This document shows positions 1-64,000 of a stretch of DNA of 64,000 nt, in pieces. Positions within the stretch are counted from its first letter, which is position 1. The number at the start of each line of letters is the position of its first letter. The notes beneath the pieces were generated by a model. It was not told the DNA's origin. It saw only the letters and a program-made list of their open reading frames with translations, and ran no database searches. Source of the DNA: Rhodopirellula europaea 6C (GTDB lineage Bacteria > Planctomycetota > Planctomycetia > Pirellulales > Pirellulaceae); assembly GCF_000338295.1 (NCBI RefSeq), contig NZ_ANMO01000173.1, positions 1-64,000 on the forward strand. Direction: 5' to 3'. The translations under genes and the position numbers were made by a program.

Positions 1-776
1 GAGCCCGCAACGCTCACGAACGAGCCCGCCGGTTTGAATCGGCACCGTTGGATTTGACGCCGCACGAAGCTCTCGAACATGTCGAGGAACGCGCGGAAGA
101 TTTGTCGCAAGCACGACCGGAATACAACCACGCGACCAGTGCATTGGTCACGGTGGGTCGGCGTGATTGGTCACGAGGTTTGTTCATGGACCGCCGAGCA
201 TTCGTGACCGAATACGATCCGGCGGTGGACGACGAAAACGGACACATTCTCACTCGCATTTTGCAAGCCGCGATTCCTGTATGCGGTGGCATCAGCTTGG
301 AATACTACTTCTCGACCGTGGACGTCGAAGGGTACGGGTGTGGTTCGAAATTGCCGCACAATGTGGCTTCCATGGTTGGCGTGATGACGGGTGCGGCCAG
401 CGATTTGCGACCGGGGCTGTCGCAGCAAATGGTTGAGATTCACGAACCGATGCGAATTTTGTTTGTCATCGAAACCACCCCGGAGATGCTGCGAAGAATC
501 ATTTCCGAAAACGAAGGCATCCGGCGAATGGTCGAAGGCAACTGGGTTCAGCTCGCCATCCTCGATCCATCGACCTCCACCGTTCAGCGATACATCAACG
601 GACACTTTGAACCACACATCGTCGCCGATCGTGAGATCCCAACGGTCCAGTCTTCGATGCATTGGTACCGTGGTCAGCGCGACCACCTCGGGTTTGCGAC
701 CGTCCAAGAACCAGAGATCAAAACACCTGTGAGTTCATCCGAATCCGACGCAAACACATCGGAGGTTCTGGTATGA
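1..776 (+). CDS. dabA: DabA (UPF0753/DUF2309) inorganic-carbon transporter subunit, C-terminal part
   Basis: The reading frame is open from the left edge, so this is the C-terminal ~257 residues of a longer protein that starts outside the window. The stretch with [11 protein letters not shown], then [12 protein letters not shown], then [19 protein letters not shown] is the characteristic C-terminal block of the DUF2309/DabA family. In that family DabA is a carbonic-anhydrase-like zinc protein that partners a NuoL-like membrane protein, DabB, for energy-coupled CO2/bicarbonate uptake (established for the family). The Cys in GYGCG lies in the conserved block and may be one of the zinc ligands; I cannot confirm this without the N-terminal half. 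Its TGA overlaps the ATG of the next gene (ATGA), indicating translational coupling with the membrane subunit. An internal TTG at 48 is unlikely to be a start because upstream codons still read as family sequence (AHERARRFE). Confidence 0.88.
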
Positions 777-2182
777 ACACCCTGGACATCTTCTTCCATG
801 TTTTGGGCACCGCCGTTGTCGCCAGCCCCGTGCTGCTGCTTGCGGTCATGGGTTTGACATTGCTGTTCAATCGACCGCTCAGCGAAACAACGACGGTTCG
901 AATCACCCAGACCTCGGTGTTGCTTTCCCTGATTCCCGCGATCGCGATTTTGATCACGATGTTGGCGACAGGGATCCGCAACGTTCCGATCGAGTTTGGG
1001 AATTGGGTGACGATTCCCGAACAAGCCTTTCACTTTCACTTGAAGTTCACCTTCGATCGCCTGAGTATTCCGTTCTTGATGCTCTCGTGTGTGTTGTGCG
1101 GTGTCGTCGGAGAGTTCACGCGACGATACTTGCATCGCGAACAGGGCTTTGCGCGGTTCTTCTTGTTCTACGCCATCTTCTATTGCGGGATGGTTTTGTC
1201 TTCGTTGGCGGGCACCATCGAAACGCTATTCGTTGGATGGGAGATGGTGGGACTGTCGTCGGCTCTGTTGATCGCCTACTTCCACGAACGTGAAAATCCG
1301 GTTCGAAATGGCCAACGCGTTTGGACGATTTATCGGCTCTCGGATGCCGCCTTGTTGATCGCCGCGATCACGATGCATCACATGGTCGGTGAGGGCGACT
1401 TTGGCGGGCTGATGAATTCAGGAATCTGGCCGGAAGGAACCGCGGCAGTGACTTCATCCCAAGCTTTGCTGGTTGGAACGTTGCTACTGATCGGTGCAGC
1501 GGGGAAATCGGCACTCTTTCCATTCAGTGGTTGGTTGCCGCGTGCGATGGAAGGACCAACTCCGTCGAGCGCAATCTTTTATGGGGCTTTGTCGGTGCAC
1601 TTAGGTGCCTATCTGTTGCTTCGTCTCAGTCCTTTGTTGGAAGCATCTCTCGCATTGCAAATGATGGTGCTATCCCTCGGAGCGATTTCGGCTATCGGAG
1701 GTGCCTTGATGTCTCGAGTACAAACCGATGTCAAGACATCGCTCGCGTATGCGTCGCTGACTCAGGTTGGGATCATCGTCGTCGAAATCGGATTGGGTCT
1801 GCGTTACCTCGCACTCATTCACATCATGGGACATGCGACCTTGCGAACGATGCAGTTGCTCAGGGCCCCCACTCTGCTTCGCGACTACAACGACCTCGAG
1901 AACAAGATCGGGTCTCGCTTGCAGCAACAACCCTGGTCAGGCGTGGGCTGGTTGCCAAAACCAATCCAACGTTGGTGTTATCGATTCGGATTTGACCGAG
2001 GCTTCATGGACATCGCTCTGGATCGCTGGATCGCCGGACCTTTCGTGGGTTGCTTCCTCGCTTGCAATCGAATGGAAGAACGGATCACTCGCTTTCTTTC
2101 GCGAGAACCTGAGCCGAACGTAGATAGTGATGAGTCAGGTTTCGACGACAGCATGCCACAAGACATCACCACCGCCGCATAG
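773..2182 (+). CDS. dabB: DabB-type NuoL/ND5-like membrane subunit
   Basis: About 469 residues and many hydrophobic helices, belonging to the proton-conducting NuoL/MrpA/ND5 superfamily. Visible signatures are GWEMVG near residue 155 (Glu157, the usual channel glutamate) and [11 protein letters not shown] near 242 (Lys245, the usual channel lysine), followed by [14 protein letters not shown], which is nearly identical to complex I subunits. I chose the ATG at 773 because a GGAGG at 761-765 sits 7 nt upstream and because it overlaps the dabA stop; the longer frame upstream lies inside dabA. No other complex I genes are nearby, so this is the DabB partner of DabA rather than respiratory complex I. 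It is expected to supply cation-gradient energy for inorganic-carbon accumulation at the inner membrane. Confidence 0.82.
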
Positions 2183-2194
2183 GAATCTCCTTCG

Positions 2195-3655
2195 TTGTCC
2201 GAACTGCATTTCCCATGGATCGAATGTTCGATTCTCGTTCCGCTGCTCGGCGCGGTGTGGCTGCAACTTCGCAGTAACAATGAACGCGAGCTGCGCGACA
2301 CAGTTGTCATCTGCGTTGCGACATTGTTGCTGACGATCGGCGAACTGGTCGACTTCACCATGGTCGGCACGTTCGAAGCGCACGATCACTGGCAATTCCT
2401 CAGCTGGATTTTTCCTCCAGACGTTTTTGTGATCGACGAGCTGAGCGCGTTTCAACTTCCGTTGGCTGCGTTGATTTTCATGGTCATCGTGCTATCGACG
2501 CTCCGCACCAAAGCCCCGCGTTTCTCGCTTGAGTTGGCATTGATTTCAGAATCATTGGTGTTGGCAACGTTCAGCTGTCGCGCGTCATGGGCATTGATCG
2601 CATTGCTGATCGCTTCCACCATTCCGCCTTTCTTAGAACTGCGACGTCGCCAGCGGTGCACACGCATCTATTGTTTGCATATGGGCCTTTTTGCCGCTCT
2701 GTTGGTCGTTGGCTATGGATGGTTGATGCTGTCCGACTCCGGCACCACCGCCATTCTGATTCCGGGTGCGTTGCTGACCGCCGCGGGACTGCTTCGAAGC
2801 GGCATTTTCCCGTTACATCTGTGGATGACGGATCTGTTTGAAAAGGCCACCTTTGGCACCGCGATTTTGCACACAACTCCGTTGGTCGGCGCGTACGCGG
2901 TGATGCGATTGGTTTTGCCGATTGCGCCTTCTTGGGCATTGCAAAGCATCGCGGTCTTGTCCTTGTTCACGGCGGTGTATGCCGGTGCAATGGCATTGGT
3001 GCAATCGGACGCTCGCCGAATGTTTTGTTTTTTGCTTCTGTCTCAGTCCTCGCTGATTTTGGTTGGACTGGAATTGGTCACTCCTACCGGACTGACCGGT
3101 GCGTTGAGTTTGTGGTTGTCGGTGGCCATGTCGTTGACTGGATTTGGAATCACGTTGCGATGCATCGAAGCGAGAATCTCTCGTTTCTCGTTAGATGAAT
3201 TCCACGGTCTCTATTCGCAGATGCCGATGCTGGCAGGATTCTTCCTATTGACCGGGCTCGCATCCATTGGATTCCCTGCAACGATCGGGTTCGTTGGAAT
3301 GGAACTGCTGATCGAAGGTGCGGTGGAGGTCTATCCGTTGGTCGGAACGATGGTGGTGATCGCGACAGCGTTTTGCGGCATCGCAGTCTTACTCGCCTAC
3401 TTTCGAGTTTTCACCGGTCACGAAAACCGAACGTTGGTTTCGATGCGGGCTCGCCCTGCCGAACGTTTCGCGATTCTGCTGCTGACGTTGTTGCTGCTCG
3501 GCGGCGGTTTGTACCCACAACCAGGAATCGCTTCGCGTTATCACGCCGCGAAAGAACTGACGCGTTTGCGTCACGACACTCCACCGGGTGACGTGCCAGC
3601 CCATGCCGCGTCGCGCGGGCACATATCCCCGGCGGCGGCGAACATACCCGAATGA
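2195..3655 (+). CDS. Second NuoL/NuoM-like membrane subunit of the Dab operon
   Basis: About 486 residues, strongly hydrophobic, with antiporter-like complex I features: LLRSGIFPLHLWMTD around 199-213 and GLASIGFPATIGFVGMELL near the C-terminal third. It begins at TTG 2195 behind AGGA (2181-2184), only 12 nt after the previous stop, so it is in one operon with dabA and dabB. The channel Lys of the family (K in GKSA) is replaced by Arg201, and no Glu is visible where the FxxWE motif should be (the region reads SCRASWALIALL). This suggests a structural or modified half-channel rather than a standard proton pumping subunit (inference). A soluble, low-complexity tail rich in Ala, His and Pro ends the protein. 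Most described Dab loci have a single membrane subunit. Confidence 0.72.
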   Translation: MSELHFPWIECSILVPLLGAVWLQLRSNNERELRDTVVICVATLLLTIGELVDFTMVGTFEAHDHWQFLSWIFPPDVFVIDELSAFQLPLAALIFMVIVLSTLRTKAPRFSLELALISESLVLATFSCRASWALIALLIASTIPPFLELRRRQRCTRIYCLHMGLFAALLVVGYGWLMLSDSGTTAILIPGALLTAAGLLRSGIFPLHLWMTDLFEKATFGTAILHTTPLVGAYAVMRLVLPIAPSWALQSIAVLSLFTAVYAGAMALVQSDARRMFCFLLLSQSSLILVGLELVTPTGLTGALSLWLSVAMSLTGFGITLRCIEARISRFSLDEFHGLYSQMPMLAGFFLLTGLASIGFPATIGFVGMELLIEGAVEVYPLVGTMVVIATAFCGIAVLLAYFRVFTGHENRTLVSMRARPAERFAILLLTLLLLGGGLYPQPGIASRYHAAKELTRLRHDTPPGDVPAHAASRGHISPAAANIPE

Positions 3656-3781
3656 AGTCTTGCTAGACTTTGGAACAGCGGTCACGCAAACGGTCAGTCG
3701 GCGCGAAATCATTGGCGCGGCGGCACGACGGTTGGGTAGCGTGCGTCCAACAAGCAACGTTCCAACACCGGGCAATCGAAA

Positions 3782-5122
3782 TTGAATCAGCGTGTTTTTC
3801 TGTGGAGTTTGACGTCGTCCTTGGCGGGGTTTCTGTTCGGCTTTGACACGGTCGTCATTTCCGGAGCCGAAAAAGCCATCCAGGGTCTGTGGGCGTTGGG
3901 TGATTTCCAACACGGTCTCGCCTTGAGCGCCGCGTTATGGGGAACCGTCATTGGATCGTTGATCGGCGGTTGGCCGACTGACAAATTTGGACGCAAAACG
4001 ACCTTGCTCTGGATCGGGATTCTTTACTTGGTCTCAGCGATCTGGTCAGGTTTTGCAACCGACGTCTTTTCGTTCATGATCGCCCGCTTCATCGGCGGTT
4101 TGGGCGTGGGAATTTCCACCGTTGCGGCTCCGCTCTACATCTCCGAAATCTCGCCACCGGAACATCGCGGGACGCTGACTGGATTGTTCCAATTCAACAT
4201 CGTCTTTGGAATCATGGTCGCGTTCGCATCCAACTACCTGATTGGTACGTGGGGCGGCGAGAATGCTTGGCGATGGATGTTGGCGGTGGAAGCGGTCCCC
4301 GCGTTGATATTCACCGCCATGTGCTTTTCGTTGCCATTCAGTCCTCGATGGTTGATCGCGGTCAAGAAGGACCAAGCAGCCGGCATGTCGGTTTTGAAGC
4401 AGTTGCGTCCAGAAGCGTCCGATGACGATGTGCAAAAGACGGTCGATGAAATCGTCGCGTCCGTCCGTGCCGAGTCGGACCTGACTCCCGCGGAACCGTT
4501 TTGGAGCCGGCGATTGTTCACTCCCATATCCATCGCTTTCTTGGTCGCGTTCTTCAACCAGCTTTCTGGCATCAATGCCGTGCTGTACTTCTCGCCGCGA
4601 ATCTTTGAGTTGGCCGGGATGGGCGAACAAGCCGCTCTTTTGCAATCGATCGGGATTGGCGTCACCAACCTGATCTTCACCTTTGTGGGTTTGTACTTGA
4701 TCGACCGATTGGGTCGTCGCACGTTGTTGCTGATCGGATCGGCGGGCTACGTCCTCTCACTTGGAACGTGCGCGTACGCCTTTCAGTCCGAAACGTTCAG
4801 CATCGTTCCCGCATGCATTTTTGCCTTCATCGCGGCGCACGCGATGGGGCAGGGTGCGGTCATTTGGGTGCTAATCTCGGAAGTCTTTCCCAACGAACAT
4901 CGCGCCGCGGGTCAATCACTGGGCAGCTTCACGCACTGGATCTTTGCGGCATTGCTGACGCTTGTTTTCCCGGCCGTGGTGGAAACGTTCCATCCCGCTG
5001 CCATCTTTGGGTTCTTTTGCTTCATGATGGTCTTGCAAGGACTTTGGGTCATCACGATGCTGCCAGAAACCAAAGGTATCTCGCTGGAGCAAATGGAAGC
5101 GAAACTCGGAATTCGCGTCTGA
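3782..5122 (+). CDS. MFS sugar porter family transporter
   Basis: A 446-residue, 12-helix transporter of the sugar porter family (XylE/GalP/GLUT type). Diagnostic motifs are all present: FLFGFDTVVISGA in helix 1, DKFGRKTT in the loop between helices 2 and 3, SPRWLI after helix 6, NQLSGINAVLYFSP in helix 7, DRLGRRTLLLIGS after helix 8, and PETKG after helix 12. Such proteins import hexoses or pentoses by H+ symport or facilitated diffusion; the substrate cannot be read from the sequence. The start is TTG 3782, placed immediately before the first helix as in the family; there is no ATG nearby. It stands alone, convergent with the GGDEF gene, ending 6 nt from it. Confidence 0.9.
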   Translation: MNQRVFLWSLTSSLAGFLFGFDTVVISGAEKAIQGLWALGDFQHGLALSAALWGTVIGSLIGGWPTDKFGRKTTLLWIGILYLVSAIWSGFATDVFSFMIARFIGGLGVGISTVAAPLYISEISPPEHRGTLTGLFQFNIVFGIMVAFASNYLIGTWGGENAWRWMLAVEAVPALIFTAMCFSLPFSPRWLIAVKKDQAAGMSVLKQLRPEASDDDVQKTVDEIVASVRAESDLTPAEPFWSRRLFTPISIAFLVAFFNQLSGINAVLYFSPRIFELAGMGEQAALLQSIGIGVTNLIFTFVGLYLIDRLGRRTLLLIGSAGYVLSLGTCAYAFQSETFSIVPACIFAFIAAHAMGQGAVIWVLISEVFPNEHRAAGQSLGSFTHWIFAALLTLVFPAVVETFHPAAIFGFFCFMMVLQGLWVITMLPETKGISLEQMEAKLGIRV

Positions 5123-5128
5123 GCGAGC

Positions 5129-6055
5129 TCAGGCAATCTGGCCGCTGCACACGGGCCGAATAGCAGTCTCGATCTTGCACTGATTGCGCCCGCCTTTCTT
5201 GGCGGCGTACAGGGCCAAATCCGCCCGGCGAAAAGCAGAACGGCTGTCATCAGAAGCCAGCACACATGTACCGCCGACACTGACGGTCACCCGAATGTCT
5301 TCGGGGTGGAAGTCCAACTGCTCGATCGCTTTGCGATGCTGCTGTTGAAGGGTTCCGAGTTCATCAATGGTGGTGTTGCCAAAGATGATCGCGAATTCTT
5401 CGCCACCGATTCGAGCCACCAGATCACCTGGGCGACTGGCGTCACGAAGCGCTTCGCCAACCTTGCAAATGACGTGGTCGCCTAAATCATGTCCGCGGGA
5501 ATCATTGATTGATTTGAAACAGTCGATGTCGACGATGGCCACGCAGAACGGCACGCCGCTTTCGGAAAGTGTTTCCAATCGATTTTTGAATTCGATGTCG
5601 CAGCGGCGACGATTCGCGATTCCCGTCATCGAATCCAGAAGGGAAGCCTCTTGGAGTTCCAGCATCTGTCGCTGACGCAAAATGGCATGGATCGTCAATC
5701 GTGTCAGCAAGTGATCTTTCAGGTCATTCTTGGACAAGAAGTCCTGAGCCCCCGCTTCGATTGCGGCGAACCCGGTTTCCACGCGATCGTCGCCGGTTTG
5801 GACAACGATAGGAATCGATGTGACTCGTTCTCGAATCGCGCGAATCGATTGCAGTCCGCTGCTGTCGGGCAATCCTAGGTCCAGCAGGACAACGTCGAAT
5901 TCCGATTGGCCGGTCTTCTCAAGTGCTTCGCTGAGCGAAGACGCTCGGACGATCTCGGAATCGAACATCTTGGAGCGTTGGAAGACTCGTGTGATGAACA
6001 TCGCATCCGAGTCATTGTCTTCGACCAACAACAAGCGAAGTGATTCGATGGGCAT
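5129..6055 (-). CDS. Response regulator with GGDEF diguanylate cyclase output
   Basis: 308 residues. An N-terminal receiver domain (about 5-125) has the acidic pair E12/D13, phospho-acceptor D59 in VVLLDLGLPD, T87 and K109. It is joined by a helix to a GGDEF domain (about 135-300). The active-site loop is GGEEF at 217-221, so the cyclase should be catalytically competent for making cyclic di-GMP. An RxxD inhibitory site (RPGD, 208-211) stands five residues before it, predicting product inhibition. No histidine kinase is adjacent, so the signal input is an orphan. The coding strand is minus, convergent with the MFS gene. Confidence 0.93.
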   Translation of the reverse strand: MPIESLRLLLVEDNDSDAMFITRVFQRSKMFDSEIVRASSLSEALEKTGQSEFDVVLLDLGLPDSSGLQSIRAIRERVTSIPIVVQTGDDRVETGFAAIEAGAQDFLSKNDLKDHLLTRLTIHAILRQRQMLELQEASLLDSMTGIANRRRCDIEFKNRLETLSESGVPFCVAIVDIDCFKSINDSRGHDLGDHVICKVGEALRDASRPGDLVARIGGEEFAIIFGNTTIDELGTLQQQHRKAIEQLDFHPEDIRVTVSVGGTCVLASDDSRSAFRRADLALYAAKKGGRNQCKIETAIRPVCSGQIA

Positions 6056-6137
6056 AGGTTGGGATCAGTCCGTGAAATGGGTGCCGAGGTTTGAGAGTCT
6101 GGTCAAACGTAGGACACAGTCGGGACTTCGAAGGCAA

Positions 6138-7187
6138 CTAGCCCAGTAAACCTAGGAATTGGTCAATTTCGGCGGGATCCGTGCAGAACGAGGTCACGAA
6201 TCGGTACATGGCGTGCCCCTCAGGTGGGTCCGTCGTGGAGTCGTTCGGCGTCGGCCAAGGATAGAAACGAGCCCCCGCGGTCTGCAAACTTTCCGCTCGC
6301 GACTTTTCCATCACCACGAACACTTCGTTGGTTTCGTTCTGCCAAGCGAGTTCCGCGGCGGAAGACTTTTCGATTCCGGCGGCCAATCGGGATGCCATCT
6401 TGTTCGCGTGCCGAGCCAAACCGAGCCAAAGATCATCATCTAGGTAGGCATGGAATTGAGCTGCAATGAAGCGAGTCTTCGAAAACAACTGCGCCGCTCG
6501 TTTCCGAATGAACGGCATTTGCTTGGCCAACTCGGGTCGAAAGAAGATGATGGCTTCCGCACACCAGCAACCGTTCTTTGTTCCACCAAACGACAACACA
6601 TCCACACCCGCTTTCCAAGTCATCTCCGCGGGCGTCAGATCCAAATGGACGAGTGCATTCGCGAAGCGGGCACCGTCCATGTGAAGCGGCAAGTCGTGGT
6701 CGTGGACGATGCCGCTGATCTCCTTCAATTGATCAACGTTGTAGACCGTGCCCACTTCGGTCGCTTGCGTGATGCTGACCGCCATCGGTTGTCCGTGGTG
6801 AACAAAGTTCGGATCGAACCGCCGCAATTGCTTTTGCAATGCCCGTGGGCAGATCCTTCCCAGGTCTCCTGAGACGGGAGCCAAACGAGCTCCCGAGGTA
6901 AAGAATTCAGGAGCCCCACATTCATCTTCGATCAGGTGGGCGTCACGGTGACAGAGCACAAAGCCACCCGGTCGGTTGACGGCGGACAGAGCCAACGAAT
7001 TCGCGGCGGTGCCGGTACCGACAAAAAAGACTTCGATATCGGTCTCGAACAAATCGTTGAAACGTTGTTCGAGCCGTTGATCCAGGTCACTCGTCCCGTA
7101 GGCGGGCGACATCCCCTTCGCGTGGCGGCTCAAGGATTCCGCAATTGGATCGGCGGCACCGGCCCAATTGTCACTGGCAAAAAACAT
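6138..7187 (-). CDS. Low-specificity threonine aldolase (beta-eliminating lyase family)
   Basis: 349 residues, PLP-dependent fold type I. The motif LHMDGARFANALVHL is followed by VDVLSFGGTKNGCWCAEA, where the Lys of GGTKNG is the Schiff-base lysine of the family. Such enzymes cleave L-threonine or allo-threonine to glycine and acetaldehyde in the cytoplasm. The length fits the family (about 340-360). The start is ATG 7187 with a GAGG about 9 nt upstream on the minus strand. It is followed by a short gap and the GGDEF gene in the same direction; nothing links them functionally. A related beta-eliminating lyase specificity (phenylserine aldolase) cannot be excluded. Confidence 0.88.
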   Translation of the reverse strand: MFFASDNWAGAADPIAESLSRHAKGMSPAYGTSDLDQRLEQRFNDLFETDIEVFFVGTGTAANSLALSAVNRPGGFVLCHRDAHLIEDECGAPEFFTSGARLAPVSGDLGRICPRALQKQLRRFDPNFVHHGQPMAVSITQATEVGTVYNVDQLKEISGIVHDHDLPLHMDGARFANALVHLDLTPAEMTWKAGVDVLSFGGTKNGCWCAEAIIFFRPELAKQMPFIRKRAAQLFSKTRFIAAQFHAYLDDDLWLGLARHANKMASRLAAGIEKSSAAELAWQNETNEVFVVMEKSRAESLQTAGARFYPWPTPNDSTTDPPEGHAMYRFVTSFCTDPAEIDQFLGLLG

Positions 7188-7227
7188 GAACCGATACCTC
7201 GCGAAAATTTAGCGCATTAGAAAATCA

Positions 7228-7548
7228 TCATCCCGCCACTCGGCTCATCGTATCGCTTTCCTGAGCCAACAAATAGTAGAACGTGACGCGGCATTTTGAC
7301 TTGTCACCCTGCATGATTTTGCAGACCTTCGCGATGGCTGCGTCGGCTTCTTCGGATGTCAAATCGAGGTTCACGGAACAATAGCCACGTTTAATACTCT
7401 CCAACTCTTCCGGGTCGGTAGCCGCGACGATTGCCGAGTCACGGTTCGCTAAAGCCAACCGTAGATGGTTGGCCAAAGATTCCACCGCGTCTTCGCTGGG
7501 ATTCGGCACGTACTTTTTGACGTTGGCCATGTATTTTTCGATGTCCAT
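7228..7548 (-). CDS. DUF2853 family small protein
   Basis: 106 residues, soluble, no signal peptide. The pattern YVPNPSEDAVESLANHL, then ALANRDSAIVAATDPEELE, then a C-terminal KCRVTFYYLLAQ matches my recollection of the DUF2853 family, a small helical protein of unknown function found in Proteobacteria, Bacteroidetes and Planctomycetes. It lies 40 nt upstream of the threonine aldolase gene and points the same way, so the two may be co-transcribed. No catalytic motif is visible and I assign no function. Confidence 0.75.
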   Translation of the reverse strand: MDIEKYMANVKKYVPNPSEDAVESLANHLRLALANRDSAIVAATDPEELESIKRGYCSVNLDLTSEEADAAIAKVCKIMQGDKSKCRVTFYYLLAQESDTMSRVAG

Positions 7549-7703
7549 CTGTCTCTACTTCATGGTTAAAAGGAGCGGAAGCGACCACCCGTTTGTAGTG
7601 GACTGCGATCGTCGAAACAACCTTGCAAGCGATCGCTGTTAATTCTGCAACCACTGAACTAGATTGGTCGCTCCCATCACCCCTCCCGAGGAGCCCTAAC
7701 ACC

Positions 7704-10700
7704 ATGCAAGTGTGTAGATTACGCAAATTCCTTACGCGGCAAACCGTCTTTGCTTTGGCTGTCACAGCCACGTGGTGCGTCAGTGCCACGGCCCAAAAGC
7801 CAGACGCTGTCTTCACAGAAGCAAACGGGTTTGTGAAAGTCGAAGCGGAAGACTTTGCTTCACAAACCAACACCGACAAACGTGCCTTCTATCTGACAAC
7901 CGCTGAATCGGCTCCTTCGGTCCAACCCGATGGGGATCCTTCTCATGCGTCCGATGCCAGTGGCGGAGCGTACTTGGAAATCTTGCCGGATACGCGGCGG
8001 ACACACGCTGACAAACTGATTCACGGAACCAACTTTTCGCCGCAACCCGGCAAAATGGCTGTGCTGACCTATCGCGTGAATGTACAGACTCCCGGTCGCT
8101 ACTACGTTTGGGTCCGAGCGTATTCGACCGGCAGCGAGGACAACGGTTTGCACGTTGGCATCGATGGCACCTGGCCCGATTCAGGGCAACGGCTGCAATG
8201 GTGCCAGGGCAAACACTCCTGGTATTGGGACAGCAAGCAACGAACCGAGGCTCAACACTGCGGTGAGCCCGGCAAGATTTTCCTCGACATTCATGAGCCC
8301 GGCGAACACAAAATTCATTTCTCCATGCGAGAAGACGGGTTTGAGTTCGATCAATGGTTGATGACGACCGACAGCAACTTCCAACGACCTCCGGCGGGCA
8401 AGTCGAACAAGCCCAAGGAAAATGCCACCGCACAAGTCCTTTCGCTTCCCGCAAAGGAGTTTGAATTTAAATCTGGTGGTTACTATTTGGACCAAGGCAA
8501 ATGGTTGGCAATCAATCCTGATAAAAACCAATCCGCTGCTGCGAAGAAGGTCTTTCCTTTCCCCAGCGGTCGCTATGACGTCACGTTGAAAGCGGTCGGC
8601 GAGAACGACGGTCAATCCACCTACTTGGTTTCGGCTGACAAAGAATCGGTTGGATCCTTCACTTGTCCGATGGCGGACCAAACCTTCGCCGAAGGCAAAC
8701 AGTTCCATAGAACGTTTGCGAACGTTCAGATCACCGAAGGAGCTGAATTAGAAGTCAGTTCCAAGATCGCATCCGCAGATGGAGCAGAATACAGTCGTGC
8801 CCGTTGGAGCGAACTGACGTTTACTCCAGCCAATGAATCGACCGCGAAGGCGGCAGCCAATTTCGCGAAAGAGCACAACCTCGTTGCCGCGAAGGCAGCC
8901 ACTGAGTCCAAGTCCAATGATCGCGCCGGCAGCCCCACGAAACCGGTCAGTGATCAACCGCTTCAAATGCCTCGCGAAAAAGATGGCGATGGTAGCGTTC
9001 AGGTCACCGGTGAAAAACGCATGTGGCACAAGGTCACCGTCACCCTCAACGGTCCCTACGCTCACGAGCAAGACAACACTCCGAACCCATACTTGGACCA
9101 TCGGATGGAAGTCGAATTCAAACATGAGAGCGGCAAGCAATACTTGGTACCGGGATACTTTGCCGCCGACGGCAATGCTGCCAACACGTCCGCGGAATCG
9201 GGCACCAAGTGGCGAGCAAATTTTGCTCCCGATGAAACAGGCGAGTGGACTTACACCGTTCGTTTCGAGACCGGAAAGAATGCTGCGATCAATCGCGATG
9301 CATCGGCCGAAGCGGTCTCTCCATTTAATGGAAAGACCGGCAAGTTCAATGTCGCAAAGACGAACAAGTCCGGACGCGACTTCCGTGCTCATGGTCGACT
9401 TCAATACGTCAACAAATCGCACCTCCAATTCGCGGGAACCGGCAAGTACTTCCTCAAAGCGGGTGCGGACGCTCCCGAAACGCTACTTGGTTATGCCGAA
9501 TTCGATGGAACCGTCGCTGGCAAACCCGGCAAAGTTCCATTGAAGAAGTATCAACCGCACCTTGGCGATTGGCGTCGGAGTGACCCGACTTGGAAAGACG
9601 GACAAGGCAAGGGATTGATCGGTGCGGTCAACTACCTTTCATCAAAGGGTTGCAACGCGTTTTCTTTCCTGACCTACAACGCGGGCGGTGACGGCGACAA
9701 CGTTTGGCCGTTCATCCACCGTGATGACAAACTTCACTATGACTGCAGCAAGCTGGATCAGTGGGGCATTGTCTTTGATCATGGAACTCAAAACGGCATG
9801 TACCTGCACTTCAAGTTGCAGGAAACCGAGAACGATGACCATCGACAAGGCCAGAAGGCCAATGGCTTCAAGCCCGAATCGCTTGACGGTGGCAAACTCG
9901 GCTCCCAGCGAAAGCTGTACTTGCGAGAGATCATTGCTCGATTCGGCCACAACTTGGCCTTGAACTGGAACCTCTCCGAAGAGACCACACAAACCACCGA
10001 CGAACACCTCGCGATGTTGAACTACATCGAAGAGATGGATCCGTACGGACACAATCGTGTCTTGCACACTTTCCCCGGTGAGCAAGACAAGAAGTACGAT
10101 CCGTTGCTCGGTGACAAGTCGAATTTGACCGGTGTGTCTCTGCAAAACAGCCACATCAAAGACACTCACTGGCAAACGGTGAAGTGGAGCGAGAAAGCCC
10201 GCGAGGCTGGAAAGCCTTGGGTGGTGGCCTTTGACGAATCGGGATCGGCCGCCCACGGTCAGTGCCCCGACCTTGGTTACCGTGGCTACGACGGTCACGA
10301 CAAGACCGGCAAAATGACCTACACCCAGCACGAAGTCCGCAAGCAAACGTTGTGGGGCAACTTCATGGGCGGTGGCGGCGGAGTCGAATACTACTTCGGC
10401 TACCAATACGCTGAGAACGATCTTGGCTGCGAAGATTGGCGAAGCCGCGATCAAAGCTGGGACGCTTGCCGGGTCGCCATTGAGTTCTTCCAAAACAACT
10501 CCATTCCGTTTTGGGAGATGGTCAACGCTGACGAGTTGGTGGGCAATGAGAAGCACGACAACTCGAAGTATTGCTTGGCCAAAGCCGGCGAAGAGTACGT
10601 CGTTTACTTGCCCAACGGTGGTACCACCTCGATCGACTTGAGCGATGCGAACGGCGAGTTCCAAGTTCATTGGTACAACGCTCGCATCGGCGGCGATCTT

Positions 10701-10802
10701 CAATCGGGGTCCGTCAAAACGGTCTCCGGCGGTGGTTCCGTTGAGATCGGGAATCCTCCCGCGGATGCAGATCAGGACTGGGCGGTGTTGCTACGGAAGT
10801 AG
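7704..10802 (+). CDS. Large secreted carbohydrate-related protein (CBM-like, DUF5060, TIM-barrel, collagen-binding-like tail)
   Basis: About 1032 residues. The start at ATG 7704 gives a clean signal peptide (positively charged start, hydrophobic core, ATAQ cleavage near residue 31); GAGGAG lies about 10 nt upstream. Residues about 40-240 (starting [10 protein letters not shown], later [13 protein letters not shown]) look like a CBM6/malectin-type carbohydrate-binding module. A second beta module follows to about 395. Around 435-540, [14 protein letters not shown] and [12 protein letters not shown] match the DUF5060 domain. A TIM-barrel-like region with ALNWNLSEE and WVVAFDESG carries two candidate catalytic glutamates. 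The final ~90 residues resemble the collagen-binding-like C-terminal domain that often follows such barrels. It probably acts on an external polysaccharide; substrate unknown. It converges with and overlaps the next gene by 12 nt. Confidence 0.8.
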
Positions 10803-12125
10803 TTCGCCTTGAACAATCCGAATGGCCCGGCGCAATTGCGCCGAGGCCATTTTTTTTGCGCGGTCATCAACTCGAAACAACAAGGTCAGGATCGGTTCAC
10901 TGGTTGCGATGCGCGTGCGTTCCGGCGGTAGGTCAGCAAGTTCGATGGTGATTGATTCTGCACGCCACCGCTTTCGAATCGTCGAAACGTCGACGATGCC
11001 TTCTTGGCCGGCAAACACGATTCGCTTGATCCACTGAGTGCGGGTGCTCGACGATGACCAATCTGTTGACTCGGACAGCCAATTCAATCGGGTTGCGGGG
11101 TCACCACCATCGATCGCTTCGAGGTGCATTCGCATCAACGAATCGTCCGGGCCAACCCATCCAGCATCGGTTGCCCATCGCTCGATCACTTCGCACGACG
11201 CACTCGGACGAGCATTCAGTTCCAACAGACACCATCGTCCCGAGGCATCGCGAATGAAGTCGAGGTTGAACAATCCACGAAGCGAGAACGACTTTGCGAC
11301 TTGTTCAATCAGGGTTTGCAAATGACGCCAGGGCACCTCGCTGACACCGACGCCCCCGATTTGTGAGACCGGTCCTCGAGAGCCAGAGTAGACAAACGGC
11401 CGATCACCGAACCTTTGGTGCAGCCCAACGGTGAGCCCTAACATGCGAGTCTGGTTGGCACTCGCGATCGCCACCAACCCGTACGAGCGCCCGGTGATGC
11501 GTTGCTGCAGCCATCCATCACTCGATTCTAAAATTGACTCCGTGGATGTCGGTACCGAACGAATCCCCATTCCTCCGGTCGAGTTGGCCTGCTTCCAAAG
11601 CCAGCGAATGCCTCGCCCCGACGTCTCGGCAATCAGGTCGGCGGCGGAAACGTCATCGCAATTCGATCCCGCCAAACGGCATCGTCCGGCGGAGCACTGG
11701 TAGGTGAGCGGCGTCGCAACGGGGAATTCGCCAGAATCTGACGCAGCGGCGATTTCGCAAACGATGGCTTGCAGGCGATTCCATTGTTGCCAAGAATTTC
11801 CCCCGCCGGAAATCTGGAGTCCGCCGACACGAATCACGCGTGCGGCATGCAAATTCGCGACTGATTCGATCTGTTGCGCCAGATTTTCCTGGGATTCTTC
11901 GCCAACCCGAAAAGGATGAAATTGGTCGCAAACCATTCGGGTGTCAGAATCGCCAAACCAATCCAGACCAATGACGCGGGAATTTGGCATGCCACGCCGC
12001 AGTGACTGCGCAGCCCAGCGGACAGATGCCCCCGCCAGCAGAATCGCGGGGCGGTTTTCACCGTCGCGGGGGTTTGTTACCGTTTCGAGCCTGCCCGACC
12101 CACCCATCGCCATTGGTGTGTTCAT
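10791..12125 (-). CDS. ATP-grasp family protein, probable H4MPT-pathway ligase
   Basis: About 444 residues. The middle contains the ATP-grasp signature region [15 protein letters not shown], then [16 protein letters not shown] and [14 protein letters not shown], the metal- and ATP-binding block of carboxylate-amine ligases. The first ~100 residues form an alpha/beta domain ([19 protein letters not shown]). It is divergent from fae with only 79 nt between the two starts, and C1-transfer gene clusters of methylotrophs carry an ATP-grasp gene of this kind that is implicated in tetrahydromethanopterin biosynthesis (established association, from memory). A role adding an amino acid to the pterin cofactor is therefore plausible but inferred. 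I chose ATG 12125; a GTG at 12158 is possible but would shorten the shared promoter region further. Confidence 0.72.
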
Positions 12126-12204
12126 CCTGCGTGTGGGGTAAGGACCATGTGTTCCCACCGGTAACTCTTTGGGCGTTTGTTTCCCCTCTCAAAGGCATCT
12201 TGTC

Positions 12205-12702
12205 ATGCAATTCCACATTGGTGAATCCCTCGTCGGTGACGGCAACGAAATTTCTCACATCGATCTGATGATCGGTAGCAAGGACGGACCTGTTGGCGCC
12301 GCGTTCGCCAACGCTCTGGCAAACCAAAGCGAAGGCCACACCAACCTGTTGGCCGTTCTTGAGCCCAACGTGGCCGTGAAGCCATCGACTGTGATGGTGA
12401 CCAAGGTCACGATCAAAGGCATGAAGCAAGCCGTCCAAATGTTCGGACCTGCTCAAGCCGCCGTTGCACAAGCCGTTGCCGATGCCGTCAGCGAAGGCAT
12501 CATTCCAAAGGACCAGTGCGAAGATCTGGTTTGCGTCTGCGGCGTGTTCATTCACCCAGCAGCCGAAGATGACGAAAAGATCTACAAGTACAACTACGAA
12601 GCCACCAAGGACGCGCTGAAGTCGGCGATGCAAGGCAAGCCATCGGCAGACGACATGCTGGCGAAGAAGGACACCGCAGCTCACCCATTCAAGGGCTTCT
12701 GA
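12205..12702 (+). CDS. fae: Formaldehyde-activating enzyme
   Basis: 165 residues, matching Fae in length and sequence. Visible blocks are GESLVGDGNEISHIDLMIG with the catalytic His18, HTNLLAVLEPN, KPSTVMVTKVTI, QMFGPAQAAVAQAVADAV and the C-terminal HPFKGF. Fae condenses formaldehyde with tetrahydromethanopterin to methylene-H4MPT in the cytoplasm and is the entry step of the H4MPT C1 oxidation route. The start is ATG 12205, aligned with the N-terminus of known Fae proteins. It is followed by a strong intrinsic terminator (12735-12767) and then by the dehydrogenase for the next step. Planctomycetes are known to carry these genes, although most are not recognised methylotrophs, so detoxification is a likely role. 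Confidence 0.95.
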   Translation: MQFHIGESLVGDGNEISHIDLMIGSKDGPVGAAFANALANQSEGHTNLLAVLEPNVAVKPSTVMVTKVTIKGMKQAVQMFGPAQAAVAQAVADAVSEGIIPKDQCEDLVCVCGVFIHPAAEDDEKIYKYNYEATKDALKSAMQGKPSADDMLAKKDTAAHPFKGF

Positions 12703-12734
12703 GCCAACGCTTTTGTCCAAAGCAAACGACGAAC

Positions 12735-12767
12735 AAGCTTCGGGTGAGAACCCGGAGCTTTTCTTTT
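12735..12767 (+). terminator. Intrinsic terminator or attenuator between fae and mtdC
   Basis: An 11-nt arm (12735-12745) pairs with 12750-12760 with a single G-U pair around a GAGA tetraloop, and is followed by a T-rich tail (TTCTTTT, 12761-12767). It sits 32 nt after the fae stop and 41 nt before the mtdC ATG, so it should cap most fae transcripts and reduce read-through. Confidence 0.8.
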
Positions 12768-12807
12768 GCCTTCAAAGAAGTTCTCCTCAACAGCAACGGT
12801 CGCGAAG

Positions 12808-13692
12808 ATGTCTAAGAAAATCCTTCTTCAACTGGACGTGGATCCTCATCCCAGCTCGTTCGACGCCGTGGTTGCGGTGGATGCGGGCGTCGATCACTTG
12901 CTTCCGTACGGCAACGTGGAAAGCGAAGCAGTCGAATCGCTGGTCCACGGGGCCATGTTCACGCGGGGCGGCGACGATCTGAAGAACACGGCTCTGTTCA
13001 TCGGCGGGAACGACGTTGTGAAAGCCGAATCAATCTTTCGCAGCGTCCAAAAGGCTTTCTTTGGTCCCGTCCGCGTGTCGGTGATGCTGGACGCTTCGGG
13101 ATGCAACACGACCGCCGCCGCTGCGGTCGCCTCCGCCTCCAAACACGTGTCGCTGAATGATTGCACGGCGGTCGTGCTGGGAGGCACCGGCCCGGTTGGC
13201 CGTCGTGTCGCACAAATGTTGGCACGACAAAACGCCAACGTGTTGCTGACAAGCCGATCTCTGAACCGAGCCGAAAGTGCCTGCAAGGAGATTGGCGAGC
13301 AGGTCAGCTCAGGCAACCTCGAAGCCGCCGCTCCCGAGAACCAAGACGACTTCAAAGCGTTGCTTGAACGAGCCGATGTGATTGTCGCCAGCGGAGCCGC
13401 CGGCGTGGAACTGGCTTCGAAGGAGTTGATCCACAGTTTGTCCGAGCTACGAGTTGCCATTGACCTCAACGCGGTACCGCCCGCCGGGCTCGGTGGCGTC
13501 GAGGCGTTCGACAAGGCCAAACCGCTTCACGAAGGCCAGGAGGATGGTCCCGTCGCGTACGGTCCGATCGGTGTCGGCGGTTTGAAGATGCGGACTCACA
13601 AAGCCGCCATCGCCAAACTGTTCACATCGAATTCGCTGGTCCTGGACGCGGACGAGATCTACGACCTGACGATCGAACAAATGAATCGTTGA
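12808..13692 (+). CDS. mtdC: Methylene-tetrahydromethanopterin dehydrogenase (MtdC/MtdB type)
   Basis: 294 residues. The N-terminal domain has the MtdA/B/C-type start KKILLQLDVDPHPSSFDAVVA. The central Rossmann motif VVLGGTGPVGRRVAQMLA (about 129-146) binds NAD(P), and VAIDLNAVPPAGLGG near residue 215 is a conserved MtdA/B/C block. The enzyme oxidises methylene-H4MPT to methenyl-H4MPT directly downstream of Fae. Planctomycete homologues were described as a separate class, MtdC (established, from memory); I use that symbol on the basis of lineage, and a plain MtdB-type assignment remains possible. The start is ATG 12808, because earlier codons in this frame cross the terminator hairpin. Confidence 0.85.
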   Translation: MSKKILLQLDVDPHPSSFDAVVAVDAGVDHLLPYGNVESEAVESLVHGAMFTRGGDDLKNTALFIGGNDVVKAESIFRSVQKAFFGPVRVSVMLDASGCNTTAAAAVASASKHVSLNDCTAVVLGGTGPVGRRVAQMLARQNANVLLTSRSLNRAESACKEIGEQVSSGNLEAAAPENQDDFKALLERADVIVASGAAGVELASKELIHSLSELRVAIDLNAVPPAGLGGVEAFDKAKPLHEGQEDGPVAYGPIGVGGLKMRTHKAAIAKLFTSNSLVLDADEIYDLTIEQMNR

Positions 13693-13730
13693 GCGTCGAG
13701 ACGCGAACACGACACCTGTAGAAATGCGAA

Positions 13731-13760
13731 AAGGCGAGTCTCGAAAGACTCGCCTTTTTT
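13731..13760. terminator. Intrinsic terminator after mtdC, probably bidirectional
   Basis: A perfect 11-bp stem (13731-13741 with 13746-13756) and a CGAA loop are followed by T's to 13760. A-rich sequence on the left gives a short T tract for the opposite direction. It lies between convergent genes, so it can serve mtdC (plus) and the YTV gene (minus). Confidence 0.88.
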
Positions 13761-13802
13761 GATGCACTGGCTGGTTCGCGAAAACCAAATAGTGATGAAA
13801 GC

Positions 13803-15491
13803 CTACAGTTCGCGGGCGTAGGTTGGGTTCCAACGAACGCGGTGCGAGATGTTACGGATGCTGGCAGGTTGGCCATAGGTTCCGCGGCGTTTCCAGTTGG
13901 CTTCTCGATCACCCAGTTCAGGCTGCTCGACTTCGTCCGAATCTTGGGGATCAAACAAGTGATCGTAGTTGTCGGGCAGATCACTATCAGGTAGGTCGCT
14001 GTTGGAGTCGGGCTCGGGAGCACCAAACTCAACTTTGCCCATTGTTGATTTGGGCTCGGATTCATCCGATTGATACGGAGCTTCCAGTTCCGTTTCTTCC
14101 GATTCCAAAATGGGTCGTGAGCTGATCACCGAACCGGGCTCGGTGATGATCGACGAACTGGGATAGCTCGACGAATACGGTACCGAGTCGACGATTGGAT
14201 GGAACGACGAATAGCCACTCGTGATCGCCGGGCTGAAAGGGTCAGCGTATGACAATGGCACACGTTCGACCACGGTTCGCGGAACCATTTGTTGAACTTG
14301 ATACTTTTGATATCGCGGAACCGAAACAGGTCGACGAACGACTTGCACGACTTCCTCTTGCTCGTAGTACTTCACCGTAATTGGTTCACGACGAGTCTTG
14401 TAGACCACACGATTCGTTTGAACCGGCACTTTGCGAACGACTTCTTCGGCGACCCAACGTTTGCTTTGCACCGGCACCTTGCGAGTGGACGTTTCCGTCA
14501 CAGGACGCTGCACGATGTAGGGCACTTTCCGCACAGTGGTTTGTGGAACCATTTTGGTCGTTTGCACAGGAACGTTTTGCGTGACCACTTCGGTTTGCAT
14601 CCGCTGCACGGTGACAGGGACGTTTTGAGTCACCATTTCCGACTGCATCCGAGTCACTTGGATCGGACGCTGGACTTGCTGAACTTCCGGCACGTACTGC
14701 GTCTGAGCGATTTGCTGATTGACGTAATTCGGGCGATAAACCATTTGCGTTTGGACTTGCGGCGGCGTGACCACGGGAACCGCGGTTGCAGCACCTCGAG
14801 GATACGCCAGCAATCCGAGTGGCCCAGGTTGGTAGTAGGCTCGGGGATTCCAACCCAAACCGTATTGCAGTTGGCTTGGGGTGACGGTCGTCTGTGGCAC
14901 ATAACCACCCGCGTCGACCGTTTGCTGCTGCACCGTCGTGACGGGTCGATAGGAGGTGACTTGCTGTGTTTGCAACTGGGTCTCAGTCACAGGTCGTTGA
15001 ACCATGTACTGCTTTTGAACCATTTGCGTTTCGGTGACCGGACGCTGCACTTGGTACTGCTTTTGGTACATCTGCGTTTCCGTCACGGGACGGTAAGTCG
15101 TGACACGTTCTTCGCGTTCCGCCGTTTCATTGACGTAGCGAGTTTGTGTCACGGTTTCTTCGCGATACGAAGTTTCCGTCACCGGTTTGTAGATTGTGTA
15201 GCGTTCTTCGCGGAACGAGGTTTCGGTCACCGTTTCTGGGACGGTGATCTCACGTTCTTCAACGCGTGTTTTCAGGACGGGCCGATAACTTTTGACCTCT
15301 TCCTCAACGTACTGCGTCTCGTAGGTCAATCGTGTTCGCTCAACCAATTCGGGCTGCATGATCGTTTGGGACTGCAAGCGATATTGCGGCGTGAAGCAGC
15401 ATGCATCCTGAGCCGATGCGGTGCCGGCTGCCAGCAAGCAACTCAGCGCGGAGAGCTTGGCAAATTTCGATGACAGAACAGTGGGATTCAT
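13803..15491 (-). CDS. YTV-repeat secreted cell-surface protein
   Basis: About 562 residues. A signal peptide (residues 1-28, ending TASAQ) is followed by long tracts of repeats built on units such as YRPVTETQM and RKVPVQTNR, very rich in Tyr, Thr, Val, Arg and Gln (roughly residues 45-215 and 270-430). A Gly/Pro/Tyr-rich break (YGLGWNPRAYYQPGPLG) separates the two repeat arrays. The C-terminal third is acidic and Ser/Pro/Asp-rich. This is the composition of the planctomycete-specific YTV domain, which has been found in cell-wall fractions of Rhodopirellula (from memory). It probably contributes to the proteinaceous envelope. Start at ATG 15491 places the signal peptide correctly; an in-frame ATG at 15548 would add 19 residues. 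Confidence 0.85.
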   Translation of the reverse strand: MNPTVLSSKFAKLSALSCLLAAGTASAQDACCFTPQYRLQSQTIMQPELVERTRLTYETQYVEEEVKSYRPVLKTRVEEREITVPETVTETSFREERYTIYKPVTETSYREETVTQTRYVNETAEREERVTTYRPVTETQMYQKQYQVQRPVTETQMVQKQYMVQRPVTETQLQTQQVTSYRPVTTVQQQTVDAGGYVPQTTVTPSQLQYGLGWNPRAYYQPGPLGLLAYPRGAATAVPVVTPPQVQTQMVYRPNYVNQQIAQTQYVPEVQQVQRPIQVTRMQSEMVTQNVPVTVQRMQTEVVTQNVPVQTTKMVPQTTVRKVPYIVQRPVTETSTRKVPVQSKRWVAEEVVRKVPVQTNRVVYKTRREPITVKYYEQEEVVQVVRRPVSVPRYQKYQVQQMVPRTVVERVPLSYADPFSPAITSGYSSFHPIVDSVPYSSSYPSSSIITEPGSVISSRPILESEETELEAPYQSDESEPKSTMGKVEFGAPEPDSNSDLPDSDLPDNYDHLFDPQDSDEVEQPELGDREANWKRRGTYGQPASIRNISHRVRWNPTYAREL

Positions 15492-16134
15492 GCGTTCATT
15501 CAAACAGAGGTCTTTGAGGCGAAGGCCGATACGAGTCGAAACGGTCATGGTGGCATGTCTCAAAAAGGAAAACCTGGGTGCGGCACCGAGGTCTCAATGC
15601 TTCGAGACGACAGGTGTACAGACCCATGGGTCACAGCCGGATTGTTGCAATGGCGAGCCCAAAGGAAAGGGTGAACCATCGGCGCGGCAGGCATCCTTGG
15701 GGCCAAAACAGCCGCACAAATAAGAGTAGGCAAGACTTAAGCCATTTGCAGAAAAAACCCGTGAAAAACGACACTTTTGCGACCTCCCCGGGGTGGCAAC
15801 TTCGCTATTTTGCCGAGACCGTCTCGCCAAACACACAGGCGTTGCATTTTCGCAACATCGCACAATCCACCCAAGTCTCCCGTTCGTTCAGAGCGTCATT
15901 TTCGATCGGCACCGCACCCGAACATCGAAGCAAAAGCAAGCGGTCATCCAAAACCCAAGAGTCCCGTTCGCCGGTGGGATCGCTGCTCCCGTCGCTTCCG
16001 GGTGAAGGAGAAGTTACTTTGTGGGCCAAGATTTGACTGTTCTCCTTTTGCCCGCCGCCGGACATCCACGTTTTCCGCCGCGTCGTCTGTCAGCGGGCCC
16101 CACCGATCACTTCCCCGCCCCCTGAGTTCCCACC
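15492..16134. promoter_or_regulatory. 643-nt divergent intergenic region
   Basis: This spacer lies between the divergent YTV gene and the DapA-family gene and must hold both promoters. A plus-strand frame at 15578-16036 is open, but its product is basic, low in hydrophobic residues, has no recognisable motif and no ribosome binding site, so I do not call it a gene. I saw no tRNA, hairpin terminator or convincing -10/-35 pair. Confidence 0.4.
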
Positions 16135-17046
16135 ATGAAAACTGGACCGTTCAATCCCAACCTGTTGTCAGAATCCGTCTTTGCCGTGCCACCGTTGGCT
16201 CGTGACGCGGACTACCAAATCGATGCGGACGAAAACGAAAAGATCATTCGCTTCCTGGAAGCCGGTGGTGTCCGTTCGTTGCTGTACGGTGGCAACGCGG
16301 TTCTCTACCACACCAGCTTGGCTGACTTTGACGATCTGCTCGGGATGATCTCCGACTCAGCCGGTCCGGATACGACCGTGGTGCCATCGTTTGGTCCATC
16401 CTTTGGAATCGCGTCGGACCAAATCAACATCCTTCAAGAGTTTGATTTTGGAACCGCGATGCTGTTGCCGTCGCGCGACATCGTCGATTCGGCGGGCATC
16501 GCAACCGGCATCCGCAAGTTGTCCGAACAATACGGCAAACCAATCGTCGTCTATCTGAAGCACGACCGTTGGTTGTCTCCCGACGATTTGAAGTCGCTAG
16601 AAAGCGACGGCGTGATCTCATGGATCAAATACGCAGTCGTTCGCGACAATCCCGCCGAAGACGATTATCTCCGCGAAGTCCTGGATGTCTTTCCTGCGGA
16701 GCGAGTTGTCAGCGGCATCGGAGAACAACCCGCGATCGTTCACCTGCGTGACTTCGGCATCACGGGATTCACCAGCGGTTGTGTTTGCGTCGCACCTCGC
16801 AAGAGCATGGACATGCTTGGTTCCATCCAAGGCGGTGACATGGAAATGGCAGAATCGATTCGGCAATACTTCCAGCCGCTCGAAAACCTTCGCGATGGGA
16901 TTCACCCGATTCGGGTTCTGCACGAAGCGGTTGCACTTGCCGGCGTCGCAGAAACGGGCCCGATCCAGCCCATGCTCAGCAACGTCTGCGACGAAACCAA
17001 ATCGAAGATCCAAGAAGCTTTGCGGACGATGAAGCTGATCAGCTGA
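16135..17046 (+). CDS. Dihydrodipicolinate synthase (DapA/NAL)-family aldolase
   Basis: 303 residues, a single TIM barrel of the Schiff-base class I aldolase family. The pattern FLEAGGVRSLLYGGNAVLYH corresponds to the phosphate/carboxylate-binding strand of the family. Lys in VISWIKYAVVRDN near residue 165 is the expected Schiff-base lysine, and SGIGEQPAIVHLRDFGITGFTSG is the region that follows it. The usual DapA GGTG motif reads YGGNA here, so it is probably not lysine-pathway DapA but a family member acting on another 2-keto acid substrate. No pathway neighbour helps. It is followed by a good terminator at 17110. Confidence 0.78.
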   Translation: MKTGPFNPNLLSESVFAVPPLARDADYQIDADENEKIIRFLEAGGVRSLLYGGNAVLYHTSLADFDDLLGMISDSAGPDTTVVPSFGPSFGIASDQINILQEFDFGTAMLLPSRDIVDSAGIATGIRKLSEQYGKPIVVYLKHDRWLSPDDLKSLESDGVISWIKYAVVRDNPAEDDYLREVLDVFPAERVVSGIGEQPAIVHLRDFGITGFTSGCVCVAPRKSMDMLGSIQGGDMEMAESIRQYFQPLENLRDGIHPIRVLHEAVALAGVAETGPIQPMLSNVCDETKSKIQEALRTMKLIS

Positions 17047-17109
17047 GCCGAAGGCCGTTTCAAAGCGGGCCTTCACAAGAGCCATCTAAATCAGAAGCCT
17101 TCCAATACA

Positions 17110-17140
17110 AAAGACCGTGCGGTCATCCCGCACGGTCTTT
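17110..17140. terminator. Intrinsic terminator between convergent genes
   Basis: A perfect 13-bp inverted repeat (17110-17122 with 17128-17140) with a 5-nt loop, beginning with AAA and ending TTT, so that it reads as a terminator on both strands between the DapA-family gene and the small heat-shock genes. Confidence 0.8.
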
Positions 17141-17177
17141 CTCATTGACACCCACACCAAATCGACGATCACCGGTC

Positions 17178-17612
17178 TCAGCGGACCTGGACCTCGATTC
17201 GACGAGGCTTTGCTTCTTCGGATTTTGGCAAGTGCAGTGTCAGCACGCCGTCCTTCAACTCGGCAGTGATACCGGCCGCGTCAATCTTTTCACCGATCGT
17301 AAAACTTCGTTGGAAGTCACCGACTTCGTACTCGGACTGCAGGCAGCGGTCCGCTTCGACATGACGCGCAACCCGTCCGCGAACGGTCAACAATCGGTTC
17401 TCAAACTGGATGTCCAAATCCGCGGGGTCAACACCGGGCAAATCGCCCAACAGCGTCAACGCCTGCTCGCCTTCCCAGATATCGAATCGCGGCGTGAACA
17501 TTTTGCCGCGGTTGCTGTTCTGGGTCTGTTCTTTCGAACGATCCTTTGGACGAACCATTGAGGTCGTCTTTTTATCTGACCCATTGGAATGGGTCGTCAT
17601 GGCAGTGCTCAT
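17178..17612 (-). CDS. Small heat-shock protein, Hsp20/alpha-crystallin family (second of tandem pair)
   Basis: 144 residues. A polar N-terminal arm of about 45 residues precedes an alpha-crystallin domain (about 45-135) containing PRFDIWEGEQALTLLGDLPGV, then SEYEVGDFQRSFTI and AELKDGVLTLHLPKSEEAKPRRIEV. The terminal I-E-V is the short IxI-like anchor used for oligomer assembly. It holds unfolding proteins in the cytoplasm without ATP. The start at ATG 17612 has GGAG six nt upstream; a TTG at 17624 and ATG at 17600 are weaker. It follows the other Hsp20 gene by 50 nt and is probably co-transcribed with it. Confidence 0.92.
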   Translation of the reverse strand: MSTAMTTHSNGSDKKTTSMVRPKDRSKEQTQNSNRGKMFTPRFDIWEGEQALTLLGDLPGVDPADLDIQFENRLLTVRGRVARHVEADRCLQSEYEVGDFQRSFTIGEKIDAAGITAELKDGVLTLHLPKSEEAKPRRIEVQVR

Positions 17613-17662
17613 GAGTTTCTCCAATCAATCAATTAGGGTTGGGCCAAGGTAAAACCAATCGG

Positions 17663-18088
17663 TCAGTTCGACTGAACTTCAATTCGGCGTGGCTTGGCCG
17701 TTTCGCTTTTTGGCAACGTGATCTTTAGAATACCGTGCTGGAAGTCTGCCGAAACTTGATCGGCATCCACGTCCGCAGGCAATTCCATCGTTCGATGGAA
17801 GCTTCCAAAGCCACGCTCCTGACGATGCCAAGTCCCGCCTTCCATCTCCGGAGCGGATCGTTCGCCTTTGAGAGTGAGCTGATTCGCATCGACATAAATC
17901 TCAAGCTGCTCGGAATTGAATCCGGGCAACTCGGCCTCGACGTAGACCGTGCCTTCGTCTTCCCAAACATTCAGTGCGGGAAAGGTGACAACGGATGTGG
18001 GGGATGAACCACCTCGAGAGAACAAACGATCCATCTCACGAGAAAGTTGGCTCAATTCGTTCCAGGGTTCCCAACGAGTCGCTAACAT
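17663..18088 (-). CDS. Small heat-shock protein, Hsp20/alpha-crystallin family (first of tandem pair)
   Basis: 141 residues. The N-terminal arm WEPWNELSQLSREMDRLF is the typical amphipathic start of class-A bacterial Hsp20 proteins. The alpha-crystallin domain spans about 38-138, with ALNVWEDEGTVYVEAELPGF, GFGSFHRTMELPADVD and GILKITLPKSETAKPRRIEV. The start at ATG 18088 is decided by a GGAGG 7 nt upstream on the minus strand; a longer frame to 18118 lacks one. It shares the last ~16 residues almost exactly with its downstream neighbour but is divergent elsewhere, consistent with an old tandem duplication. Two unlike sHsps may form mixed oligomers (inference). Confidence 0.93.
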   Translation of the reverse strand: MLATRWEPWNELSQLSREMDRLFSRGGSSPTSVVTFPALNVWEDEGTVYVEAELPGFNSEQLEIYVDANQLTLKGERSAPEMEGGTWHRQERGFGSFHRTMELPADVDADQVSADFQHGILKITLPKSETAKPRRIEVQSN

Positions 18089-18131
18089 TTTTGATCCTCC
18101 GTCTACACGAATGTGCAAGCAAAGTTTGTTG

Positions 18132-18160
18132 ATTCAGTTTCCTTCGACAGCGAATGTCAA
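18132..18160 (-). promoter_or_regulatory. Possible promoter of the hsp20 pair
   Basis: On the minus strand a perfect TTGACA (18155-18160) lies 17 nt from CTGAAT (18132-18137), about 45 nt before the first hsp20 start. The -10 match is weak, and no CIRCE or ROSE-type element was recognised. Confidence 0.28.
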
Positions 18161-18390
18161 TCTGACAGGCGGCGTCGTTTGAGAACTGCAAAATGCAACG
18201 AGTGTGCCAATCGATGGCGAAGCGACCTCAAATTCAGGCCCTCAAAAACGAACCAAACCGTGAACCGGAGTCGTTCGTAGAACTGGGTTTGGACCGACGC
18301 GACGGAAGACCATCGCGATGGATCATGAGCCGAAAATTGGCTTGTTGAGGAAGAGCGGCGTGAGTTTAAAACTCACGACCAAGCGGTGGT

Positions 18391-19821
18391 CTACTGGACC
18401 TGACGCAATTGCAGCGTGTCGATGATTTTCTCATCGGCCAAAGCGTTGGTGATGACCCCCAACCAAACCCCCGTTTTGCACCAACCGCTTTCCTTCAGAA
18501 CTTCCAGTGCGTTGGTGATCGTTTGATCGTGATCTTCGGAGAACTCCATGAAGAACGGCTCCACACCCCAAGGCAGCATCAAGTGACGGAACGTGTGTTC
18601 GACGTCCGTGAAGGCGAAGATCGGCACGCCTCGAGGACGCAGGGCACCCAGGACGTAGGCGAGAAAACCGCTGCGAGTGAAGACCACAATTCCTGAATCG
18701 CCCATCTCCTGTGCCAAAGTGCACGCCGATCGCAGCATCATCGATTTGGGTTCGCGAAGCACTATCTTCGAGTTCAATTGGCGGCTGACCGTTGGCTCAA
18801 TGCTGGCGACAATGTTTTGCAGCACACCTACGGACTCCAGTGGGTATTTGCCCGTGGTCGTTTCGCCCGACAACATCACCGCGTCGGCTTGTTCACGAAT
18901 TGCATTGGATACGTCAGACACTTCCGCACGAGTTGGAACCGGTGATTGGATCATCGATTCGAGCAGGTGCGTGGCGATGATGACGGGTTTGCCGTCTTCT
19001 TGGCAGGCACGGATCAAATCGGTTTGAACAAGTGGCAATCGGTGGTAATCGATTTCAACGCCAAGGTCACCGCGAGCGACCATAATCGCATCGGATTGCC
19101 TGATGATCGCCTTCATGTTGCGAACACCAGCTTGGTCTTCGATCTTTGAAATGATTCGCGCGGGTGATCCGTGTTCGTCCAAGAAGGCACGAAGCGTGCG
19201 GACGTCTTCGGCTTGGCGAACAAACGACAGTGCAACGAAGTCGATGCCCGCTTTGACACCCGCCGCCAAATCGGTTCGGTCTTTGTCCGTGATCGCGGGC
19301 AAGTTGACTTGGACGCCCGGCAAGTTGATGTGACGTCGTGATTCCAGAACGCCCGGTGTGATCACGCGACAGCGGACCGTGGTCGCGTCTTTTTTCAGCA
19401 CATGCCAGTGCAACAAACCACTATCAACCAAGATCGTGCTGTCTAAATCAATCGCACCAGGCAGCCCCGGGTAATTCACACTCACTCGAGGAGTTCCGTC
19501 AGACTCAGTGGTTGACTGATCCGCGCAGTCTTCGGTGAACAGAACCAGCTCGTCGCCGGCTTTCAGCTCAATTGCATCCTCAACGGCACCGGTTCGAATC
19601 TCGGGGCCTTTGATGTCCATCATCACCGCTACGTGACGACTGATGTCCTTGGACACCTTTCGAATTCGTGCGACGATATCGCCGACCCACTCGGGCGTTC
19701 CGTGCGCCATATTGAGTCGCATGACATCGACGCCCGCTTCGATCAACGCCGCTAGTTTTTCAGGGGACTCGGTTGCCGGGCCGATCGTGGCAATGATTTT
19801 GGTGTGACGGTAGTCCTGCAC
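18391..19821 (-). CDS. pyk: Pyruvate kinase
   Basis: 476 residues, the usual length. Recognisable blocks are TKIIATIGPATES, MRLNMAHG (35-41), MMDIKGPEIRTG (68-78), ARIISKIEDQAGVRN with the catalytic Lys of SKIE, IMVARGDLGVEI, and AVMLSGETTTGKYPLE. It transfers phosphate from phosphoenolpyruvate to ADP at the end of glycolysis. Two residues of the usual potassium site differ: the family's NFSHG reads NMAHG (Ser to Ala39) and DTKGPEIR reads DIKGPEIR (Thr to Ile70). ATQMLESM also reads ATHLLESM. The protein is otherwise intact. An 8-bp inverted repeat without a T tract (18360-18376) lies just after the stop. Confidence 0.94.
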   Translation of the reverse strand: MQDYRHTKIIATIGPATESPEKLAALIEAGVDVMRLNMAHGTPEWVGDIVARIRKVSKDISRHVAVMMDIKGPEIRTGAVEDAIELKAGDELVLFTEDCADQSTTESDGTPRVSVNYPGLPGAIDLDSTILVDSGLLHWHVLKKDATTVRCRVITPGVLESRRHINLPGVQVNLPAITDKDRTDLAAGVKAGIDFVALSFVRQAEDVRTLRAFLDEHGSPARIISKIEDQAGVRNMKAIIRQSDAIMVARGDLGVEIDYHRLPLVQTDLIRACQEDGKPVIIATHLLESMIQSPVPTRAEVSDVSNAIREQADAVMLSGETTTGKYPLESVGVLQNIVASIEPTVSRQLNSKIVLREPKSMMLRSACTLAQEMGDSGIVVFTRSGFLAYVLGALRPRGVPIFAFTDVEHTFRHLMLPWGVEPFFMEFSEDHDQTITNALEVLKESGWCKTGVWLGVITNALADEKIIDTLQLRQVQ

Positions 19822-20017
19822 GGTTGCGTCTCAATGAGCGGAAATAAGTGACGAGGCGGCGAAGTGTCGCGGGCGAAGGCTCCACAAACAAGCAGTCGGC
19901 CAACCAACGGCTATCATTACACCAGTGACTGCTTTGTTGGTCACATTTGCCTCCGTTCGCCAGGCGGGTCACAATGCCGGGCAGCTTCCGAACATTCGCG
20001 ATTTTGGATTTCGCACG

Positions 20018-20641
20018 ATGTCACCTCTTGAAATGCAGCCTACGTTCTCTATGGACTTTCCGGTCTCATCGGATGTCCTTGTGAGCCGAGTGCGGTCGGC
20101 GATCAAGTCGCTTGGATCGAACACCCGGGCGGTCGCCGCGGGCAAGTGCATCGAGATTGCTCCGCCGAAAGCGGAGACTCGATTCTGGTCGCCTCATTTG
20201 TCGGTCCAAATCGGAGACGCGCCGGCGAGCTCTGACGCTCAAACCGAAGTCACCTCGTCCACGGGTTCTCCCAACGATCAATCGCATTGCCAGCTATTCG
20301 GACGTTTTTCGCCGAGACCGGAGATCTGGACCTTCTGCATGTTTTTGTACCTCGTGATGGCAATGGTTCTGTGTGGCGGTTTGCTGGTTGGGTACGTGCA
20401 GTGGAGCCTTGGTGCGTCTTTGACGGGGCTTTGGCTGGTACCAATTTCGCTGGGCGTTATCGCTGGATTGCACGTGGCGAGCTTGGCCGGGCAGGGATTG
20501 AGCCGCCATCAAATGATTGAATTGCGTGAGCAGTTGGATCAAATTTTGGCTTTGGCCATCCAAGAAACTCCCACTACGGAACGCCCCGGCTTGTCGACGG
20601 CAGACCAAACGCCGACGATGCGGGTCGAAATTACGTCCTGA
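20018..20641 (+). CDS. Conserved two-helix membrane protein of unknown function
   Basis: About 207 residues from ATG 20018; an earlier in-frame start at 19925 would add a non-conserved-looking stretch. The N-terminal ~100 residues are soluble. Two transmembrane segments follow, one from about 112 (FCMFLYLVMAMVLCGGLL) and one from about 140 (LTGLWLVPISLGVIAGLHV). The C-terminus is a helical soluble tail that begins LSRHQMIELREQLDQILAL. It precedes bioB by 37 nt in the same direction and may be in the same transcript. I recognise no family and propose no function. Confidence 0.6.
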   Translation: MSPLEMQPTFSMDFPVSSDVLVSRVRSAIKSLGSNTRAVAAGKCIEIAPPKAETRFWSPHLSVQIGDAPASSDAQTEVTSSTGSPNDQSHCQLFGRFSPRPEIWTFCMFLYLVMAMVLCGGLLVGYVQWSLGASLTGLWLVPISLGVIAGLHVASLAGQGLSRHQMIELREQLDQILALAIQETPTTERPGLSTADQTPTMRVEITS

Positions 20642-20678
20642 TCTTCCTCATCTCTTTCCCCGCTGACCCCCTGGTTCC

Positions 20679-21758
20679 ATGAGCGTTGCTGATTCCAGTG
20701 CTGCCGATTCTGTTGCTGCCCCGGACACTGCCGACACGTCATCGTCCGTCGGTGTGTTTTCGCCTCCGGGATACTACGACGCATTGGCTCAACAAGTCCT
20801 CGACGGCACGCCGATCACCCGTGAGCAAGCTCTGGCGATGTTGGAAGCGTCCGACCTGGACGTGCCCGCGATCATCTCGGCCGGTTACCGAATTCGTCAT
20901 CAGTACTTTGGCAACACCGTCCAGCTGTACTTTTTGATGAACGCCAAGAGCGGTTTGTGCCCCGAGGATTGTCACTACTGCAGCCAATCCAAGGTCTCCG
21001 ACGCTCCCGTTCCCAAGTACAACATTCTCAAACGAGATGCGTTGATGGACGCCGCCAAAGTCGCGGCCGAACGAGGTGCGAAGACCTACTGCTTGGTAAT
21101 CTCCGCTCGCGGACCAAACGAACGCGAGATGAAAGCGGTCGAGGAAATCGTTCCTGAGATCAAACAGAAATACAACTTGGACATCTGCGCCTGCTTGGGG
21201 TTGCTGGATGAATCTCAAGCGGCTCGGCTGAAGGCTTGTGGTGTCGACCGAGTCAACCACAACCTCAACAGCAGCGAAACGCACTACGAAAAGATTTGCA
21301 CAACCCATACATACGAAGACCGCGTTCAAACGCTGCGTCACGTTCGCGATGCGGGCATGGAAATGTGTAGCGGCGGCATCATCGGGATGGGTGAATCCAA
21401 ATCCGACATCGTGTCGATGGCGTTCGATCTCAACGAGCTTGGTGTGCAATCGATTCCCGTCAACATTCTCAACGCGATCGACGGCACGCCTTTGGAAGGC
21501 ACCGCCGCGCTGACTCCTCAAGACGCGCTCAAAGCACTCGCCATGTTCCGGTTCGTGAACCCCGATCGTGAACTGCGGATCGCCGGCGGTCGCGAACTGC
21601 ACTTGCGTCAGTTGCAACCGATGGGGCTGTACGTTGCCAACAGCGTATTTGTCGGAGACTACCTGACGACGCAAGGCCAAGCACCACAAGCGGATTACGA
21701 CATGATTCGCGACCTCGGTTTCGATGTCACCGGTTCGTGCGAAGAGATGAGCGTCTGA
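20679..21758 (+). CDS. bioB: Biotin synthase
   Basis: 359 residues. The radical SAM cluster motif C94-x3-C98-x2-C101 is in SGLCPEDCHYCSQS. The conserved blocks LCPEDC, NHNLNSSETHYEKICTTHTYEDR, CSGGIIGMGES and NILNAIDGTPLEG are typical of BioB. It inserts sulfur into dethiobiotin in the last step of biotin synthesis. About 25 poorly conserved residues precede the conserved part, a usual variation. The following SDR gene begins 1 nt after the stop, so the two are translationally linked. No other bio gene is in the window. Confidence 0.96.
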   Translation: MSVADSSAADSVAAPDTADTSSSVGVFSPPGYYDALAQQVLDGTPITREQALAMLEASDLDVPAIISAGYRIRHQYFGNTVQLYFLMNAKSGLCPEDCHYCSQSKVSDAPVPKYNILKRDALMDAAKVAAERGAKTYCLVISARGPNEREMKAVEEIVPEIKQKYNLDICACLGLLDESQAARLKACGVDRVNHNLNSSETHYEKICTTHTYEDRVQTLRHVRDAGMEMCSGGIIGMGESKSDIVSMAFDLNELGVQSIPVNILNAIDGTPLEGTAALTPQDALKALAMFRFVNPDRELRIAGGRELHLRQLQPMGLYVANSVFVGDYLTTQGQAPQADYDMIRDLGFDVTGSCEEMSV

Positions 21759-21759
21759 G

Positions 21760-22584
21760 GTGGAAACCACCGATCGTCGTTCACGATTGCAAGACGTTTT
21801 TGACACCGATGATCCGGTTGCCATCGTCACGGGCAGTGGTTCGCCGCGGGTCGGCCGCGTCATCGCGGAAGAGCTTTCGCGGCGTGGTTGCCATGTCGCT
21901 TTGCACGCCAACACCAGCATCGACGAAGCCCAGCAAGCCGCCTCGCAGTGGCAGCAACGATTCGGCCGCGAAGCAATCGTCGTCCAAGGATCGCTCGAAG
22001 AAGATGCAACCTGCGACGCGATCATCGATCAAACGCATCAGCACTTTGGCCGGCTCGACATTCTGGTCAACAGTGCGGCGATCTGGACGCCAACACGATT
22101 TGAGAACATCACCGGTGAAGAGATACGACGGTACTTCCAAATCAACTCCGTCGCGTCGCTGCTGTGCGCCCGAGCTGCCGGCCGACACATGGTCGCTCAA
22201 TCGAGTGGCGGCTGCATCATCAACCTCGGTGACTGGGCCACCGTTCGACCGTATGCCGAACATGCCGCTTACTTTCCCAGCAAAGGCGCGATCGAGGTCA
22301 TGACCCGGTCGTTGGCTGTAGAACTGGGTGCCAACAACGCTCGTGTTCGAGTCAACTGCGTTCAACCAGGACCGGTGTTGCTGTCCGATGATGTCTCACA
22401 GGAGATAGTCAACGAGCTGGCAAATAGCACCCTGGCTCGGCGAGTTGGAACGCCCGAAGATGTCGCTCACGCGGTCGGATTCTTCTGCGAAAACACATTC
22501 GTCACCGGAGTCTGTTTGCCGATCGACGGCGGTCGCAGCATCTTTGCACCGGATGGCCTTCAGATCGGTCGCAACACCGGATGA
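21760..22584 (+). CDS. Short-chain dehydrogenase/reductase (FabG-like)
   Basis: 274 residues, starting at GTG 21760 directly after bioB. The NAD(P)-binding motif reads VTGSGSPRVGRVIAEEL (a variant of TGxxxGxG), followed by NSAAIW (NNAG-like). The catalytic Tyr and Lys lie in YFPSKGAIEV, and the C-terminal INGG-like motif is LPIDGGRS. The HANTS segment after strand 2 suggests NADPH preference. Coupling to bioB could mean a role in pimelate/biotin precursor metabolism, but SDR specificity cannot be read from sequence; pteridine-reductase-like enzymes also have a similar P-loop. Confidence 0.83.
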   Translation: METTDRRSRLQDVFDTDDPVAIVTGSGSPRVGRVIAEELSRRGCHVALHANTSIDEAQQAASQWQQRFGREAIVVQGSLEEDATCDAIIDQTHQHFGRLDILVNSAAIWTPTRFENITGEEIRRYFQINSVASLLCARAAGRHMVAQSSGGCIINLGDWATVRPYAEHAAYFPSKGAIEVMTRSLAVELGANNARVRVNCVQPGPVLLSDDVSQEIVNELANSTLARRVGTPEDVAHAVGFFCENTFVTGVCLPIDGGRSIFAPDGLQIGRNTG

Positions 22585-22686
22585 ATCTGGCATCGCTAGA
22601 CTGTCGCGACGCTCTTCCCGCGACTGAAATTCTGCAATCCAAATCATGCAACACGGACGCACCTCCACCCAACGGAATGAACCAAG

Positions 22687-23163
22687 ATGACCGATTCAAC
22701 AACCACGACTCCCTTCAAACCCGTGGAGCTGTACACCGATGGTGCCTGCAGCGGGAACCCGGGGCCGGGTGGATGGGCGTTTGTGTTGCGTTGCCCGCGA
22801 ACGCTGAAAGAGATTCAGCGATCAGGCGGTCAACCTCACACGACCAACAACCAAATGGAATTGATGGCGGTCATCCGCGGGCTCGAGGCTCTCAAAGAAC
22901 CCTGCGCCGTCGATCTGTACTCCGACAGCAAGTACGTCGGGCAGGGGATGTCAAGCTGGATGGCCGGCTGGAAAAGTCGCGGCTGGAAACGTAAAGACGG
23001 TTCTAAGTTGGTGCCGGTCAAGAACGTCGAACTGTGGCAAGAACTCGATCGGCAAATGCAAGATCACCGGGTGACGTACCACCACGTCAAAGGTCACGCC
23101 GGGCACACCGAAAACGAACTGTGCGACCAATTAGCGGTCGCGGCCTACCAGCAGTATCTCTAA
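22687..23163 (+). CDS. rnhA: Ribonuclease HI
   Basis: 158 residues, standard length. The four metal-binding acids are present: D18 in [17 protein letters not shown]58 in [14 protein letters not shown]80 in YSDSKYV, and the last Asp in [21 protein letters not shown] also provides the catalytic His loop. The basic handle region ([11 protein letters not shown]) of the E. coli type is retained. It degrades RNA in RNA-DNA hybrids during replication and repair. The gene is monocistronic, 102 nt after the SDR gene. Confidence 0.96.
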
Positions 23164-23270
23164 CACTGGTCGCACGCGTAAGATGAGGCAGCTTGCCGCT
23201 GTGAGCGCCGAATGCTCGCTTTGCGAATCGGCGATCGGTTTATGTTCTTCGTTTGGTCAGTAAGGTTGTC

Positions 23271-24821
23271 ATGTCCCAAAAGAAAGTCGTCATTGTTGGG
23301 GCCGGACCTGGTGGATTGGCCTCAGCGATGCAGCTCGCCGCGGGCGGTTGCGATGTGACCATCCTGGAACGCCGCGGCCAGGTCGGCGGCCGGACGTCCG
23401 CGATCGAAATCGATGGTTTCCGTTTCGACTGCGGCCCCACGTTTTTCCTCTATCCACGCGTGCTCGACGAGATCTTTCACTCGACCGGTCGCGACTTGAT
23501 GGAAGAGGTCCCGATGGAGCGTTTGGATCCGCAGTATCGGCTGACATTCGGTGGCGGCGGTCAACTGGACTGCACCCCTGACATGGACGAGATGGATCGC
23601 CAGATCGCTCAGTTTTCACCGCAAGACGTTGGGCAACTGAAGCGGTACATGGACGACAACCGGATCAAGCTGGAAAAGTTTCGCCCGATCTTGGAATCAC
23701 CGTTCCATTCCGCGATGGACGTGATGAAGCCGTCCTTGCTGGGTGCGGCCAAACACCTGCACCCGTTCCGCACGCTGGGCAAAGAACTTGAACGATACTT
23801 CAGCGACCCACGTCTAGTCATCGCGTTCGCGTTCCAATCCAAGTACCTCGGGATGTCGCCATTCAACTGCCCGAGTTTGTTCAGCATCCTGTCGTTTCTC
23901 GAATACGAATACGGCGTCTTCCATCCCATCGGCGGCTGCAGTCGCGTCAGCGAGAAGATGGCCGAGATCGCCGAAGAGATGGGCGTGAAGATCCGGCTGA
24001 ACGAACCAGTCGATTCAATCGAAATGGAAGGCCGACGAGTTCGTGCGTTGCATACTGAAAACGATCGCTACGACGCGGATGCGTTTGTCGTCAACGCCGA
24101 CTTCGCGGACTGGATGACAAAGACGGTTCCCAACACGTCTCGCAAACGTTGGTCGGACGAACAGATCGCGCAGAAGAAGTTCTCCTGCAGCACTTACATG
24201 TTGTACCTGGGCGTCGAAGGCCTCTACGAAGATCTTCCGCACCACAGCATCCACATCAGCAACGACTACAATCGCAACCTGCGTGAGATCGAAACGGATC
24301 ACGTCCTCAGCCAAGATCCCTCGGTGTATGTCCAGAACGCGGGCGTGACCGATCCAACCTTGGCACCCGCCGGACACAGTTCTCTGTATGTACTGGTCCC
24401 CGTCACGCATGACACCGAAAATGTTGACTGGTCAAAAGAAGCCGCCGGTTTTCGCGAATTGACTCTCGACAAACTTGGTGAACTCGGCCTGACCGATGTG
24501 CGTGATCGAATTCGAGTGGAACACCAAATCACTCCTGACGATTGGCAAAGCGACTACTCGATCTACAAGGGTGCAACGTTCAACCTGGCACACAACTTGG
24601 GTCAAATGCTTCACATGCGACCACGCAATCGCTTTGAAGAACTCGATGGCGTTTATCTGGTCGGCGGCGGAACTCATCCGGGCAGCGGATTGCCGGTGAT
24701 CTATGAATCCAGTCGCATCAGTTCGCGATTGTTGCTGCAAGACTTGGGGATCGACACGGGCTTCATCGACGACTCCGCCCGCGGTGTGCCGCCGCGTCCC
24801 GAACCAGCTGTAGTGGCATAA
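23271..24821 (+). CDS. Carotenoid desaturase-type flavoprotein (CrtI/CrtN/CrtP family)
   Basis: 516 residues from ATG 23271. The N-terminal FAD-binding motif is VVIVGAGPGGLASAMQLA with the downstream ERRGQVGGRTS. The CrtI-type block FDCGPTFFLYP follows, and the C-terminal GGGTHPGSGLPVIYESS is the carotenoid desaturase signature. Such enzymes desaturate or oxidise phytoene or 4,4'-diapophytoene at the membrane. Rhodopirellula species are pink, and planctomycetes were recently shown to use a squalene-derived C30 route (from memory), so CrtN or CrtP is as likely as CrtI. No other carotenoid genes are adjacent. Confidence 0.82.
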   Translation: MSQKKVVIVGAGPGGLASAMQLAAGGCDVTILERRGQVGGRTSAIEIDGFRFDCGPTFFLYPRVLDEIFHSTGRDLMEEVPMERLDPQYRLTFGGGGQLDCTPDMDEMDRQIAQFSPQDVGQLKRYMDDNRIKLEKFRPILESPFHSAMDVMKPSLLGAAKHLHPFRTLGKELERYFSDPRLVIAFAFQSKYLGMSPFNCPSLFSILSFLEYEYGVFHPIGGCSRVSEKMAEIAEEMGVKIRLNEPVDSIEMEGRRVRALHTENDRYDADAFVVNADFADWMTKTVPNTSRKRWSDEQIAQKKFSCSTYMLYLGVEGLYEDLPHHSIHISNDYNRNLREIETDHVLSQDPSVYVQNAGVTDPTLAPAGHSSLYVLVPVTHDTENVDWSKEAAGFRELTLDKLGELGLTDVRDRIRVEHQITPDDWQSDYSIYKGATFNLAHNLGQMLHMRPRNRFEELDGVYLVGGGTHPGSGLPVIYESSRISSRLLLQDLGIDTGFIDDSARGVPPRPEPAVVA

Positions 24822-24984
24822 GCTTCCAAGCTGTGATTCTCATTCCAACGAATGGATACATTGCCACGAAGCCTTCACGAAGAATGACACTACCAACGCT
24901 GGCTCACAACGTTGGCTCGCAAAGCAGCTAGAATCCTGGGTCTGAACTTACATTCCAGATCCATGCATTCATCACGAGCCCCAC

Positions 24985-25863
24985 GTGAACATTCGATCTC
25001 CATTGCCACGCCGAACAAGCGTCTCCGCTGCTGTTCCCTTCTGCATCGCGGCCTGCTTCGTCAGCCTTGCCACCACCATGTGCTCGGCCCAAACGTCCGC
25101 ATCGAACTCAACGGTTCGTCCGTCGCATCCCAAAGCTCACGCGCACAACGACTACTTGCATGAGCGTCCGCTGCTGGACGCCCTCGACAACGGATTCCGC
25201 AGCATCGAAGCAGATATCTTTTTGGTCGATGGTGACCTCTGGGTCGCACACTCCACTGCAGAACTCTCCGCCGATCGAACGTTGAAAGCGTTGTACCTCG
25301 ATCCGCTGCGTCAGCGGATGCAATCCCACGCGAATGATTCCTCGGACTCTTTCCAAAGCGTCGAAGGCGATGGCCAACCCGTTACGCTGTTGATCGATTT
25401 GAAGTCCGAAGGAGAGTCCACCTACCGCGCGCTCAATCAACTGCTTTCGAAGTACGAAGATGTGTTCACGCATGTTGATTCCGATGGCGTGCATCGTCGC
25501 GGGGTCACGGCGATCATCAGCGGCAATCGCCCCATCGAATTGGTCCAGTCGGACTTGCCGCGGTTTGTTGGCGTGGACGGGCGACTCAGTGATTTGAAGA
25601 GCGACTACTCAGCCGACCTGATGCCGTTGATCAGCGATCATTGGGGCCGCAATTTCCAGTGGCGAGGCAAAGGCGACTTGCCCGCGGCCGACCGAGAAAA
25701 GCTGAGCCAGATCCTAAAACAAGCCCACCAGAAAAATCGCCGGATTCGGTTCTGGGCCACGCCTGACCACGAATCCGCCTGGGAGGTCCTGCACGAAGCC
25801 GGAGTCGACCTGATCAACACGGACGACCTCGAAGGACTCAACCAGTTCCTGCAGTCGAAGTGA
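24985..25863 (+). CDS. Secreted AIM6-like/PLC-GDPD-superfamily protein
   Basis: 292 residues starting at GTG 24985. The signal peptide has its hydrophobic core at about 14-32 and a Cys at 32 or 33, so it could be a lipoprotein or a cleaved export signal. The mature part begins KAHAHNDYLHERPLLDALDNGF, with H-N-D as in the PLC/glycerophosphodiesterase superfamily, and SIEADIFLVDGDLWVAH carries the metal-binding E-x-D and the second His. The terminal WATPDHESAWEVLHEAGVDLINTDDLEGL fits the last barrel strand. It resembles the AIM6-like branch. Its substrate is unknown; a phosphodiester is expected. Confidence 0.75.
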   Translation: MNIRSPLPRRTSVSAAVPFCIAACFVSLATTMCSAQTSASNSTVRPSHPKAHAHNDYLHERPLLDALDNGFRSIEADIFLVDGDLWVAHSTAELSADRTLKALYLDPLRQRMQSHANDSSDSFQSVEGDGQPVTLLIDLKSEGESTYRALNQLLSKYEDVFTHVDSDGVHRRGVTAIISGNRPIELVQSDLPRFVGVDGRLSDLKSDYSADLMPLISDHWGRNFQWRGKGDLPAADREKLSQILKQAHQKNRRIRFWATPDHESAWEVLHEAGVDLINTDDLEGLNQFLQSK

Positions 25864-26000
25864 TGGATCGCGGGCCAGCGACACTTGAGGAAATCCGGGC
25901 TTCGCCTCCGAATCGGCCTGATCGACGAGATTCCTTAGCCGGAGCGTAAAATTGCGAGTCTTGGAACTTTGACGGCACAAGGTGGATGAATACGCCGCAC

Positions 26001-26025
26001 GAAGCGTGCATAATGTGCATGCTTC
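26001..26025. promoter_or_regulatory. Operator-like palindrome upstream of the Gfo/Idh/MocA gene
   Basis: Two 10-nt arms (26001-26010 and 26016-26025) form an inverted repeat with one mismatch around TAATG, 39 nt before the start codon at 26065. The left arm and spacer contain CATAAT, which could serve as a -10 box, so a regulator bound here would block transcription. Confidence 0.35.
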
Positions 26026-26064
26026 CCCGTTGTCCCACCTTCCTCTCCTTTCCATAGGCCCGCC

Positions 26065-27627
26065 ATGAAATCTGCCCCAGCCTCCTCCACCCGTGACTCG
26101 CGAATCAGTCGTCGTCAGTTCACCGCGACCGGAATCGCGGTCGGGGCGGCCATTGGTGTTCACACCAGCCGATCCGCTTCCGCCCAAGCCACCTCGCCCA
26201 ACGAAAAACTTGGCGTGGCAATTTGTGGCGTCAACAGCCGCGGTGGAGAACACATTCGCGGATTCGACAAAGACCCCCGCACCGAAATCCGAGTGTTGGT
26301 CGACATCGATGAAAAAGTCGGCAACAGCCGCGCTGACAAGGTCGCTGACCTGCAAGGACTTCGCCCCAAAGTCGTCAAAGACTTTCGCGAAGCCTTGGAC
26401 ATGGACGATGTGCAGATCTTGACCAGCGCCACGCCCAATCACTGGCACGCGTTGATGGGTGTCGAAGCGATGCAGGCGGGCAAGGACGTCTACATCGAAA
26501 AACCGATCAGCCACAACATTCACGAAGGCCGTGCCCTCGTCGCCGCAGCAGCCAAGTACGGCCGCATGTTCCAAACCGGTACCCAGTGCCGTAGCAGCTC
26601 TGGCATTCGCGAAGGCATGCAGTTCCTCGCTGATGGTGGAATCGGCGAAGTCAAGCTTGCCCGTGGCCTTTGCTACAAACGACGCAAGTCGATCGGCCCA
26701 TTGGGTGACTATGAAATTCCCGCGGGCGTCGACTTCAATCAGTGGAGCGGACCGGCCACCTACACCGATCCCAAACTGACGCGTCAGCGATTCCATTATG
26801 ACTGGCACTGGCAACGTCACTACGGCAATGGCGACTCGGGCAACCAAGGTCCTCACCAAACCGACGTTGCACGTTGGGGATTGGGTCTGGATCGTCACCC
26901 CAACGCGGTGCTGAGCTACGCCGGCCGTTTGGGTTACAAAGCGGAACGCAAAGACCCCGACTACGTCGATGCTGGCGACACCGCCAACACTCAAGTATCG
27001 ATTTACGATTACGGCGATAAAACGATCGTGTTTGAAACTCGCGGCCTCAGCGTTGACGAGTCGGCCGACCAAGAAATCAACGAGCTGTTCGGCTACAGCA
27101 AAGGCAACAAGATCGGCGTCATCTTCTACGGTGAAGACGGCTATCTCGTTCAAGGTCCCAGCTACAGCCGTTGTGCCGTGTTCGATAAAGAACGCAAATT
27201 GGTGCGTGAATTCAAGACGACATCCAACGTCGGTGACGCCCACTTTGCGAACTTCCTCGATGCGGTACAGTCTCGCGACGCCTCCACGCTTCATGCGGAT
27301 GCGCGCTGCGGTCACCTGTCGGCTGCGGTCGCTCACCTGGGCAACATTTCGTACTACGTTGGTCAAGAAAACCGGGTCGATCCCAAAACGATCTCCGAGT
27401 CACTCGCGAATATTTCGTCTCTGGATGACGATCAAGCCACGCTCGACCGAACGCTTCAGCACCTTCGGGACAACAACGTTGATCCTGAAAAAGAGCAGCT
27501 GTCGCTCGGCCCCGTGCTGAAGTTTGATCCCGAGTCGGAAAGCTTTGTCGACAACGACGAAGCCAAAGCGATGGAAACTCGCGAGTATCGCGACGGGTTT
27601 GTCGTTCCCAGTGCGGCTGACGTTTGA
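26065..27627 (+). CDS. Tat-exported Gfo/Idh/MocA family oxidoreductase
   Basis: 520 residues. A twin-arginine signal (SRRQFTATG at about 13-21, then a hydrophobic stretch ending SASA) indicates folded export. The NAD-binding fold begins at KLGVAICGVNSRGGEHIRG (variant of GxGxxG), followed by VLVDIDEK, and EKPISHNIHEGRALV carries the Lys of the family EKP motif. The C-terminal domain contains DWHWQRHYGNGDSGNQGPHQTDVARW, a pattern seen in the many planctomycete paralogues. A sugar or cyclitol substrate is likely, with NAD(P) bound before export. mtnA follows after 30 nt, probably in the same transcript but with no obvious metabolic link. Confidence 0.9.
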   Translation: MKSAPASSTRDSRISRRQFTATGIAVGAAIGVHTSRSASAQATSPNEKLGVAICGVNSRGGEHIRGFDKDPRTEIRVLVDIDEKVGNSRADKVADLQGLRPKVVKDFREALDMDDVQILTSATPNHWHALMGVEAMQAGKDVYIEKPISHNIHEGRALVAAAAKYGRMFQTGTQCRSSSGIREGMQFLADGGIGEVKLARGLCYKRRKSIGPLGDYEIPAGVDFNQWSGPATYTDPKLTRQRFHYDWHWQRHYGNGDSGNQGPHQTDVARWGLGLDRHPNAVLSYAGRLGYKAERKDPDYVDAGDTANTQVSIYDYGDKTIVFETRGLSVDESADQEINELFGYSKGNKIGVIFYGEDGYLVQGPSYSRCAVFDKERKLVREFKTTSNVGDAHFANFLDAVQSRDASTLHADARCGHLSAAVAHLGNISYYVGQENRVDPKTISESLANISSLDDDQATLDRTLQHLRDNNVDPEKEQLSLGPVLKFDPESESFVDNDEAKAMETREYRDGFVVPSAADV

Positions 27628-27657
27628 TTTTCCAAACCTCTCGCAACGGTCCCTGAT

Positions 27658-28728
27658 GTGAACGAAGCTGAAACGATTCGATATCACGCCGCCCACGATG
27701 GGCGGCCAGCAGAACTGGATCTGCTGGATCAAACCAAGTTGCCTGGAACGCTAACGCGTTTGGTTTGCACAACCATCGACCAAACGCACGATGCGATTCA
27801 ACGTTTGGTCGTTCGCGGTGCACCCGCCATCGGCATCGCCGCCGCTTACGGGGTCACCCTGACTCCGGTTGATGCCTACGCAAGCGCGAGCCTGCCTGAA
27901 GTGCAGGCTCGGTATCGGCAAACGATCGATCATCTGGCGACCAGCCGACCGACGGCGGTCAATCTCTTCTGGGCCCTCGATCGCATGCGAGCGATCGTCG
28001 ATGGTTTCGCCGGAGAAGTCGCCGAGCTTCGCGAGCAATTGGTGACTGAAGCCATTCGCATTCATGATGATGATCGGCAGATGTGTCGATCCATCGGCCG
28101 CAATGGCGCGACGCTATTGGCTCATTGCAAAAGCGTCATGACTCACTGCAACGCCGGATCGCTGGCAACTTCGATGTGGGGAACGGCCCTGGCACCGATG
28201 TACCACTTGCACGAGTCCGGCCACACGCTGGAGGTGTTTGCCGATGAAACGCGGCCGCTGCTTCAGGGAGCCCGTCTGACGGCCTGGGAACTTCACCAAG
28301 CCGGGATCCCGGTCACCGTCTGCACGGACTCCATGTCCGGCAGTTTGATGCGGCAAGGCCGAGTCGACGCCGTCATCGTGGGAGCCGACCGAATCGCGGC
28401 CAATGGAGACGTCGCTAACAAGATCGGAACCTACCCGCTGGCGGTGCTGGCCAAATACCACAACATTCCGTTCTACGTCGCGGCGCCGACAAACACGTTT
28501 GATGCCGAACTCGAATCGGGCGATCTGATTCCGATCGAGCAACGCAATGCGGACGAGGTTTCGTATCCTTGCGGGGCCGATTCACCTCGCCATACTCCAG
28601 AGGGGGTCACGGTCGTGAATCCCGCATTCGATGTGACGCCGGCGGAATTGGTGACAGCGGTGATCACCGAAAAAGGCGTGATTTCTGGGCCCGACACCAC
28701 AAAAGTCCGGGCTCATCTCGATGCGTGA
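27658..28728 (+). CDS. mtnA: S-methyl-5-thioribose-1-phosphate isomerase
   Basis: 356 residues starting at GTG 27658. The eIF2B-like isomerase fold is clear: VVRGAPAIGIAAAYGV near 51-66, MTHCNAGSLATSMWGTAL with catalytic Cys164, VCTDSMSGSLM, and VIVGADRIAANGDVANKIGTYPLA with catalytic Asp244. It converts methylthioribose-1-phosphate to methylthioribulose-1-phosphate in the methionine salvage pathway. No other mtn gene is in the window. A two-part hairpin with a short T tract follows (28769-28810). Confidence 0.95.
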   Translation: MNEAETIRYHAAHDGRPAELDLLDQTKLPGTLTRLVCTTIDQTHDAIQRLVVRGAPAIGIAAAYGVTLTPVDAYASASLPEVQARYRQTIDHLATSRPTAVNLFWALDRMRAIVDGFAGEVAELREQLVTEAIRIHDDDRQMCRSIGRNGATLLAHCKSVMTHCNAGSLATSMWGTALAPMYHLHESGHTLEVFADETRPLLQGARLTAWELHQAGIPVTVCTDSMSGSLMRQGRVDAVIVGADRIAANGDVANKIGTYPLAVLAKYHNIPFYVAAPTNTFDAELESGDLIPIEQRNADEVSYPCGADSPRHTPEGVTVVNPAFDVTPAELVTAVITEKGVISGPDTTKVRAHLDA

Positions 28729-28768
28729 CCAAACGTGTCACGCTCCTAGCTGATACTACTTGTGTGGA

Positions 28769-28810
28769 CGAGAGAAACAGTTGTCTCAGGGTGAGACGGC
28801 CTCTCGTTTT
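28769..28810 (+). terminator. Probable terminator downstream of mtnA
   Basis: An outer 6-bp stem (28769-28774 with 28801-28806) encloses an inner 6-bp stem (28783-28788 with 28792-28797, loop GGG), and is followed directly by TTTT (28807-28810). The internal loop is unequal, so the structure is less compact than a classical terminator. Confidence 0.5.
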
Positions 28811-28881
28811 GAAATGAGTTGAACGCGAGCTGGTTGGAACAAACTGTCATCGATCCAAACCAAGTCTGAAATCAAATCGAT

Positions 28882-28911
28882 TTGCGAATGTAGCCATTTT
28901 CCGCTTAGAAT
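28882..28911 (+). promoter_or_regulatory. Possible sigma70-like promoter of csrA
   Basis: TTGCGA (28882-28887) and TAGAAT (28906-28911) are 18 nt apart, about 220 nt before the csrA start. Together with the preceding terminator, this accounts for the 404-nt gap between mtnA and csrA; the stretch 28912-29132 would be a long csrA leader. Confidence 0.4.
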
Positions 28912-29132
28912 GTGTTTTATGAGCATACGCGAATGATTTAAGAGGATTTGGAAGTTTAGGTGAACCTTATGGCGCAGATCTTGCTCATTAAAGTTTCCTC
29001 ACGAGGGCATCGCCCCCGTGTTGCAAAGTGAAACGAGAACAACCCTCTCTTGTCTGAGACGTTGAACTCGAAAACCAACGCTTGAAACGATTTTCAAAAC
29101 GCAAAAGCATCCCGCAGGGAAAGGATTCAGAA

Positions 29133-29378
29133 ATGTTGGTACTTAGTCGAAAAGAAGGCGAAAAGCTGGTCATCGGTGACAACATCGTGATCACGGTCAA
29201 CCGAATCGCTGGCAATCGTGTCGCAATCGGCATCGAAGCTCCTCGAGAAGTTTCGATCGTGCGTGGCGAATTGGATCAACGTGACAGCGTTGATCGGGCC
29301 AGCAAAGGCAAAGCGGGTGCTCCAAACTCGGCCATGCTTGACCACGATATCGCTGTCGCTGGTCAAGCCGAACGTTGA
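29133..29378 (+). CDS. csrA: Carbon storage regulator, translational repressor
   Basis: 81 residues. The N-terminal MLVLSRKEGEKLVIGDNIVITV and the segment NRVAIGIEAPREVSIVRGEL are the two RNA-binding strands of CsrA, including the Arg of IVRGE. The tail of about 25 residues (rich in Ser, Lys, Gly, Ala and Asp) is an extension beyond the ~60-residue core. In planctomycetes, where flagellar genes may be subject to it, CsrA represses translation by binding GGA in leaders and in many bacteria is countered by FliW. The start at ATG 29133 has AAGGA seven nt upstream. The leader is long, leaving room for post-transcriptional control. Confidence 0.96.
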   Translation: MLVLSRKEGEKLVIGDNIVITVNRIAGNRVAIGIEAPREVSIVRGELDQRDSVDRASKGKAGAPNSAMLDHDIAVAGQAER

Positions 29379-29651
29379 TTGCCGCTCTCTCACACTGAGT
29401 CCCGTCCTTCCCTCTGTCTCGCCTCGCGGATCTTTTTCCGCGTCGATTGAGACCGAATTGGTTGGATCTTTGAAGCAGATGCTTCACGTGCCGAGGCTGT
29501 CCCAAGCCTTCACGTTGCGCCGGTGCGACACATCAGGTGTGCAATCAGGGACCAGTGTGAACATGCGGCTGGTTGGAAATCGTCCGCCGCATGAGATCTT
29601 TCGTTTCGCAAATTGCGAAAAGCGATTCGCATCTCCAGCGCGCTTCGTATC

Positions 29652-30497
29652 TCAAGCGGGATAGGGGCTGATCCGACTGATCGTCAGATTGCCTGAAAAA
29701 CATCGCTCAACGTCCGTGCCCGAAGACCGGGGCCGTCCATGGAAATCCGATTGGATCTGGATCGGTTGACGTTCCACTCGCCTAGGCAATGCTTCCGAAC
29801 CGGTCGCAGATTGAGACGCATCCGGAACATCCGCTGGATCTTTAAGCGTCCCGGCTCGCTGCATTGGCTTTCGCTCCACTTCGCAATCGAACATCGGCGG
29901 CAAATCCGTGTCCGGATCAATTGCTGGCAAATTGACGTTCCACAATTGTCCCGGTTGATGCTCGGAATCGTTTGTCGGCAATCCGCCGGCGGAATTGCCG
30001 GGCAACGTCACTTCGCGAAAGAATGAGTCCAAAACAGGCCTGAGCCATCGCCCCGTATGATCCCAAGTCTTGGGCACATCCGGACGTCGGTAGTGCGAAA
30101 CCGCCATGCTGTGGACACCATGCAGTGCCGCTTCGCGGGCGGCGGCAAATGTTCCGCTGACCAGCAAATCAACACCCAGGTTGGCTCCCGCATTGATTCC
30201 TGAGAACACCAGCGAAGCATTGGGGCACAGCACCGTCATGGCAGAACGAACACAATCGACCGGAGTTCCGTCGACCGCGAACCATCGGGATTGCAGTTCG
30301 GTGACGGCCAAGTCTCGGGTGGTCGTCACGCTGTGCCCACACTCGCTGCGTCCTCGATCGGGTGCGACCACCGTGAGGTCATAGCGATCTTCGTTGTCGG
30401 ACATTCGAATCCATTCCGAAATCGCCTGATGCATTGCAAGCAAACCGGGTGCATCAATCCCATCGTCATTGGTCAATAGAATCGCGGTGCGTTGCAT
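29652..30497 (-). CDS. surE: 5'-nucleotidase SurE
   Basis: 281 residues. The N-terminal AILLTNDDGIDAPGL has the two metal-binding aspartates D11 and D12, and the later blocks VVAPDRGRSECGHSVT, VDGTPVDCVRSAM and LVFSGINAGANLGVDLLVSGTFAAAREAALHG are characteristic of SurE. It removes phosphate from nucleoside monophosphates under stress or stationary phase. The protein is about 25 residues longer than the common SurE, with a Ser/Arg-rich tail. It converges with csrA; the 273-nt gap holds small inverted repeats at 29425-29442 and 29604-29620 without T tracts. Confidence 0.95.
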   Translation of the reverse strand: MQRTAILLTNDDGIDAPGLLAMHQAISEWIRMSDNEDRYDLTVVAPDRGRSECGHSVTTTRDLAVTELQSRWFAVDGTPVDCVRSAMTVLCPNASLVFSGINAGANLGVDLLVSGTFAAAREAALHGVHSMAVSHYRRPDVPKTWDHTGRWLRPVLDSFFREVTLPGNSAGGLPTNDSEHQPGQLWNVNLPAIDPDTDLPPMFDCEVERKPMQRAGTLKDPADVPDASQSATGSEALPRRVERQPIQIQSDFHGRPRSSGTDVERCFSGNLTISRISPYPA

Positions 30498-30546
30498 CAG
30501 CGGATCAGAGTCTTTGGCCGGAAGTAGATGTTCGATGAGGTCTTGT

Positions 30547-31269
30547 TCAGCGAGGTTTGCGTCGAATCAACGCTTGCGTCGCCGACACCAACGAGGGCAT
30601 TTCACTGGGACGAGGATCAGGCGGGATCTGAACAAAATAATTCGCGTCGATACCCATCACTTCCCGGCGTGTCGCTGATTGGCGTGGGTCTTCGTCCAAG
30701 AACAAAGACGCCATCTCGAAGTCGCGGTCCCAAAGAATTTGATCTGCCAGAGACTCGATCAATTCATCCCACGCCGCCGTGTCTAGCGAGTGCAGATCTG
30801 GGATCCGAAATTCCGTTGGCATCACCTCGTCGACATGAATGACTTCGCCCGTTTTACGTTCCATGCCCAGCAAGTCATCGCGGACCAGACAATCAATTGC
30901 CGCGTCCCGGATCAATTGCCGCCAGTAAACGTTTTCGACGTCCAACGACAAATCCATTTCCATCTCCACGTGATGGTGCAGCTCCGAAAACAGAGCTGCC
31001 ACGGTGGCTTCGGCAATGGCGCTGAGCGGCATGCCCTCGGGCGTGGGCTCCAACAAGTGCTGCGCAACGTCATGCAACAAAGCAATCTGTTGTTCGCTGT
31101 GCAGATTGTCGAACAGTTCGATCCCGGTCTCGCAGGACCAATCCGTATCGGGCTGCCATTCTTCATCGAACTGCATCAGCAGATCTTCGAGCAACGACTC
31201 AATCAATCGCTGCATCAATTCCGCTTCGGCACCTTCGAGCGTGCGATCGCCTTGGCTGGTGTGCCACAT
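30547..31269 (-). CDS. Conserved hypothetical acidic protein
   Basis: About 240 residues from ATG 31269. A start further upstream (31353) would run across the terminator of the neighbouring MscS gene, so I reject it. The protein is soluble and acidic, mostly helical by pattern, with WDELIESLADQILWDRDFEMASLFLDEDP near residue 180 and a short basic end (ALIRRKPR). The arrangement suggests an intracellular protein without signal or membrane segment. I do not recognise the family. It ends 49 nt upstream of surE in the same direction, so the two may be co-transcribed. Confidence 0.65.
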   Translation of the reverse strand: MWHTSQGDRTLEGAEAELMQRLIESLLEDLLMQFDEEWQPDTDWSCETGIELFDNLHSEQQIALLHDVAQHLLEPTPEGMPLSAIAEATVAALFSELHHHVEMEMDLSLDVENVYWRQLIRDAAIDCLVRDDLLGMERKTGEVIHVDEVMPTEFRIPDLHSLDTAAWDELIESLADQILWDRDFEMASLFLDEDPRQSATRREVMGIDANYFVQIPPDPRPSEMPSLVSATQALIRRKPR

Positions 31270-31310
31270 GGTCGTACCGATTGATGGTGTGATGGAACGG
31301 CATCTAACGA

Positions 31311-31340
31311 AAAAAGGCCACCGATCTGACTCGGTGGCCT
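31311..31340 (-). terminator. Intrinsic terminator of the mscS gene
   Basis: Read on the minus strand, a perfect 10-bp stem (31331-31340 with 31315-31324) and a 6-nt loop are followed by a T tract (complement of the A run ending at 31315). It lies about 100 nt after the MscS stop. Confidence 0.85.
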
Positions 31341-31436
31341 CAGCATACTTCACAGCATCACCGCCGGGCTAGCCGACGGCGATTCTGGTCATGGATTCGC
31401 CATTTGTTCATCGTTCCACGAAAGGGTGCATCAACC

Positions 31437-32450
31437 TCAACCAACCATGCGATCGGCGCCCCGTCGGGTCGGCCGAGTGCGTCCGGCTTTTTCAGCATTT
31501 GCAGCTGCGTCTGCAAATTGATGCACGTGCACATCCATTTGAGGGAACGGGATACCGATTTCGGCCGCATCCAGTTGCGTTTTGATTTCGCCAGTCAAAG
31601 CCTCGGTCATCGGCCAAAAATTTGAGCTGGCAACCCACATGCGGACTTTCCAATTCACGGCACTGTCACCCAAACCAGCCAGCACGACGGCGCTGCCTCG
31701 ATTTTCGCCTTGGATCACATTGGCAGACAACTGATCGACCGCGTTTTGAAGTGCAGTTCGAGTGGTTTGCAAATCGGCGGAGTAGTCCACACCGACGGGC
31801 ACTTCGACACGGCGATGTTGATGGTGACTGATGTTCTCAATCGTTCCACCCGCGATTGCGCTGTTGGGAACGATGATGCGTCGGTTGTCAGGAGTGTCCA
31901 ACGTCGTCGTGAACAAATCGATTTCATCAACCTTGCCTGTCACGCCAGCCGCGTTGACAACATCACCGACTTTGAACGGCCTAAACACCAACATCAAAAC
32001 ACCGGACGCGAAATTGCTGAGCGTTCCTTGGAACGCCAAACCGACGGCAAAGCCTGCCGCGGCCAACATCGCGGCCAATCCGCCCAGAGGTGCACCCAAC
32101 TTCGTCAGCACACCACCGACGACGGCGAACATGATCGAGTAGAAAACCATCTTGCCGACGAACTTGCCAAGCGTTTCATCCACGCGTCGACAAACCGGCC
32201 GACTGATGACTCGCATCAAATACTTGGCCACCAAGTATCCGATGAAGATGACAAATAAACCCAAACCCGCTGATAGAAGTGCGGGTGCGAGATGTGTGGT
32301 GGCGTAATCCGTCAAACCATCGAAGTTGCCTTCGGTCATTTGACTGACCAAGTCCGACGTTGCATCCGCAAAACTTGGAGTGGAAGGATCGGTGGCTCCC
32401 AAGTTCATCTCAGAAGCAATGGTGGATGGTGAGATACTGGTTTCGGTCAT
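31437..32450 (-). CDS. MscS-family mechanosensitive ion channel
   Basis: 337 residues. After a polar ~55-residue start, three membrane segments are visible: ALLSAGLGLFVIFIGYLVA (near 58), FYSIMFAVVGGVL (near 103), and the Gly/Ala-rich pore helix AAMLAAAGFAVGLAFQGTLSNFASGVLML (near 127). After the pore, RPFKVGDVVNAAGVTGKVDEIDLFTTTLDTPDNRRIIVPNS is the conserved MscS beta domain. The channel opens under membrane tension to release osmolytes. The C-terminal tail is basic. The transcript ends at the terminator at 31311-31340. Confidence 0.92.
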   Translation of the reverse strand: MTETSISPSTIASEMNLGATDPSTPSFADATSDLVSQMTEGNFDGLTDYATTHLAPALLSAGLGLFVIFIGYLVAKYLMRVISRPVCRRVDETLGKFVGKMVFYSIMFAVVGGVLTKLGAPLGGLAAMLAAAGFAVGLAFQGTLSNFASGVLMLVFRPFKVGDVVNAAGVTGKVDEIDLFTTTLDTPDNRRIIVPNSAIAGGTIENISHHQHRRVEVPVGVDYSADLQTTRTALQNAVDQLSANVIQGENRGSAVVLAGLGDSAVNWKVRMWVASSNFWPMTEALTGEIKTQLDAAEIGIPFPQMDVHVHQFADAAANAEKAGRTRPTRRGADRMVG

Positions 32451-32559
32451 AGCGAATCACGACAGCGCACGGAGCGGAAATAGAAGGCACGTTCTGCAGA
32501 ACGTCGATACCTCATTCCAGCGAGGGGATTCAAGATCGATGCACACTTGTTTCCTGTTC

Positions 32560-33675
32560 TCAGCTGGTTGTATTCCTCGCCCAAACCGACTCACGCAGAA
32601 CAGTTTGCATCGGCAAACGCAGGTATGCATCGCGTGCCGGACGATTGGTTCGATCCACGGCAAGAATCATTCGCGAAGCGGACTCCTCACGACAGCACTC
32701 AAGCGCCAACGAAAGGATGTCACGCGAAAAACCACGACCGCGAGCCTCGGGAACTACACCCATGTAGACGACTTCCAAAACCGATGCCGAATCGCCGCCG
32801 TGACGTGCCATCAACAAGCATCCAATGGGATCGTCGCCCGGACGTTCGGACAACATGAACCAAAGATCCGGTGCGTAGGTTGGCACGCCTTGGTAGCCAT
32901 CCATGATCTCCGCCGCGGTCCGAAATTGTTCTAGCGAGGGACAATCCATCGACCCCTGATATGTCAGCTGAACCAAAGCACGAATCGCCTTCATTTGCTC
33001 TTCGTCATCGACGTCGACGGTTCGGGCGTGCAATTGGGTCGGCGCATCCAACAAGTCAAAAGAAGACGAGTCAGTCAAATCGAGGGCGAGATACTCCAGG
33101 TCACCGACCTTGGAAAATCCCATCCACTCCGGCCACACACCCGACGAGTGGATGGACCGAGCGGAGTCGCCTTCCGCGAGCGATGGATCATCCGCATCAG
33201 AAGCGGAATCTTCCTGCGGCCAAGCGGTCGCCCACTGCAGAAATTTGATTCCTCGCTGCTGGCAAATCTGACCAAGTGTCCGGCCAAGCCCATCAGCCAA
33301 TCGCGAATTCTGGGTTTCTGGGTCGATCATGCGAGCGGGCTGGTCCGCCGCGACAACGATTGGGCCGGCGTGCAGCACCGTCGCCATATCGCTGTTGGGT
33401 GTTCCCAGAACAATCGCGATCGCGTCGGAGCTCTCGCTGATCAGCAAAATCAGGTCGTCGGTGACTTGGCGTGAAATTGCCGACCGAATCTGGTCCGTCA
33501 CCATCACCGCTCGAGCCGGCGGGATTTGAGCGAGTGCCGGCGGCAGCAGCGTGGGAAGCTCGGCCAGAGAAAATGGGCGAAAAAGCGGTATCCGGTCGGA
33601 TGCATCGCCAGAATTGGTCGCTTGGGTGCCGTTGGAAGGCTCGTCAAACCCGAATTGGTTGGCGTTCCCCATCAT
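32560..33675 (-). CDS. GNAT-family acetyltransferase
   Basis: About 371 residues. The C-terminal ~150 residues form an acetyl-CoA-binding GNAT domain: VVYMGVVPEARGRGFSRDILSLAL carries the (R/Q)xxGxG/A loop, then RMILAVDRTNRPARDAYLRL is the motif B region. The N-terminal ~200 residues look like a second, degenerate acyltransferase-like half, giving a duplicated layout as in mycothiol synthase-type proteins (inference). The acceptor is unknown. Two adjacent ATGs at 33675 and 33672 and a GTG at 33720 are possible starts; none has a strong ribosome-binding site. It is divergent from the PDZ gene. Confidence 0.78.
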   Translation of the reverse strand: MMGNANQFGFDEPSNGTQATNSGDASDRIPLFRPFSLAELPTLLPPALAQIPPARAVMVTDQIRSAISRQVTDDLILLISESSDAIAIVLGTPNSDMATVLHAGPIVVAADQPARMIDPETQNSRLADGLGRTLGQICQQRGIKFLQWATAWPQEDSASDADDPSLAEGDSARSIHSSGVWPEWMGFSKVGDLEYLALDLTDSSSFDLLDAPTQLHARTVDVDDEEQMKAIRALVQLTYQGSMDCPSLEQFRTAAEIMDGYQGVPTYAPDLWFMLSERPGDDPIGCLLMARHGGDSASVLEVVYMGVVPEARGRGFSRDILSLALECCREESASRMILAVDRTNRPARDAYLRLPMQTVLRESVWARNTTS

Positions 33676-33773
33676 TCTCTCTATGATCGATTGACCGCGT
33701 CCTTCCGCGTTCCCTCCCACCCGTCGGGAGGCAAATTGTCGAAGGAACCTTCAGTCCTAAAATTGAGATAAAA

Positions 33774-35294
33774 ATGCTTCGATCACGTCGACGCTCGAAC
33801 TGGATTCGCTGGGCCGTTTGCCTGTCGATGGTTTCGTGCATTCATGCGATCGACGCATCGGATGCGTCGGCTCAACGTCTGCTGGAACGATTGCGAAATC
33901 GCATTCAAACCCCGCCGCCGTCGCCGCTTCAACAACCACCGTACCAGAATCCTGCCACCACCAACCGCGCCAATTCGGGACGAAACCGAACGTTGGCCAC
34001 ACCGTTCCCAAGAACCAATTCGTCCGCCGATCGCCGAGCCCCGGCGACGCAGCGTCCCCCAGCCGCGACGAACAGGCAATCCACCGTGACGGGGCGTGGT
34101 GGTGAGATCGCGTCAGAGAACATCGAGTTCGGCATGCGAGTCTCGCCGGCGGTTGTCGGCGGATACCAAGGCCTCCGCGTCGATGGCTTTTCATCTGACT
34201 CTCGCGCCGATGAAGCTGGTGTTCGACCGGGAGACTTGATCGTATCGATTGGCAACTCGCGGACACGTTCGCTCGATGAAGCCGTTGCCGCTCTCGACGA
34301 CATCCGGCCGACACCAGGAAAAGAACCTTTCGTCGCGATGCAATTGTTTCGAGGCGGTCGTTTGTACCGCGGAAATGTTCCGGCGATCGCCAATGAACGC
34401 ATCTCAGCCAAACCACCGATCACACTTCCCGATGCCGGCCGAAGTGTTTTGGACGACTCCGAAGCAAACAGGAATCGTCCGCAGGACAACGAGTTTCCGG
34501 CGCCGCAACTCCCAGCACCTGCGACCAACCGTCTGCCGCCACCAGCCAACAACGCGGCCCCCACCCTCGCTCGTTCGCGCGGTTCACTTGGCATCGAAGT
34601 TCGCGATGCGACACCTCAACGTGGCGTCATGATTGTGTCGGTTCCTGATGGGACCGCGGGCAAAGTCTCGGGACTCGCCGAAGGAGATCGGATCGTCTCG
34701 GCATCTGGTCGTCTCATCCGTGGAACGGACGACTTGCTTCGTGAGATCTCAGTTCTTCAACCCGGTGACGAAATCGAGTTTGGTTTGATTCGCGGTGACG
34801 CGATGCTTCAAAAGCAAATTGAAATGGGCGGCCCAGGCGGCGAGCCCACGCGTTCCGCCATCGCCAATGCAACTCCCGCGGCAGCGGATACCAACGGGGA
34901 AAACACCGACGCGACCGAAGCAGCATCGAGCGGCTTCCTTGGCGGTATGGGATCGATGTTTGGCAAGATGCTCGGTGGCAACGCTTCGACAGCACAAGCA
35001 CCCGCCAGCGAAGAGCTTCCTCCGCCGAACGCTGAACCCAAGGCGACATTCACGTTGCCAGCTCCCGCCGAGTCCCTGCCTTCGCCCAAGCCGACTGCGG
35101 AACCATCGGTCGAAGCCGATCCGTTGGCGTTGCCCAGCGATTCCCTCACACCGAGCGTCGAAAGTCTTCCGCCTGCAAAACCAGCTCCCGTGTCAAAACC
35201 AGAATCGTTGCCGGCTGAACCAAAGCCACCAACGGTGGAAGAGTTGCAACGCGAAATCCAACGTTTGAAGCAGCAACTGCAAGCGAAGGAATGA
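33774..35294 (+). CDS. Secreted double-PDZ domain protein
   Basis: 506 residues. A signal peptide (hydrophobic core about 11-28, cleavage near DASAQ) precedes a Pro/Gln/Arg-rich linker. PDZ domain 1 spans about 115-195 (LRVDGFSSDSRADEAGVRPGDLIVSIGN) and PDZ domain 2 about 275-345 (RGVMIVSVPDGTAGKVSGLAEGDRIVSASG). Pro-rich linkers join these, and a C-terminal Pro/Ala/Ser-rich stretch ends in a short coiled-coil (VEELQREIQRLKQQLQAK). No protease domain is present, so it should bind C-termini or act as an envelope scaffold. The coiled-coil tail suggests oligomerisation. It ends 9 nt from the convergent CitG-like gene. Confidence 0.82.
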   Translation: MLRSRRRSNWIRWAVCLSMVSCIHAIDASDASAQRLLERLRNRIQTPPPSPLQQPPYQNPATTNRANSGRNRTLATPFPRTNSSADRRAPATQRPPAATNRQSTVTGRGGEIASENIEFGMRVSPAVVGGYQGLRVDGFSSDSRADEAGVRPGDLIVSIGNSRTRSLDEAVAALDDIRPTPGKEPFVAMQLFRGGRLYRGNVPAIANERISAKPPITLPDAGRSVLDDSEANRNRPQDNEFPAPQLPAPATNRLPPPANNAAPTLARSRGSLGIEVRDATPQRGVMIVSVPDGTAGKVSGLAEGDRIVSASGRLIRGTDDLLREISVLQPGDEIEFGLIRGDAMLQKQIEMGGPGGEPTRSAIANATPAAADTNGENTDATEAASSGFLGGMGSMFGKMLGGNASTAQAPASEELPPPNAEPKATFTLPAPAESLPSPKPTAEPSVEADPLALPSDSLTPSVESLPPAKPAPVSKPESLPAEPKPPTVEELQREIQRLKQQLQAKE

Positions 35295-35303
35295 CGTCGG
35301 AGA

Positions 35304-36203
35304 TCAACCGCGCATCCGCAAGCAGACATAGACGGCAGCGGCAATGAAGTCCGCTGTCGTGCCAGGATTCAAACGGTGAGCTTCGCTCCGCAAATACACG
35401 TCGAACTCACTGATCGATTTGAGTCCCCCCGTGCGTTCGAACTCGTCCAAGCACCGCTTGGCTCTTTGGCGGACTTCTTGTTCGGTTTCGCGACCATTCT
35501 TCCGCGCGACCAAAGAGTCACCGCGATCAGCCAGCAATCGCAAATGAGCCAGCGAAATGCCTGATAGCAGATCGCCCGTTTCGCGGACGGACGCCACCAC
35601 GATCGGCACAACATCAGCAAAGAAACTCTCAAAACCGTTCGCGTATTCAGCCGCGATCAAGTCGCGATCCTTTGCAGCTCGCATCCCGGACATCACGTCG
35701 AACGAATCGGTCAACGATTGAACATCCAGCGATGGGTCTTCCGGTTGATAGTCCCCATCCATGCCACCGGCCGACGCTTTCGCGATCGCTTGGCCCAACC
35801 GCTGACTTTGTTCTTTGTCGATGCTCAACAGAACGTTTGCTGTCGCGTCACGCCAATCATTCAACGTCCATGAAGAGCTTGTCGGCCGCTGCTGTTCTTC
35901 CGCCAACACGATCGGCCCCAACAGCAACGCGATTCCTAGATTGACGTTCGTGTTTGTCTTGCGTCGAGTTTGTTCGATCAACGAACAAACGCGATCGCCC
36001 AAACCCGATGAGGCCGCGGTCAGCTCACTAGCAGCGATTTCGGCGGCCGAAACAAAATCTGCAAAGCAAAGATCGTCAAACTTGGCGACCGGATGAACGT
36101 TGCCCGCTTTCGGTGCGGTCGCTTCCAACACGCAAGCGTACTGAATCGCATCGCCTGGACCGCCGAGTGTGTTCGCGATCCACTGCCACGGATCACGCCG
36201 CAC
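35304..36203 (-). CDS. CitG/MdcB-like triphosphoribosyl-dephospho-CoA synthase family protein
   Basis: About 299 residues. The N-terminal CVLEATAPKAGNVHPVAKFDDLCFADFVSAAEIA resembles the EA-x-x-KPG-V-x motif of the CitG/MdcB family, and TNVNLGIALLLGPIV is its second conserved block. The start at GTG 36203 is well supported by AAGGAG seven nt upstream and by an 11-nt overlap with the stop of the upstream hydrolase gene; a TTG at 36239 is weaker. Citrate or malonate lyase genes are absent, so the substrate is probably different from that of CitG. Family members also occur among methanopterin-pathway genes in methylotrophs (from memory, not certain), which would fit the fae/mtdC genes in this window. 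Confidence 0.65.
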   Translation of the reverse strand: MRRDPWQWIANTLGGPGDAIQYACVLEATAPKAGNVHPVAKFDDLCFADFVSAAEIAASELTAASSGLGDRVCSLIEQTRRKTNTNVNLGIALLLGPIVLAEEQQRPTSSSWTLNDWRDATANVLLSIDKEQSQRLGQAIAKASAGGMDGDYQPEDPSLDVQSLTDSFDVMSGMRAAKDRDLIAAEYANGFESFFADVVPIVVASVRETGDLLSGISLAHLRLLADRGDSLVARKNGRETEQEVRQRAKRCLDEFERTGGLKSISEFDVYLRSEAHRLNPGTTADFIAAAVYVCLRMRG

Positions 36204-37128
36204 CGATGCGCTCCTTGACGCGGGCGAGCAATGAATCAATCGCGGCCAAGGTTTCTTCGGGCGAGTCTTCGATCACATAGTGACCGGTCGTTGCCAATTC
36301 CGTGACTTCCGCATCGGGCCAAACGGCTTCGAAGCGTCGCAGACATTCCGGTCGAAAACACCAATCCTTCATTCCCCAAATCAAAGAGATAGGTAGCGAC
36401 GCCAGGTCCGGCAGATCGGACTCCAACTGCCGCAGCGTCTTCATCGTGGGATGAGAATCATTCAAAGGTATGTCACGGACAAACCGATCGATCGCGACTC
36501 GGTTCTGCCAGTTGTCATAGGGAGCCAGCAACCCCGCTGCGACATCGGGTTTCATCTTCGTTCGCGACATGGCCATGGTGACCGCCGCGCGTGCGAACAA
36601 ATTCAATCCGCGAACGGCGGGCGTGCCCAACACGGGCATCCGGCACGCGGCAATTCGCTGAGGCATGTATGGCGGTGGGAACGCAGCCGTGTTCAGCAAC
36701 CCAATCCCAGCCAAACGTTCTCGGCGAGCATGCATGGCCGACAAACCAATCGCACCACCCCAATCGTGAGCAATCAGGATCACGTTCTTCAAATCCAACT
36801 CGTCGACCAACCGAATCAAGTTGTCTCGATGGGCGGCCATCGTGTACGGGAATTCATCCGCCGACGGTTTGTCACTGCGACCGCAACCGATGTGATCGAC
36901 CGCGATCACTCGTTGCTGCTTGCCATACCGCTCGATGATTCGCCGGTAGTAAAAGCTCCACGTCGGATTGCCATGCACACAAACAAAGGTTGGCTCGCCA
37001 TCGGAAGATCTGACATCGGAACTCGCGAGGTCAGAACCGGCCGCCGTATCGATGTAGCGCAAGGTGTGACCGTCGATGGATAATTCCGACGACGGGTGAG
37101 GAAACAGATCGCTGGCAAGATTCGTCAT
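36193..37128 (-). CDS. Haloalkane dehalogenase-like alpha/beta hydrolase
   Basis: 311 residues. The motif VHGNPTWSFYYRRII and the nucleophile elbow LIAHDWGGAIGLS match the haloalkane dehalogenase subgroup: Asp122 as nucleophile, Trp123 and Asn54 in the positions that bind halide, Asp255 as acid and His283 in TGHYVIEDSPEE as base. That family hydrolyses carbon-halogen bonds in the cytoplasm, but several such proteins have weak activity, and the OleB-type olefin-pathway hydrolases share the same motifs. ATG 37128 is the better start; a longer frame lacks conserved sequence. The gene overlaps the CitG-like gene by 11 nt, so the pair are expressed together. Confidence 0.82.
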   Translation of the reverse strand: MTNLASDLFPHPSSELSIDGHTLRYIDTAAGSDLASSDVRSSDGEPTFVCVHGNPTWSFYYRRIIERYGKQQRVIAVDHIGCGRSDKPSADEFPYTMAAHRDNLIRLVDELDLKNVILIAHDWGGAIGLSAMHARRERLAGIGLLNTAAFPPPYMPQRIAACRMPVLGTPAVRGLNLFARAAVTMAMSRTKMKPDVAAGLLAPYDNWQNRVAIDRFVRDIPLNDSHPTMKTLRQLESDLPDLASLPISLIWGMKDWCFRPECLRRFEAVWPDAEVTELATTGHYVIEDSPEETLAAIDSLLARVKERIGAA

Positions 37129-37254
37129 GGCGGCTAGTTTCGACGATCTGCGGCGATTTGACGAGAGGCGGCAATTCAAATCTCGGTCGCCATCCGCTTT
37201 CGATTCTCCAGGCGGTTCGAACCTCTCGCCGGCTGCCTCATTCAGCTGGCTTGT

Positions 37255-38907
37255 TCAAGATCCGGCCTTCTCGGCTCGTTCCGTCCAAAATTTGCGAGCC
37301 GCCCGAACGTAGGGCACGAATGCCTTCAGTTGGTCGGCCGGAAGCTTGGTCAATCGCTGCTCGGTTTCGCCCAACCACTCCTGAAAAAAAGCGACGCTGC
37401 GTGCGGAAATTCTTGGTTGCCCGCCAACCTGAAAATACCAAGGCGACGAAATCACCGCTCGGTAGTGGTCCTCGTGCAACGTCACCACTCGAACGGTCGC
37501 CCAGCCCGATTCCTTGATTTTCAGAGGAGGGATTCGTCCGCCCGCTTTCGCGAATTCGTCCAGCTTCGCTCCATAGTGCAAACGACCGTTGTGAATCACC
37601 TCGAGGTATTCAACCGGGTCGCGAACGTTCAGGACAACCTCCGCGGTCAGCTCCACGGATTGGTCACCGCTGACGTCGGCCGGATTGATCTCGAACACAT
37701 GACTTGGCAAACGTCCCTCCAGATTGGTCCGCATCAATGGACCGTTGGTCGCGAAACTGCAACCGTCCCAAGCCGCGTTCCACCATTCTTCCATCGTTCC
37801 GACGGCGACCGCGTCTTCCCGCGAGTCAAACGAAGATGCCTGCGATCGAGCGGCAACATACAAACGGTTGTATCCCACCGGCGAGTCGCCTGGTTTATCG
37901 CCCGAGCCCGCCATCGGCGCCAGTCGAAAACCAGCGTCCAACAAATGCCAATGGATCTGCCCGGCATCGCGTCCAAGCTGAGTCGCGTCGGCTCGATTGG
38001 CGGGCTGCAACATGCGTCCGTCGGGAACACGAATCACCGATTCGTTCAGCTGCAACCAATCGCCGAGCACAAACACACCATCGATCTTCTCGCTGGCCAA
38101 CCAAATCGGCAGCAGCCAACCGAACGGATTTTCGATCGCGACACGCGTGGAAGAATCGGCCGGCAGACTCGATAACCAACCGAGTGACGCCAGTTCCGGC
38201 GAAGCAAACTTATCCGTCGAAACTGGATTCCAACCGGAATCGTTCTGGTTTCGATAAAACGCCAAACCGCCGATGCAGTCGACATTGGTTTCAATCCACA
38301 ATGGATCCGTAAGCCAACCATCAGGCGTTTGCACGGGCTCGTCGTCACCAAACAAGTTTTTCGCATTGCGACGTGGGATCGGTTTTTCAGTTCCGCGTCC
38401 GGCAACTTCAGAATCGCGGATGACGTTTGCCACATGCAGATCTTCCGCCGTCATTCGCATCGGCAAACTGTCCGCCGATCGAGGCACCAAGCAATCGCCA
38501 CTGGTCCAGCCTTCTGGTCGCATCTGGACCATTCGCGGCAGCGCGAGTTGGTGCTCGTCTTCACTGCCGCGTTGGACGTCGAAAGTGCCTCGAAGGACTC
38601 GCGACTCGGGACCTCGCGTCAGCTTGAACTCGTATGCGCCGTCTTGCAGCGACAGCTCCGCGAATTCGTCCAGCACGAACCCGGGCCCTGACGACAGCGA
38701 ACGACGCGGCGACACCGAAACGGACTTCGGCCGGGAAGTTCGCCGCACCGTGGCGGGTAGTTGTCGGGTCAGCTCCATGCGTGCGATCGTCGGTTCTCCC
38801 GTCGACTCGTCCACCACTCGCAGCGTCAGGTCGCCGTCAGCCCAAAGCGGCATAGGTGGGCAGAAACCACACAAAACCAGGGCAAAAAGGGGACAAATTG
38901 ACTTCAC
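37255..38907 (-). CDS. Secreted CehA/PHP-like protein lacking the metal motif
   Basis: About 550 residues, with a signal peptide from GTG 38907 (hydrophobic core residues 4-18, cleavage before DGDLTL); GGGGGA lies five nt upstream. The sequence from about 125, LPRMVQMRPEGWTSGDCLVPRSADSLPMRMTAEDLHVANVI, aligns in my judgement with planctomycete CehA/McbA-like proteins, whose corresponding motif is GW-x-SGD-LH-x-HR. Here the two histidines of HxH are replaced (GDCLVPR at 137-143), so the metal-binding residues are gone. The rest holds the usual Asn/Gly-rich loops and a C-terminal beta domain. It is probably a non-catalytic relative; function unknown. The gene is divergent from the cochaperone gene. 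Confidence 0.62.
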   Translation of the reverse strand: MKSICPLFALVLCGFCPPMPLWADGDLTLRVVDESTGEPTIARMELTRQLPATVRRTSRPKSVSVSPRRSLSSGPGFVLDEFAELSLQDGAYEFKLTRGPESRVLRGTFDVQRGSEDEHQLALPRMVQMRPEGWTSGDCLVPRSADSLPMRMTAEDLHVANVIRDSEVAGRGTEKPIPRRNAKNLFGDDEPVQTPDGWLTDPLWIETNVDCIGGLAFYRNQNDSGWNPVSTDKFASPELASLGWLSSLPADSSTRVAIENPFGWLLPIWLASEKIDGVFVLGDWLQLNESVIRVPDGRMLQPANRADATQLGRDAGQIHWHLLDAGFRLAPMAGSGDKPGDSPVGYNRLYVAARSQASSFDSREDAVAVGTMEEWWNAAWDGCSFATNGPLMRTNLEGRLPSHVFEINPADVSGDQSVELTAEVVLNVRDPVEYLEVIHNGRLHYGAKLDEFAKAGGRIPPLKIKESGWATVRVVTLHEDHYRAVISSPWYFQVGGQPRISARSVAFFQEWLGETEQRLTKLPADQLKAFVPYVRAARKFWTERAEKAGS

Positions 38908-39010
38908 GGCATTCCCCCATCGGTCTGTGGTTCGGTGTTTGCTATGGTGAATCCACAAAAGACTGTTCCTGTCAAAATGACACAATCGCCTTCAAAATCA
39001 TTGACACGCT

Positions 39011-40003
39011 GTGGCCGAAGATCTGTATCAAACGCTGGGAGTTTCTCGCGACGCCGACAAGGGCGAACTGACCAAAGCCTATCGCAAGTTAGCCCGGAAG
39101 TACCATCCGGACATGAATCCCGATAACCCGGACGCGCAAGAAAAATTCAAACGCGTTCAGGAAGCGTACGAAGTCCTCAACGACGAACAAAAGCGTGCGG
39201 CTTACGACCGCTACGGATCCGACTTCGAAAAAATTCGCGGGGGATGGAATCCGGGAGCCGGCGGTGGTGGCGGAGCAGCGGGCCCATCATTTGACGGCTT
39301 GGATCTGGAGCAAATCTTCGGCGCAGCCGGTCGCGGGGGCGGAGGAGGAGGACAACCTGGATTCGAGAACGGGTTCAATGACTTCTTCGAACAAATCCTC
39401 GGTGGCGGAGCACGGGGCGGTGGAGGTTCACCATTCGGTGGTGGCCAGCGATCGGCACCACCGCAGCGCGGTCAAAACATTCGGCACGAATTGTCCGTCA
39501 CGTTCCGCACCGCGGTGCTGGGTGACAAAGTCGAGTTCTATCTCGCTCGCGGTGGCAAACAAGAAAAATTGTCGGTAACGATTCCACCCGGTGTCAGTTC
39601 CGGCAGCAAAATCCGATTGCGTGAACAGGGACATCCCGGCCCCGGTGGCGCAGGTGACTTGATCCTCATCATTCAAGTCGACGACCACCCGTTCTACAAA
39701 CGCAACGGCAACCATCTGGAACTCAAACTTCCGATCACAGTTGCGGAAGCTGTCTTGGGTGCCAAGGTCGACGTGCCAACTCCCGCGGGAACAATCACGC
39801 TTTCCGTTCCAGCGGGCAGTTCCAGTGGCAAACGTTTGCGTCTGAAAGGACAGGGCGTTCGCAACCCAAAGGGGACGGACGGCGACTTGATGGTCGAACT
39901 GCAAATTCAATTGCCTGAATCGATCGACGAAGAATCCAAGCAACTGATCGAACAGTTCGACGCTGCCAATCCAATGCAGCCGCGTGAATCGCTGAAGTTC
40001 TGA
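39011..40003 (+). CDS. cbpA: DnaJ-class cochaperone, CbpA type
   Basis: 330 residues starting at GTG 39011. A J domain (1-70) carries the HPD motif at 32-34 in [12 protein letters not shown] Gly/Phe-rich region (about 75-155) follows with many GGG runs. The two C-terminal substrate-binding domains contain [19 protein letters not shown] and [19 protein letters not shown]. No zinc-finger Cys motif is present, which separates it from DnaJ and fits the CbpA/type II class. It stimulates DnaK on nonnative substrates. No dnaK is near. Confidence 0.93.
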
Positions 40004-40013
40004 TCGGCCTCGA

Positions 40014-41444
40014 TCACTTCGGCGCAGACGCTGCTTCCAATTGTGATTCGTGCAACATCACCGCCTTGATGATGTGACGGTCGGACAGAGTGTTCAGAGG
40101 CACCCGGTGCAGGATGCCTTTGCCGTCTTCCAGTTCCACCGTTTCGCGATCGACGATCCGATTGAGCTTGGCCTTCAAATGATGTTTGCCATCGCGATCG
40201 GTCCAGGTCGTCCAGCGCTCCTCGGCAGCAACGGCCTGATTTTGATTGCGCTGCTCTCCGACAACTTCTTCGATGGAAGCATTGTTGGTGATTGGATTGG
40301 CCAAAACTTCCCTGGCGGCTCGACTTCCCATCGCGCCCCAGATTCCATACGGACTTCGTGATCCCGCTTGGGTATATTCACGACCAATTGACACGCCGGG
40401 CTGAGAGATATCCCCCGTGTCGATGCTGTCCCGAACAAAGATGGTTCGGCCATCCATCATCAAAGCATGCACGCCATCAGCGTGCCGACTGGATGCCGAT
40501 GCAATCGGGTCCTCCATTCCCAAATCTGACAAACAGGTCGGCGAGTTGGGTGGCAAGACGGTTTGGAACCCACTGATCGCCAAAGCTCCGTCTGCCCAAC
40601 GCGATCCCCGGCGGACGTCCCACCAATCCGTATGATTGCCGTCATGCGTCTTGAGGCACAACGATGGATTCAAGCTCAACCCTTTGATTCCTTGAGCGAT
40701 GTGGGACTCCTTCGCGTCATTCTCATCCGGCGTGATCGTTTCGGACATTCCAATTGTATTGGACAACCCGTCCAAGAAGTCACGAAACTTCATTCGCCGA
40801 TTCCCGCTGAACGCACCTCGCATACCCGCCTGCACGCGCCGCATCGATTCGGCATTTTTCTGGTCAATCTTCTCACCCATCAAATACGTTCCGTCGCCGT
40901 AGCTCCATACATAGTTGCAGAACGTAGCTGGATCGATTGCTCCGGGCGGCAGCTCGGGCATCGCCAACGTCGTCACCACGATTGTTTCTTGCTCCGGCAC
41001 CTCGGGTTTCGTTTGCATATCGTCTGGACAACGCAAAGTCACAAATGCCGATGCCCAAGGTGTGTATTCCGTTGAATCAAACCAGGGCGCAGGGCCCATT
41101 GGTGGGAATTGCTTTCCGGTCTTAAGCGACACATAGGGATTCGCGATTTTTTCCCACAATGCCTGCTGTTCCAAAAAAGGCGAGAGCGCGACCAACGGGC
41201 TGAGTCGTCCTTGGTTGCAAGTGTCATCTTCTCCACCAACGGTTCCTCCCAAACCGGGCGGCAACTGATTATAAGCAGCGTGGTAGTTGTGCATCGCCAA
41301 GCCCAACATCTTGAGGTTGTTCGAACACTGAATATTTCGAGCAGCAGCACGCTGACGCAACATCACCGGCAACAACAAGCTGAATCCGACTGACACCACC
41401 ACACCGACGATGATCAGATCTGTGAGAGTGAGCTTTGATTTCAT
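40014..41444 (-). CDS. DUF1559 pilin-like protein with SHD1-like C-terminus
   Basis: 476 residues. The N-terminus has a pilin-like hydrophobic helix (LTDLIIVGVVVSVGFSLLLP) followed by NIQCSNNLKMLGLAMHNYHAAYNQLPPG, the DUF1559 signature, and the body includes the type GVHALMMDGRTIFVRDSID near 315 that closes that fold. Unlike most family members, it lacks the canonical prepilin peptidase motif GFTLxE before the helix. The last ~75 residues (WTTWTDRDGKHHLKAKLNRIV, VPLNTLSDRHIIK) match an SHD1-type beta domain. The start ATG has GGAG seven nt upstream. It is the downstream partner of a second DUF1559 gene 95 nt away, and may be a secretion- or envelope-related pseudopilin. Confidence 0.82.
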   Translation of the reverse strand: MKSKLTLTDLIIVGVVVSVGFSLLLPVMLRQRAAARNIQCSNNLKMLGLAMHNYHAAYNQLPPGLGGTVGGEDDTCNQGRLSPLVALSPFLEQQALWEKIANPYVSLKTGKQFPPMGPAPWFDSTEYTPWASAFVTLRCPDDMQTKPEVPEQETIVVTTLAMPELPPGAIDPATFCNYVWSYGDGTYLMGEKIDQKNAESMRRVQAGMRGAFSGNRRMKFRDFLDGLSNTIGMSETITPDENDAKESHIAQGIKGLSLNPSLCLKTHDGNHTDWWDVRRGSRWADGALAISGFQTVLPPNSPTCLSDLGMEDPIASASSRHADGVHALMMDGRTIFVRDSIDTGDISQPGVSIGREYTQAGSRSPYGIWGAMGSRAAREVLANPITNNASIEEVVGEQRNQNQAVAAEERWTTWTDRDGKHHLKAKLNRIVDRETVELEDGKGILHRVPLNTLSDRHIIKAVMLHESQLEAASAPK

Positions 41445-41539
41445 CGGAGAACTCCAAAGGAAAAGACGGCGGCATCCGCACGGGGATGACTAAGTTCCAA
41501 GCTTGGCGACAGGGTTCAGATTCACTCATCCAGCTTCTT

Positions 41540-43264
41540 CTAGCGGCCCCCAAAAGGATCGTCGGCGGCCTCCATCGCACGCATGAACTGAATCGGCTGA
41601 CGGCCACCGCGTTGATTCATCCTTGCATCAAAAACGAGCTTCCAATGACCATCCACAAATGCCCAACTGAAGGGTCCCCTACCGGCTGCCAAAGCCTCTG
41701 GCAGCTTCTCAAGCACCTCCGGATTGGCCGTTTTCAAAGTGGCAAGTAGTTGATCGTAATCGGTGATCAGCGCACCTCGCTGTGTCCGTAACATCCCCGC
41801 TATCATTGCAACACCCGAAGGATGACCTCCCTGCTGCCCATCGCCGAAAGCAACCCATTCACGAGCAAATGTTTCGAACTGCTTGTCTTCCAACAATCCA
41901 AGCTGAGTCGACAAATGTTCGACCAACAGCTTTGCTTCTTCCAGCTTTCGTTGGCGATGAGTTTCAACCGCTCGGTAAGCGTCTTGGCTACTGAATTTCG
42001 ACAGTGCCAACCGACGAATGGCACCTTGTTCGGACATCAAGACCAACACACCCTTGTCGGTCAAATCCACCTGACGAGCCTGGATTTTTCCCGTTCCTTT
42101 TGCCGCGTGCCAAGTTTCCAGTTCAAGCTTCGCAAACTCAGCGAGTTCTTCTTCGGTGAAAGTGCGTACCGGCTCAGACAATTCGCTAGGATCGAATCGG
42201 TCCCGGGCCGCTCTTGTCCCCATCGCACCCCAAACCCCGTACGGACTCTTGCTGCCCGGGGGAAGAGTCTTGCCATTGTCCAAGTGTCCTTCGGCAACAC
42301 TCGGCGAATCCTGATCACCCACATCAATGGAACTGCTCGCGAATCGCACGGCTCCGTCCGCCATCAACACGTGAGCTCCCTCACCGTGCAGACTGGATGC
42401 GGACATCACGCCTTCGAGTTCACCTTTTTCCGATGTCGCTGAGCGAGAATTGGGTGGCAAAATGGTTTGAACACCCACTGACAACAGCGATCCGTCAGCC
42501 CAACACGCACCGCGTCCCTCAGGCCAGTATTTGGTTTGATCGTCTTCGTGAACATCGATGCAAACCGCGGGTCGCTCAATCAATCCGGGGATATTTTTGG
42601 CGACTCTCACACCGCCGATTCGGGCTTCACTCATCAGCAACGTATTGGACAACCCATCCAGCACATCGCGAAAACGAAAGACCATTTGATAGCCAAACAT
42701 GCCTCTTAAAGCACCGGGCGTTCGTCCATAGGGTGGCATTTCTTCCAGCGGCGATGCCCCGACATTCATGACCGCGTCGCCATAGTTGATCGTGTAACTG
42801 GCGACCGTCGGAAAATCCTTTGCGGTTGGATCAGCGGGACAAACCAACACCTCGGGCCGTTCGTTCCAAGGTGTGTAAACCTTTGGATCAAACCATGGAA
42901 CCGGGCCCATCGCCGGGAAGACCTTCCCATTGGCTCGCAATGGGTTGGAGATTTTTTCCCACAACGGTTGTTGTTCAAAGAATGGAGTCAAACCCACCAG
43001 CGGACTCAAACGATTCGCGTTGCCCAATGTCGGCTCGTCCGCACTTCCGGAGGATGTTCCACCGCATCCCATCGGCATCATGCTGTAAGCCGAATGGTAA
43101 TTGTGCAGGGCCAACCCCACCTGCTGGAGATTCATCTCGCAACTGGACCGTCTCGCATTTTGTCTCATTCGAGGGACAACGCCGGCCAGCAACACCAAAC
43201 CCACCATCGACGCAACACCGAGCGTAATGACATCGACAAACCTTAAGTGATACTTCGTTCCCAT
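41540..43264 (-). CDS. DUF1559 pilin-like protein, extended form
   Basis: About 574 residues from ATG 43264 (an upstream frame to 43378 is not supported). A single hydrophobic N-terminal helix (FVDVITLGVASMVGLVLLAGVVP) precedes SCEMNLQQVGLALHNYHSAYSMMPMG, the DUF1559 start. The body ends in GAHVLMADGAVRFASSSIDVGDQ, the family's closing block. Again no prepilin-peptidase motif is visible. An SHD1-like beta segment (ETWHAAKGTGKIQARQVDLTDKGVLVLM, LALSKFSSQDAYRA) follows, then a helical stretch and about 100 further residues not found in the neighbour. It lies upstream of the shorter paralogue. Confidence 0.8.
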   Translation of the reverse strand: MGTKYHLRFVDVITLGVASMVGLVLLAGVVPRMRQNARRSSCEMNLQQVGLALHNYHSAYSMMPMGCGGTSSGSADEPTLGNANRLSPLVGLTPFFEQQPLWEKISNPLRANGKVFPAMGPVPWFDPKVYTPWNERPEVLVCPADPTAKDFPTVASYTINYGDAVMNVGASPLEEMPPYGRTPGALRGMFGYQMVFRFRDVLDGLSNTLLMSEARIGGVRVAKNIPGLIERPAVCIDVHEDDQTKYWPEGRGACWADGSLLSVGVQTILPPNSRSATSEKGELEGVMSASSLHGEGAHVLMADGAVRFASSSIDVGDQDSPSVAEGHLDNGKTLPPGSKSPYGVWGAMGTRAARDRFDPSELSEPVRTFTEEELAEFAKLELETWHAAKGTGKIQARQVDLTDKGVLVLMSEQGAIRRLALSKFSSQDAYRAVETHRQRKLEEAKLLVEHLSTQLGLLEDKQFETFAREWVAFGDGQQGGHPSGVAMIAGMLRTQRGALITDYDQLLATLKTANPEVLEKLPEALAAGRGPFSWAFVDGHWKLVFDARMNQRGGRQPIQFMRAMEAADDPFGGR

Positions 43265-43346
43265 GACTTCATCCCACCTAAAAAGAAATCTGAGCGTGAC
43301 GTACGTGTTCAATTCGTGGCAAACGCGTTGGCGTCTCTCCACTCGC

Positions 43347-43892
43347 TTACAAACGTCCCGACCATTCGTTTCGATCAATCACGTCACTGATAAACATCTG
43401 CTGAGCCACCAAGATTGACTCATGCAACTGTTCCGCTGTCACTGAACCAGCCTTGTTGGAAACATCCAACGTCCCCGTCGCATCGCTTAGAAATTCGACC
43501 TGATACCCACGGTGAAAGGCTTGGCGAGCCGTCGTGTCACAACAAACCTGTGTCATGTAACCGGCGATACTGACGGTGTCGACGTCGTTGGATTTCAGAA
43601 AATCGTCGAGGCCCGTGTTGGTGAACGAACCTGGCAAGGCCTTGTCGATCAACGCATCTCGGTGCCGCGACTCCACCTCGGGATGCAATTGCCACATCTC
43701 GCTGTTCTTGCAGAACACGGGTGAATCCGGATCGGGTTGATGGTGACGAATCACCGCCGTTGGGATCTTTGCGTCTCGGGCTTGGTCCATGACTTCCAAG
43801 ATCGATTCCAAGTGTCCGACCGGGTGTCGAATCGGAAACGCACCATCGAAGTATTCACGCTGGACATCGATGACCAACAAAGCTCGCTTCAT
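43347..43892 (-). CDS. Isochorismatase-family cysteine hydrolase
   Basis: 181 residues. The triad of the family is visible: Asp9 in LLVIDVQREYFDG, Lys84 in ALIDKALPGSF and Cys117 in AGYMTQVCCDTTARQA. Such enzymes hydrolyse amide bonds of nicotinamide-like, biuret-like or isochorismate substrates in the cytoplasm; specificity cannot be inferred. The GYMTQVCC motif places it among general cysteine hydrolases of the family. It is in the same direction as the DUF1559 genes, 82 nt upstream of the larger one. The 227 nt upstream, before the sulfatase end, hold nothing recognisable. Confidence 0.88.
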   Translation of the reverse strand: MKRALLVIDVQREYFDGAFPIRHPVGHLESILEVMDQARDAKIPTAVIRHHQPDPDSPVFCKNSEMWQLHPEVESRHRDALIDKALPGSFTNTGLDDFLKSNDVDTVSIAGYMTQVCCDTTARQAFHRGYQVEFLSDATGTLDVSNKAGSVTAEQLHESILVAQQMFISDVIDRNEWSGRL

Positions 43893-44119
43893 TCGTTCGC
43901 CTTTGAAAAAGCAGAAAAGGGGGGAGGGCGGTTACACCCTGAAGGTGATCATGGCGTCTGAGCCGCTGAAATGCAAATTTCTGCGTTTCAATCGAGCGGG
44001 CAGAGATCTTCAAAACCCATGAACCGGTCAGTCATCGGCCACGATCACAAACAGAAATGGCGACAAACACAACGCGGCTGAATCATCAAAAGGCTCCGCC
44101 GCGTCGACTTCACACGGTC

Positions 44120-45691
44120 TCAGGGTTGGATCTGCAACTTTTGCAAATCGCTCCGCAACTTACCTTCGCTCAGCTGAGGATCTTTCATCAGATCTCCATA
44201 GCGAAGCAGCGAACGCGCCAACCTTGCGGCAATCGCTTGATTCTCCGGCTTGCCGATATGGTTCGTGGTTTCGTGCGGATCCTCTTTCAGATCAAACAGC
44301 CATGGTTGATCGTCCGCCGAGACAATCAACTTGTACCGATCCGTGACCGCGGCGATCCAAGCCGCTTTACTGGAAGCAGCCCGCAAAAACGTGACACTGT
44401 TTCGATGGGATTCCTGGTCGGACGTATCAATGTCTCGAAACCATTCCGATAGATCTCGTCCCTGCGTTCCCTCAGGCACTTCCTTCCTCAGCAGCGACAA
44501 CAAAGTGGGAGCAAAATCGACGGTGCCCATCGCTTCATCAATTCGCAATCCGGCCGGCACGAGCCCCGGTGCCGCGACGATCATCGGGACCTTCGCACTG
44601 CCTTCGTATGGGTTGCCTTTGTTCAGGCGGCCATGTTCATAGCACAGGTCGCCATGATCCGAAGTGAACACCACCACGGTTCGCTCGGTCAAGCTGAGTT
44701 CATCGAGCAGAGCCAGCAGCATGCCGACATTGTCGTCGATGCATCGAACCATTCCAAAGTATTGCGTCATCAACCTCGCATTGAATCTCTGTTCCGCATT
44801 GCGATTGGTCCCCGGCAACCAACCTGGTTTCGTCCCGTCCAACTGAAACGTCATCGGTGGCCGGACCGGCATGTCTTCAAACATGGTGTCGTAGGGCTGA
44901 CGGACCGTGTTGGGACCGTGAGGATCAGGCAGCGACAGGTGATAACAAAACGGTTCTTGCGAATGCTCACGAATGAAATCAGCAGCTCGATCGCACAACC
45001 AATCCGTACTGAAAGTCTCCTCATCCGCTCCGTCCAGGTCGTAGTTCGGCTGCCCCTTCTTGTTCGTCGCCGCAACGATCGGTTGACCGTTTTCAAAGTC
45101 GAATTTCTTCCAGTGGCCGCGGTTGAACATGTATCGATTGTCAGAAAAACCGAATTGGCGTTCCGGTCCCCATTGAGGTTTTCCGGGTCCGTCCAAATGC
45201 CACTTGCCCGCATAGCCGGTTGCGTAGCCGTCTCGCCGCAGAACTTCCGCGAATGTGACCATGTCACCGCGAAGCGGTCGGTCGTTTTGGTAAGCACCTG
45301 TATTTTGTGGGTATCGCCCCGTGAAAAAAGCGGCTCGCGATGGCGTGCAAACGGGAGACGTCGCGTAGAACGACGTGCAAATCGCTCCGCGTGCAGCGAT
45401 GGAATCGATGCTGGGTGTTTCAACCACGGCACCTTGGCCCCAAATCTCAGCTTCCTCGATTGGCAACGTGTCGCGGTAACAACCCAACGTCCGAAAGTTG
45501 TGCTCATCGGTTTGGATGATCAACACGTTTCTCGGTTGGGCACCAGCGGAAACTGACAACACAGCCCCCCATAACAAACAACCTGTGAAAACGATCACCA
45601 GCCCCCTTCGAATTCGCGAGCAAAATGAGGGGCAACTGCGATGACTCACAGCCACGAATTTAAATCCAAAGCCGAGGTTGATGGGTGACAT
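44120..45691 (-). CDS. Formylglycine-dependent sulfatase, secreted
   Basis: 523 residues from ATG 45691 (a TTG at 45703 is possible). A hydrophobic export segment (GLVIVFTGCLLWGAVLSVSAG) leads to NVLIIQTDEHNFRTLGCY, carrying the usual metal-binding Asp. SPVCTPSRAAFFTGRYPQNTG contains the C-x-P-S-R motif, in which the Cys becomes formylglycine. GYAGKWHLDG is the next conserved site, VVFTSDHGDLCYEHG holds the metal ligands, and KVPMIVAAPG follows. It hydrolyses sulfate esters, probably from algal polysaccharides. Rhodopirellula genomes hold very many sulfatases. The maturation enzyme is not in the window. Confidence 0.93.
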   Translation of the reverse strand: MSPINLGFGFKFVAVSHRSCPSFCSRIRRGLVIVFTGCLLWGAVLSVSAGAQPRNVLIIQTDEHNFRTLGCYRDTLPIEEAEIWGQGAVVETPSIDSIAARGAICTSFYATSPVCTPSRAAFFTGRYPQNTGAYQNDRPLRGDMVTFAEVLRRDGYATGYAGKWHLDGPGKPQWGPERQFGFSDNRYMFNRGHWKKFDFENGQPIVAATNKKGQPNYDLDGADEETFSTDWLCDRAADFIREHSQEPFCYHLSLPDPHGPNTVRQPYDTMFEDMPVRPPMTFQLDGTKPGWLPGTNRNAEQRFNARLMTQYFGMVRCIDDNVGMLLALLDELSLTERTVVVFTSDHGDLCYEHGRLNKGNPYEGSAKVPMIVAAPGLVPAGLRIDEAMGTVDFAPTLLSLLRKEVPEGTQGRDLSEWFRDIDTSDQESHRNSVTFLRAASSKAAWIAAVTDRYKLIVSADDQPWLFDLKEDPHETTNHIGKPENQAIAARLARSLLRYGDLMKDPQLSEGKLRSDLQKLQIQP

Positions 45692-45891
45692 TGCGTTTCT
45701 CAACGGGAACGAATAGAAGGCCCCACTTTAGCTGATTCGAATTCACTGCGGTTTCCATACGAACCGAACGTTCGACGTCGAAACTCAATGAGGATCGGAA
45801 TCCGCGGCATTCAATTCCGAGGTGCACGCTAAGATGAGTAGCCAGCTTTGTTGCCATTTGAATCAGCCGTTTCCCGGACCTCGCTCAATCC

Positions 45892-47535
45892 ATGCAACCT
45901 GTTCCTGATCCTTTCTTCCGTTTGCTGCCATTGCATCTCATCCTGGTGTCATCCTCCGCCACGATTTTCGCTCTGGTGGGTTGCGACACCGGCAACAGCG
46001 TCGATCCACAACTCGTCAATCGCTTGATCGCCACCCACACCCATTCGCGGCCAACCGATGCGGAATCGATCCGGGCATTTTGCGGCGACTGCCACGCATC
46101 GCCCGATCCCGGAATTTTTGAAAGGGAACGATGGGAAGAGGAAGTCGACCAAGGGTTTCGATTGTATCGAGAGTCATTGCGAGACGATTTGGTGCCGCCC
46201 GATCGAGACGCCACCCTGGCTTACTACCGCGATCCATCGCCCGAAAAATGGGACATGCCCATTCCGAATCGCACCATGGACAACCGCTTCGAACGACATG
46301 TTGTCCAGTGGCCAACCAAACCCGCCCTCAGCGCGGTCTCCAGTGTGCTGAAGCTGCCCGATCAGGATGGCAATCCGACGTTGGCCCTGACCGACATGTG
46401 GACAGGCGCGGTCGCAAAATTCACAGCCAAGCGACCCGACATCGCATCGATCCATGTTGAGCGGATGGCATCCGTCGCGCACGCATCGCACGTGGCAAAA
46501 TCGGATTTGGACGGCGATGGACAAACAGATTTCTTGGTCGCCGACCTCGGAACTCACAACCCTCAAACCGAACACGAAGGCAACGTGTGGTGGTTGCGAC
46601 CGCTCCAAAATGACGCCGGTCAATCCATTTCAGACACCCCGTCTGACGTGAACTACGAGCGAATCCCTTTGCGACTCGCCATGTCACGCGTCGCCGACGC
46701 ACAGCCGATTGATTACGACGGCGATGGGGACCAAGACATCTTGGTGGGCGATTTCGGTTTGCATTTCGAAGGAGGACTGCATCTGGCTTTGAACCAGGGC
46801 AACGACACCGAAACAGGTATCCCTCAGTTCGAGTGGCAGACTCTCGATGAGCGACCGGGCATCATCACGATTGAAGTGTTGGACTTCGATCAGGATGGCA
46901 AGCAAGACTTTCTCACTCTCCTGACTCAACACTACGAGGCGATTCAATTCCACCGCAACCTGGGCGATGGAATCTACGAAACCATCCTGTTACATCAAAC
47001 GCTTAACCCGGCCTATGGTTCGAGCAGCATGAAAACCGTGGACTTCGATCAAGACGGTGACTGGGATGTATTGGCAACCAACGGCGACACGTTCGATGAC
47101 TCCCTGGCAAAACCTTATCACGGAATTTGGTGGCTCGAGAACAATGGTTCTTACCCGCTGACGCGTCACGAGGTGGCAACCATGCCAGGTTGTTACCACG
47201 CCTCAACCGGCGACTTTGACCACGACGGTGACCTCGACATTGCAGCCACGTCTTGGTTGGGCAAGCAAGAGATCGCACGCTACCCTGCAGACTCCTTTGA
47301 TGGACTGGTGTGGTTCGAAAACATGGGCAAGACCACAGAGGACTCAAGCTTCACATTCCAACGCCGCACTCTCGAAATGAATCGCTGCCAAGCTGCAACG
47401 TTAGAAGTCATCGATTGGAATGGTGACGGTCACGAAGATCTGTTGGTGCCCCAATCGGTCCTGGCATTTAACGTGACTCAGCCTCTTGTTGTATGGATCA
47501 ATCGTGGCGTTGCGACCAAGGAGCCCAACGAATGA
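45892..47535 (+). CDS. Lipoprotein with haem motif and VCBS/FG-GAP repeats
   Basis: 547 residues. A lipobox (ALVGC, Cys31) ends the signal peptide. FCGDCHASPDP at 63-73 has CxxCH (64-68), a c-type haem site. The rest is a beta-propeller of repeats with Ca-binding loops such as DLDGDGQTDF, DYDGDGDQDI, DFDQDGKQDF, DFDQDGDWDV, DFDHDGDLDI and DWNGDGHEDL. The stop overlaps the start of the next gene (ATGA), so the two proteins are made together. Related pairs of FG-GAP and TPR proteins are frequent in planctomycetes. A role in recognising or handling ligands at the cell surface is inferred. Confidence 0.85.
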   Translation: MQPVPDPFFRLLPLHLILVSSSATIFALVGCDTGNSVDPQLVNRLIATHTHSRPTDAESIRAFCGDCHASPDPGIFERERWEEEVDQGFRLYRESLRDDLVPPDRDATLAYYRDPSPEKWDMPIPNRTMDNRFERHVVQWPTKPALSAVSSVLKLPDQDGNPTLALTDMWTGAVAKFTAKRPDIASIHVERMASVAHASHVAKSDLDGDGQTDFLVADLGTHNPQTEHEGNVWWLRPLQNDAGQSISDTPSDVNYERIPLRLAMSRVADAQPIDYDGDGDQDILVGDFGLHFEGGLHLALNQGNDTETGIPQFEWQTLDERPGIITIEVLDFDQDGKQDFLTLLTQHYEAIQFHRNLGDGIYETILLHQTLNPAYGSSSMKTVDFDQDGDWDVLATNGDTFDDSLAKPYHGIWWLENNGSYPLTRHEVATMPGCYHASTGDFDHDGDLDIAATSWLGKQEIARYPADSFDGLVWFENMGKTTEDSSFTFQRRTLEMNRCQAATLEVIDWNGDGHEDLLVPQSVLAFNVTQPLVVWINRGVATKEPNE

Positions 47536-48857
47536 GTTCCACGAAACCGCATCGTCGCCGATCCCGACCGAGTTCGCCTTCTACAACACCCGTTGCTTCT
47601 TCTTCATCGACACGGTCTCGCAAACCAATCCTTTTCGCGATTGCCGCCTGCGCGGTCGGTTTGCTGATCTCGCTGCTGTTGCCTTCTCGATTGTACTGGC
47701 ATCGTTACCAAACCCAACTTCGCAACACCAACTATGCCGCCGCGACCAAGGCACTCGAGTCCGCTGAACGTTGGTGGGCATCGACGGCCAGCGTCATCTT
47801 GGCAAACGCGAACATTCTGGCGCAGCAAGGATACGACGACCGCGCGATGACGGCGATCGTTGCCGCCGAGAACATTGGCGCGGACCCAGCGATCGCCTCC
47901 GCAATGAAATCTCGACTGAAATGGCAAAGCGGAAATCTTGATTCACGAGCCCAACAATACGACACCCCCGGTTTCACGCCGGATGATTACGCTGCCATTG
48001 CAATGGGATACATCGTTCGAGGAAACGACGCCGACGCCGCGAAGGTCACGCAGACTTGGCAACAACGAAATCCCCAAGACGCCTCCGCAGAAGTTATCGC
48101 GTCATTGATCGCTCAGAACCGCGAAGACTCCGATCAAGCCGGAAAACTTCTCCGAGACGCGATCCGAAAAAATCCCAAACATGTGACCGCCCGTTTTGAG
48201 TTGGCACAGCATCAATACGATCAGCGAAACTTTGATGCCGCCTTGGCTGGTTTTGAATCGGTGATCTCAACGCTTTCACCATTCGTCCCAGCTGGCGATC
48301 GCGTTTCGATCAATGGAGAACAACTTCACGCCTCCCAATTCATTCGCGCGTTGATTTTGCAAGAACAAGATCAAATCGATGAGGCGGAAGACCAATTCCA
48401 AAAGTTGCTCGAAACCTTCGAAGACGATTTCGCGATTCGGTACTCTCTGGCCAACATGTATGCCTTGCAAGGAAACGGCGATAAAATTTTAGAGACGCTT
48501 GAGCCAATCATTCATCGATTCCCCGAAGATATCTCGCTGAACTATTTGATGGCCACGGGCGAAACGCTTCGCGGCAACGTTGCCCTGGCAAACGACTGGA
48601 TCGATCAGTATTTAAAAGCCCGACGTCAACTGAACCAACTCTTGGAAGCCGAACGCATCCGAGGCAATCGTCCGCCCGATCCCGAGTTTTCTATGCTGTT
48701 GGCGGAAACCTACTTGCGTTTCAAATGGGACGACGCAAAACCGTGGTTGGATTTGGCGGCCTCTTTGCAACCTCGATCACCTCGCGTGCGACGCGGTTAC
48801 CGGCAGTTCTACGAGAACTCCGGTAACTTCGAACACGCCGCCCGATACAGCGACTGA
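47532..48857 (+). CDS. Membrane-anchored TPR protein coupled to the FG-GAP lipoprotein
   Basis: 441 residues from ATG 47532, overlapping the preceding stop by four bases. An N-terminal Ser/Arg/Thr/Pro-rich cytosolic segment (1-30) is followed by one membrane helix (ILFAIAACAVGLLISLLLP). The remainder is helical repeats of TPR type, for example NTNYAAATKALESAERWWA, PDDYAAIAMGYIVRGNDADA, VTARFELAQHQYDQRNFDAALAGFE and DFAIRYSLANMYALQGNGDKIL. It likely scaffolds interactions with the lipoprotein at the periplasmic side (inference). Confidence 0.85.
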   Translation: MSSTKPHRRRSRPSSPSTTPVASSSSTRSRKPILFAIAACAVGLLISLLLPSRLYWHRYQTQLRNTNYAAATKALESAERWWASTASVILANANILAQQGYDDRAMTAIVAAENIGADPAIASAMKSRLKWQSGNLDSRAQQYDTPGFTPDDYAAIAMGYIVRGNDADAAKVTQTWQQRNPQDASAEVIASLIAQNREDSDQAGKLLRDAIRKNPKHVTARFELAQHQYDQRNFDAALAGFESVISTLSPFVPAGDRVSINGEQLHASQFIRALILQEQDQIDEAEDQFQKLLETFEDDFAIRYSLANMYALQGNGDKILETLEPIIHRFPEDISLNYLMATGETLRGNVALANDWIDQYLKARRQLNQLLEAERIRGNRPPDPEFSMLLAETYLRFKWDDAKPWLDLAASLQPRSPRVRRGYRQFYENSGNFEHAARYSD

Positions 48858-48872
48858 TGACGGTCCTCGCCT

Positions 48873-50144
48873 TCATTCATTGCGGCTAAGAGGAAGAATC
48901 AATGGCCGAGCGGGCACGAGAGATTCCGACAAATGAACCGGTGCGATGGGCGGACAAGGCTTCGGGCCTTCATACACCGTCCACAATGGCTGGCCTTTTT
49001 CGACGCGGTCGCCAACGCGAACGTGCAGATCGATTCCAACCGACGGTTCCACTGGATCGGATGTTTTGCGTCGACCACCGCCCATCGAAATGATCGCGTC
49101 GCCGATCGCGGGGCAATCAATCGTTTCGACCCATCCGGAACGCTCCGCGACAGTGTCGCTTTGTTTGCCCAGCGGCAGATGACCGGAAAGCTTGCCGCCT
49201 TGTTCGTGAACCATGCGTTCAAATCGTTGCATCGCTTCGCCCGAATCGAGTTTGCGGGCCAACAATTCCTCCGCCGCTCGCAGATCATCGGCTTGTTTGG
49301 TTGCCACCAGCAACTCGGCCGACAATCGCAGCGTCAACGCTCGCACCTCTTCCGGTCCACCGCCGTCGAGCACATCGAGTGACTCGTTGACTTCGTTCGC
49401 ATTCCCGATGGCTCGTCCGAGTGGCTGATCCATGTCGGACAGAACGGGGATGGTCGGCAGCCCGGCTTCGGCACCAACTGCTTGCAGAGAATCCGCCAAT
49501 TCGGTTGCTTGCTGAATGGTCGGCATGAAGCCAGCCGATCCAACCTTCACATCCATCACCAGGGCATCCAAGCTTGCTGCCAGCTTCTTGCTCAGAATGC
49601 TGGCCGTGATCAGCCCAACGGATTCGACGGTCGCGGTGACGTCGCGCAGTCCATACAAACGACGGTCCGCTGGTGCAATCGACTCGGTGGCTCCGACGAT
49701 GAAGCACCCCACTTCCTTCAGGACTCGGCTGGATTGTTCAATCGACAGCTGTGTTTGGTAGCCCGGAATCGATTCCAGTTTGTCCAGCGTCCCACCGGTT
49801 CGCCCGAGGCCTCGACCGCTGATCATCGGCACGTCCACTTCGCAACACGCGAGCAACGGAGCCAAGATCAGCGAGACTTTGTCGCCCAGCCCTCCGGTGC
49901 TGTGTTTGTCGACTCGAGGCCGATCGTTGACCCGGGGCAGACGTACACCACTGTCGACCATGCACCGGGTCAGCTCAGCCGTTTCGCGTCGGTCCAGTCC
50001 GCGGAAGAAAATCGCCATCGCGAGGGCTGACATTTGGTAATCCGTGACCTCGCCGCCACAGTAACCCTCGATCAGGAACCGCCATTGGTCGGCATTCAGG
50101 ACCCCTCCGTCCCGTTTGGTCCGGATCAAATTGGCGGTCAGCAT
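48873..50144 (-). CDS. deoA: Thymidine/pyrimidine-nucleoside phosphorylase
   Basis: 423 residues from ATG 50144. The signature VDKHSTGGLGDKVSLILAP and the next blocks VPMISGRGLGRTGGTLDKLESIPGY, YGLRDVTATVES and ALVMDVKVGSAGFM are those of the thymidine phosphorylase family (also shared with AnsP/TrpD-fold enzymes). The C-terminal domain with GVDLHVRVGDRV-like sequence is intact. It cleaves thymidine or uridine to base and deoxyribose-1-phosphate in the salvage pathway. A longer frame to 50264 adds 40 non-conserved residues, so I reject it. The gene ends 15 nt from the TPR gene in convergent orientation. Confidence 0.93.
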   Translation of the reverse strand: MLTANLIRTKRDGGVLNADQWRFLIEGYCGGEVTDYQMSALAMAIFFRGLDRRETAELTRCMVDSGVRLPRVNDRPRVDKHSTGGLGDKVSLILAPLLACCEVDVPMISGRGLGRTGGTLDKLESIPGYQTQLSIEQSSRVLKEVGCFIVGATESIAPADRRLYGLRDVTATVESVGLITASILSKKLAASLDALVMDVKVGSAGFMPTIQQATELADSLQAVGAEAGLPTIPVLSDMDQPLGRAIGNANEVNESLDVLDGGGPEEVRALTLRLSAELLVATKQADDLRAAEELLARKLDSGEAMQRFERMVHEQGGKLSGHLPLGKQSDTVAERSGWVETIDCPAIGDAIISMGGGRRKTSDPVEPSVGIDLHVRVGDRVEKGQPLWTVYEGPKPCPPIAPVHLSESLVPARPLILPLSRNE

Positions 50145-50405
50145 CGAGCACTTGCCTTGCGAAAGACTGAAGAAGGACGGTTGAGTCAAACGGGGCGAGC
50201 GGGCGTCGCGGAGGTGATGCGCCGAGGCCCGCTGGAAAACCATGGGATGACATCCTACAAACATCTGGCTTGTCTTTCGACAATTGGCCTTGATCGACTA
50301 AGCTAAGGCCCGGGTTCAACCTGAAGATTCTTTTCCTCCTTCCTCCGATTCACGGGGAATTTCGCCATCCCGGTGAACATTCCCGGTCACGCGAGATCAA
50401 AACGA

Positions 50406-51608
50406 ATGGCACACGGCGCAGCGAAAAAGGTTCCCGCAGGCCCCCCCCGCGATATGTCGCCCGATGCGGTCGCAGCGCGGCTGAAAAGCAGTTTGCTGCA
50501 GGAAAAGAAGGAACTCGAAGTCGACAAAATCTTCCGGGCACTGGTCAAACTGGAAGGTTCAGACCTTCACCTGAAAGTCGATCAGCCACCCATGGTTCGC
50601 GTCGGCGGTGAACTCAAACCGCTCAATCGGGGACCAATCGGAGCCGAAGAAATGGTGCGGCTGCTGCTCCCGATGATGGACGATCGCAACCTGATCATCT
50701 TCGAAGAAGAAGGCGGGGCTGACTTTTCATACCAATGCGAAGTCGACGGCGTCCGCTGGCGATTCCGGATCAACATGCTGAAATCGCTGGGCAACATCGG
50801 TTTGGTCGCTCGCCGGATCAGCAACTTCATCCCCGACTTTCGCGGCCTCTTCCTGCCCGACTCGATCGAAAACCTTTGCCACTACGAACAGGGCATGGTT
50901 CTGCTCGCCGGAGTCACGGGCTCGGGAAAAAGTACCACGATCGGTTCGATGCTGAACTACATCAACAGCATCTATCGAAAACACATCCTGACGCTCGAAG
51001 ACCCGATCGAATTTATCTTCACGGAAGACAAATCGCTGATCAACCAACGCGAAATTGGTCAGGACGTCGTGGACTTCTCCGTCGGAATGAAACACGCCGT
51101 GCGGGAAGACCCCGACATCATTCTGGTCGGTGAGCTTCGGGACGAAGAAACGTTCATGACGGCGATTCACGCTGCCGAAACAGGTCACTTGGTTTTCGGA
51201 ACGATCCACGCCGCGAGTGCCTCGACCTGCATCGGCCGGATCCTGGACTTGTTCCCCGAAGAAATGCACAACGCCATCCGCAGCGCCATCGCCTTCAACA
51301 TGAAAGGCATCGTCGCCCAGAAATTGCTCAAGAGCATCAAGCCCGGCGTCTCGCGAGTGCCAACCTGCGAAGTGATGACGTTCTCGCCGATGATTCGCAA
51401 ACTGGTCCTCGAAGGCCACGACAACAAACTACCCGATGCGATTCGCATCGGTGCCGAAGACGGCATGCAAGACTTCACCATGAGTTTGAAACAATTGATC
51501 GACGACGAATTGATTGATCGGCCGACCGCGTTCGCAGTCGCACCGAACAAGGACGCGCTGAAGATGGCGCTCAAGGGCATCGACGTCAAAGCACCAGGAA
51601 TTCTGTAA
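50406..51608 (+). CDS. PilT/GspE-superfamily ATPase (active form of the pair)
   Basis: 400 residues from ATG 50406 (GTG 50373 possible). An N-terminal PAS-like domain leads into the RecA-like ATPase core. The Walker A motif GVTGSGKST (169-177), Asp box LTLEDPIEF, Walker B DPDIILVGELRDEE (236-249) and His box TGHLVFGTIHAA (259-270) are all intact. PilT-type retraction ATPases have this order; the overall family also includes GspE-like assembly ATPases. The next gene begins at once (GTG 51609), giving a coupled pair. No pilin, PilC or secretin gene is adjacent. Confidence 0.88.
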   Translation: MAHGAAKKVPAGPPRDMSPDAVAARLKSSLLQEKKELEVDKIFRALVKLEGSDLHLKVDQPPMVRVGGELKPLNRGPIGAEEMVRLLLPMMDDRNLIIFEEEGGADFSYQCEVDGVRWRFRINMLKSLGNIGLVARRISNFIPDFRGLFLPDSIENLCHYEQGMVLLAGVTGSGKSTTIGSMLNYINSIYRKHILTLEDPIEFIFTEDKSLINQREIGQDVVDFSVGMKHAVREDPDIILVGELRDEETFMTAIHAAETGHLVFGTIHAASASTCIGRILDLFPEEMHNAIRSAIAFNMKGIVAQKLLKSIKPGVSRVPTCEVMTFSPMIRKLVLEGHDNKLPDAIRIGAEDGMQDFTMSLKQLIDDELIDRPTAFAVAPNKDALKMALKGIDVKAPGIL

Positions 51609-52949
51609 GTGGCAAAGCAATCCAACGAAGAAGTACAACTCTGGCAAACCGTCGCTCCCGTGGAATTCGTTCCTCGGATCAAAGACAACAACGAATTGCA
51701 AGCGTTGCTGATCAGCACCCGCCAAGGCGCCGGCTATGCCATCGCCGGCGGCCAAATTGCGCACGCGATCACTTCGCGAGCCACGCACATCCTGATGGAC
51801 TTTTCCAAGTCCGCTTGTGCGATTCGCTATCAAATCGACGGGGCCTGGGAACAGCTTCCGCCGCTGGATCGCGAAAGCGGCGACGCAATGCTGTACGCGT
51901 TGAAGCAACTGTGCTTGATGAATCCGGCCGATCGTCGTGGCAGCCAAAAAGGCGGCATGCGAGTCAAATTGGTCAAGGACAAGTACCAATTCAACGTTCA
52001 ATCACAAGGCGTGCCCACCGGCGAGCGTGTGATCTGTCGTCTGGAAGCCGAAGAGATGCCGTTCAAGAAATTGGGCGACCTCGGCATGCGGGACAAAATG
52101 ATCGAACAGTTCAAAGAGAAACTGAACGGTTCGGGCAACATCGTCCTCATCACGGCCAAAAAGAGCGAAGGTGTTTCGACTTTCTGGAACGTCGCCATCA
52201 GCGCCGCCGACCGGTTGGTCCGTGACTTCCAATCGTTCGAACCTGCGGAATCACCCGAACCCGAGATCATCAATATCTCGCCCAACTTGTTCGGTGGAGA
52301 CACGGGGAAAACCGAACTCGAGATGGTCAACCGAATGGTTCTGCGTGAACCGGACGTGTTGATGTTCCCCAACCCGCCGCAGCCTGAATCACTGAAGGTT
52401 GCGTTGGAACAAGTCGTCGCGGCCGACCGACAAGTCATCCACCGGATGGCGGCCGAAAGTGCCATGCCCGCCTTGCTCACGTTCCTGGGCCGTTACCCGG
52501 AATGTCGCAGCCTGATCGCAAACAACATCGGCTGTGTGATTCATCAGCGACTGGTTCGACGTTTGTGTGACAACTGTAAAGTCGGGTTTGAACCGCCCCC
52601 AAAGCTGCTCGCTCAACTGGGCATCCCCGCCGGTCGAGTTCCGTTGCTCTACAAGCCGTTCATCCCGCCGCCGATCGAACAACAAGTCGACGAGAACGGG
52701 CGGCCTGCGCCAATCACACCGTGCCCCGTCTGCAACTCACGAGGCTACCACGGTCGCATCGGGCTGTACGAACTGCTGACACCAGGCCCGCAACTTAAAG
52801 CGGCCTTGGCCAAGTCTCCAGATGCCGGCCAGTTGACCGCGATCGCCAAATCCGAAGGTTTCCGCCCCGTCCAATCCGAAGCCGTCCTCACGGTCGCGCG
52901 AGGACTGACTAGCCTCGACGAACTCAAACGAGCCTTCGCCAAACGCTAG
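51609..52949 (+). CDS. PilB/GspE-like protein with degenerate nucleotide-binding motifs
   Basis: 446 residues starting at GTG 51609 with no gap after the PilT-like gene. It has the GspE/PilB fold by pattern, including the zinc-like tetra-Cys site (C320, C323 in CDNC and C372, C375 in CPVC) and the C-terminal GYHGRIGLYELL block. The P-loop is lost: where GxxxxGK(T/S) should be, the sequence reads TAKKSEGVST (182-191). Walker B reads EPDVLMFPNP (247-256) in place of DPDxxxVGExRD. The protein is therefore a likely non-catalytic partner of the preceding ATPase, perhaps an assembly or regulatory subunit of the hexamer (inference). Confidence 0.8.
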   Translation: MAKQSNEEVQLWQTVAPVEFVPRIKDNNELQALLISTRQGAGYAIAGGQIAHAITSRATHILMDFSKSACAIRYQIDGAWEQLPPLDRESGDAMLYALKQLCLMNPADRRGSQKGGMRVKLVKDKYQFNVQSQGVPTGERVICRLEAEEMPFKKLGDLGMRDKMIEQFKEKLNGSGNIVLITAKKSEGVSTFWNVAISAADRLVRDFQSFEPAESPEPEIINISPNLFGGDTGKTELEMVNRMVLREPDVLMFPNPPQPESLKVALEQVVAADRQVIHRMAAESAMPALLTFLGRYPECRSLIANNIGCVIHQRLVRRLCDNCKVGFEPPPKLLAQLGIPAGRVPLLYKPFIPPPIEQQVDENGRPAPITPCPVCNSRGYHGRIGLYELLTPGPQLKAALAKSPDAGQLTAIAKSEGFRPVQSEAVLTVARGLTSLDELKRAFAKR

Positions 52950-53290
52950 CCCGCCATTCCGGACACGTCGCCCCACATTGGCACAAGCAGCTCCACCCTT
53001 CGTAGGCCGGATCGCAGCGGAGCGACGGACTCTGCATGGCAGCACTCACCTTCGTTCCACTCAACAAGGCCGGAACGTTGCTGACTAGCAGCATCGAACG
53101 ATCCGTGAGCAAGAACGCTACCGCAGTTCTCTGGCGCAGTGGTATGGTTAATTTACCTCCGTCCCCTTTGATCGTTCTCAGAGGACTCGAGCTTCGGCTA
53201 GACGACGCGTTTTGAACTGCGACGAACGAAGCAACATGAAGGAGAAAGCGATTCAACCGTCGCATCCACGTGATGTCAAATCTTTGTTGG
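52950..53290. other. 341-nt non-coding accessory stretch
   Basis: Between the PilB-like gene and the toxin gene I see no gene with start, ribosome site and coding signal. It contains one REP-like palindrome (53001-53029). The rest is unassigned, and the frames open here read through that repeat. Confidence 0.5.
53001..53029. repeat. REP-like palindromic element
   Basis: The element is CCGGA-TCGC-AGCGGA-GCGA-CGG at 53007-53028: the arms TCGC and GCGA flank the loop AGCGGA, with further pairing of CCG and CGG outside. Short palindromes of this type recur in planctomycete intergenic regions (from memory). A transposase fragment of the family that mobilises such repeats lies 800 nt downstream. 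Confidence 0.45.
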
Positions 53291-53590
53291 TTATGGCATC
53301 GTCCGGTCGAACCAATCCGCCTGATCGGACGCGGCGTGACGCAAACCATAGATCGAAGGAACGCCATCATCAGAAGCAAAGACAACAACGTAAGGAAACC
53401 GGTCAACCAGTGCGCCACGGAAATCACCGCCGATCCGACCAAATGAGTCGGGGCGATTGACGACATCGCGTATCGCAGACCGCACGTTAGCCCGGAAGCG
53501 GTTGCCGAGCGTGGAAGCAATCGAATCGTAGTAAGAACAAGCAGTAGCCAAGTCGACGGCGAAGAATGGATGGTAGCGTTCAGTCGCCAT
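53291..53590 (-). CDS. ParE/RelE-family toxin
   Basis: 99 residues from ATG 53590. The sequence ATERYHPFFAVDLATACSYYDSI matches the ParE/RelE beta-alpha-alpha start (a helix carrying DLxxAxxYYD), and VDRFPYVVVFASDDGVPSIYGLRHAA is its conserved C-terminal strand (FPY...V...AV.H..R). Such toxins poison gyrase or cleave ribosome-bound mRNA. Its start overlaps the antitoxin stop by 11 nt, so antitoxin is made first. The genome context is a small accessory island. Confidence 0.78.
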   Translation of the reverse strand: MATERYHPFFAVDLATACSYYDSIASTLGNRFRANVRSAIRDVVNRPDSFGRIGGDFRGALVDRFPYVVVFASDDGVPSIYGLRHAASDQADWFDRTMP

Positions 53591-53789
53591 CGACACGTCG
53601 CCAGACTTCGTCAGCGTCAATTGCGATAGAAGGGTCCACAAGCATTTCGTCACGCCGACGTTGCATTTCGGCAAGCTCGTCAGGTGGTAGCGTTAGCGGT
53701 GCCGAAGCAGCCAAGTCGTCCCAGAGTTGCGTTACGATCGCGAGCTTCTGGTCGGGAGGTAGAGAACGAAGTGATTCTTGCAGCGTCAT
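53580..53789 (-). CDS. Antitoxin of addiction-module type (PF09720-like)
   Basis: 69 residues from ATG 53789, which has AGGA seven nt upstream; a further ATG at 53819 is less likely. The sequence LRSLPPDQKLAIVTQLWDDLA and the following PLTLPPDELAEMQRRRDEMLVDPS match the small acidic addiction module family, which binds its toxin through the C-terminal half. It precedes the toxin gene with an overlap and probably represses the operon (family knowledge). Confidence 0.78.
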   Translation of the reverse strand: MTLQESLRSLPPDQKLAIVTQLWDDLAASAPLTLPPDELAEMQRRRDEMLVDPSIAIDADEVWRRVDGD

Positions 53790-53815
53790 GGTTGCGTCCT
53801 GTAATGAGCAAGCGT

Positions 53816-54126
53816 TCATTGTACCACGCTAAATTCCCGTGGCGAACGGACGAAAAATGCACGAGAAGCGAAAGTTGCCAGCCACTTTCTCGGCTCACTC
53901 CACTGAGCACAAATATCCGGCCGATTGCGGAGGATCTGGTGCATGTGGTTGCTCATTATCGCGTACGAAAGAACGTCGACGGCGAACACCGACGCCAGAG
54001 CCTCCATCCGCCGACAAATTCATTCTTTGCGAAACGAGAAATCCTTGCCGGTTGCGTGATCAATTCCAGCCAGAAAGGCCCGGCGGACACATCGCTGAGG
54101 CCGCGGCATGGCTGTGCTCTCTATCT
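53816..54126 (-). pseudogene. Broken REP-associated tyrosine transposase (Y1_Tnp/RAYT) remnant
   Basis: On the minus strand the frame reads RCVRRAFLAGIDHATGKDFS then RKE, then a TGA (54020-54022), then ICRRMEALASVFAVDVLSYA, IMSNHMHQILRNRPD and QWSEPRKWLATF. That is the N-terminal half of planctomycete Y1 transposases, including the HUH-type NHMH pair. The TGA stands where the family has Trp in RKEWI. Beyond WLATF the similarity is lost and a stop follows soon after. With an in-frame stop and truncation to about 95 of ~300 residues, it is non-functional. It is adjacent to a toxin-antitoxin pair and 800 nt from a REP-like palindrome. Confidence 0.78.
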
Positions 54127-54314
54127 CGGAACCGACTGACAAGACATCTCTACCCTAGGCAGCGGAATTCAGGAGCCAAGGTTTGGTGGGTGGCAACAGC
54201 CAGCAGACCTATTCTTGGCGAATCCGGCTACGTGGGTGGAGCTAAATTGTGCCAACCATGATCCGGGGAGGTTGGAAAACTGGGCCGCAACGATTCAGAG
54301 GTCCGACTCGGCGC

Positions 54315-54346
54315 AAACAAAAACACGTCAGCGAGAACTGACGTGT
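54315..54346 (-). terminator. Intrinsic terminator of the ATP synthase operon
   Basis: Read on the minus strand, a perfect 9-bp stem (54338-54346 with 54323-54331) and a 6-nt loop are followed by a T-rich tract (complement of 54315-54323). It lies 35 nt after the atpC stop and closes the atp operon. Confidence 0.88.
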
Positions 54347-54380
54347 GGATGTTGTTTCTGATTCGAAGCTTTGGTGAAGC

Positions 54381-54767
54381 TTAGCGGCTGGCTCGCAGTT
54401 GCCCGCGAGCTCGACGCACGGCGGCGTCTTTGATTTGAGCTTGCTCGGGAGTGCTGCTGGGCATGTCCAACGCCTCCGCCAAGGTCTTGGTCGCTTCGTC
54501 ATTGTCGAGCAAATCCACAGGGATCGCTCGGCCAGTCAAAACGTTCACGACATCATCTTCGACTTGGGCGAAACCCCCGTCGACGAAGTAACGTTCGGGT
54601 CCGCTGACCGTTTGCAAACGCAATACACCGTAGCCGAGACGGCCAATCATCGGTGCACGACCGCGCTGAACGCCCAGTTCGCCATCGAACATCGGCAAGG
54701 CTACAAAGTCAGCTTCCCGATCCAATTCGGTTCGTTCGGGCGTGACGACGACACATCGAATGGACAT
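54381..54767 (-). CDS. atpC: F1 ATP synthase epsilon subunit
   Basis: 128 residues. The N-terminal beta domain starts with IRCVVVTPERTELDREADFVALP and GVQRGRAPMIGRLGYG, and the protein closes with a helical C-terminal domain (AALR-like RRARGQLRA). It couples F1 rotation to the central stalk and inhibits wasteful hydrolysis. It is the last gene of the operon, 3 nt after atpD. Confidence 0.93.
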   Translation of the reverse strand: MSIRCVVVTPERTELDREADFVALPMFDGELGVQRGRAPMIGRLGYGVLRLQTVSGPERYFVDGGFAQVEDDVVNVLTGRAIPVDLLDNDEATKTLAEALDMPSSTPEQAQIKDAAVRRARGQLRASR

Positions 54768-54770
54768 CGG

Positions 54771-56250
<1,480 letters not shown>

Positions 56251-56308
56251 TATGAATTGAATGGGGTGGTGTGTTTGCTGTTACGATTCGTCATTTGAAA
56301 ATCGATGT

Positions 56309-56340
56309 CTCAAGTAGCTAGTGGCAAGTCGCTAGAAGCT
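56309..56340. repeat. Right copy of the inverted repeat pair in the atpG-atpD gap
   Basis: This element, CAAGTAGCTAGTGGCAAGTC and then GCTAGAAGCT, is the inverted partner of 56219-56250. In RNA the two copies could pair around a loop of about 58 nt, between the atpG stop and the atpD start. Confidence 0.6.
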
Positions 56341-56359
56341 CTCAAGCTGCCCGAGGGCA

Positions 56360-57250
56360 TTAGCCTTCCAGGGCCTCGACACCGCCGATGATTTCCATGA
56401 TTTCGCCGGTGATTTGACTTTGACGGGCTCGGTTGTAGGTCATCGACAACTGTTTGATCATATCGCCAGCACTCTCGGTGGCTCCCTTCATCGCGATCAT
56501 TCGAGCGACTTGCTCGCTCACCGCAGCATCCAGGAAACACTTGAACAACTTGACTTTGAAACTGGTCGGCACGACCTCTTCCAAAATGCTTTCCGCCGAT
56601 GGAAGGAATTCGTATTCAGCATTGGTGTCGTCTGAACCAGCCGATTCGGAATCCGATTCGTCAGCCAGTGAACCAAGTGGAAGCAAGGTTTCGATCACGG
56701 CCTCTTGCTTCGATGTGCTGATGAACTTGGTGTAGACGACATCCAACCGGTCAATTTTGCCGGTGATGTATTCGGCCAAGTAACCTTCAGCGATCTTCTC
56801 GACGTCGTCGTATGCAGGTTGATCTTCGAACTGCAGGAACTGCTGTTCGGTGTCGATGCCACGAAACTTCAAACCGTTGACACCGCGTTTGCCGCTGGCG
56901 TCGATGATGACGTTCGGAATCGATTCGCGAAGCGATTTGATGCGGGGCAGAGCGGTTCGCAAAATCGACGCGTTGTATCCGCCGCACAAACCACGGTTGC
57001 TGGCCAGAACCAGAACGCGAGTCGTGTTGATCTTTTCGCGTTGTTCCAACAGCGGGTGCTGCACGTCCAACCCGGCATCAGCGAGCCGCGAGACGATTTT
57101 GGTGATCTGCTCGGTGTAAGCCGTGGCCGCGGCAGCGCGGTCCATTGCTTTTTTGTACCGAGCCGTTGCGATCAGCTCCATCGTCCGCGTGATCTTGCGG
57201 ATGTTGCGAATCGACTTGCGTCGTTTATCGAGGGCACGTGCGTTGGCCAT
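56360..57250 (-). CDS. atpG: F1 ATP synthase gamma subunit
   Basis: 296 residues. The N-terminal helix ARALDKRRKSIRNIRKITRTMELIATARYKKAM and the middle ASNRGLCGGYNASILR, and the C-terminal ATESAGDMIKQLSMTYNRARQSQITGEIMEIIGG are diagnostic. It forms the rotating central shaft of F1. An acidic insert around 205-225 (DESDSESAGSDDTNAEYE) is longer than in E. coli. The atpD gene follows after a long gap. Confidence 0.97.
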   Translation of the reverse strand: MANARALDKRRKSIRNIRKITRTMELIATARYKKAMDRAAAATAYTEQITKIVSRLADAGLDVQHPLLEQREKINTTRVLVLASNRGLCGGYNASILRTALPRIKSLRESIPNVIIDASGKRGVNGLKFRGIDTEQQFLQFEDQPAYDDVEKIAEGYLAEYITGKIDRLDVVYTKFISTSKQEAVIETLLPLGSLADESDSESAGSDDTNAEYEFLPSAESILEEVVPTSFKVKLFKCFLDAAVSEQVARMIAMKGATESAGDMIKQLSMTYNRARQSQITGEIMEIIGGVEALEG

Positions 57251-57271
57251 GAATCACTCCGCCTTTCGGGT

Positions 57272-58795
57272 TCAGGCTGCAGGGGTGGCGGGTTTGTAGA
57301 CAGTCTTGAACTCTTTGACCGCCGCAACGATGCGTTCAGCGATTTCATCGCTCAAGGCTGGCGTCGCGGTCAGATCGCTGATCAACGAGCTGTGCTTGTC
57401 ATGGACGTATTGCAACAATTCCTTCTCGAACCTTTGCACTTCTTTGACAGCAACGTCATCGAGGTGACCGTTCGTACCGGCATAGATGCTGATGACTTGC
57501 TCAGCGACCGAAAGCGGTTGGTACTGAGGTTGTTTGAGCAACTCGACCATGCGGTAACCACGATCCAGTTCGGCCTGGGTCGCCGGATCCAAGTCGGTAC
57601 CGAGCTGGGCGAATGCTTCCAAAGCACGGAAGGCAGCCAACTGAAGACGCAAACCTCCGGAGACCTTCTTCATGGCCTTCGTTTGAGCGGCACCACCCAC
57701 GCGAGAAACACTGATACCAGGGTTCATAGCGGGACGAACGCCCGAGAAGAACAAGTCAGGTTGAACGTAGATTTGACCGTCGGTGATCGAAATCACGTTG
57801 GTTGGAATGTAAGCCGAAACTTCGCCTTCGAGCGTTTCGATGATCGGAAGGCTGGTGATCGATCCGCCACCGAGCTCATCGGACAACTTCGACGAACGTT
57901 CGAGCAAACGACTGTGACAGTAGAAAACGTCACCGGGGTAAGCTTCGCGACCTGGTGGGCGACGCATCAGCAAGGACATTTGGCGATACGCGGTGGCTTG
58001 TTTGGACAAGTCATCGTAGACGACCAAGGCGTGTCCGCCGTTGAACATGAAGTGTTCGGCCATCGCGGTTCCGGCATAAGGAGCCACGTACTGCATAGGA
58101 GCAGGCGAACTAGCACCAGCGGCGATGACGGTGGTGTATTCCATCGCACCGTGACGCTCGAGGACGTCGACGACCGAAGCAACGGCGGAGTCCTTTTGCC
58201 CGATGGCGATGTAGAAACACTTCACGCCCTGACCCTTTTGGTTCAGGATCGCGTCGATCGCAATAGCGGTCTTTCCGGTCTTTCGGTCACCAATGATCAG
58301 TTCGCGTTGACCGCGTCCGATCGGGGTCATCGAGTCGATGGCCTTGATACCGGTTTGCAGAGGCTCGGTAACCGGTTTGCGTTCAGCAACACCCGTCGCG
58401 ATGATTTCCACCGGGCGAGTGATGTCGGTTTGGACGGGGCCTTTGCCGTCCAGTGGGTTCCCGAGTGGATCGAGAACGCGACCGATAACTGCATCGCCGG
58501 CTGGAACGGACAAAAGCGTTCCGAGTGCTTTGACTTCTTGACCTTCTTCGATCGTCAGGTAGTCACCCAGAATGATGACCCCGACGCTGTTTTCTTCCAG
58601 GTTGAAGGCCAGCCCGATCGATCCGTTGGCGAACTCGACCATTTCACCGGCCATGACGCCGGACAAGCCGTAGACGCGAGCAATCCCGTCACCAACTTCC
58701 AAGACCGTTCCGACTTCGCGGACGTCAATTTTGTTATCGAACTGTTCGATCTCGGCCTGCAAGACAGAGGCGATCTCGTCGCTATTGAATTTCAC
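57272..58795 (-). CDS. atpA: F1 ATP synthase alpha subunit
   Basis: 507 residues from GTG 58795. The Walker A motif is [15 protein letters not shown], and the signature [14 protein letters not shown] is the alpha-type form of the ATPase alpha/beta motif. [14 protein letters not shown] at the N-terminus is the usual delta-binding helix. It carries the non-catalytic nucleotide sites and pairs with beta in the F1 head. It is followed by atpG after 21 nt. Confidence 0.98.
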
Positions 58796-58869
58796 TGGAC
58801 CGTACCGTGTTTTCCGATGGTGGTTTGTGCGTAAATGTTTTGAGGTGGAAGTTCAGTCGCCGCGTTGGA

Positions 58870-59553
58870 TCACGACGATGAACTGAATCGATCCGACTGT
58901 TCGATCAATTGGCGAGCGAAACCAGCCGCAGCGGCCTTGCCGAGCTTGTCCAACCGGCTGGCGACTGACGAATCAAAAACGGTGTCGCCGACTCGGATCA
59001 CCATTCCGCCGATCAGTCCGGTATCGACTGACTCACGAAGGCGAACGGTTTTGCCAAAGCGGCTGGAAAGTTGTTGGGTGACTTCACCACGAAGCTGTTC
59101 CGTCATTGGAACCGCCGTGCGAACTTCCGCGACGACTCGTCCTGCGGCTTCGTCGAACAACTCGACCGCCGCATCACGAACTGCGACCAAGTAACCGAGT
59201 CGACCACGTTTGGCCATCACCTTCATCAGCTTGACCAAGGTTGGATGACTGTTCCCACCAAACAAACGATCCACCACACGGCATTTTTCGCCAGCGTCGA
59301 TTTGCGGCGATTGAAATGCGAGTTGCAGCTTGGGGTTGTGCAACAAAGCTTCATCGCAAATCGCGTTCAAATCGCTGACGACCGCATCGGTGGATCCATC
59401 CGCTTGAGTCGCAGCGAGCAACGCCCGAGCGTAGGTCTTGCCGAGTTTTTCGGCGCCGACGTCAAGGACGGTGGAATGCGAGGCGGTTTCGGACACGTTG
59501 GGGGTCTCGTCGGTTGAGCGTCGTAGGAATTTCAGGGAAGGAAGTTTGACCAC
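58870..59553 (-). CDS. atpH: F1 ATP synthase delta subunit
   Basis: 227 residues starting at GTG 59553. The core KLGKTYARALLAATQ is the usual delta N-terminal, and GGMVIRVGDTVFDSSVASRLDKLGKAA is the conserved C-terminus. An extra ~30 residues at the N-terminus precede the core. It forms the peripheral stalk cap between b and alpha. atpA follows after 74 nt. Confidence 0.93.
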   Translation of the reverse strand: MVKLPSLKFLRRSTDETPNVSETASHSTVLDVGAEKLGKTYARALLAATQADGSTDAVVSDLNAICDEALLHNPKLQLAFQSPQIDAGEKCRVVDRLFGGNSHPTLVKLMKVMAKRGRLGYLVAVRDAAVELFDEAAGRVVAEVRTAVPMTEQLRGEVTQQLSSRFGKTVRLRESVDTGLIGGMVIRVGDTVFDSSVASRLDKLGKAAAAGFARQLIEQSDRFSSSS

Positions 59554-59563
59554 GTCAAAGGCG

Positions 59564-60292
59564 TTAGTTCTGGCTAGGCAGCCGTTCCATCGATTGACGA
59601 ATCAAATCCGCGTGATCATCAGCCGACAATTCGCGACCGACGACACTGCGAGCGACTTGCATCGCCAAATTGGACGTTTGTCCGGCCATTTCAGCCATCG
59701 CAACTTTCTTTGCATTCTCGATGTCCGACAAAGCTCGTTCGCGTTGGGCGGCGGCTTCCACTTTGGCGGCATCGACAATCTTCTGACCGTTTGCTTCGGC
59801 GTCACGGCGAGCATCTGCCAGCATCGTTTGAACTTGGCTGGCTGCCTCGTCCAATTTCAACTGGTAATCGCTCAGCATTTGCTTTGCTTCGGCACTGGCC
59901 TTCTCAGCCGATTCCAAATCTTCGCGAATCTTTTCTTCGCGAGCCTGCAAACCGCCCAGGACGGCTGGCCAAACGAATTTGGACAGAATCGCCAAGACGC
60001 ACAGGAAGATGATCAGGTTCCAAATGGCCGACCCACCGTCGAACGACAACAGAGGAGTCGCTGCATGGTCCTCGTCGCCGTGACCATGTTCGTCTCCGGC
60101 GGCTTCATCGTGCCCATGGTCATCACCTTCGTGATCATGGTCGTGATCGCCATCTTCGCTGTCCGCCGCGTCCGCATGAGCGTCCACCACGGTCACTTCA
60201 TCTTGTGCTGCCAACGAGCGTGCAGGTGAAACCACCAACAACACCAATGAGGCCAGCAAAGTGAGCGAGCTAATTGCAAGCAAGCGTTTCAT
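59564..60292 (-). CDS. atpF: Fo ATP synthase b subunit with an acidic, histidine-rich insert
   Basis: 242 residues from ATG 60292, against about 156-170 in common b subunits. Residues 1-30 are a signal-like hydrophobic segment with a cleavage-like ending (SLAAQ). Residues 39-76 are an aspartate/glutamate-rich stretch with nine histidines (for example DHDHDHEGDDHGHDE). A membrane helix (WNLIIFLCVLAILSKFVWPAV, about 91-111) and the charged peripheral-stalk helix from about 115 (REEKIREDLESAEKASAEAK) follow. If the first segment is cleaved, the His-rich part faces the periplasm or lumen. It is the stator arm of the synthase; the insert may bind metal (inference). Confidence 0.9.
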   Translation of the reverse strand: MKRLLAISSLTLLASLVLLVVSPARSLAAQDEVTVVDAHADAADSEDGDHDHDHEGDDHGHDEAAGDEHGHGDEDHAATPLLSFDGGSAIWNLIIFLCVLAILSKFVWPAVLGGLQAREEKIREDLESAEKASAEAKQMLSDYQLKLDEAASQVQTMLADARRDAEANGQKIVDAAKVEAAAQRERALSDIENAKKVAMAEMAGQTSNLAMQVARSVVGRELSADDHADLIRQSMERLPSQN

Positions 60293-60302
60293 CAAATTCG
60301 AC

Positions 60303-60560
60303 CTAGCTGCGGCACAACAGAATGAACACCAATGCGATGACGGTCGCACCTTCGATCAGTGCAGCCGCGATGATCATCGCCGTTTGGATGCGTCCACCAG
60401 CTTCAGGCTGACGTGACATCGCGTCGACAGCACTGCCACCGATGCGACCAATGCCCAAAGCGGCACCGATAATGATCAATCCGATTCCGATCCCCAGACC
60501 CATGCGGCCGAAGTCGTAGGAAGCGATTTCTTGGGCCAACATCATTGCCAGTTCTAACAT
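60303..60560 (-). CDS. atpE: Fo ATP synthase c subunit
   Basis: 85 residues from ATG 60560. Two helices: GLGIGIGLIIIGAALGIGRIGG with the usual Gly-rich packing and AMIIAAALIEGATVIALVFIL, whose Glu in ALIEGA is the ion-binding carboxylate. The polar loop SRQPEAGGRI contains the RQP motif that touches gamma and epsilon. The polar partners that mark sodium coupling next to the Glu are not seen, so protons are more likely. GGAG lies about 10 nt before the start, preceded by a 282-nt gap in the operon. Confidence 0.96.
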   Translation of the reverse strand: MLELAMMLAQEIASYDFGRMGLGIGIGLIIIGAALGIGRIGGSAVDAMSRQPEAGGRIQTAMIIAAALIEGATVIALVFILLCRS

Positions 60561-60842
60561 CTTCAGATTGCTCCGTAAAAATTTTGAGCGAGTGAAAGGG
60601 GAAAGGTGTTTTTTGAGTGCGGAAGAATAGTCCAACCAAGTCGAACCGTCATGCCACCCTGCTGTAGTTTCGTCAGAAAGGAGCCGAAAAAGGTTTCGGT
60701 CCCGAACGCCTGACGGCGCGAATCAAAACAGTTTGCGGACTCAGGGCAATTTCGTCGTGCTCTGAGCCTTGAAAACGAGCGACAAAATGCCACATCGCTT
60801 TCCGTTCATTCAAGTCGACCGTCGCGGGTCTTTCAAAACCGA
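60561..60842 (-). promoter_or_regulatory. 282-nt atpB-atpE spacer with nested hairpin and possible internal promoter
   Basis: On the atp transcript a nested structure pairs 60671-60676 with 60710-60715 and, inside, 60684-60689 with 60694-60699 (AAGG loop on the plus-strand reading). Between it and atpE lies TGACGG, 16 nt, TATTCT, a plausible internal promoter. I see no gene here. A processing site or promoter that raises expression of the multi-copy c subunit would fit. Confidence 0.4.
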
Positions 60843-61892
60843 TCAGGCACCCGCTGGATGACTGGCACCCACGGCTGGACTGATGCGACTGGGGTCAAAA
60901 ATCTTGTCTGGGTCCATTTGGTTGGCGTCCGTCATTGCGTGCGGGTCGTCGTCCAAATGCTCGTCGTGTTCATGAGTCGCCATCGCGGCGATGAACAGCA
61001 CGGTCAGGAAGGTGAAGATGAACGCTTGCAGGCAGCAAACAAACAATTCCAACAGTGTCAGCGATGTTGCCACCAAGACAACGGGGACGCTGACCGCGTA
61101 TCCCATTCCCTTGCTCGCTTCACCAGCCGCGAAGATCAGACCAACAAAGGCGGCGAGCACCAAGTGGCCGGCCATCATTGTGCCGAATAACCGCATGGCG
61201 AGCACGAAGCACTTGACCAGCAAACTGAGCCATTCGAGTACGTACAGCATCAACGCGATGGGCAGCATCAAGATGCCGCCATCCCAGCCAATGGGGTTGA
61301 AGTGATTGAAGAAGTCCTTGGCACTGGTTTCGCGAATTCCGATGAAGATGATCGCAATCAGCGAGGTCAGAGCCAGCATGCTGGTCAACGACAGGTTCCC
61401 GGTGGCACTGCCGCCCCAATGCGAATACGCGTCGTTTCCAGTGATCAACTGCAGCATGTAGCCAAACGGGATCACACCCAAAATGTTGGCAAACAGGATG
61501 AAGAAGAACACCGTCCAGATGTAGTGAATGTATTTGTCGGTCAGGCCGTGCAGGTTCGGGTAAGCGACCTCATCGCGAATGAACGCACAAATCGTTTCGA
61601 ACAATTGCGACAACCGACCGCGAGTCTGGTAGCGGCCCAAACCTTCGCCGTGAAAGATGCTGATTTTTCGTGAGCACAACACGCCGGTGATGATCAACAA
61701 CAAACCGACCACTGCCGTCATCATCAAGTGATTGGTCAGGAAGAACTCGTAGTAGCCATCCCGGATTCCCAGAGCGGGGACGTTTGTGTCCTCGCCACCA
61801 AATGGGATTTTGAGCAACGGCGAATCATGCAACGCGTGCGGAATCGCGTGATCGGTCGGATCGTGACCGGCTGCGGCTAAGAATGGCAACAT
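60843..61892 (-). CDS. atpB: Fo ATP synthase a subunit
   Basis: 349 residues, longer than usual (about 270). Several membrane helices are clear. RLFGTMMAGHLVLAAF holds the essential stator Arg (RLFGxMxxGH), and LLVKCFVLAMRLFG, FNHFNPIGWDGGILML and the C-terminal LLELFVCCLQAFIFTFLTVLFIA are typical of subunit a. The N-terminal ~45 residues and the C-terminal His/Asp-rich tail (HEHDEHLDDDPHAM) are extensions. It forms the proton half-channels next to the c ring. Confidence 0.96.
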   Translation of the reverse strand: MLPFLAAAGHDPTDHAIPHALHDSPLLKIPFGGEDTNVPALGIRDGYYEFFLTNHLMMTAVVGLLLIITGVLCSRKISIFHGEGLGRYQTRGRLSQLFETICAFIRDEVAYPNLHGLTDKYIHYIWTVFFFILFANILGVIPFGYMLQLITGNDAYSHWGGSATGNLSLTSMLALTSLIAIIFIGIRETSAKDFFNHFNPIGWDGGILMLPIALMLYVLEWLSLLVKCFVLAMRLFGTMMAGHLVLAAFVGLIFAAGEASKGMGYAVSVPVVLVATSLTLLELFVCCLQAFIFTFLTVLFIAAMATHEHDEHLDDDPHAMTDANQMDPDKIFDPSRISPAVGASHPAGA

Positions 61893-61919
61893 GACAGATG
61901 AAATTGGGTCGGGATGATT

Positions 61920-62423
61920 TCAGGCACCGTCACGGCGAGCGAACCGTGCGATCACAATGACTTCGACGGCCAATAAACTGACGTGCCAGAACAGCAACCA
62001 GCCGGCGGTCCAAGTCTCGGGAGCGTCCAAGTAATAACTACTGGCCAAAAACAACGCAACGGTCCCGCTGATCCGAATCAGCATCCCAGCCAGAAAGCCT
62101 TGCGTAGCCAGCCACCGGTCTGTGCTGATCTGGACCGACATCAATCGCGGAAAGACCGAGGCCAAAGCGATCACCCAACTCGCGATCGCCAACTTTCGCC
62201 ACAACAAAAAGGGACTGACCAGCGACACAATGCCCCAGGTCGAATTTGGCGAAATCGCGTTCTCAGCGAAGCTCCCCGCGATCACCAACAGGCACAACAC
62301 CAGCCAAACCACGGTGATCGCCGCAACCGTGATCAAAATAACTCTGCTCGAACTCGCTCGTGCCAAAGGTCCTTGCCTACGAAGAAATGGGCGTTTCAAA
62401 CACGTTCCGAAGGCTGATTTCAC
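61920..62423 (-). CDS. Small membrane protein between atpZ and atpB (AtpI-position)
   Basis: 167 residues from GTG 62423. The start overlaps the upstream stop in GTGA, which decides it over a longer frame to 62525. Four hydrophobic segments are visible (for example ITVAAITVVWLVLCLLVIAG, IASWVIALASVFP, LIRISGTVALFLASSYYL and GWLLFWHVSLLAVEVIVIA). It has the position and size of the AtpI-like i gene that precedes atpB in many operons, but little of its sequence is recognisable, so I call it an AtpI analogue with caution. It ends 27 nt before atpB. Confidence 0.7.
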   Translation of the reverse strand: MKSAFGTCLKRPFLRRQGPLARASSSRVILITVAAITVVWLVLCLLVIAGSFAENAISPNSTWGIVSLVSPFLLWRKLAIASWVIALASVFPRLMSVQISTDRWLATQGFLAGMLIRISGTVALFLASSYYLDAPETWTAGWLLFWHVSLLAVEVIVIARFARRDGA

Positions 62424-62656
62424 GACGGAAGCTGATTCACCATCAAGATGAGCCGGTAGAACCCCAAACAGAATCCGACCAAAACTCCGGCGATTGCGAT
62501 ATACGGGGTCTCGTTTCCCATCCATGGATCGAGCCAGTAGTAACCCATTGCGCCCAGCAGCAAGGGAAATGACGCCAATTCGAACCCCGCGGAGGCCAAC
62601 CGAAGCATCGGCTGCGTGTTGCCGCCGTCGCCGTTTCGTTTCTTTGGATCACTCAT
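62420..62656 (-). CDS. AtpZ/AtpI-type small membrane protein, first gene of the atp operon
   Basis: 78 residues with two hydrophobic segments (FELASFPLLLGAMGYYWLD and YIAIAGVLVGFCLGFYRLI). The pattern of GxxxG packing and the position match the AtpZ family, which lies at the head of F-type ATPase operons and may help c-ring assembly or bind cations. The start has AGGAGAGGGGG upstream, a very strong ribosome-binding region. Stop and next start overlap (GTGA). Confidence 0.82.
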   Translation of the reverse strand: MSDPKKRNGDGGNTQPMLRLASAGFELASFPLLLGAMGYYWLDPWMGNETPYIAIAGVLVGFCLGFYRLILMVNQLPS

Positions 62657-62703
62657 GCCAACCCCCTCTCCTAAGCTGTTTGCTCGATTTTCTCAGCGAG
62701 TCA

Positions 62704-62734
62704 GTTATAGTGTCGCGAACATGATCTCACCCAA
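62704..62734 (-). promoter_or_regulatory. Possible promoter of the atp operon
   Basis: Minus strand TTGGGT (62729-62734) and TATAAC (62704-62709) are 19 nt apart, about 48 nt before the atpZ start. The -10 is fair; the spacing is long, so this is only a candidate. Confidence 0.3.
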
Positions 62735-62920
62735 TGCTTCGCCAATTCGTTCTTCTCGAACTGTGCAAAGATTGGACGATCAGAGGGTTTTTGTCATCCG
62801 AGGGTCCGTCTTTTCGCTTCTCAATCCGGCTTTTCGCCAATCGGACACTGGAACATTGAGCATCCCCTTGCCATAATAGTTGGGCAGCAGATTCCCCCGT
62901 TAAGGTGCGATCACTAACCG

Positions 62921-62949
62921 ATTATGCCTCCTTCCCCAGCATTATGCCT
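62921..62949. repeat. Two 9-bp direct repeats 20 bp apart
   Basis: ATTATGCCT occurs at 62921-62929 and 62941-62949 in the 397-nt divergent gap between the atp operon and the DUF4912 gene. The 20-bp period would place both on the same face of the helix, as for a pair of regulator half-sites. The rest of this gap holds no gene that I can support. Confidence 0.4.
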
Positions 62950-63053
62950 GGGTGAATTTTGGCATCAATCTGTTGCCTCAAATCAACCATTCACGCCTCT
63001 CCGGCCCCCAACCTTGGGGTGTTCAGTGAGGCGTTCATCTCGAGGAGCCCACC

Positions 63054-64000
63054 TTGATTAGTACTGTTGATCTACCGTCGCAAACCCGTCGCGAATTGGC
63101 TGAAATCGCCAAGAACTACGGAATCACAGGTTGGCACTCGATGCGGAAAGATGACTTGATCAGTGAGATCAAGAAGGCACAGCAACGATTGCGCCGAAAA
63201 GCCGCCAGCGATGCAAAGAAAAGCCGGGCAGGGGCCGGTGCTGGATCCGCCAAGGCGAAAAGCACTTCCAAACCTAGCGAGCCAAGAGCCGCCGCCAAAA
63301 AATCTCGCTCCACAACGAGCAGCAAGGCTCCCACCAAGTCTCCAGCTCGCAAATCTGCCACCAGCAAACCAAAAACGACCGTGCGAACTCGCCCGGACGC
63401 ACCGATGACGGACCTGACCGAACCCAAGGTCTCCGCAAAAACCGAACGCATCCGGGCTGAAATGCGTCGCCGCCGCGAATTGGTTCAAAAACGCAAGGAT
63501 CTATCAACCGGAACGCTGGTTGCCGGATCCGCTGTCACCGACGGTGCGCAGCGTCACCGTGCTGATGCTCCTCACAAGGATCGCATCGTCCTGGTCGTTC
63601 GCGACGCCTATTGGTTGCAGGCCAGCTGGGAGATCACCCAAACCAGCGTCCAACGCGCTCAGTCAGCGATGGCCGAAAAATGGCACACCGCCGTTCCAAC
63701 GCTGCGTTTGCTGGCCGTCGGTGACGTGACCAGCAACAGTGCCGAAACGGTTGCCCGCGATATCACCGTGCATGGCGGAGTCAGCAACTGGTACGTCGAC
63801 GTCCAAAACCCGCCGTCTCGCTACCGCGTCGCAATCGGATACTTGGCCAGCGACGGTGAATTCCACTGCCTGTGCCGCAGCAACGTGGTCGAAACCCCCG
63901 TGCCCGGCGATTGCCAACGTCTCGACGAACACTGGCAGGACATCGCCGAAGATTACGAGCGAATCTACGCTCTCAGCGGCGGATACGAATCCCGCAGCAA
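63054..64000 (+). CDS. DUF4912 protein with Rho-N/SAP-like start, truncated by the window
   Basis: Open from TTG 63054 to the right edge (315 residues seen, no stop). The start is decided by GAGGAG (63042-63047) six nt upstream. Residues 1-45 (SQTRRELAEIAKNYGITGWHSMRKDDLISEI) are a Rho N-terminal/SAP-like helical unit that can bind nucleic acid. A long Lys/Ser/Ala-rich linker follows to about 125. From about 170, DRIVLVVRDAYWLQASWEIT begins the DUF4912 domain, continued by WYVDVQNPPSRYRVAIGYLASDGEFHCLCRSN. The function of the domain is unknown; a DNA- or RNA-associated role is inferred from the N-terminus. Confidence 0.8.
   Translation, partial: MISTVDLPSQTRRELAEIAKNYGITGWHSMRKDDLISEIKKAQQRLRRKAASDAKKSRAGAGAGSAKAKSTSKPSEPRAAAKKSRSTTSSKAPTKSPARKSATSKPKTTVRTRPDAPMTDLTEPKVSAKTERIRAEMRRRRELVQKRKDLSTGTLVAGSAVTDGAQRHRADAPHKDRIVLVVRDAYWLQASWEITQTSVQRAQSAMAEKWHTAVPTLRLLAVGDVTSNSAETVARDITVHGGVSNWYVDVQNPPSRYRVAIGYLASDGEFHCLCRSNVVETPVPGDCQRLDEHWQDIAEDYERIYALSGGYESRS

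Follow-up and report, generated by a model that had tools for sequence, protein, structure and literature searches.

A PilT-type ATPase paired with a maintained PilB/GspE-like pseudo-ATPase in Rhodopirellula europaea 6C, possibly a reduced form of a PilT/GspE/CvpA membrane module

The window analyzed here, i.e., the whole stretch of 64,000 nucleotides at the start of contig NZ_ANMO01000173.1 of Rhodopirellula europaea 6C, carries two abutting genes on its forward strand: the stop codon of the first ends at position 51608 and the second starts with the GTG at 51609, as an earlier note on this DNA had stated. The first gene (50406..51608, with an alternative start possible at GTG 50373) encodes a PilT-type ATPase of 400 amino acids, which matches PF00437 with 136.6 bits in a profile search and belongs to the PilT/PilU family TIGR01420, with 366.6 bits and thus above the curated cut-off of 319.1. 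All its motifs are intact, in agreement with the same note: Walker A (GVTGSGKSTT, of which GVTGSGKST lies at 50910..50936), the Asp box (TLEDPIEF), Walker B (DPDIILVGELRD, 51108..51143) and the His box (GTIHAASA). Among 85 PilT rows, taken from loci within and outside the window's order, the catalytic Lys, Glu and His are kept in every ungapped row (82, 84 and 84 rows, respectively), and comparison of the window gene with five congeners gave dN/dS values of 0.020-0.058.

The second gene (51609..52949) encodes a PilB/GspE-like protein of 446 amino acids, in a soluble form. This protein clears the gathering score of PF00437 (103.5 bits, cut-off 24.9), stays well below the NCBIfam equivalogs for GspE and type IVa PilB (98.7-124.9 vs. 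617-676 bits), and has no TIGR01420 match among the matches listed. In an alignment with Thermus PilF and with relatives, AKKSEGVS stands opposite the PilF P-loop GPTGSGKS (degenerate P-loop AKKSEGVST, residues 183-191, 52155..52181) and PNPPQ opposite GEIRD (degenerate Walker B REPDVLMFPNPP, residues 246-257, 52344..52379), so that V189 is found for the P-loop Lys and N255 for the Walker B Glu; the His box is likewise replaced. Four cysteines are present as two pairs, C320/C323 (52566..52577) and C372/C375 (52722..52733), which, by analogy with PilB/GspE, are candidate zinc ligands; the zinc-site region is a feature of PilB/GspE proteins. The AlphaFold model, built on a 49-row alignment, reached a pLDDT of 92.9 and a pTM of 0.86, and the closest solved structures are PilB (5zfr, Z 34.7 over 378 residues; best Foldseek match also PilB, E 1.9e-32). 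Moreover, the open reading frame is full-length in 12/12 congeners, and dN/dS of the window gene against five of them is 0.044-0.081, similar to the range for PilT; for the two most remote of the five congeners, dS is saturated. As the predicted fold is intact and dN/dS is this low despite the loss of the motifs, we consider the second protein a maintained pseudo-ATPase, and the retention of the fold, the four cysteines and the C-terminal block, proposed earlier, is borne out.

The conservation of the pair was then followed across the window's order. The second protein found matches in 60/60 genomes, its own included, although ordinary PilB also matches; the regions around the best matches were fetched, and the final alignment holds 75 pseudo domains from 72 loci. 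Near-identical or doubled loci (L013, L014 and L018) were dropped before tree building, while two intact copies from the order (L090 and L091) were kept in the tree, outside the 75. With the motif columns excluded, the 75 pseudo domains form one clade (SH-aLRT 100), and the named close relatives of the window protein come from Neorhodopirellula, Aporhodopirellula, Rhodopirellula, Rubripirellula, Stieleria and Roseiconus. A P-loop Lys remains in 2/75 domains, a His-box His in 1/75 and the Walker B Glu in 24/75, in no case after Gly (GE pair 0/75); none of the domains has all three residues and 48 have none. Other positions are retained, namely the Asp upstream of the Walker B acid column (60/75), the Asp-box Glu 211 (62/75), the remaining cysteines of the tetra-Cys site (C320 in 72/75; C372 and C375 in 74/75 each, with one row gapped) and, in all 75, Asp77, Gly188, Asp201, Pro248, Arg317 and Cys323. 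Since the motif loss is held over 75 domains and 72 loci under a dN/dS of 0.044-0.081, it is not a matter of chance. The claim that the second protein has lost both the P-loop and the Walker B acid pattern thus stands for the window, where the acid is Asn 255, but for the acid it does not extend to all orthologous domains, as the 24 with Glu attest.

In 45/50 order loci the gene directly upstream, in the same orientation, is PilT; in the other five PilT is not adjacent, some of these loci being on short contigs. Accordingly, the combination of an active and an inactive ATPase described earlier is both order-wide and linked. Gene order is conserved further out, with HisF upstream in 38/50 loci and a DUF4190-like gene downstream in 31/50, to neither of which we attach a functional reading. 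Altogether, sequence analysis confirms that the gene pair consists of a PilT with all catalytic motifs and a maintained PilB/GspE-like pseudo-ATPase. As a separate observation, contig 22 of genome G005 carries, at 2231-2494, a fragment that is 91% identical to residues 359-446 of the pseudo-ATPase, with a TAG inside the frame, approximately 8.5 kb from the full pseudo-ATPase gene.

Relatives of the second protein that adjoin PilT or CvpA also occur beyond the order, both within the same class, in other families, and in further classes. In 17 loci from outside the order with PilT or CvpA beside the gene, the Lys is kept in 15, the Walker B Glu in 16 and the His in 14; the exceptions are L109 and L112, which are degenerate, and L144, with Gln for His. 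Twelve further loci were left unextracted, nine belonging to genomes already sampled and three (L133, L135 and L138) to additional species of one genus. PilT is not adjacent in three of nine class-level intact loci (L097, L100 and L101). Within the order, genome G043 has two extra copies with intact motifs, L090 and L091, GspE-type proteins located next to CvpA-like open reading frames and without PilT; the same genome also carries a PilT-paired pseudo-ATPase (L092). Orthologues with an intact Walker A, which the earlier note had named as a refutation, thus do exist outside the order, and G043 adds its two intact copies; the catalytic loss is therefore lineage-specific. Family f21 contains degenerate soluble paralogues without PilT or CvpA (L105, L107, L108 and L115).

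Regarding the number of losses, the maximum-likelihood tree without motif columns placed the order clade, L109/L112 and the soluble f21 paralogues on one side (support 93), and a clade joining the pseudo domains of the order with the class-level intact domains was not rejected (p-AU 0.23). In the PilT tree, L109 and L112 group with PilTs of other classes (99), and forcing them with the order gave a p-AU of 0.084; the root of that tree is void, as its two own-genome outgroup rows have a branch length of 10 and are evidently wrong or misaligned. Changes at the Walker B Glu amounted to 20 on the tree, a noisy count. Independently, a single in-frame stop was observed to divide the PilT gene of genome G188 (L110:11556-12689, reverse strand) into two neighbouring open reading frames.

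We then focused on two features that are visible in relatives and not in the window sequence, a presumably ancestral membrane domain and a CvpA-like neighbour. An extra N-terminal domain, composed of a signal-like segment and hydrophobic helices, is present in 31/49 order loci; in the model of L071 the helices span residues 45-71, 76-96 and 100-125 (pLDDT 84.9), and the window protein starts just past the position of this domain. Downstream of the long forms, a CvpA-family membrane protein of approximately 200 residues is encoded. Ten such proteins, chosen from 56 model matches, were tested against PF02674, of which six pass the cut-off and four match below it; an eleventh likewise matches below the cut-off. 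The two features go together: in the 49 order loci both are present in 30, neither in 18, the domain only in one (L080) and CvpA only in none, counting L086 as CvpA-positive by hand (contig ends, with the match on another contig), including L061 and L067 although their CvpA frame is on the other strand, and leaving L087 out for its length. At the whole-genome level, 15 of 37 relatives have the membrane domain and the same 15 have CvpA, while both are absent from all 13 genomes of the window's genus, and a genome search found no match to either in the window's own genome.

The same pattern was seen in wider samples, which overlap with each other, and in which absences are less sure, as only the best-ranked candidates of large genomes were scored. 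Among 118 genomes of the class, the domain was found in 90 and CvpA in 89 (both in 89, domain only in G240, CvpA only in none, neither in 28). The two lie within 5 kb in 86 of the 89 genomes with both, 66 of which are outside the order; the remaining three (G083, G195 and G235), which belong to a single genus, keep both although CvpA lies on another contig or at a distance of 0.24-1.1 Mb. In 149 genomes of the phylum, 20 were positive for the domain and 16 for CvpA, all 16 shared; the domain without a CvpA match occurs in G090, G152, G185 and G203, and in G090 and G152 an adjacent open reading frame fits a CvpA locus model that was itself partly built from them.

Families f1, f21, f97, f98 and f100 each hold both states and, therefore, if these families are natural groups, domain and CvpA were jointly lost several times. 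At least six changes of state of the domain are counted on the order tree, but firmly supported branches provide only three independent pairs (sign test p 0.25). Moreover, three genomes carry tandem duplicates, each with one membrane-form and one soluble-form pseudo-ATPase (L049:8621-11869, L054:6908-10617 and L134:3-2736). The soluble copies group with the window's lineage, at a support of no more than 82, and the membrane copies stand separately, a weak sign that the gene was first duplicated and that the membrane copy and CvpA were then lost. In L054 and L134, the P-loop column of the soluble copy still shows a Lys.

The genomic setting was surveyed for platform genes. A profile search returned no PF00482 platform match on the window contig, consistent with the earlier remark that no pilus genes are adjacent. 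In the whole genome there are 11 T2SSE places, and PF00482 matches lie on eight contigs other than the window's; on contig 114, two full-length and one short, PilT-sized T2SSE ATPase lie near a platform gene. Using six own-genome platform proteins as phmmer queries, a PilC-like gene was found in 0/51 order loci, some of them cut short by contig ends, and in 1/20 outside loci (L105). As a control the search is trivial, in that it recovered the six query loci themselves, L105 being the sole independent find. There, a soluble degenerate GspE paralogue of family f21 is followed downstream by three adjacent PilC/GspF-like open reading frames (L105:11556-15446, forward strand, 59-88 bits), a separate case of a dead ATPase beside platform genes. 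Around the pair, a scan of 50200-53200 returned no sigma-70-type promoter, which says little for this phylum, and a small open reading frame at 53291-53674 (reverse strand) resembles, by eye, a ParE/RelE-type toxin of a toxin-antitoxin pair. The window also encodes two neighbouring SBP_bac_10 (DUF1559) proteins on the reverse strand (40416-41351 and 42320-43168, PF07596), which had been put forward as candidate cargo of the machine. That idea finds no support: PF07596 has 79 match places in the genome, some being pieces of one gene, with approximately 0.7 expected per 64 kb and two present in the window, and no special link was seen.

PilT and PilB are thought to work via PilC (PMC13142100). 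In the reading that we favour, to which we would give about even chances, the pair derives from a PilC-less PilT/GspE/CvpA membrane module, in which GspE became a non-catalytic, PilT-docking ring in the order and a soluble partner in the window's lineage. The ancestor would have comprised a soluble PilT, a GspE/PilB-type protein with a three-helix N-terminal anchor, and a CvpA-like membrane protein. In the order, the GspE-type ring would have lost ATP hydrolysis and kept a structural role, and PilT would therefore be the only motor left in the pair. The dead GspE ring would stack on the PilT hexamer, in physical contact with it, and, via its membrane domain, would dock PilT onto CvpA, which would stand in for PilC; force would be transferred through such an assembly to a load. 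We propose that the GspE-like ring serves as an adaptor, seating PilT on a membrane complex that contains CvpA, because the partner is dead, PilT is alive and no PilC is near, and also because the membrane domain and CvpA occupy the place of a platform. What the sequences establish is the pairing, the catalytic loss, the purifying selection, the predicted retention of the fold, and the shared presence or absence of the membrane domain and CvpA. The occurrence of the same arrangement with intact motifs outside the order also favours this reading. Against it stand the loci in which PilT is not adjacent, the cases of the domain without a CvpA match, the small number of independent pairs on firm branches, and the pseudo domains that retain one of the catalytic residues. 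Moreover, the docking model cannot hold unchanged in the window's genome, as both the membrane domain and CvpA are absent there. In the window's lineage the two would have been lost together, and the remaining soluble pseudo-ATPase would continue to bind PilT, stacked on it as an adaptor or regulator and working with another membrane partner; thus, we regard the window pair, with neither domain nor CvpA, as a reduced derivative of the module.

The strongest competing explanation, which we nevertheless regard as unlikely, is an accessory retraction motor serving the ordinary type IV pilus of the cell, with PilT and an inert PilB-like ring stacked, in the manner of PilT with PilU, under the PilC of a pilus encoded elsewhere. 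With the same modest probability, the inert ring would tune retraction or compete with PilB. Membership of the window PilT in the PilT/PilU family fits with this, as does the precedent of PilU, a second ring for which PilT is required even in a dead form (PMC13142100). Platform genes do exist in the genome, both near the T2SSE ATPases of contig 114 and, as PF00482 matches, on seven further contigs, and a soluble pair would need another platform, since the window's lineage has no membrane domain and no CvpA. However, a PilT-sized ATPase is already encoded at the contig 114 locus itself, and no PilC-like gene was found near the pair in the 51 order loci.

It could also be argued that the second protein acts in signalling or as a scaffold outside any motor and simply shares an operon with PilT. 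The PilB of M. xanthus has been reported as a signalling protein (PMC5544727), and PilT is non-adjacent in those 5/50 loci. Yet the linkage with PilT persists throughout the order and in further classes, and the protein retains both its two-domain fold and the conserved block at its C terminus, which makes this explanation improbable.

Slightly less probable still is the mixed heterohexamer raised in the earlier note, in which a single ring would be built of PilT and pseudo subunits in alternation, the latter altering its stepping. Both proteins share the superfamily fold, and the model of the second aligns with PilT4 (Z 25.9 over 325 residues). Nevertheless, they belong to different subfamilies, the second protein has no TIGR01420 match listed, and its zinc-site region is a PilB/GspE feature. 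An Arg of the N2 domain, which we take to be the inter-subunit (trans) residue equivalent to EpsE R225, bears on the question from both sides: it is kept in 12/75 pseudo domains and in all four degenerate soluble f21 paralogues, but it is not Arg in the other 63, the window protein included. This presumed trans Arg was found in 6/6 own-genome paralogues, in 0/2 for L109/L112, and in 17/17 relatives that had been picked for intact motifs. On these sequence grounds the mixed ring is weakened, and the other suggestion of the earlier note, a docking factor, fits better; overall, its interpretation is partly supported. Lastly, a second gene that is decaying and on its way out, as the lost catalytic motifs might suggest, is hardly credible, given its dN/dS of 0.044-0.081, its full length in all 12 congeners and the pLDDT of its model.

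Compared with known systems, the second protein is like the PilB/GspE ATPases (PF00437) in its fold, two-domain core and tetra-Cys site, but unlike them it has no P-loop, Walker B GE or His box, the presumed trans Arg is mostly lost, and many of its relatives carry the three-helix N-terminal membrane domain. The first protein resembles the PilT/PilU retraction ATPases of type IVa pili, in scoring above the TIGR01420 cut-off and keeping the catalytic motifs; unlike in PilT/PilU, the partner here is PilB/GspE-like and not PilT-like, and no platform gene lies beside the pair. The neighbour in relatives is like the CvpA/Colicin_V family (PF02674), which has been described in connection with the export of colicin V and with resistance to deoxycholate (PMC6705877). 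In contrast to CvpA as described in the passages of that report that were consulted, where no ATPase partner appears, the CvpA-like gene of the relatives lies beside a GspE-like gene. Among the literature matches listed, from a coverage that leaves out most subscription journals, there was no earlier report of a PilT/GspE/CvpA module.

By its taxonomy, Stieleria maiorica is presumably a bearer of the predicted dead soluble form (two other Stieleria species match), and Planctopirus limnophila of the predicted intact form. Genetic tools have been reported for both (PMC11958385). Planctomycete fibres and crateriform structures, described in PMC5394234 and PMC8303584, are a possible load of the pair. 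More tentatively than for the module itself, and with somewhat less than even probability, we propose that planctomycetes have a separate kind of PilT-powered membrane machine without PilC, in which PilT would act on a membrane-anchored GspE ring joined to a CvpA-type protein, and in which GspE has become a dead stator or adaptor in one order, giving a naturally occurring pair of active and inactive motors. By coupling a motor ATPase to a dead relative across an order, nature has set the structural role of the PilB/GspE ring apart from its catalytic one. That the membrane domain and CvpA are kept or lost together speaks for a platform other than PilC, and the module would offer CvpA both a partner and a role.
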